DNA from: a virus
Reading direction: 5' to 3' (one strand)
Length of the DNA stretch: 23,773 nt
IMG/VR virus record: IMGVR_UViG_3300033144_005720
Span: 1 to 23,773 of that record
The notes beneath the pieces were generated by a model. That model was given only the letters and a program-made list of their open reading frames with translations, did no database searches and was not told the origin of the DNA. This document shows positions 1 to 23,773 of the stretch, one piece after another. The translations under genes and the position numbers were made by a program. The number at the start of each line of letters is the position of its first letter. The stretch's first letter is position 1.

Positions 1-276
1 GGCCGCACCGGCAGCATACGCACCACCAATACCTCCTGCAATTGCAGCAAAACCATATTTCAGATATTTACGAAACTTACTTTCAAACTCTTTAATATCT
101 TCTGTGATAGTTAGTCCTATAACATCTTCATATGATAGTTCACCAATGAAGTTACACAAATCAACATGTTCTTTAAATGTAAGTTTATTTTTTAATATCT
201 GACTATCAAAAGCAATGTCAAGCAAATACTTTCTACCAACATCTCTTAAAATATTTCTGTCATCTTGTGTAATCAT
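1..276 (-). CDS. Small virion-region protein, 3' end outside window
   Basis: The gene starts with an ATG at 276, preceded by an AAGGGG-like ribosome binding site, and reads off the left edge after 92 residues. The N-terminal ~60 residues look helical and include a phrase of the type CNFIGELSYEDVIGLTITED. A Gly/Ala-rich hydrophobic stretch follows (residues ~75-92, FAAIAGGIGGAYAAGAA), which could insert in a membrane or pack in a coiled assembly. The helical part resembles the N-terminal halves of the two small proteins at 1749-2024 and 2039-2506 (pattern K-x5-L-x2-FI then a short hydrophobic strand). I therefore read it as a third member of a local family. It lies 11 bases downstream of the gp25-like gene in the same operon. 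Function unknown; a minor virion or tape-measure-associated role is only an inference. Confidence 0.6.
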   Translation of the reverse strand, partial: MITQDDRNILRDVGRKYLLDIAFDSQILKNKLTFKEHVDLCNFIGELSYEDVIGLTITEDIKEFESKFRKYLKYGFAAIAGGIGGAYAAGAA

Positions 277-287
277 TTTATAACCCC

Positions 288-731
288 TTATTGTGAATCT
301 GATGCTTCAAAAAATTTAAAGTATGTAGCTTCATCAATGATAACTTCTAACTGACCAGTTTCTCCTTGGTAATTAACATCTATTGCAACAGAAAAACCTT
401 TTAAGTTTTTGAAAAACGTAACATTTACATTTTCAATATTTGCTCGATCATCATATTTTAATAAAGTCGCTGTAACTTCATCTATAACTTTACTAACAGT
501 TACCTGATCAGCAGGCTCAAAAACCATTTTATATAGATTACTTCCATACTCAGGATCATACTGATAAGTTCTTCTTGGAGTCATTAATATATTATTCCAA
601 GAACTAACAAGAACTTCTATAGATGAAACTCTTTTAAAATCTCCTCTAACACTAACTTTTGAAGTATAATCAGCTAATTTAAAATTTGAGCCAGCAACTG
701 CTTCATTAAATCTATTTAACATATTAGCCAT
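288..731 (-). CDS. Baseplate wedge protein, T4 gp25-like (GpW/gp25 family)
   Basis: This is a 147-residue protein of the GpW/gp25 family, a baseplate wedge component that starts sheath polymerisation in contractile tails. The diagnostic part is the central phrase TPRRTYQYDPEYGSNLYKMV followed by FEPAD. It matches the family pattern of a Pro/Gly turn, PEFGS-L and a downstream acidic loop. The C-terminal half has the expected alternating strand pattern. I start it at the ATG at 731, not at a TTG at 752. The ATG has GAGGAAAG about 8 nt upstream, and its first bases overlap the stop of the upstream frame (724-726), which suggests translational coupling. The position after the gp26-like gene fits T4-like tail modules. 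The family call is firm; an exact one-to-one role with T4 gp25 is assumed from homology. Confidence 0.85.
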   Translation of the reverse strand: MANMLNRFNEAVAGSNFKLADYTSKVSVRGDFKRVSSIEVLVSSWNNILMTPRRTYQYDPEYGSNLYKMVFEPADQVTVSKVIDEVTATLLKYDDRANIENVNVTFFKNLKGFSVAIDVNYQGETGQLEVIIDEATYFKFFEASDSQ

Positions 732-930
732 ATTTTTTACTTTCCTCGTCAAACCTTTTTTGCTTTTCTTCCTCTAACTTAGATTTCCAAGTAAGATAAT
801 CTTTAAATCTCTTAACTGGCATAAGCATAATATCTACATATGATTGTTTACTCATCTCCATACATGCAAAAATGTTCTCAGCAAGACCATCCTTAAAATC
901 TGAAATTTGATTATCCTGAGAACAATGCTC
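724..930 (-). CDS. Frame +1 extension of the gp26-like protein (probable frameshift product)
   Basis: This is a 68-codon open frame that begins inside the end of the gp26-like gene in the +1 frame and ends at TAA 724-726. It reads EHCSQDNQISDFKDGLAEN and continues to a charged helix rich in E, K and R (around LTWKSKLEEEKQKRFDEE). The frame is open for about 23 codons before its first ATG (859-861). Neither that ATG nor the one at 853-855 has a properly spaced ribosome binding site, although nearly all other genes here do. Upstream, the frame is closed by a TAG just before the slippery site. The simplest reading is that it is translated only as a C-terminal extension of the gp26-like protein, like the long form of tail assembly chaperones in other tailed phages. 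Alternatively it is a separate 45-residue protein starting at 861. Confidence 0.65.
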   Translation of the reverse strand, partial: EHCSQDNQISDFKDGLAENIFACMEMSKQSYVDIMLMPVKRFKDYLTWKSKLEEEKQKRFDEESKKYG

Positions 931-1702
931 GAAAAAAGCTTTCCACTAAGTCAATGTCATAATTATCTTGATTGCCACAACTAGTGCAATTACTTTTCAT
1001 CTTTAACTCAACACCATAATCTCCAAACGCCTTTTCATATGTGCGATATATAACACGTTTATCTCTAGCAGGTAATGAAAGATAAGCATCAATAATGTCA
1101 ATTCTATCAGAATAAACGACTGACGATTTTTTATCTTGAACCTCTTGTTCAAATTTATCAATAATAAGAGTTTCTGTTATAAGTTCAATTGTACTTCCAG
1201 GTCTATTTCCCAATTGTGTTATACTTGAGATTTCATCAAATAGAGTTGGTTGCTTAACAGTTACGAAAACACCTTTTGAAACAGGAAGTTCAATTTTTTG
1301 TCTATCTGTTAGAATGTTTTTGTTTGGATAAGAATTAAAATTAAATGTACTTGATGCTTGTATAGTTATAGCATACTCATGAGCACAAGATGTGCATTTT
1401 ACCTGATAGTTTCTTATTTCTTCATATGTAATATGATAAAGACCATATAAAAGAGCATCTCTATCTTTTAATGTTACACTACGAAGAAAAGAGTCAAGAT
1501 CTGTAATACCTTTTGGTTTAGATACCAGAGAGTCAAAAATACAAGTATTTAAGTGCTCAGCAATTTTTGCTGGAGTAACTAAACTTCCTTTTAACTTTTC
1601 TTCCTCTTGTACATTAAGAGTTTTTAAAGTAAACGATTGTTTGGTTTGTGGTGTGATTACTTCATACACCGGGAGTTCTACTGCAAATCCTTTGAATGTC
1701 AT
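911..1702 (-). CDS. T4 gp26-like baseplate hub / tail assembly chaperone-like protein
   Basis: This is a 263-residue protein resembling the T4_baseplate (gp26-like) family. It has an N-terminal strand-rich opening (ELPVYEVITPQTKQSFTLKT), then helices typical of the family (DALLYGLYHITYEEIRNYQV). Two CxxC pairs lie about 130 residues apart (KCTSCAHEY near residue 103 and NCTSCGNQD near 240), which could bind one zinc. It ends in an acidic FF motif (DLVESFFRALFSG). The start at 1702 has a clear AGGAGATATAGAAA leader. In the tail operon it sits between small accessory genes and the gp25-like gene. Its last codons contain a probable +1 frameshift site that would add 68 residues, as seen for tail assembly chaperone pairs. 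Zinc binding and the chaperone role are inferences; the family call is fairly secure. Confidence 0.7.
   Translation of the reverse strand: MTFKGFAVELPVYEVITPQTKQSFTLKTLNVQEEEKLKGSLVTPAKIAEHLNTCIFDSLVSKPKGITDLDSFLRSVTLKDRDALLYGLYHITYEEIRNYQVKCTSCAHEYAITIQASSTFNFNSYPNKNILTDRQKIELPVSKGVFVTVKQPTLFDEISSITQLGNRPGSTIELITETLIIDKFEQEVQDKKSSVVYSDRIDIIDAYLSLPARDKRVIYRTYEKAFGDYGVELKMKSNCTSCGNQDNYDIDLVESFFRALFSG
929..937 (-). other. Candidate +1 programmed ribosomal frameshift site
   Basis: In the zero frame the minus strand reads AGC TTT TTT CGA GCA, five codons before the end of the zero-frame coding sequence. A Phe-tRNA (anticodon GAA) sitting on the second TTT can slip one base forward onto TTC and gain a better wobble pair, while the A site waits on CGA, often a slow codon. 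The shift leads to GAG CAT TGT and the 68-codon extension. A -1 slip would not reach that frame. The logic parallels known +1 sites such as prfB. No experiment supports it here. Confidence 0.55.
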
Positions 1703-1748
1703 TTTCTATATCTCCTTTCTTTCGTTTCTATATTATTATTCTTTTATT

Positions 1749-2024
1749 TTATTGCTTTAAAGTTATAGCAGTTTTAATACCTTTTAAAGCTGCACTAGAA
1801 ATATTGTTTAATAGACTAACATCAAACCTATCATCAATAATCTCACATGATTGTTCATCCAATTTATCTTTAGATACAAGTTCACCATCCATCATTAAAA
1901 CTTTCAATTGATACTCATCAGCTTGCTCAATAAAATTTATAAGTTGAAGTTTTGCTTGTTTTGATATCTTTTTATTCTCTGAAAAAATATATACAAGACC
2001 CAACTTCATTCTATTAATATCCAT
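1749..2024 (-). CDS. Small helical protein, related to neighbour at 2039-2506
   Basis: This 91-residue protein has no family name I recognise. Residues ~10-50 (YIFSENKKISKQAKLQLINF and the following EQADEYQLKVLMMDGEL) align without large gaps to the N-terminus of the gene upstream. They share the pattern S-K-x-A-K-x-Q-hydrophobic, then FIE and QLKV with an acidic turn. The C-terminal 30 residues contain a mildly hydrophobic helix (NNISSAALKGIKTAITL). Translation starts at 2024 with AGGAGGTAGTTAAAAG ahead of it, 14 bases after the upstream gene. Its place between tail tube and gp26-like genes suggests a tail role, possibly derived from a tandem duplication. No enzymatic motif is visible. Confidence 0.7.
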   Translation of the reverse strand: MDINRMKLGLVYIFSENKKISKQAKLQLINFIEQADEYQLKVLMMDGELVSKDKLDEQSCEIIDDRFDVSLLNNISSAALKGIKTAITLKQ

Positions 2025-2038
2025 CTTTTAACTACCTC

Positions 2039-2506
2039 CTAAATAACTCTATCTTTTTGAATCTGTTTTTCAATCTTGTTCATATGTTTAATAAAAGTAT
2101 TTCTACATTTTTTTACATTATTTGTTTGATTACATTTTCCCATTTCCCTCTTTAATGCTGTTAATTTAGCATAACTTGCTTTCAGTTTAAAATCTCGTAT
2201 ACATCTTCTTTTGTCATCCTGCTTTCTTCCAGCACATGCCTTAGCAACATCACTAAAAAATCTATTGTATGCTACCTTTCCAACTGCAAGGCCAGCACCA
2301 ATTACTAATGCAACAGCAATAGGAGCAATTTCTGATATGTTCTCACCCTCACTTTGTATTTTACCTTCAGTAATAAATACTTTTAACTGAGATTCAGATG
2401 CATCATTCTCAATGAAACGAAGCATCTGAATTTTAGCATATTTTGAAAAGTGAGATTCATCAATAATATATGCAGCGATAACTTTAAGATAAGATTTTTG
2501 TAACAT
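2039..2506 (-). CDS. Small tail-region protein with Gly-rich hydrophobic helix and Cys-containing basic tail
   Basis: This 155-residue protein has three parts. An N-terminal helical part (~1-55) is shared with the 1749-2024 gene and more distantly with the partial gene at 1-276. A single hydrophobic Gly/Ala helix (~60-80, IAPIAVALVIGAGLAVGKVA) follows. The last ~75 residues are very basic, with four cysteines spaced in pairs (KACAGRKQDDKRRCIRD and GKCNQTNNVKKCRNTFIKHM). The paired cysteines in helices suggest disulphides between antiparallel helices. That would fit a virion protein exposed outside the cytoplasm or delivered with DNA. It lies directly downstream of the tail tube gene (14 bases) with a reasonable GAGGTAAAACCA leader. 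Function unknown; a membrane-active injection role is only a guess. Confidence 0.65.
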   Translation of the reverse strand: MLQKSYLKVIAAYIIDESHFSKYAKIQMLRFIENDASESQLKVFITEGKIQSEGENISEIAPIAVALVIGAGLAVGKVAYNRFFSDVAKACAGRKQDDKRRCIRDFKLKASYAKLTALKREMGKCNQTNNVKKCRNTFIKHMNKIEKQIQKDRVI

Positions 2507-2520
2507 TGGTTTTACCTCAA

Positions 2521-3270
2521 TTATGTTCGTGGACCCTCTCCACCAGCTGATATAACGCTTTTATAACCATCAATAACTTGTGCTTGTTTAGCAAATGAAG
2601 CAGCAAATTTAGAACATTTTTCCAATACCCAAGGTTCATGCCATGCGTAATCTACATTGAATTCGATCTCAAGATCTAATCTACCAACTGTTTCAACATC
2701 ACTTGTAAATAAATCTTGTGGATCTTTTCCTGGAAATACACCATCATAACATGCATAATATTCTACCGTTCTAGCATCAGGCGCTGTAGTCCAGTAATAC
2801 ATAAGACCGGCATAAGTTTTCTTTGTATATCCTTCGCCTTCTGTTCCATCTACTAATTCAGTAATACCAGTTCTATAATCTCTTATCATTTTAACCCAAG
2901 AATGCATAATATCAAGAATTGGGGTTTTATTGAATTCTAAGAATTTTACAGATACAGTATTTCCATAGTCGATGTTTCCCGGCACAGCCCATTTTACTCC
3001 ACCAAGTCCAGTATACTCAATTTTATTTAGAGTTCCACCTGGGGGTGTAACCGATAGACAGGATGCAGCAAGTACTGCTTGTATTTCTCCAATGTTTGCT
3101 AAACCACTAATCCCTTGTCTAGTATAAGTTAATAAACCAGCTGGCATTTTATCAAACCAAATGAAATGATAACCTGTAGTGTAAGGGTCTGCAACCCCTG
3201 CATTTGTTCCACCAAACTTTCTTGTTAAAATATTTTGTCCAAGTTCGGAAAATGAATATCTCATACCCAT
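2521..3270 (-). CDS. Tail tube protein (T4 gp19-like)
   Basis: This 249-residue protein forms the inner tail tube in contractile tails. The supporting features are the N-terminal phrase GYHFIWFDKMPAGLL and the central strand-helix block (VSVKFLEFNKTPILDIMHSW followed by VKMIRDYRTGI), both typical of gp19-type tube proteins in large myophages. The late strands include RLDLEIEFNVDYAW. At 249 residues it is longer than T4 gp19 (163 residues), consistent with loop insertions on the tube exterior. ATG at 3270 is preceded by AGAGGAGACAAAACA. It lies downstream of the HAD gene. In the canonical order it would follow the sheath at 7343-9295, but the plus-strand cassette and the HAD gene now separate the two. 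Confidence 0.8.
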   Translation of the reverse strand: MGMRYSFSELGQNILTRKFGGTNAGVADPYTTGYHFIWFDKMPAGLLTYTRQGISGLANIGEIQAVLAASCLSVTPPGGTLNKIEYTGLGGVKWAVPGNIDYGNTVSVKFLEFNKTPILDIMHSWVKMIRDYRTGITELVDGTEGEGYTKKTYAGLMYYWTTAPDARTVEYYACYDGVFPGKDPQDLFTSDVETVGRLDLEIEFNVDYAWHEPWVLEKCSKFAASFAKQAQVIDGYKSVISAGGEGPRT

Positions 3271-3299
3271 TGTTTTGTCTCCTCTTAGTTACTTAGTAT

Positions 3300-3881
3300 T
3301 TAAGCAACTTTATACTTAATGCGTTTCTTTATAACCTTTAAAACACTTTTCCAATTACCATTATAAATACTAATAGCTTTATCATCAATATAAAAATCTG
3401 CTGCAAGTTTCTCAGCAGTAATCCGATCAAAATAAATACCTTTATCTTTTAACCACTTACCAACGTTCTTTATTTGATCTTTATGATCACCTCCAAGTTC
3501 ATCAGCATTTTGTTTTGATGCTCTTGTAGTAAATATAACTATTTCATAACCATTTCGTTTTAACCAATCAATGACTTCTTTTGCACCATCAAATGCATTG
3601 TCATAAATTGCACCATCTTTATATCCTTTGGAATATCTATGAATTGTTCCATCAAGATCAATCATTGCTCTTTTTGGAATTTGTTCATCTTTACCCTCAG
3701 GATAAAGGGTTCTTATAATTTGTCTTTTCTTCTTTTTTTGACTTTTGGGAAACGAGTCGATTGCAAACGTACCAACAGACTCATTATCTTCAACTTCCTC
3801 TAAAATTTTATCTATATAGTTCATTATATTACCAGAGGCCAATTTTATATTTTGTTCTAAACTCGCTAAGACATTGTTCAT
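3300..3881 (-). CDS. HAD-superfamily phosphatase
   Basis: This is a 193-residue HAD hydrolase, expected to remove phosphate through an aspartyl intermediate with Mg2+. Motif I is MIDLDGT (D75, D77), motif II is IFTTRA (T118 or T119), the motif III lysine is probably K158 (AEKLAADFYIDDKA), and motif IV is D166/D167. The cap is very short, as in 5'-nucleotidase or polynucleotide 3'-phosphatase-like members. The substrate cannot be told from sequence. About 70 residues of charged, low-complexity sequence precede motif I. The start is uncertain. The ATG at 3881 has no ribosome binding site and lies 3 nt from a TATAAT-like box. An ATG at 3824 (residue 20) lies 19 nt after a shared promoter-like element, and I consider it an equal candidate. 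A phosphatase among tail genes is unlikely to be structural; phage nucleotide or RNA-end metabolism is possible. Confidence 0.75.
   Translation of the reverse strand: MNNVLASLEQNIKLASGNIMNYIDKILEEVEDNESVGTFAIDSFPKSQKKKKRQIIRTLYPEGKDEQIPKRAMIDLDGTIHRYSKGYKDGAIYDNAFDGAKEVIDWLKRNGYEIVIFTTRASKQNADELGGDHKDQIKNVGKWLKDKGIYFDRITAEKLAADFYIDDKAISIYNGNWKSVLKVIKKRIKYKVA
3844..3858 (-). promoter_or_regulatory. Promoter-like element AGAACAAAATATAAA, copy 1
   Basis: On the minus strand this reads AGAACAAAATATAAA, identical over 15 bases to 10128-10142 and one base off 12700-12714. It lies within the first codons of the HAD gene as annotated from 3881, or 19 nt upstream of the alternative HAD start at 3824. 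The TATAAA end could serve as a -10 box. Chance is possible in AT-rich DNA, but the other copies all precede minus-strand genes. Confidence 0.4.
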
Positions 3882-3896
3882 GAATTATACCATTAT

Positions 3897-3927
3897 CTAT
3901 ATATATTAATAAATGAAGAATAAACTT
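3897..3927 (+). promoter_or_regulatory. Shared plus-strand promoter element ahead of accessory cassette
   Basis: This begins CTATATATATTAATAAATGA and continues AGAATAAACTT. The same string, with one substitution and two single-base gaps, lies at 11213-11245 ahead of the prepilin gene. It ends 23 nt before the first cassette ATG and just upstream of a strong AAAGGAGG ribosome binding site. Conservation between two non-homologous genes argues for a promoter or operator. The polymerase or sigma factor that reads it is unknown. Confidence 0.6.
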
Positions 3928-3950
3928 TTTGTGAAAGGAGGATTTGTATA

Positions 3951-4343
3951 ATGTCAAAAAATAGCGGTGGAGGAATAGGGATAGGAACTATTATTATTGT
4001 ATGTGTTATCGGGTATAATCTATTTTTTAGTGACGATGATAAAGATACAGATGTAAAAGAAATTGATGTTGAAGTCCAAGACCAATACATTTCAGATGAA
4101 ACGAAAGAGGAAGTTAAAGAGACCGTGCGTGAAGCTATCACCTCAGCTAAAAAAGCTATAAAAGAAATGAAAGAGAAAGTTAAAAAAGAACTAAATAAAA
4201 AGGAAGAAGGTGAGAAAATTGACGAGACACAAGATAAGCAATCGCCAAAAAAAGAAGTTGTTAAAAGGCGAGAAGAAAAAATGGAAACTCTCAGACCTCT
4301 GGAAGAAGATAAACCAGAAGAAAAGGAGTTCAAACGATTATGA
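3951..4343 (+). CDS. Membrane-anchored, highly charged coiled-coil protein
   Basis: This 130-residue protein opens the plus-strand cassette. Residues ~7-25 form one transmembrane helix (GGGIGIGTIIIVCVIGYNLF), followed by an acidic linker (DDDKDTDVKEIDVEVQD). A long Lys/Glu-rich helix then runs from about 45 to 110, probably a coiled coil, with a charged, disordered end. The orientation is probably N-out with the charged domain in the cytoplasm, or the reverse; sequence alone does not settle it. The AAAGGAGG leader is strong. Its stop overlaps the start of the radical SAM gene (ATGA at 4340-4343), so the two are translationally coupled and probably made together. A scaffold or membrane tether for the next gene product is an inference. 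No family recognised. Confidence 0.75.
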   Translation: MSKNSGGGIGIGTIIIVCVIGYNLFFSDDDKDTDVKEIDVEVQDQYISDETKEEVKETVREAITSAKKAIKEMKEKVKKELNKKEEGEKIDETQDKQSPKKEVVKRREEKMETLRPLEEDKPEEKEFKRL

Positions 4344-5350
4344 TAAAACCGAAATTCAATAAGTTTTTTGGTAACTCTGACTACGAACTATTTTTTGACA
4401 CAACAAATGGTATTGAAGTAATGCGAGGAACTAAGGGGAAAGAAGATCCATTCTCTTTATATCTTCCTTCGTTGATAGATGTCGGAGTTATGGGACATTG
4501 TAAACATAAATGCGAATTCTGTTATCAAGGACATTCAAACAAACCCAATATGAAGATCGAAGATTTTAAATCAATTATAGACCAAGTTAAACATCACACC
4601 AATCAGGTGGCGTTGGGCGGTAGGGGTGATCCGAATCAACATGAGAACTTTGAAGAAATAATCTCATATGCTCGTAAGAATGGAGTTGTCCCAAACTACA
4701 CAACAAGCGGTATTGATTTAACAGACAAACAAATCGAAATATCAAAAATGTGTGGTGCAGTTGCAGTTAGTGATTATGGAAAATCTTATACATATAAAGC
4801 TCTAAGAGATCTAATGGATGCCGGAGTAAAAACTAACATTCATTTAATGTTTACTGACACCTCGTATTTTAAATCACTTATAATTCTATATGGACATAAT
4901 CCTTGGAAACCCAGAGATAATGAAAGTCTTGTAGACATTGACAGATTAAATGCTGTAATATTTTTATTATTTAAACCAGCTGGTGCAGGAGCTAATCTTA
5001 AGTGGAGACCCAGTATGTATCAATTTTCAACTTTTGCAGAACTTGTATTCAAAACAAAATCTAAGTTTAAAATTGGAATGGATAGTTGTTTGGTCAATCA
5101 TGTCTTAAGTTATGTTGAACCAGATAAACTTCAAAAGATGTCAATTGATACATGTGAAGGTGCAAGAATGTCAGCATACATCACTCCCGATATGAAAATG
5201 ATGCCTTGTAGCTTTGCAGAGTCGAGTATATGGGCCGTTCCAATAAAAGGTGATAAAGACATTGACTATATCTGGAATCGTTCAATGAACTTCAAATCAT
5301 TTAGAAAAATATTAAAGAGTAATCAAAAATCTTGTCCATTGGAACTATGA
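4340..5350 (+). CDS. Radical SAM enzyme with SPASM-like C-terminal cysteines
   Basis: This is a 336-residue radical SAM protein. The cluster motif is CKHKCEFC (C54, C58, C61; CX3CX2C) in GVMGHCKHKCEFCYQGHS, which would ligate a 4Fe-4S cluster that cleaves S-adenosylmethionine. A TIM-barrel-like series follows: ALGGRGDPNQHENF (~91-104, GGE-type position), NYTTSGI and TNIHLMF. Four further cysteines (C250, C272, C290, C332) lie in the C-terminal third. C272 and C290 frame CEGARMSAYITPDMKMMPC, the usual look of a SPASM/twitch auxiliary-cluster domain. Such enzymes commonly modify peptides or proteins. The chain ends four residues after C332, so the last cysteine-rich segment is short for a SPASM domain. 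It is coupled to the upstream membrane-anchor gene and followed after 12 nt by the four-TM gene. The fold is certain to me; the substrate is unknown. Confidence 0.88.
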   Translation: MIKPKFNKFFGNSDYELFFDTTNGIEVMRGTKGKEDPFSLYLPSLIDVGVMGHCKHKCEFCYQGHSNKPNMKIEDFKSIIDQVKHHTNQVALGGRGDPNQHENFEEIISYARKNGVVPNYTTSGIDLTDKQIEISKMCGAVAVSDYGKSYTYKALRDLMDAGVKTNIHLMFTDTSYFKSLIILYGHNPWKPRDNESLVDIDRLNAVIFLLFKPAGAGANLKWRPSMYQFSTFAELVFKTKSKFKIGMDSCLVNHVLSYVEPDKLQKMSIDTCEGARMSAYITPDMKMMPCSFAESSIWAVPIKGDKDIDYIWNRSMNFKSFRKILKSNQKSCPLEL

Positions 5351-5362
5351 AAGGAGACAATA

Positions 5363-5737
5363 ATGCAACATCAAAATACTATAAAAGAAGAAATAAAACA
5401 ATATAACCTACAAAATTATATTGAAATTTTTATCTTTAATGTGATGATTGTCCTTGCAATAATTGGATATAGGGGAGAAGTATGGGCTGCAATAATTTAC
5501 ATGTGTGCAGTACTTATGTTTATGCTTACTTTCATATTCACTATATTAATAATGAAGTGGAAAGTTGATCCATCAGCTATTTATTTCTCTATATACTTTC
5601 TACATCTTCTATTATGTGTAGCATTTGGATGGTGGGGGTTGACTGCATGTTGGTTTATCATACTAGTTTACGCAGGGATAGGAATGGATCGTTGTCTAAA
5701 AAGTATGGAGGCAAAAAAAGATGAAAATAAAAACTGA
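5363..5737 (+). CDS. Four-helix integral membrane protein
   Basis: This 124-residue protein has four predicted transmembrane helices: about residues 20-36 (IEIFIFNVMIVLAIIGY), 42-65 (AIIYMCAVLMFMLTFIFTIL), 73-92 (IYFSIYFLHLLLCVAFGWWG) and 93-108 (TACWFIILVYAGIGMD). It has an amphipathic N-terminus and a short Lys-rich cytoplasmic tail (KSMEAKKDENKN). AAAGGAGACAATA lies just ahead of the ATG. It overlaps the next gene by 17 nt. I do not recognise a family. It does not look like a classical holin in length or charge pattern, and it sits away from the lysis-type genes. In context it may be a membrane partner of the radical SAM enzyme or of its modified product; this is inference. Confidence 0.75.
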   Translation: MQHQNTIKEEIKQYNLQNYIEIFIFNVMIVLAIIGYRGEVWAAIIYMCAVLMFMLTFIFTILIMKWKVDPSAIYFSIYFLHLLLCVAFGWWGLTACWFIILVYAGIGMDRCLKSMEAKKDENKN

Positions 5738-6227
5738 CTTTGTAACCAATTCTAGTTCTTCATCATTCATTGTAATTTGGCCTTGTAAGATTACCAAAAC
5801 TGAAGATCTACAACCATACATATCCAGACCTGATTTTGCTAGAATTATTTTTAACGATGCAATGAATCAAAGACCCAAAAAAGTTAGTCTAAGATGTATA
5901 CCTAAAATGGTCGAAGAAATTACAAGCGGTTATATTGATGATATTCAAAGTCTTTGGGATTATGAAAAAGAATTCTGTATAAGAGAAGGGATATCAAAAG
6001 ATGACCTTTGGCGTAATCGAGCATGGCAGGAATTATGCCAAGAAGAAGGAGAAATTAACCAAAATAAACAGGCAAGAGAAAAAGTTAAGAAGTTTATCGA
6101 ACCATATAAGGATAAAGGATATGTCTACTATTTTAGCTACGCTGATGAAGATGGTGGAATCTTTTCTGAACTCGAACACAAAAATGACTGGGGCGAACTC
6201 CCGTATATCAGAATTAGCCACCACTAA
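5721..6227 (+). CDS. Protein with N-terminal FVTNSSSSSFIV motif
   Basis: This 168-residue protein starts MKIKTDFVTNSSSSSFIV, a short Lys-rich opening followed by an Asn, five serines and Phe. I remember this N-terminal signature on otherwise dissimilar phage and bacterial hypothetical proteins, but I know of no established function. The middle is a charged helical region with three scattered cysteines (C22, C57, C77 region). The C-terminus has a second conserved-looking block: YFSYADEDGG, then LEHKNDWGELPYIRISHH. The start at 5721 overlaps the four-TM gene by 17 nt and has GGAGG 9 nt upstream. The gene ends 10 nt before the next start. Being in the operon of a SPASM-like radical SAM enzyme makes it a candidate substrate. 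That link is inferred and untested. Confidence 0.75.
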   Translation: MKIKTDFVTNSSSSSFIVIWPCKITKTEDLQPYISRPDFARIIFNDAMNQRPKKVSLRCIPKMVEEITSGYIDDIQSLWDYEKEFCIREGISKDDLWRNRAWQELCQEEGEINQNKQAREKVKKFIEPYKDKGYVYYFSYADEDGGIFSELEHKNDWGELPYIRISHH

Positions 6228-6237
6228 AGAGGATAAT

Positions 6238-6768
6238 ATGAATATGAATATTGATGATCCTCAGGATCATAGAGAATTAAATACACATATTAAAAATTAT
6301 GTTATGGCAGAGTTCGTTGCCGTCCCACCCGACTTTGATTTCAAAAGTCATTTGACTATGAGAGAACAAGTTGGAATGTTTAAAATTAAAGATGTTAATT
6401 TAACCCAAGTTAAAATTATATCAGATGCAGTTGCAAGTTCTCCTGTTTTCAGCACTTTAAATAATGCAACATTAAATCCCACATCATGCTTCTTTTTCCT
6501 ACAGTTAATGGGAGAACTAAATCTAGTCCTCAAAAAAATTGATAATCCATTAAGAAGAGGTCAGGAACAATATAAAGAATTTGCAAAAAGATGGGAAAGA
6601 GATCAAGGTGCATATGTTCGGGGGCAAGATGTTGAAAGGATAAGTTTCCTTATTATCAACATTGTTCCTTTGCTGGATCAAACTATTATTGATGAAGCAT
6701 GGGAGTCATTAAATGAATTGAAAAAATATCAAGATGAAATTAATAACATGAAATGTAAATTTGATTAG
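6238..6768 (+). CDS. Helical cytoplasmic protein of unknown function
   Basis: This 176-residue protein starts at ATG 6238 with AAAGAGGATAAT just upstream. The open frame continues further upstream to 6001, but that part lies within the previous gene in another frame. The protein appears mostly alpha-helical: a polar N-terminus (MNMNIDDPQDHRELNTHIKN), a hydrophobic central helix (TSCFFFLQLMGELNLVLKKI) and a C-terminal pair of helices with Glu/Lys heptads (EAWESLNELKKYQDEINNMK). There is no signal peptide or recognisable catalytic motif. Its fifth place in the cassette, between the NSSSSSF protein and the CreA-like protein, suggests a shared transcript. An adaptor or regulatory role is possible but nothing in the sequence proves it. 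Confidence 0.7.
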   Translation: MNMNIDDPQDHRELNTHIKNYVMAEFVAVPPDFDFKSHLTMREQVGMFKIKDVNLTQVKIISDAVASSPVFSTLNNATLNPTSCFFFLQLMGELNLVLKKIDNPLRRGQEQYKEFAKRWERDQGAYVRGQDVERISFLIINIVPLLDQTIIDEAWESLNELKKYQDEINNMKCKFD

Positions 6769-6781
6769 GAGGAAAAGTATT

Positions 6782-7285
6782 ATGTCCAAAAGATGGATGA
6801 CCAATTGTATTATATTTTTACTTATAGTTCTGCTATTCACTATAGTGGTAGCAGTTTCATACGCAGGAACACCTGTCGTTCAAATAGGTGAAGTTGTTTG
6901 CATCAAAAGACTTTTTCAGGGTAATGATAAAATTAAAATTATTCGAGTTCAAGATCCTGAAAATCCTTTTGTATCAATCTTCTTTACAACAGTTAAGACT
7001 GGAAAAATAATTGCGTGGGCCGATCCAAGCAACACATCAATCGCTGCCAGATTAACCGGCAAAATTCCTATTGATGGAAATGGAAAACGTATTATCAATA
7101 AAACTACTAACAAAGATATTGCTCATATACGAAAATCTATTGGATCAAAGGTAATGAAAATTGCTAGATTTTATGACAAGAAAATGGACACTCTAACGTA
7201 CTTGGTATATACTACAAAGTTGTTGGATGGTTCATTAAAACATTCGTTGTCAGTTGTTCCATTGGGAAAACCATTATCTCCATAA
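6782..7285 (+). CDS. creA: CreA-like exported protein
   Basis: This 167-residue protein resembles the bacterial CreA family, small periplasmic proteins of unknown biochemical role. It starts at ATG 6782 with AGGAGGAAAAGTATT ahead. Residues 1-29 form a signal peptide (basic RWMTN, hydrophobic core, likely cleavage after VSYA). The mature part follows CreA block by block: QIGEVVCIKRLFQGNDKIKI, a QDPENPFVSIFF segment matching the family's DDP-V, a TGKIIAWADPSNTSIAA block matching the GGI-GLAEDTSDAAIS block of E. coli CreA, and the end VMKIARFYDKKMDTLTYLVY and LKHSLSVVPL. It has lost the second cysteine of E. coli CreA (C in the CQQ block is A here), so the usual disulphide is probably absent. 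It is the last gene of the cassette and is followed by a bidirectional terminator. It was probably acquired from a proteobacterial host and diverged. Confidence 0.7.
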   Translation: MSKRWMTNCIIFLLIVLLFTIVVAVSYAGTPVVQIGEVVCIKRLFQGNDKIKIIRVQDPENPFVSIFFTTVKTGKIIAWADPSNTSIAARLTGKIPIDGNGKRIINKTTNKDIAHIRKSIGSKVMKIARFYDKKMDTLTYLVYTTKLLDGSLKHSLSVVPLGKPLSP

Positions 7286-7291
7286 CGACGG

Positions 7292-7334
7292 AAAATGAGT
7301 CACTCAGGATTTACTCTTGAGAGACTCATTTTTT
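7292..7334. terminator. Bidirectional intrinsic terminator
   Basis: The inverted repeat TGAGTCACTCA (7296-7306) and TGAGAGACTCA (7318-7328) has one mismatch and an 11-nt loop. It is flanked by AAAA on the left and a run of T on the right, so it can terminate in both directions. It sits between the convergent ends of the CreA-like gene (plus) and the sheath gene (minus) and insulates the cassette from the tail operon. Confidence 0.85.
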
Positions 7335-7342
7335 TGGTCAAA

Positions 7343-9295
7343 TTAAACAATAAAGAAGTTCAGTTCAATCTGTTCTACAGTTCTTGTAGGTTCTAATGTT
7401 ACGTTGACGTGGAATTTCTTTGTACGTCTTTCATAATCTGTTGCACCTACATCTACTGAGAAGTTTGTCAAACCACGTTTCTTTCTAATCACTTCAAGGA
7501 AGTCAACTAGATTACCTGCTACAAGAGACCATGTGATTTCATCGTTTTGTTCAAAGATGAAGAAACGACAGAAATCTTCAAACGCTCTCTTGATGTACAG
7601 AACAAGTCTGACAATATTCAAGTCTTGTAAAGCACTTGCTTTTGCTTGAGATGTTAACTGCCCCCAAACAACATACCCAGGATTGAATTTAACAATTGGA
7701 TTTAGTTGCTTCAGATATAGTTGATCTCTTTGTCCAAGTCTTGGATTATAACGAAGTTCTTTAATTGTGTCAATTGCTGCTCTATTGAAACCAGCTGCTG
7801 CGAACCAAAGTTCAGCCACAGTATCATTTCTTGGTAGGATATATGACATATGATAAACTGGTGAGAACCACACATCTTGTCCTGTAAATGGGTCAAATAC
7901 TTTATTGTATGATTCATATAGAGCCACAAAGTAATTATTAAATGTATTGGTATTATTTCTTGTAGCAAGGGCAAGATTAACACTTGCATTATCCCCATTA
8001 TCAAGAATACCAACACAGTCACGTCTTGTTTGACATAATGTACTGATTGCAGATTTAACATCGGCTGGGTAACCACAATCCCATACCATTGAGAAGTAAG
8101 TGTTTTCAGTATCAAGTACGTTATCATCAATGATACCATTATATGCTTGATTTAGAAGTTGTACAGCTTCAGCAGTTTCTAAAGAACCATCATCTTGTAA
8201 TAGATCGCCATCACTTCCTTTTCTTAATGGCACAGGGTCAGCTGATGTAAATGCTTGAGCAACTGAACCATATGATTTCTTAATGCGATATTCAATATCA
8301 GATGCATCATCAAAATCTACTACAGATCCATTCCATGATTGTGTTGCTAATGATATTTCAGAATAGACTGTAATTTCTTCATCATCCGCTCCAGCAGTAG
8401 CTCCACACCAACCCCAGATTTCAGTTCCTCTGGCATCTTTAGCAATAATAACATAATCACCTGTACCAGTTCCTTCCCAATCAGAGAAGTCTTGTTTGAT
8501 ATCTGTGAGATCAGCAGAACCAGCAGTTAAGGTAACTCTTATATTAGTATCAATATCTTTATCATAAGTTCTGATATTTTCATCATATCCAGCTGAGAGA
8601 CGATCTGTATCCTTATCAAAATACATTTCTGCTTTAAGGATTGCTGAATATGTATTTAAAACATCCAAAATCCAGATTGAATCGCCCGCACTATCTTTTG
8701 CTGTTTTCTCAAATGAAACTTCAAACGATTCAATTATAGCATCTTGCCCATCAGATTGTCTTTCATAGACATCTAAAATGTATTGATCCCAAACAGTTGG
8801 GTTAGATACTTCCGTTAATCTTACACCTATTTTGTTATACCATTGTCCTCTTCCAATTGGATATAAGAAGCAAATTGGGTATGCATTACCGTCTTGTGCT
8901 AAATTAGTCTCAAGCTCATCAACTGTGTTCATACCTTCTACAAATGTAATTTGCATACCAGCAGTTGAGTCAGCGGGATTAACTGTTGCATCAATCCTTA
9001 TATTTGAGTATGTAGCATTATCAGAAAGAACTCTCATGTAAAAAAGAGCTCCTGATTCTCCTAAATAATTATACGCACAATATGGACCTTGTCCATAGTT
9101 TTTGCCGTATGTCGCAATATTTGGTTCTCCATATTCTGAAATATAGTCGGCTCTTGAACCAATAAATTTTAAAACGTTATCTTCACCCTTTTCATTAAGT
9201 GCTGCAATAAAACCAATTGTTGAAGGTACAGCTTGTACGAATTGAGAAAGGTCGATAATTTTTGAAAAAACTCCTGGCGAGACATTTGCTGCCAT
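7343..9295 (-). CDS. Tail sheath protein
   Basis: This 650-residue contractile tail sheath subunit forms the outer tail tube that shortens on infection. The N-terminus has the sheath signature VSPGVFSKIIDLSQF with STIGFIAALNEKGEDN, used for subunit linking. The C-terminal third carries the conserved core: DVKSAISTLCQTRRDCVGIL, RLGQRDQLYLKQLNPIVKF, YVVWGQLTSQAKASALQDLN, VRLVLYIKRAFEDFCRFF and the final FHVNVTLEPTRTVEQIELNF. The middle (residues ~170-360) is a variable insertion domain, probably on the sheath surface. AGGAGGAAAAAAAC precedes ATG 9295. In T4-like order the tube should follow. Here the plus-strand accessory cassette and the HAD gene lie between sheath and tube, so the cassette looks inserted into a tail operon. 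Confidence 0.92.
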   Translation of the reverse strand: MAANVSPGVFSKIIDLSQFVQAVPSTIGFIAALNEKGEDNVLKFIGSRADYISEYGEPNIATYGKNYGQGPYCAYNYLGESGALFYMRVLSDNATYSNIRIDATVNPADSTAGMQITFVEGMNTVDELETNLAQDGNAYPICFLYPIGRGQWYNKIGVRLTEVSNPTVWDQYILDVYERQSDGQDAIIESFEVSFEKTAKDSAGDSIWILDVLNTYSAILKAEMYFDKDTDRLSAGYDENIRTYDKDIDTNIRVTLTAGSADLTDIKQDFSDWEGTGTGDYVIIAKDARGTEIWGWCGATAGADDEEITVYSEISLATQSWNGSVVDFDDASDIEYRIKKSYGSVAQAFTSADPVPLRKGSDGDLLQDDGSLETAEAVQLLNQAYNGIIDDNVLDTENTYFSMVWDCGYPADVKSAISTLCQTRRDCVGILDNGDNASVNLALATRNNTNTFNNYFVALYESYNKVFDPFTGQDVWFSPVYHMSYILPRNDTVAELWFAAAGFNRAAIDTIKELRYNPRLGQRDQLYLKQLNPIVKFNPGYVVWGQLTSQAKASALQDLNIVRLVLYIKRAFEDFCRFFIFEQNDEITWSLVAGNLVDFLEVIRKKRGLTNFSVDVGATDYERRTKKFHVNVTLEPTRTVEQIELNFFIV

Positions 9296-9406
9296 GTTTT
9301 TTTCCTCCTAATTTATTTTTCTCTAAGTTAAATAATATTAATCTCTATAATTCTTTATCTTCCTTTCTCTCCAGGTCTATAATCTTTTTATGATTCTTTC
9401 TAAAAC

Positions 9407-10096
9407 TTACATATATAAGAACCAAGAAAAGATGAGTCTTCGATCAGATGTTTTAACAATTGATGGAAAAGTAACTCTTGAAAAAATTGTAAATTGTCCA
9501 GCGTAACTTCCCAAGGAAGAAGCAGCGGTAAACAATCCTGCCTCGCTCAATTGTTCGTTATTTGCATAGTCAGCGGTAATTGTAGTTACAATTCTAAGTA
9601 CTATCCATCTATCATCATTAAGTACATCCTGTTCAAATTCAACTGAGTCAAATGGAATTTTGTAATAACCTTCCTCTGGATGACTAGGATCTACAGTATG
9701 ATAATCAGCAGCAGATGAATCCGTTGCTGTAATCATAATTTGAGATGATAATGCTGTATCTGTTAAAGTTGGGGGTGAAGGATTCAATGGATCTCCTGGA
9801 ATAACTCCACCATCTCCAAGACCTAACCAACTAATAAATTCATCTTTTGTAGATAAAACATTTGGATTATCTACATTAACTAATCTTTGGGCCAACGTCT
9901 CTCTTCCAATATAAAGGACTAGATTATGTTTCCCAAGTAATTTTCTGTTACCGGAATCATCCACCTCATAAATCTTAACGTAACCTTCTGGTTTTCCTTT
10001 TTTTATTCCATTACGACTACCAACTGAATCATCTAAACAATTGTCCCCATAAAAATCTTTAGCAACAATCTCTATTGTCTCAATTTTCTTTTTCAT
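9407..10096 (-). CDS. Virion structural protein upstream of sheath
   Basis: This 229-residue protein is of a type common in large-phage tail modules. It has an N-terminal GYVKIYEVDDSGNRKLLGKH followed by NLVLYIGRETLAQRL, a WLGLGDGGVIPGDP loop, a long strand-rich middle, and a C-terminal block with NNEQLSEAGLF, FTIFSRVTFPSIVKTSDRRL and SWFLYM. These phrases recur in proteins encoded next to baseplate or sheath genes, but no function has been fixed. AGAAGGGATAAAAT lies ahead of ATG 10096, and a promoter-like element lies 32-46 nt upstream. A gap of 111 nt (9296-9406) separates it from the sheath gene. I see no clear terminator or small gene in that gap, only AT-rich DNA and the sheath ribosome binding site. 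Confidence 0.7.
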   Translation of the reverse strand: MKKKIETIEIVAKDFYGDNCLDDSVGSRNGIKKGKPEGYVKIYEVDDSGNRKLLGKHNLVLYIGRETLAQRLVNVDNPNVLSTKDEFISWLGLGDGGVIPGDPLNPSPPTLTDTALSSQIMITATDSSAADYHTVDPSHPEEGYYKIPFDSVEFEQDVLNDDRWIVLRIVTTITADYANNEQLSEAGLFTAASSLGSYAGQFTIFSRVTFPSIVKTSDRRLIFSWFLYM

Positions 10097-10127
10097 ATTT
10101 TATCCCTTCTAAACGGTGGTGATTTAC

Positions 10128-10142
10128 TTTATATTTTGTTCT
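10128..10142 (-). promoter_or_regulatory. Promoter-like element AGAACAAAATATAAA, copy 2
   Basis: On the minus strand this is AGAACAAAATATAAA, identical to the copy at 3844-3858. It lies just after the terminator of the upstream monocistronic gene and about 32 nt ahead of ATG 10096. A new promoter would be needed here to transcribe the virion protein and the sheath. The TATAAA part is a plausible -10 box. Confidence 0.5.
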
Positions 10143-10177
10143 TATTATTCAGGAGGTTTAGAACTAAAAAATGACGT

Positions 10178-10213
10178 AAAAAAGGAGGATACTAAAAAGT
10201 TCTAGTATCCTCC
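10178..10213 (-). terminator. Intrinsic terminator of the zinc-ribbon gene
   Basis: A perfect 11-bp stem, GGAGGATACTA with TAGTATCCTCC, closes an 8-nt loop. It is followed on the minus strand by six T (10183-10178). It lies 24 nt past the stop of the 10237-11115 gene and isolates that gene from the sheath operon downstream. Confidence 0.9.
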
Positions 10214-10220
10214 GGTTAAA

Positions 10221-10228
10221 CCCGCACG
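10221..10228. repeat. Left arm of 8-bp inverted repeat CCCGCACG
   Basis: CCCGCACG here is the exact reverse complement of CGTGCGGG at 11181-11188. The two arms flank the single gene at 10237-11115, one in its 3' untranslated region and one in its 5' leader. Eight GC-rich bases are notable in AT-rich DNA. It could pair the mRNA ends or mark a cassette boundary. Confidence 0.5.
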
Positions 10229-10236
10229 TTTTTCTA

Positions 10237-11115
10237 TTATTCTAAATATGTTCCACAAGAAGGACAATATTTAAATGATGATTTAGATTTTATTCCACAG
10301 GTTGGACATTGAAGTTTGGTAGTTACAGTTACAGGTTGTTGAACTTGACTTCCTCCACCGCTCATACCTTTCAGTTGAATAGTAATAACCTGTGCTTGTT
10401 CCAGATCTCCAATTATACCATATCTAAATGATTGATGGCACTCAGACCCCTTGACAGTAATACCTTCATCATCTAAAGGTTGACCAAGAGATTCAACTCC
10501 AAGAGATGAACTTTGTACCATATTAATATTAACATTTTGTTCACTAACTCCTCTGACACAATTTTCAGCTTTTATTCCATCTAACCCATTACCTGCTGAG
10601 TTTGTAAATGATGTCTGATCTTTAGCAGTTGAACCATATATCACCTCTGAATCGCCACTAAACCAACCATCGTAATTCCAATATGGTCTTGGATAATATG
10701 GTCTTGGGTGATGGTAATGATAATCATGATATTCATGAATAATTGTTTTTTTAACAGTTTCAGGTTGTAGTTTTTCAAATGCAAACTCAACTCGAATTAA
10801 ACCATCGTCAATTTTATCACCTCTATGTTCTTGAATTTGTTTTGTTTTATGAATAAACTTAAAACGATTTCTGGCAACTGTACCGTTAAGGAATCCCTCA
10901 AGTTCAGTACTAGAATTTGGTTCAAGAATAAGAGAACTATAATCCAAAACATCTTGTCCATCGACGTGAACTTTTACAGATACTTTTCTTGAATTAAGAT
11001 TTTTAAGAAGAAGTGTATACTCACTTCCATAAGGTAGGTGAACAGCTCCATCCCTAATTCTCAGGATTTTGCCATTACATTTTACTTCGGCTACGAAATT
11101 GTCTTTATATGTCAT
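10237..11115 (-). CDS. Zinc-ribbon virion-type protein with His/Tyr-rich linker
   Basis: This 292-residue protein is transcribed alone between its own leader and a strong terminator. The N-terminal ~100 residues form a beta-rich domain (EYTLLLKNLNSRKVSVKVHV, VDGQDV, STELEGFL, ARNRFKFIHK), like a family of small beta-sandwich phage or bacterial surface proteins. A linker very rich in His, Tyr and Pro follows (YHDYHYHHPRPYYPRPYWNY, residues ~129-148). A second beta block comes next (GITVKGSECHQSFRYGIIGD and EQAQVITIQLKG). The C-terminus is a zinc ribbon of CPTCG and YCPSCG type. The His-rich linker could bind metal. The G-I-T-V-x-G-S phrase recurs in uncharacterised phage proteins I have seen, but no role is established. 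Monocistronic control with a 160-nt structured leader suggests separate expression, for example as a decoration protein or a host-directed factor. Confidence 0.6.
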   Translation of the reverse strand: MTYKDNFVAEVKCNGKILRIRDGAVHLPYGSEYTLLLKNLNSRKVSVKVHVDGQDVLDYSSLILEPNSSTELEGFLNGTVARNRFKFIHKTKQIQEHRGDKIDDGLIRVEFAFEKLQPETVKKTIIHEYHDYHYHHPRPYYPRPYWNYDGWFSGDSEVIYGSTAKDQTSFTNSAGNGLDGIKAENCVRGVSEQNVNINMVQSSSLGVESLGQPLDDEGITVKGSECHQSFRYGIIGDLEQAQVITIQLKGMSGGGSQVQQPVTVTTKLQCPTCGIKSKSSFKYCPSCGTYLE

Positions 11116-11137
11116 GATAGTGTCTCCTTTACAGGTT

Positions 11138-11172
11138 ACAGACTAGAACCTCAATATTTGCTTAAAGTCTGT
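11138..11172 (-). other. Hairpin in the 5' leader of the zinc-ribbon gene
   Basis: ACAGACT and AGTCTGT form a 7-bp stem with a 21-nt loop in the untranslated leader, ending about 22 nt before the start codon. A competing GGTT/AACC stem overlaps one arm. A regulatory role on ribosome access is possible but unproven. Confidence 0.35.
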
Positions 11173-11180
11173 TGGTCTAT

Positions 11181-11188
11181 CGTGCGGG
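11181..11188. repeat. Right arm of 8-bp inverted repeat CGTGCGGG
   Basis: This is the partner of 10221-10228. Its last three bases overlap a 10-bp palindrome, GGGAATTCCC (11186-11195), so the leader carries two nested GC-rich symmetric sites beside the divergent promoter region. Confidence 0.5.
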
Positions 11189-11196
11189 AATTCCCT

Positions 11197-11210
11197 TTTA
11201 TGTTTGTTCT
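11197..11210 (-). promoter_or_regulatory. Promoter-like element AGAACAAACATAAA, copy 3
   Basis: On the minus strand this is AGAACAAACATAAA, a one-base-shorter variant of the element at 3844-3858, 10128-10142 and 12700-12714. It faces the zinc-ribbon gene about 80 nt away and lies 2 nt from the oppositely oriented plus-strand element at 11213-11245. Confidence 0.45.
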
Positions 11211-11212
11211 TA

Positions 11213-11245
11213 CTATATATATTAATAAGTGATAGAATAAAACTT
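11213..11245 (+). promoter_or_regulatory. Shared plus-strand promoter element ahead of prepilin gene
   Basis: This begins CTATATATATTAATAAGTGA and continues TAGAATAAAACTT. It differs from 3897-3927 by one substitution and two added bases. It ends 30 nt before ATG 11276, with AAAGGAGG between. The near identity implies that the prepilin gene and the six-gene cassette respond to the same transcription signal. Confidence 0.6.
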
Positions 11246-11275
11246 ATTATCTAATTTATTTGAAAGGAGGTTGTC

Positions 11276-11641
11276 ATGAATCCCAATAATCAAAAGGGTT
11301 TCACTCTAGTTGAAATTCTTGCAGTCCTAGTTATTTTAGGAGTGATTGTGGGAATGGCAACTGTCAAGTTTATATCTATTGATAAAAATGCGGAGATGCA
11401 AGGGATCAAAATGGCAATTGTTGATCTTAATGGTCAAGAGATGGAAACTTGGACTGAGGGAAAATTCAGTGGAGGATGGACCGATGCAGAAATATTTAAT
11501 CGAGTTGATCATCAGATCAAAAGTTATAAATGGATTAGTTTAAATCCTTCTGGCGGAGAATTAAAGTTCGGAGAAACAACTGAACAACTCACTAGAGCAT
11601 TATCAACTTCACAAGAGCCTGCTCGATGGAGTTTAAACTAA
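11276..11641 (+). CDS. Type IV prepilin-like / pseudopilin protein
   Basis: This 121-residue protein has a canonical class III (prepilin) signal, NPNNQKGFTLVEILAVLVIL. A short basic leader ends in G8, where prepilin peptidase would cut before F9. Glu is at position +5 of the mature protein, and a ~20-residue hydrophobic helix anchors the subunit in the inner membrane or the pilus core. The mature 113-residue part has a small, Cys-free globular domain (ending SLNPSGGELKFGETTEQL and RALSTSQEPARWSLN). That is shorter than most major pilins and closer to minor pilins or pseudopilins. The AAAGGAGG leader is strong. It is the only gene in its plus-strand unit and ends in a structured terminator. 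It needs host prepilin peptidase. A role in altering host pili, and so blocking competing phages, is a reasonable inference. Confidence 0.85.
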   Translation: MNPNNQKGFTLVEILAVLVILGVIVGMATVKFISIDKNAEMQGIKMAIVDLNGQEMETWTEGKFSGGWTDAEIFNRVDHQIKSYKWISLNPSGGELKFGETTEQLTRALSTSQEPARWSLN

Positions 11642-11656
11642 GTAAACAATCAAGAG

Positions 11657-11743
11657 AAGTGGGGTGCTATATCTGTGGGATTTCCTAAAGCCAAGTCGCT
11701 TGGGAGCCGTTCCAGATAAGCGATGACTTACCCCGCTTTTTTT
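11657..11743 (+). ncRNA. Structured terminator or small RNA after prepilin gene
   Basis: A 9-bp outer stem (AAGTGGGGT 11657-11665 with ACCCCGCTT 11730-11738, one G-T pair) is followed by seven T. Inside, GCT plus TATCTG (11666-11675) pair with CAGATA plus AGC (11713-11721). An apical hairpin CCAAG-TCG-CTTGG (11691-11703) completes a three-tier rod. The segment AAGTCGC could pair instead with GCG and ACTT in 11720-11729. This is far more structure than a simple terminator needs. I do not recognise a known riboswitch or ribozyme. It starts 16 nt after the prepilin stop. Confidence 0.5.
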
Positions 11744-11744
11744 G

Positions 11745-12662
11745 TTATAAATTTTTTCCGTAATATGTACCATTCCACATAAATGATCCTTCAATAATTA
11801 TAATCGTATAAATATTGAAATATCCCGTAGCAGGTAGATGTTCAACAATACCAAATCCGTTTATCCAGAAGTTTGGAGCATTTTGTTTATAGTCAGGTTT
11901 AATGTTACAGAGACATGGTAGTGATGTTGCCATATGATAACCTTTTCTATCTACTGGTGAAACCTTTGCATACATCTGAGGATTATGAACATGTGAATAA
12001 ACTACATTCCCTTCAAATGCTTCTAATGTCTTTGAAGCATGATATTTATTCCAGTAATAACCATGGATCACACTTAACTTACCAATCTTATGTATTCCGT
12101 TAAATGGAATAATCTCATACCCTCTTTCTGGTAAATTTAGATGTCTAGTAACATCTATAAATTCAGCAAGCTCAGGATGTATTTGAGAATACCACTCAAT
12201 TCTTTGTTCATGATTTCCAATCATAAAAATCTTACGAGTATCTGGACCTGTCAGACTTTCATGCACTTCTAAAATGTCCTTATTAAAATTATTATAATCC
12301 TTCATTAACCTTTGCCCTTCTTTTAACAAAGGTCTATTTTTATTCCATCCTGAAATACAATCTAAGGACATTTGATCGCCCATATAAACAATTTCATCTG
12401 GACCATAATCAAGAATAAATTCTCCAACGGCATCCATTACTCTTTCTTCATAATATGGATGATGTATATCTGGAAGTAATATAGTTTTTTGGATTTCCCA
12501 CGAAGACTCATCTACTTTAGCTTTTGCTTGTGACCTTTCAATATAACCTCCAGCATATTTATTTACAGTACGTGGGGTACAACCAACTACTTTTGCAATC
12601 TCTTTATTTGTTAAAACAGTACCATTGGCCAGCTTTAATATTTCTTCTTTTAACTGCGACAT
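11745..12662 (-). CDS. Metallophosphoesterase with N-terminal helix-turn-helix
   Basis: This 305-residue protein combines an N-terminal HTH (residues ~5-40, LTNKEIAKVVGCTPRTVNKY) with a calcineurin-like phosphoesterase domain. The metal motifs are in order: DIHH (D65, H67), MGDQ (D96), GNHE (N150, H151), H200 in SVIHGYYWNKYH, and SHVH (H224, H226). All expected ligands are present, so it is probably an active two-metal phosphodiesterase or phosphatase. DNA, RNA or cyclic nucleotide substrates are all possible. I prefer ATG 12662 (AAGGAG at 7 nt) over a GTG at 12668. A TATAAATA box lies 24 nt upstream. Its 3' end faces the prepilin unit. HTH-MPE fusions are common in phages, where the HTH may guide DNA binding. 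Confidence 0.82.
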   Translation of the reverse strand: MSQLKEEILKLANGTVLTNKEIAKVVGCTPRTVNKYAGGYIERSQAKAKVDESSWEIQKTILLPDIHHPYYEERVMDAVGEFILDYGPDEIVYMGDQMSLDCISGWNKNRPLLKEGQRLMKDYNNFNKDILEVHESLTGPDTRKIFMIGNHEQRIEWYSQIHPELAEFIDVTRHLNLPERGYEIIPFNGIHKIGKLSVIHGYYWNKYHASKTLEAFEGNVVYSHVHNPQMYAKVSPVDRKGYHMATSLPCLCNIKPDYKQNAPNFWINGFGIVEHLPATGYFNIYTIIIIEGSFMWNGTYYGKNL

Positions 12663-12685
12663 AAACACTCTCCTTATTCAATATG

Positions 12686-12693
12686 TATTTATA
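12686..12693 (-). promoter_or_regulatory. T4-type late promoter box TATAAATA
   Basis: On the minus strand TATAAATA, the T4 late promoter consensus, lies 24 nt ahead of ATG 12662. It is the only exact copy in the window placed correctly ahead of a gene. It would need a gp55-like sigma, which is not in view. Confidence 0.5.
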
Positions 12694-12699
12694 AAGGAT

Positions 12700-12714
12700 T
12701 TTGTATTTTGTTCT
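12700..12714 (-). promoter_or_regulatory. Promoter-like element AGAACAAAATACAAA, copy 4
   Basis: One base differs from the copies at 3844-3858 and 10128-10142. It lies just upstream of the TATAAATA box, giving the metallophosphoesterase gene two possible promoter signals. The 140-nt gap 12663-12802 holds no further gene I can see. Confidence 0.45.
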
Positions 12715-12802
12715 AAAAAATAAAGTCATCTACCGTATTATCCTTGGAATATTAACTAGTTATTAGTTTTTAACGAACTATGGGTTGGAAACTTATGGGG
12801 GG

Positions 12803-15451
12803 TTATAGAAAGATTCTTGAATCATCTTCCTGTAGAAGATAACTTCCATTTTCTTGTAGGAGATATGCAAGTGTATCTTCAATCTCAATTTGTACCATAT
12901 CAAAACCATGAGTACAATCAAATCTACCTTGTGTTCCCTCAACATAAATATATGCAGTTGAATCATATACAGGAACACCATCGAAATTTTGAAATCCTCC
13001 AGTTTGATAATAATTATAATCTGCAGATTGAAGTGATGAACTAAGCGGGCGTGACCACATTAACTGATAATTAGGTGAATCTATTGGACTATCAAATGTT
13101 ACAGTAAAACCATTAATTGATTTATCTGTTACTATAAAAGGAATTATTGATGAAGTTGTATCCACAGTATTTAACAGTGCAATACTAAGTCCATATCCAT
13201 CATTTACTTCAAAAGGATTTAATGGTATAGTAACTGAAGTCCACCCCTCCATTAAAGGTAGAACATCCTGTTTATCATGCGGAATTAAAATCCATTCTAA
13301 ATAATAATTTGATGAATCCATATCACCTGAGAATTGAACTGTAAAGTAAGTTGGTGTCCGTTCAATCACTGAATAATTATATAATGATGGGTTTGCATCT
13401 ATAGTATTAGAAAGGCTTATAGCAACTGTATATGATGTATCATCAATTATCTCTGGAGGTGGCGGGATATTAACTGTTATAACATTAGTACCATCAGGTA
13501 CATTTATAATTCCTGAGTTATCTGAATTATCATAATCATATGATACAGAATAATTTGGAGAATCCATTACATCAGAAAATAATGCAGTAAATCCATTAGT
13601 ACTTTTATCTGTAATTATATGACTATATATTGATGCAACTGGATCATTCTCATTAAACATATTCAATGTTAATGCATAACCTGGAGTTTGGGTCTCTGCA
13701 AATGATCCGCTAACAGTATTAGTCCCTTCCATAATAGCCATAATATCAAAAGATGTATAATTTAGTAACTCAGATGTAACGATTGGAGCATTTGGCGCAC
13801 CAAGATTACTGGCCGCATGTATAGCAGCTGTTCCATCACCATAATATCTAGGGCATCTTAATGGATCGTGAATATCATCTTTAATTTCAATGAACACTTC
13901 TTGTGGCATATCAGTAACAGCACCAAGATCATGATATGAACCACAGTCATATGTTTCTCTTGAATAAAGTAAATCAGTAGATGTAGAATCAATACATGTA
14001 GTTGAATCACAGCATGGTATACTATCTCCAGTCAAAAAATCATGTACATTCTCTTCAATATCAGTTAAGAATTTATCTTCAACTATAATTGAATTGAATA
14101 ATCTATTTGTGAATTGAATTGTCTCAAGAGCAATCATTCTTGCTCTATATGGTTTAAAGAATTCAATTACATTGCTTAATTCAGAAAAGAATGAATCAAG
14201 GCCAAACAATATATAACTCATATTAATAAAACCAAAGCTAATATTATATCTTACCCATTCTCCTAAGTCTCTTAATAGAGTTCCTAAAACAGTAATATTA
14301 TCAGTTCCTAGACCATCAAGACTTGCTTTGACTGATGGATTTAGTATTGCTAAAACATCTCCAGCATCATTATGATTTTGTAAAAAGTTACTACTGATGA
14401 TTCTTGAAAATGTATCAATATAAAGTTCCCATTGTATTTTCCATTGTTCTCTAGTATTAACTTCTCCAGTTATGTTTCTGAATTCGGTTATTATATCAAT
14501 TGCGTCAATATTAGTTCCATCATAACAAATAAATCTACTAGCTGGAGCGCCAACATTAAACTCCTTATTAAATATATAAATACTTGACAAATAAAGAGTT
14601 AACATTGATACAGTCTCACCTATAATTGACATAACCGCATCTTGTGGTAGTGTAGCAATTAATCCTTCATCTGGTTGTCCATTATCATTCCATGTTTCGT
14701 ACTGATCTTGAACTTGCCTTACTAAAATACCAGTAGCTGCATCAGTTGCTTCTTCATCAAATATAGGTTTAACAGCAAAATATGGAGATTGTGATGGGAA
14801 ATTAATTTTATTCTCAGTAACCAATCTTTTAATTTGAGCTTCAGTTTGAAACCAATGTGGGTCTCTTTGTGTTAAGAAATCAAATGGTAAATAAAGTGGT
14901 GATTTATCATTTGATGTTCCAGCTGTAACACTTCCTTTAAAAATTAAATCTGTAAGATCTTTTCTTGCGCGTTCTTCAAATTGTAATTGAAGTTCATAAA
15001 TATCAACATTGACAATTCCATAATACTGAAGAACATCAACTAGAGTTTGTGGGGTTCCTTTTCTTTTATAAAGATTTACTAAATCAAGGAAAAAATTAAT
15101 TTTTTCTTCGGGAGATTCATTATTTACTGGATTTTTTAAAAATGCAGATAGATCATAACCAAAACTTCTAAACATTATATCTAACTGATCATTAGGTATT
15201 TCATAAACATCAGATATATTGGCTTGGAAAGAAGTTACAGTCCTATGAGTGGCATACCAATCTCTAAAAAAACCTTTTAGTCTTGTCCAGTCTGGAGAAT
15301 TATGTGCAATCTGATCAATAACCAAATCCATTAATCTTTGAGATGTTGTTTTCTCATTTTTAGCTATAGCATCAATAGCTTCAGTTAGATCAGTAGATTC
15401 GCCTTGGATTGACTTAAGTATTTTCCAGAACTCATCTAGGTTATGCGCCAT
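12803..15451 (-). CDS. Large baseplate protein with tail-protein-I-like N-terminus and three beta repeats
   Basis: This is an 882-residue protein. The N-terminal ~160 residues resemble P2 gpI/tail-protein-I type wedge proteins, with SFQANISDVYEIPNDQLDIM and the phrase LVNLYKRKGTPQTLVDVLQY (residues 125-144). A long helical region (~160-470) follows. A cysteine-bearing linker comes next (CCDSTTCIDSTSTD, 480-493), then three related beta domains (~573-640, 653-720, 735-800). The end is a QENGSYLLQEDDSRIFL phrase (866-882), of a kind often seen at the C-termini of phage surface proteins. It is translated from ATG 15451 with AAGGAGATAAA ahead, 9 nt past the upstream gene. The N-terminus probably docks to the baseplate, and the C-terminal domains may display or bind fibres or receptors. 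The wedge call is moderately sure; the receptor role is inference. Confidence 0.65.
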   Translation of the reverse strand: MAHNLDEFWKILKSIQGESTDLTEAIDAIAKNEKTTSQRLMDLVIDQIAHNSPDWTRLKGFFRDWYATHRTVTSFQANISDVYEIPNDQLDIMFRSFGYDLSAFLKNPVNNESPEEKINFFLDLVNLYKRKGTPQTLVDVLQYYGIVNVDIYELQLQFEERARKDLTDLIFKGSVTAGTSNDKSPLYLPFDFLTQRDPHWFQTEAQIKRLVTENKINFPSQSPYFAVKPIFDEEATDAATGILVRQVQDQYETWNDNGQPDEGLIATLPQDAVMSIIGETVSMLTLYLSSIYIFNKEFNVGAPASRFICYDGTNIDAIDIITEFRNITGEVNTREQWKIQWELYIDTFSRIISSNFLQNHNDAGDVLAILNPSVKASLDGLGTDNITVLGTLLRDLGEWVRYNISFGFINMSYILFGLDSFFSELSNVIEFFKPYRARMIALETIQFTNRLFNSIIVEDKFLTDIEENVHDFLTGDSIPCCDSTTCIDSTSTDLLYSRETYDCGSYHDLGAVTDMPQEVFIEIKDDIHDPLRCPRYYGDGTAAIHAASNLGAPNAPIVTSELLNYTSFDIMAIMEGTNTVSGSFAETQTPGYALTLNMFNENDPVASIYSHIITDKSTNGFTALFSDVMDSPNYSVSYDYDNSDNSGIINVPDGTNVITVNIPPPPEIIDDTSYTVAISLSNTIDANPSLYNYSVIERTPTYFTVQFSGDMDSSNYYLEWILIPHDKQDVLPLMEGWTSVTIPLNPFEVNDGYGLSIALLNTVDTTSSIIPFIVTDKSINGFTVTFDSPIDSPNYQLMWSRPLSSSLQSADYNYYQTGGFQNFDGVPVYDSTAYIYVEGTQGRFDCTHGFDMVQIEIEDTLAYLLQENGSYLLQEDDSRIFL
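13052..13735 (-). repeat. Three-fold protein domain repeat in the baseplate protein
   Basis: Three units of ~68-80 residues share the order V-x-V/I-x-hydrophobic, Y-x-L/V-x-hydrophobic-x-hydrophobic, then a GFT-x-x-F strand, then a D-S-x-NY strand ending in an aromatic. Examples are STNGFTALFSDVMDSPNYSV, TYFTVQFSGDMDSSNYYLEW and SINGFTVTFDSPIDSPNYQL. The pattern recalls H-type lectin-like sandwiches. Confidence 0.7.
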
Positions 15452-15460
15452 TTTATCTCC

Positions 15461-16102
15461 TTACATACAATCATATAACAAGTCGGGACGTTGTTCTGTC
15501 ATAAAACAGAAATATTGATCAACAAGGTAGGATTCATAACACGTCTGTATAAGTCCTCCTGTTGAGATTAATAACTCGTTGTTATATTCTTCAAATCTAT
15601 TATATAATTTTAAAACTAAATATAAATATATCATTTTAGATAACTCGGTTGAAAGAATGTCTAAAGTTGCATACAAAATAACCGCTGTTGTATCAAAACT
15701 AACAGAAGTTGAATCTATAACTGTTAGTGCTGTTCCATCGTTTCGATATGCTAATAAAGCATCTAATGTTGCAAAATCATCTGCCTGTAAATTAAAAATG
15801 TTTGAACCATCAGAATCTAAAGTAAGGTATTGAGAAGATCCGGGATATACTTGCATCCTTGTAGATACAACTCGTGGAATGCAAAATAGATTCTCTTCTG
15901 TAATATATCTATATTCATATGAATCACGTTCATAAGCATTATTGAATAACATATCAATAAATGAGTTTTCACCAAGGTATGTTTCCGGAATATCCACAGG
16001 AGGGGGAACTCGATATTTACTAATTTTCGAGTTTATCACAAAATGGTTGAACCAATGTTGTAGTTCTGCCACTAGTGAATAAGATGTTAAAACTGTAGCC
16101 AT
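15461..16102 (-). CDS. Baseplate-region protein of unknown function
   Basis: This 213-residue protein has no family I recognise. The N-terminus (SLVAELQHWFNHFVINSKIS) is an amphipathic helix, followed by a Pro-rich RVPPPVDIPETYLGENSFID. The middle is a strand-rich ~90-residue part, and the C-terminus is a long hydrophobic and aromatic helix (LDILSTELSKMIYLYLVLKL) with three late cysteines. It has no signal peptide. ATG 16102 has GAGGGAG ahead and starts 4 nt from the stop of the HD gene. The next gene, the large baseplate protein, begins 9 nt after its stop, so the two are tightly co-translated. By position it is probably a baseplate or neck component. Confidence 0.65.
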   Translation of the reverse strand: MATVLTSYSLVAELQHWFNHFVINSKISKYRVPPPVDIPETYLGENSFIDMLFNNAYERDSYEYRYITEENLFCIPRVVSTRMQVYPGSSQYLTLDSDGSNIFNLQADDFATLDALLAYRNDGTALTVIDSTSVSFDTTAVILYATLDILSTELSKMIYLYLVLKLYNRFEEYNNELLISTGGLIQTCYESYLVDQYFCFMTEQRPDLLYDCM

Positions 16103-16105
16103 TCA

Positions 16106-16672
16106 TTACTCCCTCATGTCCGTTTGAATTAGATCAGCAGAGCTCATCATATCAAGTGTATGTACTAGTTGCGTCTCCGGGTTATAATCCTTAAAACTAA
16201 AATCTTTATTTTTTGGAACATCAGTACTCCACCTTCCAGAATGAAATCTTACAGCTTCTTCCATAATATAAAATTGTTCTTCTGATAAAATTTTCTCAAA
16301 TATTTTCTTATTTTCAGAGATCATATCTGCAGCATATTTATCATGTTTATTATCTGTATGCCTTCTCGACCCCAATGTACCATATTTTAATGAGTCATGT
16401 AATACTATGGCAAATAAGATTTTATCAAAATCGGTTGTTTTTAAATTAATGCCAAATAGTCGGCATATTTTAACAGCTGAAAAAAGCATGTCATATGTAT
16501 GCTCTGCAATATTCTGTACTTCACCATTTAATTTCCTATGATACTTTCTGGTGGATGCAGTTAATTTGCTCCATATATCTGGTAAATGTTTATCAATTCC
16601 ACTCCAAAGTTTAAAACTTTTTTCAGTCATATTCTCTTTTAATAATTCTACAATCTTCTCTTTGTAATCCAT
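16106..16672 (-). CDS. HD-domain phosphohydrolase
   Basis: This 188-residue HD-superfamily protein carries the full metal set: H58 in IAEHTYDML, HD at 92-93 in VLHDSLKYG, H110 in KHDKYAA, H144 in VRFHSGRW, H171 and D174 in HTLDMMSSADL. The pattern fits small HD hydrolases that act on nucleotides, (d)NMPs or cyclic nucleotides. Substrate choice cannot be read from sequence. ATG 16672 has AAAGGAT ahead, 13 nt after the upstream gene. The stop sits 3 nt from the next ATG. It lies between lysis-type and baseplate genes, an odd place for an enzyme. Nucleotide metabolism or blunting of a signalling-type defence are both possible and neither is shown. Confidence 0.8.
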   Translation of the reverse strand: MDYKEKIVELLKENMTEKSFKLWSGIDKHLPDIWSKLTASTRKYHRKLNGEVQNIAEHTYDMLFSAVKICRLFGINLKTTDFDKILFAIVLHDSLKYGTLGSRRHTDNKHDKYAADMISENKKIFEKILSEEQFYIMEEAVRFHSGRWSTDVPKNKDFSFKDYNPETQLVHTLDMMSSADLIQTDMRE

Positions 16673-16685
16673 TATAAATCCTTTC

Positions 16686-17183
16686 TTATTTAGGTAAACC
16701 AGAAACGTCTTTACCAGTTTCTTTTAAATACTTTCTATATTTATCTCGAACTTTTGGAGACATTGACATATACATCTTAAATTGTTCTGGAGTTAAAGTA
16801 GATTTTTCTTTCTTTATAACCTCACTCGTTATGTTAAGTCCTTTTGGGGCAGCTAATTCTTGTCTTATTAATATTTTTTGAATTGCTTGCTGATTTTGTT
16901 GTATTGCTTCATCACGTTTTTCAGCTTTTTTATTTCTATCTCTTCTATCCACTTTTAAATCATTAAGCGTTTCTTTCAAAATAATATTATCGACCTTTTC
17001 TTTCTCTACAATTTCAACTTTACTTCTAACATTTTTCAGTTCTTCACTCATACTATTATATATAACTCCAATTGGACCTAATACAAATGTTGCAACTATC
17101 GTTAAAATAATTGCAACGGTCGCAATTGGTTTTCTTTTATATATTGGTTGTGGCGGTGGCGGTTGCTTTTTAAAGATCCACAT
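16686..17183 (-). CDS. Single-pass membrane protein with coiled coil (possible spanin-like)
   Basis: This 165-residue protein starts at ATG 17183, 14 nt inside the end of the holin-like gene. Its ribosome binding site GGAGGAGG is part of that gene's Gly codons. The order is a Pro-rich N-terminal tail (KKQPPPPQPIYKRKP), one transmembrane helix (ATVAIILTIVATFVLGPIGV, ~21-40), then a charged coiled coil (~45-110) and a helical C-terminus (LTPEQFKMYMSMSPKVRDKY). An inner-membrane anchor with a long periplasmic coil next to a holin-like gene is the shape of an i-spanin. There is no partner lipoprotein in view and the N-terminal tail is long, so the call is tentative. Confidence 0.55.
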   Translation of the reverse strand: MWIFKKQPPPPQPIYKRKPIATVAIILTIVATFVLGPIGVIYNSMSEELKNVRSKVEIVEKEKVDNIILKETLNDLKVDRRDRNKKAEKRDEAIQQNQQAIQKILIRQELAAPKGLNITSEVIKKEKSTLTPEQFKMYMSMSPKVRDKYRKYLKETGKDVSGLPK

Positions 17184-17835
17184 CTCCACCTCCTCCATCA
17201 GATGGTCTAGTTGGAGCACTTATTTGTTTATTTTTTTTGGCTCCTTGTTGTTGTAAAAACTTAGACATTGTTCTGTCTCCAAACCACCATGTTACACATG
17301 AAACTGAAAGATAAATCATAGTAGATGTTACTTGACCAAATATAGCAACAGCTTGATCAGCATTAATATTTAAACCATGAGTTTGCATAATTTTCCAAGC
17401 TAATAATGTTATATATGAAGATGCACCCACAAGATATAATGTAAGCGCGGGTCTCATCATACCGTTTAACCAATCTACAAGCGAAAATGCAGCAGCTATC
17501 ATAGTACCCATTAGTTTGAATATCCATCCAGTATACTTTCCTTTTCCTGCTGCCATTATCATATCAATCCATTTTTCATGGAAAAGTTTTTGTGATCCAA
17601 TCTTTTGAGAAGTTTCAAATGCAGAAGCATCTGCTAATTCAATCTCACCTTCAATTCTTGATTTAGTTACTTCGATTTGCATTTGAGATTCTTGAATCAT
17701 AGCTTGTGTTTCAAGACTTACCATTTTTTCTTTATGTGTTAATTCCATCTTAAGATTCTTAAATTTAAACCAAGTGGTAAAGGCATTTCCTATGAGGCCT
17801 GTTAGTCCACCAAGTATAATATCAAGTCCTACCAT
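17170..17835 (-). CDS. Holin-like membrane protein
   Basis: This 221-residue protein has a short N-terminal hydrophobic segment (LDIILGGLTGLIGNAFTTWF), a helical, charged middle (~25-90), and three hydrophobic helices (WIFKLMGTMIAAAFSLVDWL, ALTLYLVGASSYITLLAWKI, TSTMIYLSVSCVTWWFGDRT). A polar C-terminus ends in a Gly run (GGGGDVDL). The WWFGDR end and the membrane layout match proteins annotated as holins or holin-like in large phages. Holins form inner-membrane pores that start lysis. The neighbours, a DUF5675-like protein and a possible spanin, support a lysis role. No endolysin with a known catalytic domain is visible here. AAGGAGAAAATAAA precedes ATG 17835. Confidence 0.55.
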   Translation of the reverse strand: MVGLDIILGGLTGLIGNAFTTWFKFKNLKMELTHKEKMVSLETQAMIQESQMQIEVTKSRIEGEIELADASAFETSQKIGSQKLFHEKWIDMIMAAGKGKYTGWIFKLMGTMIAAAFSLVDWLNGMMRPALTLYLVGASSYITLLAWKIMQTHGLNINADQAVAIFGQVTSTMIYLSVSCVTWWFGDRTMSKFLQQQGAKKNKQISAPTRPSDGGGGDVDL

Positions 17836-17849
17836 TTTATTTTCTCCTT

Positions 17850-18263
17850 CTAAAACGCTTCCTGTATTCTTAATGTAAATGGTTCATATTCCATAAATTC
17901 CATAAATTGTCTAAGAGCAACTCTTGAGTTCAATACAGCAACTTGCCCTCCTAAAGAACCACTCTTTTTTCCTAACAATATACAACCCATTGTGTGTGTT
18001 TTATAATGTTTACTTTTGTCACCGCCATAATTGCCAGCATGAAGCAAAATATAACTTCTATTGGGAACATGTCTAACCCAATAAATTCTACCGTATTTAT
18101 TTGAATATCTTATTTCCACATTATACTCACCATGTGGTATACAAGATATCCGCCTTTTATTATATCTCCAAGGCAATTCAAGAGTGCGACAGTGAAACTC
18201 ACCAGCTACAAACAATCCTTCTGTTCCTTGATCGCTTCTTCTTAGTCGAAATAAATTAGCCAT
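17850..18263 (-). CDS. DUF5675-like protein (possible peptidoglycan enzyme)
   Basis: This 137-residue protein matches the DUF5675 type found in phages and prophages near lysis genes. The shared phrases are IPHGEYNVEIRYSNKYGRIY, the H75 phrase YILLHAGN, and TMGCILLG with C94. The pairing of a His with a GC downstream recalls the His and Cys of L,D-transpeptidases, so a cell-wall-related activity has been suggested to me by shape alone; I know of no proof. It is compact and has no signal peptide, so it would need the holin to leave the cytoplasm. ATG 18263 has only a weak GAGAAC ahead. Its start follows the small basic ORF at 18278-18382 by 14 nt, which may provide coupling. Confidence 0.65.
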   Translation of the reverse strand: MANLFRLRRSDQGTEGLFVAGEFHCRTLELPWRYNKRRISCIPHGEYNVEIRYSNKYGRIYWVRHVPNRSYILLHAGNYGGDKSKHYKTHTMGCILLGKKSGSLGGQVAVLNSRVALRQFMEFMEYEPFTLRIQEAF

Positions 18264-18277
18264 TGTTCGAGTTCTCG

Positions 18278-18382
18278 CTATTTGTATTTTAGTTTATATG
18301 GTATCTTACAAACTCCATATCTCTTAATTTGGTATTTACGTCTTAGTCTCCAGATTAACCTAATACAACCACGCAAAGGCAT
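18278..18382 (-). CDS. Very small basic protein (34 residues)
   Basis: This short ORF fills most of a 131-nt gap between two larger genes. It starts at ATG 18382 with GGAGG ending 2 nt before the ATG, closer than ideal. The peptide MPLRGCIRLIWRLRRKYQIK and its end YGVCKIPYKLKYK is strongly basic (13 of 34 K or R) with two cysteines. It could bind nucleic acid or lie on a membrane surface. The strong purine run and good packing favour a real gene; the short length keeps this tentative. Confidence 0.45.
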   Translation of the reverse strand: MPLRGCIRLIWRLRRKYQIKRYGVCKIPYKLKYK

Positions 18383-18394
18383 TACCTCCAGTTA

Positions 18395-19132
18395 CTATTT
18401 ACTTTTCAAAACTTTAACAACTTGCTTTAATACCTCAACAGGTACAGATGAACCAGCTGCAACTTCAGCTTGCTCATAAATAAGTTTCTGAATTTTTTCA
18501 TTTTTTGTACCCGCTCTTACCATATAATCATAAACACCTTCTTCAGTAATATTTTTTACATCTATTTTCTTTAAAGTCGGTTTTGGTTCAACAACTTTTT
18601 CTTTTTCAACTACTTTATCAGTCCTACTTTCAAAAACCAAACTTAATTTCTCTGCAAGTTTGTTAACTATCTTTTCAGTCATTTCATCTTCAGTTTCAGT
18701 TATAGTCGGAACTTTTACTTCTTCAGCTTTTTCAACCACAACACCCTGAGCTCTATCTCCAGAACTACCCTTTGTTACAAGTTTAGTTTTAAACGCAGGT
18801 GTTGGATTAAAGTCATCATCTATAATTTTTGCTTCAATAACTAATGGATTAGATAGTGTGAATGTATCTTTCCATGGTGTTAGATAATGACCATCTGCTA
18901 CAATTTCAAGTTTTACATTTACTTCTTCGCCTTCTTTTAATTTCCTTGCAGTTACGGTTCTTAACGCAGGAAGATTGACAGTAACTGATTCTTGTCCTAC
19001 TTGCGCAGGAAACCCATATTCAATTTCATCAATTTCAATTCTGAGAAAGCTAGATACTTGATCGGCTTGAACTCCACCAATCTGCATTTCAAAATTTAAT
19101 TGTTTCTCTTGATTGACATTTAACTTTAACAT
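18395..19132 (-). CDS. Virion-type protein with beta domain and K/E-rich linker
   Basis: This 245-residue protein has an N-terminal beta-rich domain (~1-105), with phrases EKQLNFEMQIGGVQADQVSS, FLRIEIDEIEYGFPA, VTVNLPALRT and ADGHYLTPWKDTF. I associate these with structural proteins in T4-like and related myophages. A low-complexity Lys/Glu/Val linker (~125-195) comes next. A short C-terminal helical domain (~195-245, VYDYMVRAGTKNEKIQKLIY then VPVEVLKQVVKVLKSK) ends it. GGAGGT lies 8 nt before ATG 19132. No enzyme motif is seen. A scaffold, core or neck role is inferred from the layout. Confidence 0.6.
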   Translation of the reverse strand: MLKLNVNQEKQLNFEMQIGGVQADQVSSFLRIEIDEIEYGFPAQVGQESVTVNLPALRTVTARKLKEGEEVNVKLEIVADGHYLTPWKDTFTLSNPLVIEAKIIDDDFNPTPAFKTKLVTKGSSGDRAQGVVVEKAEEVKVPTITETEDEMTEKIVNKLAEKLSLVFESRTDKVVEKEKVVEPKPTLKKIDVKNITEEGVYDYMVRAGTKNEKIQKLIYEQAEVAAGSSVPVEVLKQVVKVLKSK

Positions 19133-19147
19133 TTTAAAGGACCTCCA

Positions 19148-19348
19148 TTAATCTTTATCCTTGAGTCTTATGTGTATTTTACTTAATAAATCTTCAGATG
19201 AATTTATAGTAACCATCTTAACGTTACGAATAAATATAACTGGCGTTACAGGCTCTTCTGCATTTTGTCTATATGGTGGTGCTCCTCCGCCTCCTGGAGA
19301 TCCTCCACAACAACTTTTGAACATGCCAAGCGTTGCTATATTTATCAT
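19148..19348 (-). CDS. Small protein with CC-Gly-rich segment
   Basis: This 66-residue protein has MINIATLGMFKSCCGGSPGG near its start, a flexible Gly/Pro segment (GGGGAPPYRQNAEEP), and a C-terminal strand-helix part (VIFIRNVKMVTINSSEDLLS, then KIHIRLKDKD). AAAGGAAC lies ahead of ATG 19348. It sits between two virion-type genes, 15 nt from the next. The ordered C-terminal part and the spacing favour a real gene. The cysteine pair may bind metal or form a disulphide. No family known to me. Confidence 0.6.
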   Translation of the reverse strand: MINIATLGMFKSCCGGSPGGGGAPPYRQNAEEPVTPVIFIRNVKMVTINSSEDLLSKIHIRLKDKD

Positions 19349-19370
19349 TTTATTATTTGTTCCTTTTTTA

Positions 19371-19892
19371 TTATGGTATTACAACTTGCTGCCAGTAATT
19401 AAACTGACCACAAACTGTTGCATCTGCTGTTAATAAATATTTCTCTATTACATTACTATTTGTTCCAACTGATGCAGCATCAGAATAAATCCTTACTCTC
19501 GCTGAAGTCATATTTCCCGCCTCATCAAATACAGTTTCGTCAATGTATATATTGTGATGAACGAGACCTAGTGTTTTTCTTACAATTTCATAGATTCCAG
19601 AAAGATCAGTATCATCAACATATATATCATCAGTTTTGCCCCAAGGAAAATAAGTTGGGTGTGTCACATTAACATACCAGACCCCATTTACATCTGGAGT
19701 AAAAGTATACTTATAACTTCCATCCCCAAGCTCAGTAAAGAAATCTGATAACGAACCAGCTAAATTAGTTCCGGATGGATTATATGTATAAACTGTAAAT
19801 GCTGTAGTATCAATACCAGAAACCAAATTACCGTTACTATCAGATACGGTAAAATGTTCATAAACTGGTTTATCCTTTACTCCATGTATCAT
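19371..19892 (-). CDS. Virion-associated protein with Ig-like fold
   Basis: This 173-residue protein has an N-terminal beta-sandwich-like part (HFTVSDSNGNLVSGIDTTAF, YTFTPDVNGVWYVNVTHPTY). A C-terminal block (DLSGIYEIVRKTLGLVHHNI, then YIDETVFDEAGNMTSARVRI and GQFNYWQQVVIP) recurs in large-phage structural proteins. The start at 19892 has AAAGGAGAATAAGAT ahead. It lies 13 nt after the upstream gene, near the fibre, and probably helps build or decorate the tail or baseplate. No catalytic motif is present. Confidence 0.6.
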   Translation of the reverse strand: MIHGVKDKPVYEHFTVSDSNGNLVSGIDTTAFTVYTYNPSGTNLAGSLSDFFTELGDGSYKYTFTPDVNGVWYVNVTHPTYFPWGKTDDIYVDDTDLSGIYEIVRKTLGLVHHNIYIDETVFDEAGNMTSARVRIYSDAASVGTNSNVIEKYLLTADATVCGQFNYWQQVVIP

Positions 19893-19905
19893 ATCTTATT
19901 CTCCT

Positions 19906-20763
19906 TTAAGAATGTAAACTTTCTATAGTCTGACCAGGTAATAACATGGTATGACATCTATACATCTCTAATGAGGCATAACCTTTACTTACATTATCAC
20001 TATCAGGTGTTACAATTAATCCACAAACTTTCCAACCAACTGGAACAGCATTAACTGCTGCACCTTCTGCATTTAATTCATCTCCCATTGGGCAATCACC
20101 ATACATATGATGTCTATTAAGATAACATTGATATGGCATATCTTCAATAGTGTATGCATACATATCATTACCCGGTAATCCTAATGCAGATGCGGGAATA
20201 CTTCCAGCAGGATTTGGATAATATGAATTAGCAGGAACTCCAACAAACATACTCATATAACAACCCCACGGAGCATTAAAGAAATATACAGTTCCATCTT
20301 TTAAATGCACAGGACAATGAAATGTCATATAAATTTTTTTAGCTTTGAAACCCGATGGTACTTCTGGACCTTCATATAGATCATCATCATTTGAAAAATC
20401 CCATGTCATTGCTACTCCACCGCCAATACTAGTACTATCATCACCTGCCATGGTAAAATATGTTTCTGTGTCTAATGGTCTTGAATCAGCCCTTACAAGG
20501 GGTCTACCATCGTCCATTGTTGGCGCTGCATATTCCGGAAGAGGTTCACCATCATGAGCAGCAATAACAGCAGGTAGGGTTGTTGTTGAATCTAATGTTG
20601 ACAGTTCATCTTTAAACCATATATCACATTCTGTTTGATTTGAGTTTATATAATCTAAAGCTGTAGTTATAGATGAAGATCGTATCGCTTGATTTAATTT
20701 GCCAATATTGACTTTATGATTAGAAAAATCTGTTGTAATACTATATGTATATTTTTCTGACAT
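19906..20763 (-). CDS. Tail-fibre-region virion protein
   Basis: This 285-residue protein has an N-terminus (ITTDFSNHKVNIGKLNQAIR, SSSITTALDYINSNQTECDI) of the kind seen in small proteins beside phage fibres, where a conserved ~60-residue domain opens the chain. The rest is strand-rich with clusters of Pro, Gly and aromatic residues (FFNAPWGCYMSMFVGVPANS, MPYQCYLNRHHMYGDCPMGD) and six cysteines. That suggests a folded exterior domain. AAGGAGCAGTATA precedes ATG 20763. It follows the YkgJ-type gene by 11 nt. A fibre-attachment or receptor-contact role is possible, inferred from place and composition. Confidence 0.6.
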   Translation of the reverse strand: MSEKYTYSITTDFSNHKVNIGKLNQAIRSSSITTALDYINSNQTECDIWFKDELSTLDSTTTLPAVIAAHDGEPLPEYAAPTMDDGRPLVRADSRPLDTETYFTMAGDDSTSIGGGVAMTWDFSNDDDLYEGPEVPSGFKAKKIYMTFHCPVHLKDGTVYFFNAPWGCYMSMFVGVPANSYYPNPAGSIPASALGLPGNDMYAYTIEDMPYQCYLNRHHMYGDCPMGDELNAEGAAVNAVPVGWKVCGLIVTPDSDNVSKGYASLEMYRCHTMLLPGQTIESLHS

Positions 20764-20774
20764 TATACTGCTCC

Positions 20775-21230
20775 TTATTTATTTTGTGATATTCTATGTC
20801 CTTTATTCTGACCAAATAAATATATCACAATTTGAGTATCCTCTTTCTGTTGTTTTTCTAATTCAAATATTTTCTTTAAAAAAGAATCTATTTCTGGATC
20901 TAGATTATTAAAATTTATTTTTCCTTTTTCAAGTTCCTCTATATTAAAAAGAAATGTACCCTCTTTATTGTAAGATGTATTAGCCATTAATCCTAAATTA
21001 TCTGGTCTCCATTTTAAAGGAAATTTATTAATTTTTTTAGATAGTTGAATCCACAAACATTCATATTGCTTACATGTTTTGGGACGTTTTTTATATACTA
21101 CACATCTATTATTAACAAGTTTATCACAAACTTCATGTTTATGTTTATCTGTATTTCTCCAAAACAATTCACTTTTATCTATTCTATATATTACACAACA
21201 AACATCACATTTCCCACACAAATTTTTCAT
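20775..21230 (-). CDS. YkgJ-family cysteine cluster protein
   Basis: This 151-residue protein starts with the CxxCxxCC-type signature CGKCDVCC (residues 5-12) and goes on to CDKLVNNRCVVYKKRPKTCK and QYECLW. That is the YkgJ (PF03692-type) pattern of eight or so cysteines thought to bind zinc or an iron-sulphur cluster. The C-terminal half is Lys/Glu-rich and less conserved. YkgJ proteins are of unknown activity and often sit near modification enzymes. ATG 21230 has AAAGGT ahead, and the upstream fibre ends 17 nt before it. In a fibre locus it may act on the fibre during its synthesis, but nothing seen proves that. Confidence 0.8.
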   Translation of the reverse strand: MKNLCGKCDVCCVIYRIDKSELFWRNTDKHKHEVCDKLVNNRCVVYKKRPKTCKQYECLWIQLSKKINKFPLKWRPDNLGLMANTSYNKEGTFLFNIEELEKGKINFNNLDPEIDSFLKKIFELEKQQKEDTQIVIYLFGQNKGHRISQNK

Positions 21231-21247
21231 AAATCATCTACCTTTCA

Positions 21248-23773
21248 TTATGATACTCTCCAAATAGTTAATCTTGCTCTTCTGATGTTTACTCCTGTAG
21301 TTCCCACATCCCAATAATCAAGATCTATGTCTACATCACCACTTAAAGTTGCTTCATAAAAACCTGACATTGGATACCAATAACTATCGTCCCACTTGCT
21401 TGTAGAGTTGCCTCCCATTTCAGCAATATCTGTTGCATCATCAATTTGTACTCGAGCATTAAATATACAATCTTTATCATTATCTTTAGAAAATTCAAAC
21501 CCCCACTCAATATGATAATCACCACTTGGCAAACTCGTTTTTGATAGACTAACTTTTTCTTGTGGAACATCACTGTTCGTAGAACTTTCTCCATCAGAAG
21601 AAGCATATCCATATTCACTTCCAAATACAGATAAACCAGAAGTAGAATCAATCGTAACTTCAGATGTAGAATCAGCAGTAATGTTAAGATTACCTGTAAA
21701 GTTTAATGTCTCAAATGGACTTCCAGAAACAATTACTCCATCTTCTTTAATATTAATTGTAGAACCTGAACCTGCTGGTCCTTGTGCCCCATCAGCTCCT
21801 TTAACTCCATCTAATTTAAGAACTTTGAATGTACCATTAACACCAGTATCTCCAGTAAAACTTTCATACTTTAATTGTACTGTAATGTAATCTCCGCTAG
21901 TTAATGTTGCAATAAAGCTATTATTTAAATGGTTATAAATATATGGACTGCCATCAATTGAATCATCGTAAATTGCTGTTACTTTTGAATGTGAACCATT
22001 AAGTGCTGTAGCACCATTTTTCTCTACTTGTGCATTAGCATGACAAGGTTCCCATTGTGTGAGTGATGCAGCATCAATATTAAAATCATAACTGACAAGA
22101 TAAGTCCCATCTTCTTTTATATTGATTCTTTCTGTGTTTGAATTATCATGTTCAACTATATCATCATCAGATTCTTCATCTGTTTGATTAAAAGTAATAT
22201 CTACATATGCAACAGTTAAAGTATAAGCTGTTGATCTTCTTGCCTGAACTACTGCCATCTTTTCTGAAAATATATTTTCAATGGTTACCTGACTTGTAGA
22301 ATCAGCAGTAACCCTCATATTTTCAAAATTTAATACTTCAAATGGATTTCCTGCAACAAATGATCCATCCTCTTTAACATTTATTGTAGATCCTGATCCA
22401 GGTGGTCCTTGAATCCCACTGGTTCCTGATGTACCAGCAGATCCTATATCACCTTTTATACCACTAACTTTCATTATAGCATAAGTACTTTCTGGTATTA
22501 ATATATTTGCTCCACCATCTGAAATTGCTTGAAATGTAAAATAATCTCCGGCGGTCATGTCATAGAAGAAAACATTTCCAGCATCATTTGTCTCGTCATC
22601 TTCACTAATTATTCTTTCACTTCCAGGAATAACAGTTATTCCATTTAATAAAGCACGAAAGTCGAATTGATTCTCATCTGCGTCAGCATCTATTGAAGCA
22701 GCATAAGTTATCATATATAAACCGTCTTCTTTAATATTAATTCTTTCAGTATTTGTACTATCATGAGAAATAATATCTGGTTCACTTTCAACATCAGTTA
22801 TGTCAAAAACTATATCTGTAAAAGATGTTGTTAATGTATAATCAGTTGACCTTCTAACTTGAACAACTGCTAAATCTCCTTCTAATGGTGAGGTTCCTGA
22901 TGAACCTGATGTTCCAGCTTCCCCACTTGAACCGCTTGTACCTGTAGCACCTGTAGCACCAGATGATCCTGATGTACCACTTGAACCTGAAGTTCCGCTA
23001 TCTCCTGAACTACCTGAAGTTCCTGCTATACCACTTGAACCACTTGTACCTGTAGCACCAGATGATCCTGATGTACCACTTGAACCAGAAGTTCCAGCTA
23101 CCCCACTTGAACCTGAAGTTCCACTTGACCCACTACTTCCAGGAGCGGTTGCTAAAGGAGTGGTGATTCTTGAATAGTACTCCGTTCCCTCATAATATAA
23201 ACAAACTTGTCTATCTGAAGCAGCTGTAGTTAATGCATAATATCTAATTTCTAATCTTGAATCAGGATCAACTAAAAAATCGCCTTGTGTAGTTTCGGTT
23301 GTATATAGAGTAGGTGTTCCGACATTTATTTCAGGAGTTAATGTTTGAAATAAGAGGTTTGATGTAGTATCTGTAAACTCATATACCTTAATTAAAACTT
23401 TAGTAACACCAGATGGATTATTAACAGTTAGATATGTTTTAAATGACCATACTCCAGCATCCCAATTTCCAAGATTTGGAACTCCAGTATCAGTAACATA
23501 CTGATCAATTAATATCTCTCCATCACTAAGTTTTAAGTTCACACAATCCATATCTTGTGGATCATTATTTGGAATTGGTCTAAGTCGTTCATAACCAGTA
23601 CTATCAGATACTTCATTATGTAACCAGTATGTTGCTCCACCAATTGCCCCAGCTTCTCCAGATGTACCTGAACTACCAGATGAACCAGAAGTTCCGCTTA
23701 TCCCCGATGATCCTGAACTACCAGATTCACCACTAGAACCTGAAGTTCCTGCTATACCACTTGAACCAGAAGT
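21248..23773 (-). CDS. Tail fibre with collagen-like repeats, 5' end outside window
   Basis: At least 841 residues are in view; the frame is open at the right edge, so an ATG at 23551 is internal and not the start. The order is a collagen-like run (residues 1-44), a ~165-residue beta domain (~45-211, including YWLHNEVSDSTGYERLRPIP and LTVNNPSGVTKVLIKVYEFT), a second collagen-like run (212-294), then two related C1q-like sandwiches. The sandwiches begin VVQVRRSTDYTLTTSFTDIV and VVQARRSTAYTLTVAYVDIT. Each is followed by a short collagen linker and a STIN-KEDG-x-F-E-LNF module. A last beta domain (FGSEYGYASSDGESS to RARLTIWRVS) closes the chain. This is a modular fibre, probably trimeric through the Gly-x-x repeats, with the C-terminal domains as likely receptor binders. 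Confidence 0.85.
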   Translation of the reverse strand, partial: TSGSSGIAGTSGSSGESGSSGSSGISGTSGSSGSSGTSGEAGAIGGATYWLHNEVSDSTGYERLRPIPNNDPQDMDCVNLKLSDGEILIDQYVTDTGVPNLGNWDAGVWSFKTYLTVNNPSGVTKVLIKVYEFTDTTSNLLFQTLTPEINVGTPTLYTTETTQGDFLVDPDSRLEIRYYALTTAASDRQVCLYYEGTEYYSRITTPLATAPGSSGSSGTSGSSGVAGTSGSSGTSGSSGATGTSGSSGIAGTSGSSGDSGTSGSSGTSGSSGATGATGTSGSSGEAGTSGSSGTSPLEGDLAVVQVRRSTDYTLTTSFTDIVFDITDVESEPDIISHDSTNTERINIKEDGLYMITYAASIDADADENQFDFRALLNGITVIPGSERIISEDDETNDAGNVFFYDMTAGDYFTFQAISDGGANILIPESTYAIMKVSGIKGDIGSAGTSGTSGIQGPPGSGSTINVKEDGSFVAGNPFEVLNFENMRVTADSTSQVTIENIFSEKMAVVQARRSTAYTLTVAYVDITFNQTDEESDDDIVEHDNSNTERINIKEDGTYLVSYDFNIDAASLTQWEPCHANAQVEKNGATALNGSHSKVTAIYDDSIDGSPYIYNHLNNSFIATLTSGDYITVQLKYESFTGDTGVNGTFKVLKLDGVKGADGAQGPAGSGSTINIKEDGVIVSGSPFETLNFTGNLNITADSTSEVTIDSTSGLSVFGSEYGYASSDGESSTNSDVPQEKVSLSKTSLPSGDYHIEWGFEFSKDNDKDCIFNARVQIDDATDIAEMGGNSTSKWDDSYWYPMSGFYEATLSGDVDIDLDYWDVGTTGVNIRRARLTIWRVS
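22892..23140 (-). repeat. Collagen-like Gly-x-x tandem repeat, block 2
   Basis: About 27 Gly-x-x triplets, mostly GSSGTSGSSG with A, V, I, D and E variants, are encoded by near-repeated 18- to 27-nt units. The DNA repeats could shorten or lengthen the fibre by recombination. Confidence 0.85.
23642..23773 (-). repeat. Collagen-like Gly-x-x tandem repeat, block 1 (continues past window)
   Basis: About 14 Gly-x-x triplets of the same GSSGTSG type reach the window edge. The DNA at 23741-23773 nearly matches units in block 2, so assembly at this end could be affected by the repeats. Confidence 0.8.

Follow-up and report, generated by a model that had tools for sequence, protein, structure and literature searches.

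The radical-SAM maturases known so far have mainly short precursor peptides as substrates, and many RiPP enzymes use an RRE domain. A full SPASM domain has seven auxiliary cysteines, and the mycofactocin maturase modifies MftA at its C-terminus. In phage T4 a single short N-terminal sequence, the capsid-targeting sequence of the internal proteins, is carried by unrelated phage proteins, and we know of no radical enzyme that goes with it. In the VMAP-ternary conflict systems a predicted peptide-modifying radical-SAM/SPASM gene is found with an AP-ATPase effector, a peptide with a C-terminal FxSxx motif and a peptide-processing protease, according to the part of the source considered here (Kaur et al., 2020; PMC7159879).

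The DNA analysed here (the window) is a stretch of 23,773 nucleotides from a virus. It contains a block of six plus-strand genes, A to F (Table 1), whose core is gene B, encoding a radical-SAM enzyme, and gene D, encoding a protein that opens with a fixed, serine-rich sequence of 18 residues, here called the tag. The pair resembles SuiB, SkfB and PqqE in fold (Z 25.2, 23.7, and 20.3, respectively), in having the partner encoded next door, and in the leader-like conserved N-terminus of that partner. However, the proteins with the tag are about 50-670 aa long and have unrelated bodies, which are full proteins, and up to nine tag matches occur with one enzyme per contig. In B no RRE is evident, B-type enzymes have four invariant auxiliary cysteines, the NCBIfam maturase models stay far below cut-off, and the neighbour clusters of the bacterial and archaeal tag loci include neither a protease nor an exporter that recurs regularly. 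As in the VMAP-ternary systems, a predicted peptide-modifying radical-SAM/SPASM gene can lie inside a putative conflict system with an ATPase, but here the N-terminal NSSSxSF tag is on whole proteins, the ATPases are Avs2-like STAND proteins, and phages have the pair too (compared with the same part of PMC7159879).

B and D match phrog_7293 (2e-26) and phrog_7397 (1e-9), which PHROG lists, unlinked, as of unknown function. In open-licence literature the string NSSSSSF had no match, the strings VTNSSS, VSNSSS and TNSSST had unrelated matches only, and among the papers listed on radical SAM/SPASM, phage, Avs/STAND or RiPP none was seen to describe this tag. In the parts of two further sources considered here, the word 'radical' is absent from the main text of the Avs5-JADA paper (PMC12931631), and the other paper concerns DndC (PMC10853773).

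Table 1. Features of the six-gene block, in window coordinates
Feature	Position	Strand	Basis or remark
Gene A: N-terminal membrane anchor and charged coiled coil (by eye)	3951..4343	+	frequent neighbour, outside the wider pair
Gene B: radical-SAM enzyme, SPASM/twitch-like C-terminal domain, 336 aa	4340..5350	+	PF04055, phrog_7293, SuiB/SkfB fold
Cluster motif CKHKCEFC (C54, C58, C61 of B)	4499..4522	+	sequence
Gene C: small protein with several TM segments (by eye)	5363..5737	+	rare in relatives
Gene D: tag-bearing protein, 168 aa	5721..6227	+	phrog_7397 1e-9; 40-row family A3
N-terminal tag of D, MKIKTDFVTNSSSSSFIV	5721..5774	+	325 distinct tag matches elsewhere (among matches listed)
Gene E: family unassigned, often 3' of D	6238..6768	+	no Pfam/PHROG/NCBIfam match at E 0.1
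Gene F: CreA family, signal-like N-terminus	6782..7285	+	PF05981 6e-26
Bidirectional terminator-like hairpin, F/sheath intergenic	7291..7334	.	MFE -25 and -20.6 kcal/mol; z -6.4 both strands

The enzyme and the tag

The initial annotation had called B a radical-SAM enzyme, and this holds: B passes PF04055 (34.8 bits, cut-off 29.5) and has the CX3CX2C motif, of which C54 and C61 are invariant in 95 relatives while the spacing of the motif varies. The auxiliary cysteines, C250, C272, C290, and C332, do not vary across 95 enzymes. With these four cysteines and a PF13186 score of 17.2 bits against 21.5, the C-terminal domain would fit a twitch-like domain with a single auxiliary cluster better than a full SPASM domain. 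One bacterial relative (locus L371) passes TIGR04085 (32.4 against 27). None of the curated NCBIfam radical-SAM maturase models was passed; the best score of B was 41.8 where 381 is required (PqqE), and the best of four bacterial enzymes was 69.6 where 265 is required (again L371). The AlphaFold2 model of B (pLDDT 96.6) is matched by SuiB, SkfB and PqqE as above, by anSME (Z 19.5), and by viperin folds (about 18.6). The predicted fold is thus that of the peptide- and protein-modifying SPASM enzymes. About 40 residues, with three short strands among them, precede the barrel in the model, and an RRE is not evident there.

The tag follows roughly the pattern M-K-[IV]-[RK]-x-[GD]-F-[VI]-[ST]-N-S-S-S-x-S-F-[IV]-[IV]. 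Mean column conservation in D is 0.89 for the tag against 0.42 for residues 19-160. At least 434 distinct tag proteins were collected, and the tag opens proteins of at least 115 sequence clusters, 72 of the 115 being singletons, with no sequence shared between clusters beyond the tag. Among 116 tag proteins scanned, drawn from 130 chosen representatives, at most two match Pfam at E 0.001 and 49 match phrog_7397. Counting from the Asn, serine is found at +1 and +2 in all 325 tag matches among those listed, and at +3 in 311, the other 14 having threonine; the unconstrained +4 position has serine in 242 and threonine in 58 of the same 325. The conserved serines are encoded by both serine codon sets. 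These comparisons of sequences show selection of the tag at the level of amino acids. Position is equally strict: in 60 of 60 tags, from loci chosen by a pattern that did not include the ATG, the start codon lies exactly nine residues ahead of the Asn, which shows that the tag is fixed to the N-terminus. A chance motif was considered and rejected, since a scrambled version of the pattern, its composition kept, occurs at 0 places in the viral collection against at least 80 loci for the tag pattern.

In the model of D (pLDDT 91.8), the serine run enters a strand at residues 13-20 and disorder appears limited to about residues 1-10. Part of the tag may therefore belong to the folded structure. 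Neither PDB nor BFVD gave a match to the model at E 0.001. The tag was found in no solved structure, two designed helical proteins (E 0.2-0.6) aligning outside it, and a simple search of ORF sets gave no natural fusion of tag and enzyme.

Pairing in phages, bacteria and archaea

Among contigs of at least 50 kb, a B-type enzyme is present in 30 of 40 selected by the tag and in 0 of 18 random ones (P 3e-8). Among those of at least 100 kb, the figures are 19 of 21 and 0 of 7 (P 3e-5). The 40 are every contig of that size among the 80 loci listed, the smallest being 53 kb. Some of them nearly duplicate others, with identical enzymes in two pairs, which makes the P values optimistic; the random contigs are smaller on average, and the tag was checked in seven of the 18, those of at least 100 kb. 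An unselected sample is also available in the form of 299 genomes of one family, which we take to be Lachnospiraceae from the name of the centre genome, Lacrimispora. Here the strict tag occurs in four genomes, the enzyme in six and both in four (P 5e-8), or three, five and three when the centre genome is left out (P 2e-6). In whole bacterial genomes the 30-base search pattern is loose: 54 of the 299 match and 61 places were translated, leaving the strict tag in the four genomes; two look-alikes (G259 and G269), with frames lacking the M-K start, were left out of the count. The fifth genome with an enzyme (G298) has three tag genes adjoining it, with Y replacing the first F, and in another enzyme-bearing genome (G218) no tag was found in 9 kb.

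The pairing has exceptions on both sides. Ten of the 40 tag contigs show no enzyme. In the lineage of the window, the enzyme is found at 35 of 37 loci and a nearby tag at 16, or 17 if an NSSSSDF variant (L542) is counted. Three enzyme-bearing contigs, of 57.7 kb (L518), 25.4 kb (L502), and 22.8 kb (L527), have no strict tag, these contigs being fragments, and LR756500 (462 kb), which encodes a distant enzyme, shows no tag. Some viruses with the enzyme may truly be tagless. Counts of D against the enzyme in INPHARED records come from one phage group and give weak support for pairing.

In bacteria and archaea, 76 of the 80 tag loci or genomes listed have the enzyme and four show none. An enzyme ORF lies within 8 kb of the tag at 66 of the 80 loci (62 at E <1e-20 and four as short pieces at locus ends), and in 10 of the remaining 14 it is elsewhere in the genome, twice as fragments. 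At the 61 loci with both, the gap between tag and enzyme has a median of 4 nt, 53 are within 50 nt, and all 61 pairs are on the same strand. That the tag is found with, and often adjoins, one radical-SAM clade is shown by these genomic counts.

Some bacterial pairs lie inside Avs-like STAND operons, in the order STAND gene, small protein, tag protein, enzyme, with examples in Sporomusa KB1 and Chryseobacterium ZHDP1. The likeness is to Avs2 (AVAST): beside one bacterial tag family, 22 loci have a large STAND protein, and all 18 of those scanned match PADLOC Avs2, while their N-terminal effectors vary (PNP phosphorylase, HamA-like, REase). Unlike Avs2, whose models have 1375-1576 aa, the longer STAND proteins of the tag loci have about 930-1050, and the STAND gene is followed by the three other genes; a defence role is putative. 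The Avs-type assignment concerns the bacterial relatives and does not apply to the window.

The tag also comes in dialects, DxxT and GxxS among them. In 29 of 29 contigs with at least two tags among the matches listed, all tags of a contig are of one dialect, against a mean of 14.9 and a maximum of 20 in shuffles; at least three of the 29 look like near copies (G038, G051, and G042). On a tree of 130 enzymes, from a quick LG+G4 search that included near copies and dropped loci with mixed or no dialect, dialect changes three times, against a mean of 37.6 and a minimum of 29 in 300 shuffles. On the evidence of these counts and this tree, the listed tags of a contig are shown to share a dialect that follows the enzyme clade.

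A possible modification of whole proteins

The initial annotation had guessed at protein modification, and the tie between a radical-SAM gene and NSSSSSF-type proteins in phages, bacteria and archaea lends this guess support. From the selection on the tag, the co-occurrence, the dialects and the predicted fold, we predict that B probably modifies the tag-bearing proteins, with a probability of about 0.8. B would be a protein-modifying radical-SAM enzyme that recognises its substrates by the N-terminal tag, namely D and, in relatives, many tagged proteins with otherwise unrelated bodies. It would bind the tag directly, no RRE being evident in its short N-terminal part. It would cleave SAM and abstract hydrogen from its tagged substrate, with N-S-S-S-x-S the most likely site, and the product might be a cross-link, a dehydrogenation, an oxidation or an epimerisation. 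Since the pair is not regularly flanked by a protease or an exporter, the tag would be retained, and the modified proteins would act inside the infected cell in the case of phages or in STAND-type operons in bacteria. The recurrence of the enzyme-tag pair, and of its tag on a wide range of unrelated proteins, makes this look like an undescribed chemical modification of whole proteins.

Alternatively, the tag may be a leader only, where the enzyme docks before modifying a distant site such as the C-terminal residues. The C-termini of several clusters are unusually fixed, the last residue being His in all of 54 proteins, Gly (GAGR[ND]G type) in all of 11, and either Tyr or Trp in 73 of 97, while most proteins of three small clusters end in HMG. 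The modified site may thus be outside the tag. A Sulfurimonas enzyme also aligns along its length with the mycofactocin maturase model, at 69.6 bits with a cut-off of 265. However, multi-member clusters such as 3, 4, 7, 8, and 12 have no common ending, which rejects the C-terminus as a universal site (the 72 singletons cannot be judged), and conservation of the tag serines seems higher than docking alone would demand. We consider docking without modification of the tag unlikely, while giving it real weight. Much less probable is action on a small molecule, as by viperin, with the tagged proteins as regulators or receptors. The PADLOC pVip model is weakly matched (1e-13 for the enzyme of locus L399, 1e-7 for B) and viperin folds reach Z of about 18.6, but the best folds are peptide- and protein-modifying enzymes (Z 19-25), up to nine tag matches accompany one enzyme in a contig, and the four auxiliary cysteines invariant in 95 enzymes are absent from viperin. 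More remote still is a capsid-targeting or co-injection signal in the style of the T4 internal proteins, with the enzyme merely a frequent neighbour: the design is the same, one short N-terminal sequence common to unrelated small phage proteins, but the pair is also found in bacterial records, some of them STAND operons, and the dialects follow the enzyme.

If B does modify the tagged proteins, one enzyme clade appears to serve many kinds of whole protein through one portable tag, and the pairing spans bacterial STAND operons and lytic phages, RB43 and RB16 among them. A broader picture, which we put forward tentatively and at rather less than even odds, is a general protein-tagging system. 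One radical-SAM clade across large phages, bacteria and archaea would read the portable tag and place a radical modification in its N-S-S-S-x-S core on dozens of full-size proteins that are unrelated to one another. Enzyme and tags would co-evolve, as dialects. In phages the pair would arm arrays of small host-acting proteins, bacteria would use the pair in Avs-like STAND operons, and, the two sides using the same pair, each may read or counter the tagged proteins of the other. The pairing offers a first functional handle on phrog_7293, phrog_7397, and hundreds of small proteins, and a portable tag would be useful in protein chemistry. From an RB43-type tag protein, trypsin should yield one peptide, SGFVSNSSSSSFIVR, containing the entire serine run.

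Neighbouring genes and the site in the tail operon

The six ORFs of the initial annotation, their overlaps (ATGA at 4340; 17 nt at 5721), and the CreA-like identity of F all stand. So does the position of the block, between minus-strand HAD/tube-like genes and the sheath gene (PF17482 28.8 bits, cut-off 26.9; phrog_19666 7e-74), the tube gene being a weak match (phrog_45 9e-5). Gene content was compared in two sets of relatives, 37 loci selected by the sheath, with sheath and tube visible, and 24 selected by the radical-SAM gene. B is kept in 35 of the 37. A is found in 22 of 37 and 13 of 24, E in 20 and 19, F in 21 and 9, and C in 7 and 1, although divergent membrane proteins may escape detection. 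The two loci without B (L491 and L494) also lack the tag and have sheath, HAD, and tube intact. They are empty sites, at which the tail genes are kept, as expected of a moron; the picture of a unit that can be lost, that has no recognised virion component and that occupies a constant position in the tail operon is supported. The description as an inserted six-gene cassette holds in part only: B is nearly constant, and the membership of the others varies strongly between relatives. Judged from the genomes compared, A, C, E, and F are neighbours specific to this lineage; beyond it, what stays constant is the enzyme with the tag. The proposal that the six genes make up a single membrane-spanning cargo system, the tag being incidental, is largely refuted: A, E, and F do turn up at this position in many relatives, but each is absent from 15 to 17 of the 37 and C from 30, and enzyme and tag persist in other settings beyond this lineage. 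No support was found for the exclusion system that the initial annotation also suggested, or for a single pathway spanning cytoplasm, membrane and periplasm.

INPHARED has no near DNA relatives of the window, and an Rfam scan gave no match at gathering scores. Of the ribosome binding sites proposed for the block, a GGAGG-type site is seen upstream of 3951. The promoter-like element proposed at 3897-3927 has no sigma-70 consensus site; a scan of 3300-7700 finds 21 such sites against 20.6 +/- 4.7 in shuffles, which is chance level, phage-specific promoters lying outside the reach of the scan. At the proposed terminator, the hairpin between F and the sheath gene is well above chance on both strands, with 0 of 200 shuffles as good.

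The tag and its carriers

The product of gene D, one of six plus-strand ORFs of the window (A to F), begins with MKIKTDFVTNSSSSSFIV and carries there the tag, an 18-residue serine-rich sequence with an NSSSxSF core. In 40 relatives of D, mean conservation is 0.89 at residues 1-18, as opposed to 0.42 at residues 19-160. The tag recurs on other proteins. At locus L022, one radical-SAM gene is flanked by three proteins whose bodies differ and which all start with the tag sequence. Vibrio phage D479 carries five tag genes at roughly 2-11 kb from the radical-SAM gene; in Citrobacter phage Miller and in RB43 there are two, at a distance of about 19-24 kb. When viral contigs were scanned for the tag with a 48-base pattern, at least 80 loci were found; a scrambled pattern of the same composition matched none.

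The tag is fixed at the N-terminus: in 60/60 distinct tags, all from loci picked without an ATG-bearing pattern, the start codon lies exactly nine residues upstream of the tag's Asn. Among 325 pattern matches from viruses and genomes, Ser follows the Asn at +1 and +2 in every case and at +3 in 311, although the pattern permitted other residues at these positions. The +4 codon, left free in the pattern, encodes Ser in 242 and Thr in 58, and the Ser codons are drawn from both serine codon sets. It is therefore the protein sequence that is conserved. Clustering by body divides the 434 complete tag proteins into 115 groups, of which 72 have a single member, and 116 representatives have nothing in common in alignment except the tag; at most two of these match Pfam. 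C-termini are conserved in some clusters, and recurrent endings are seen in several (GAGR[ND]G, GGY/GGW, CxHMG, SxH).

Pairing of the tag with a radical-SAM enzyme

The tag goes with one clade of radical-SAM enzymes, that of gene B. Among the matches listed, an enzyme of this clade is present in 29/38 plus 1/2 contigs selected by the tag (E 4e-58 or lower) and in 0/18 random contigs of at least 50 kb, two of which have distant radical-SAM genes only (E 7e-9 and 5e-6). A contig can hold up to nine tag matches, and in 26 records the nearest tag lies a median of 1.4 kb from the enzyme. The pairing extends to 80 bacterial and archaeal loci found by the tag alone, among the matches listed: in 66 of them an enzyme ORF lies within 8 kb (E below 1e-20 in 62; the other four are short pieces at locus ends). 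Ten of the other 14 have the enzyme elsewhere in the genome, two as fragments only. Where tag and enzyme are both seen (61 loci), they are a median of 4 nt apart, always on the same strand. Among 299 genomes of one family, which we take to be Lachnospiraceae, drawn irrespective of tag or enzyme apart from the centre genome, four have a strict (full-pattern) tag, each together with the enzyme; the enzyme occurs in a further two without a strict tag, one of them with a Y-variant adjoining it. The phage records matching the Miller enzyme (174) and its D relative (175) belong to nearly the same genera, which is weak support since they come largely from one phage group.

The window's own lineage counts against the pairing: 19/35 enzyme loci lack a strict tag nearby, one of them having an NSSSSDF variant. 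Two larger contigs of this lineage have tags at 6 and 52 kb (G403) and at 25, 67, and 72 kb (G404), some at the block position and some far from it, so fragments can miss tags; the remaining loci may represent true tag loss. Two bacterial tag genes, at loci L348 and L377, have an in-frame stop. No enzyme of the B clade was found in the L348 genome, as if tag and enzyme were decaying together there, but the L377 locus retains one. On a Lokiarchaeota MAG contig (L379), possibly a binned virus contig, the enzyme is 53% identical to that of the window and the tag protein resembles one from L022.

Tag dialects, enzyme fold and proposed mechanism

Most tags belong to the types DxxT (226) and GxxS (181), beside 15 DxxS and 4 GxxT. 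The S/T position agrees in 29/29 contigs that have at least two listed tags (maximum 20 in 10,000 shuffles), and the dialect agrees within 90/92 loci. A 130-enzyme tree accounts for the S/T state with 3 changes, as against at least 29 in 300 shuffles. Within a genome, unrelated bodies have one dialect, which switches with the enzyme clade; these sequence patterns point to the enzyme as what probably reads the tag. Shared ancestry of the tags would not by itself account for the dialects unless tags are copied between bodies, and such copying would in turn suggest that a protein needs the tag of its own genome.

For an AlphaFold2 model of B, made from an alignment of 95 relatives (pLDDT 96.6), solved structures rank by Z as follows: SuiB 25.2, SkfB 23.7, PqqE 20.3, and anSME 19.5, with viperins near 18.6. 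Foldseek likewise ranks SuiB, SkfB, and PqqE at the top, and a profile search of solved chains places SkfB and SuiB first. C54, C61, C250, C272, C290, and C332 are invariant in 95/95 enzymes, a pattern that fits one predicted SAM-binding cluster and one auxiliary cluster. In the columns of window residues 54-61, the SAM-cluster spacing is CX3CX2C in 52/95, CX6-17CX2C in 15/95, and CX7CX6C in 28/95. No curated maturase model reached cut-off, and the general SPASM-domain model did so in one bacterial enzyme. An enzyme ORF on a 548-kb contig (locus L190) has one in-frame TAG, perhaps read as an amino acid by a phage.

We propose that B would most likely bind the tag of D, cleave SAM, and alter the tag or the protein bearing it; the tag would stay on D, and the modified protein would work inside the infected cell. 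The serines may be the modified site, or the change may occur elsewhere, for instance at the C-termini that some clusters conserve. In the D model, residues 1 to about 10 are disordered and a strand spans 13-20, which would place the Asn and first serines at the junction of flexible tail and fold. By analogy, the predicted pair would work like a RiPP maturase and its leader, except that the putative substrates are whole proteins. In VMAP conflict systems, radical-SAM/SPASM modification of FxSxx peptides has been predicted (Kaur et al., 2020; PMC7159879). This is the nearest printed idea found; the motif, its position, and the partners differ from those of the tag pair. No description of the N-terminal tag was found among the literature matches listed. 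The enzyme-tag pair is best read as a putative new form of radical-SAM leader-guided modification, possibly a general protein-tagging system.

Genomic contexts

In bacteria and archaea, one tag family of about 138 residues is encoded in an operon where a large STAND protein is followed by a small one (N1), the tag protein, and the enzyme. By record name, its hosts are Clostridia, Alphaproteobacteria, Bacteroidota, Sulfurimonas, an Omnitrophota MAG, and Methanoculleus, the last with an NSSTTSF variant. The STAND protein was found in 22 loci and matches PADLOC Avs2 in 18/18 scanned; its N-terminal effectors vary (PNP phosphorylase in Chryseobacterium, HamA-like in two, REase-like in one). Upstream of it in six loci is a metallo-beta-lactamase-fold ORF; the single copy scanned is related to defence-associated ones. 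Lachnospiraceae offer another context, a tag-enzyme-HTH set, and rumen Clostridia have tag proteins bearing LRR or BRCT. The 15 largest neighbour clusters, annotated in part, include no regular protease or exporter partner; an ABC-ATPase-like ORF occurs in 4/80 listed tag loci.

None of 50,697 phage records is a near match to the window itself, a 23,773-base IMG/VR virus fragment. Its minus strand encodes T4-like tail parts: sheath, a tube-like protein, and a T4-type baseplate protein. The initial annotation described six tightly packed plus-strand ORFs, some overlapping, as a cargo cassette between sheath and tube genes. The ORFs and their overlaps are as described, and the terminator-like hairpin 3' of gene F is strong on both strands; a consensus scan lent no support to the suggested promoter-like element, giving no more sites than shuffles. 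In 24 IMG/VR loci selected by B (including five apparent near-duplicate pairs and several incomplete loci), the block lies between tube/HAD genes and sheath wherever the flanks are visible, with B in 24, the tag in 20, E in 19, A in 13, F in 9, and C in 1. Among 80 sheath-selected loci, 37 show both sheath and tube; there B is found in 35, the tag in 16, A in 22, E in 20, F in 21, and C in 7. The two without B and tag, L491 and L494, retain sheath, HAD, and tube, with about 1.1 kb and a small membrane-protein-like ORF between sheath and tube; a search of the entire contigs, 43 and 45 kb long, found no tag either. The block is thus a removable unit of varying content, not a fixed set of six genes. 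The initial annotation rightly picked out the block but drew its boundary wrongly, the actual finding being the enzyme-tag pair.

Coordinates of genes in the window and of features in related loci
Feature	Record	Position	Strand	Remark
A	window	3951-4343	+	neighbour
B	window	4340-5350	+	radical-SAM enzyme
C	window	5363-5737	+	neighbour
D	window	5721-6227	+	tag-bearing protein
E	window	6238-6768	+	neighbour
F	window	6782-7285	+	CreA-family
Type IV pilin-like protein	window	11276-11641	+	prepilin N-terminus; TIGR02532, 30.8 bits (cut-off 16.3)
Fibre-like protein	window	21248-23551	-	767 aa; collagen-like GTSGSSG repeats
Extra Cys-containing ORF	L002	8178-8951
Extra Cys-containing ORF	L013	6227-7072
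Enzyme ORF with in-frame TAG	G044:C1	87440-88459
Tag gene with in-frame stop	L348	7637 onward
Tag gene with in-frame stop	L377	522 onward

The extra Cys-containing ORF, judged by eye to be possibly a homing endonuclease, is confined to some of the relatives, where it separates the tube gene from the HAD gene. The pilin-like gene sits within the minus-strand tail operon, and the relative L006 also has one.

Follow-up and report, generated by a model that had tools for sequence, protein, structure and literature searches.

A radical SAM enzyme family linked to a conserved N-terminal tag on otherwise unrelated phage, bacterial and archaeal proteins: a probable protein-labelling system

A radical SAM maturase usually acts on a single short peptide or a single protein motif, such as the C/S-x-P/A-x-R motif targeted by anSME, and enzymes of the SPASM type have at their C-terminus a SPASM domain that binds two auxiliary clusters. 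The best structural matches of the phage enzyme described here are the SPASM RiPP maturases SuiB (5v1s/5v1t) and SkfB (6efn), which align over nearly the full chain and act on a peptide encoded adjacent to them, as the phage enzyme would on its neighbor. Their substrates are short precursor peptides, however, whereas here the substrate would be an N-terminal tag on full-length proteins, and sequence identity is 13-15%. A similar case is anSME (4k36-4k39), a radical SAM enzyme that has auxiliary clusters and targets a Ser or Cys within a conserved protein motif. It serves one protein family only, however, and the tag lacks its target motif, neither Pro nor Arg following the serines of the consensus. 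PqqE and the mycofactocin maturase MftC share the SPASM fold and are among the best NCBIfam models for the enzyme (E 6e-11 to 1e-20), although it scores far under their curated cut-offs (42-74 bits versus 381 and 265). Gene 228 of the RB43-like Raoultella phage Rpl1 belongs to the same family and was described as a predicted peptide-modifying enzyme (PMC9960720); the passage on it names no substrate, and in RB43 the two tagged genes are some 20 kb distant from the enzyme gene. In the conflict operons treated by Kaur et al. 2020 (PMC7159879) a radical SAM enzyme is predicted to modify an effector peptide, but these ternary conflict systems have a different operon (vWA-MoxR-FtsH), and the passage concerned describes no tag. 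The two PHROG families that take in our enzyme and its tagged neighbor, phrog_7293 and phrog_7397, are both listed as of unknown function, with no mutual link. The enzyme-tag pair was in none of the curated families searched. A literature search confined to open-access papers did not return the pair either, and motif strings yielded no relevant paper among those with an open licence.

The DNA analysed, hereafter the window, is a 23,773-nt (23.8-kb) fragment of a tailed phage whose structural genes, including a tail-tube-like protein (2521-3270) and the tail sheath (7343-9295), are located on the minus strand and are broken up by a cassette on the plus strand (3951-7285). The cassette begins with an acidic protein of no assigned function that contains a single hydrophobic, TM-like segment (3951-4343) and in the phage clade of the window is encoded directly 5' of the enzyme; a similar gene precedes the enzyme in the viral loci L037, L040 and L053. 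The radical SAM enzyme of 336 aa (4340-5350) is followed by a hydrophobic four-TM protein (5363-5737) and then, two genes after the enzyme and starting 371 bp past its last base, by the tagged protein of 168 aa (5721-6227), the presumed substrate. It starts with MKIKTDFVTNSSSSSFIV and ends with LEHKNDWGELPYIRISHH, its 16-residue tag MKIKTDFVTNSSSSSF occupying positions 5721-5768. It belongs to the phrog_7397 family (E 1e-9; alignment A3 with 44 sequences) and shows the C-terminal pattern of that family, ...YxDEDG...EH...ISHH. Downstream lie an uncharacterised protein (6238-6768) that recurs in the phage lineage of the window, with homologues in 11 viral loci and a position near the enzyme also in L037 and L053, and, at the end of the cassette, a CreA-family protein with an N-terminal hydrophobic segment (6782-7285; PF05981, E 6e-26), present at the same position in L037 and L053. 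The initial annotation had suggested that the four-TM and one-TM neighbors deliver or use the product of the enzyme. A general role for them is not supported: a gene comparable to the four-TM gene is present in L037 but missing from most relatives, where the tag gene begins about 15 bp after the enzyme, and it is no conserved part of the enzyme-tag pair.

The enzyme matched the Radical_SAM model PF04055 above the Pfam cut-off (E 2.4e-8, 34.8 bits versus 29.5) and phrog_7293 at E 2e-26. With an E-value of 2.5e-115 against the HMM of the tag-linked family and a tag gene nearby it belongs to this family, for which there is no name in Pfam or NCBIfam. Open reading frame coordinates, terminal sequences and the cysteines of the initial annotation were correct, namely C54, C58 and C61 (CX3CX2C, the motif for the SAM-binding [4Fe-4S] cluster, 4499-4522) and C250, C272, C290 and C332 (5087-5335), to which C138 has to be added. 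Family members conserve the listed residues, C54, C61 and the four further cysteines being invariant in 71 family sequences (alignments A1, A2 and A4 for the latter four). The spacing of the SAM-cluster cysteines is unusually variable within the family, with CX3CX2C in the window, CX7CX2C in RB43 and a longer second gap in Clostridia. Of the description as a SPASM-like radical SAM enzyme, the radical SAM part holds. The SPASM model PF13186 reached 17.2 bits versus a cut-off of 21.5. The chain of the window enzyme ends after the fourth auxiliary cysteine, and the low score arises because the C-terminal CxxC...GGC part is missing throughout its phage clade, while family members from bacteria exceed the cut-offs of both SPASM models (PF13186 and TIGR04085). 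The cysteines at 250, 272, 290 and 332 are likely to bind one auxiliary Fe-S cluster of a twitch-like kind.

The AF2 model of the enzyme (pLDDT 96; rows from phage-collection records were left out of the alignments for the structure models) fits the radical SAM fold, and motif and fold together place the protein in the Radical SAM superfamily. Its best PDB match was SuiB (VIA Z 25.3 over 306 residues), followed by SkfB (23.6), PqqE (20.1) and anSME (19.5), all of which are peptide- or protein-modifying. A profile search of PDB sequences returned SuiB, SkfB, PqqE and BtrN, the latter three with matches covering the part with the auxiliary cysteines (codons 250-332). The viperin model (NF038283/pVip) gave 21.7 bits on the window enzyme versus a cut-off of 180. 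As judged from the model, the enzyme would work like a peptide-modifying radical SAM maturase, although likeness of fold does not fix the reaction. Among the features of RiPP radical SAM maturases the peptide-modifying fold is present, but a short precursor peptide nearby is not; the partner proteins are 61-717 aa long, so by substrate length the enzyme is not a RiPP maturase.

The tag, MKI[KR]x[DG]FV[TS]NSSSSSF, comprises 16 residues and opens otherwise unrelated proteins in phages, bacteria and archaea. Searches with codon-degenerate DNA for MKI[KR]xxF[VI]xNSSSSS[FY] yielded the exact pattern in more than 119 viral-contig stretches and more than 117 prokaryote-genome stretches; a wider DNA pattern that includes CGN arginine codons gave two tags in RB43 and five in D479. 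The reversed control pattern had no match in 243 genomes, and the motif is not due to chance. When every start codon in the fetched loci was scored with a position-specific matrix, the scores fell into two peaks, with tags above about 25, the background of inspected loci below about -9 and only two values between 5 and 25. In the logo of 513 tags N10 and S11 are present in all copies, S12 in 512 and F7 in 508, while positions 14 and 15 tolerate S, T, C, A or N. A six-frame search of all loci found the core motif 577 times, with an initiation codon exactly six residues upstream in 575 cases, and the remaining two matches were located at protein starts as well. In the AF2 model of the window protein (pLDDT 92) residues 1-10 have a pLDDT of only about 47. 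The tag is therefore predicted to lead from a flexible end of the folded protein to its first strand, the transition falling at Asn10-Ser13.

Unsupervised clustering of all open reading frames in the prokaryote tag loci ranked one radical SAM family first. Among the matches listed, this family was present within 8 kb in 90 of the 117 prokaryote loci selected solely on tag DNA (HMM-confirmed) and in 22 of 26 viral contigs of at least 100 kb chosen by tag. The 26 genomes behind the remaining prokaryote loci include 18 with a clear copy of the enzyme elsewhere (E<1e-79) and three with a partial copy. The tag was found without the enzyme in five genomes and four viral contigs, all of which may be incomplete. 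In the reverse approach, 21 viral loci (L033-L053) were fetched solely because they resemble the enzyme of the window. The tag lies beside the enzyme in 17 of them, L033 stops where the enzyme does, and no tag is near it in L040, L050 and L053. Among 243 genomes of one class we found the enzyme in five and the exact tag in three, all of them enzyme carriers, while the other two carriers show near-tags beside the enzyme that the exact pattern missed. With the seed genome left out, the exact tag occurs in two of 242 genomes, both among the four enzyme carriers (chance about 2e-4). In a family-level sample tags lie no more than about 1.5 kb from the enzyme in four of five further carriers, the fifth having a truncated enzyme match, so that in the unbiased samples the tag lies beside the enzyme in 8 of 9 enzyme-bearing genomes. 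The initial annotation had expected radical SAM genes to be enriched near NSSSSSF proteins, and the prokaryote loci, the large viral contigs and these enzyme-first genomes all strongly bear this out. The nearest tag gene is on the strand of the enzyme in all 163 loci, and the two lie a median of 3 bp (prokaryotes) and 15 bp (viruses) apart. Chance enrichment through the sheer abundance of radical SAM genes can be rejected because a single rare family accounts for it (5/243, 1/296 and 6/299 genomes, seeds included) and the generic SPASM enzyme G878 (E 1e-27) has no tag. Counting against the link, no tag was found in phage LR756500, whose enzyme is divergent. As the enzyme almost always adjoins tagged genes, it very probably reads and modifies the tag.

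Tag and enzyme also vary together. A tree of 121 enzymes showed four clades, made up of phages (I), bacteria with STAND genes (II), phages including the window (III) and mostly Clostridia (IV). Tags of clade I have R4-G6-S9 in 23 of 23 cases and those of clade II have T14 in 24 of 24, whereas clade III is characterized by K4 (30/31) and T9 (31/31) and clade IV by R4 (41/41) and D6 (40/41). On the enzyme tree tag positions 4, 6, 9 and 14 require 9, 5, 5 and 10 changes, versus minima of 30, 22, 25 and 27 in 60 shuffles per position. Bodies of the family seen in the window occur with enzymes of both phage clades and carry R-G-S with clade I (3/3) and K-x-T with clade III (21/21); tag variants thus follow the enzyme clade and not the body family. 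Such covariation is expected if the enzyme recognises the tag, although co-inheritance of linked neighbors could explain part of it. It singles out the N-terminus as what the enzyme recognises and probably modifies, and supports the earlier proposal that the Ser-rich N-terminus, or another segment of the protein, is the target of the enzyme.

In clade II the pair follows a large STAND-type NTPase in 29 of 31 loci, while this arrangement was seen in none of 52 clade IV loci. The clade II NTPase has the Walker A sequence AGQGKTN and swappable N-terminal domains (trypsin-like, SWQSD-type, SMEK, membrane). PADLOC assigned its core to Avs2 at E 1e-20 and the MBL hydrolase that often precedes it to Avs1a/LmuA, and returned no model for the enzyme-tag pair. 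Plasmids of Agrobacterium, Rhizobium and Rhodobacter show the same order, with SMEK-STAND, an untagged small gene (in most), a gene of the size of tagged genes and the radical SAM gene. The clade II operons look like putative anti-phage defence, as judged from gene content, and resemble AVAST (Avs) systems in the Avs2-matching core, the MBL hydrolase and the swapped N-terminal domains. They differ from them in the enzyme-tag pair, and the window, with no STAND NTPase in its 23.8 kb, does not share the AVAST/STAND operon layout.

We consider it probable that the cassette is a protein-labelling system in which the enzyme recognises and modifies the 16-residue tag, most likely at Asn10-Ser11-Ser12. 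The enzyme would bind the N-terminal tag M-K-[IV]-[RK]-x-[DG]-F-[VI]-[TS]-N-S-S-[ST]-x-x-[FY], which would be flexible in the folded substrate, and would use a 5'-deoxyadenosyl radical and the auxiliary Fe-S cluster to alter it, the invariant Asn10-Ser11-Ser12 being the most likely site. Many different proteins would thereby gain one common chemical handle, in phages as sets of accessory proteins encoded by 1 to 11 genes and in one bacterial clade within the STAND-NTPase operons that resemble anti-phage defence. Two chemistries are candidates by analogy to the closest folds: Ser could be oxidised to the aldehyde in the way of anSME, or residues of the tag could become cross-linked in the manner of SuiB or PqqE. 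A sactipeptide-type Cys thioether is unlikely because the tag contains no invariant Cys.

What the tagged proteins have in common bears on where the modification would take place. Clustering at E<1e-3 sorted the bodies of 475 complete tagged proteins, whose lengths range from 61 to 717 aa with a median of 136 aa, into 130 body clusters, of which 85 contain a single protein. When representatives of 91 clusters were aligned, they gave MKIRxGFVSNSSSSSF with no consensus beyond it, and the only invariant columns are M1, K2, N10 and S11. Pfam recognised two of the 91, one being a BRCT domain, and one other tagged protein has LRR_5 repeats. The fold of the window protein had no usable match in PDB or BFVD (Foldseek, with a second look by VIA), which is not proof of a new fold, and for one zinc-type tagged body no untagged homologue was matched in the phage collection. 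As the same tag sits on many unrelated bodies, the label would be general, with function supplied by the bodies. Alternatively the tag might be a leader-like recognition sequence only, while the enzyme modifies residues of the body behind it, comparable to RiPPs in which a conserved leader precedes a variable core. SuiB and SkfB, the closest folds, are indeed RiPP maturases that bind leaders, and the three short N-terminal strands in the enzyme model could pair with a strand of the tag. A target common to 130 body clusters without shared residues, BRCT and LRR_5 proteins included, is nevertheless unlikely, and Asn10, Ser11 and Ser12 are stricter than simple docking requires, so we regard this explanation as unlikely, though the best of the alternatives.

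The arrangement of tagged genes speaks to a second alternative, in which the enzyme acts on some other molecule and the tagged proteins assist it as partners or activators (docking subunits, electron donors or regulators). Strict adjacency would fit a complex too, as would the nearly constant association of the clade II pair with a STAND NTPase. However, up to 11 different bodies accompany a single enzyme. On the 548-kb phage contig G295, 11 consecutive tagged genes follow just after the enzyme; their tags share on average 13.1 of 16 residues, while none of the 55 pairs of bodies are detectably similar. Moreover, RB43-like phages (about 160-174 sequenced records) have kept the enzyme and two tagged genes some 20 kb apart; in RB43 itself (HE858210.2), like RB16 a common laboratory phage of E. 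coli, the tagged genes are at 68052-68516 and 71936-72445 and the enzyme gene at 92307-93452. We therefore hold the partner role to be quite improbable. The G295 pairs and the 130 clusters also lead us to reject, for most pairs, a single duplicated protein family as the source of the common N-terminus; some bodies may be very distantly related.

Short N-terminal targeting sequences do exist on unrelated phage proteins, as exemplified by the T4 capsid-targeting sequence, and the motif might likewise be a signal for virion packaging, localisation or turnover, with the enzyme linked incidentally via shared mobile islands. Yet the association is seen in phages as well as in Clostridia, Bacteroidales, Alphaproteobacteria and archaea, and tag variants track the enzyme tree, which leaves little room for this explanation. 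A DNA or RNA element such as a recombination site or translation control would suit the location at gene starts, but it can be dismissed on codon variety: the 205 viral tag copies represent 200 different 48-mers in which TCN and AGY serine codons are freely mixed, showing that selection acts on the protein.

Under the preferred reading, in which the tag itself is labelled, one enzyme serves a tag common to more than 100 unrelated bodies across phages, bacteria and archaea. More tentatively, and as a possibility we would not put at even odds, the label could be a portable code, a single modification placed on any bearer of the tag and employed both by phage accessory batteries and by bacterial STAND immune operons; in that case it would be contested between phage and host. 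If the label is real, it would represent a new protein modification and would account for phage and bacterial hypothetical proteins that are alike only in their first 16 residues. Protein engineering would gain an enzymatic tag that is portable, and a radical enzyme would join the known parts of the apparent STAND anti-phage operons.

In alignment A1 the SAM-cluster cysteines are not evenly spaced across the one radical SAM family: some members have CX3CX2C, others CX7CX2C, and in Clostridia the second gap is longer. A divergent member is encoded by the 462-kb phage LR756500 (viral locus L005), and a search for the N-terminal tag across this whole record found none; LR756500 is either an exception to the enzyme-tag pairing or the bearer of a different tag. 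On a 548-kb phage contig (L308, G295:C1:85000-95500) 11 tagged genes stand in tandem, having nothing in common beyond their first 16 residues.

The phage cassette of the window also encodes, at 6782-7285, a member of the CreA family (PF05981) whose N-terminus contains a hydrophobic segment, and this gene is retained close to the enzyme in the related viral loci L037 and L053. Elsewhere in the window, a product with a type IV pilin-like start (MNPNNQKGFTLVEILAVLVILGVIVG) is encoded at 11276-11641 by a lone plus-strand gene amid minus-strand structural genes, and a minus-strand gene at 21248-23773, cut off at the window end, encodes a protein with long GTSGSSG-type collagen-like repeats.

At a set of prokaryote loci (L174, L176, L183, L204, L217, L220, L249, L258, L264 and others) an operon encodes, in this order, an MBL hydrolase, a STAND NTPase of the trypsin, TIR-like, SMEK or TM type, a small protein that lacks the tag, a tagged protein of 138 aa with the C-terminal end GGW/NYW, the radical SAM enzyme and a protein of ~310 aa. 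PADLOC models cover this MBL-STAND-tag-radical SAM operon just partially, and we regard it as a candidate anti-phage system.
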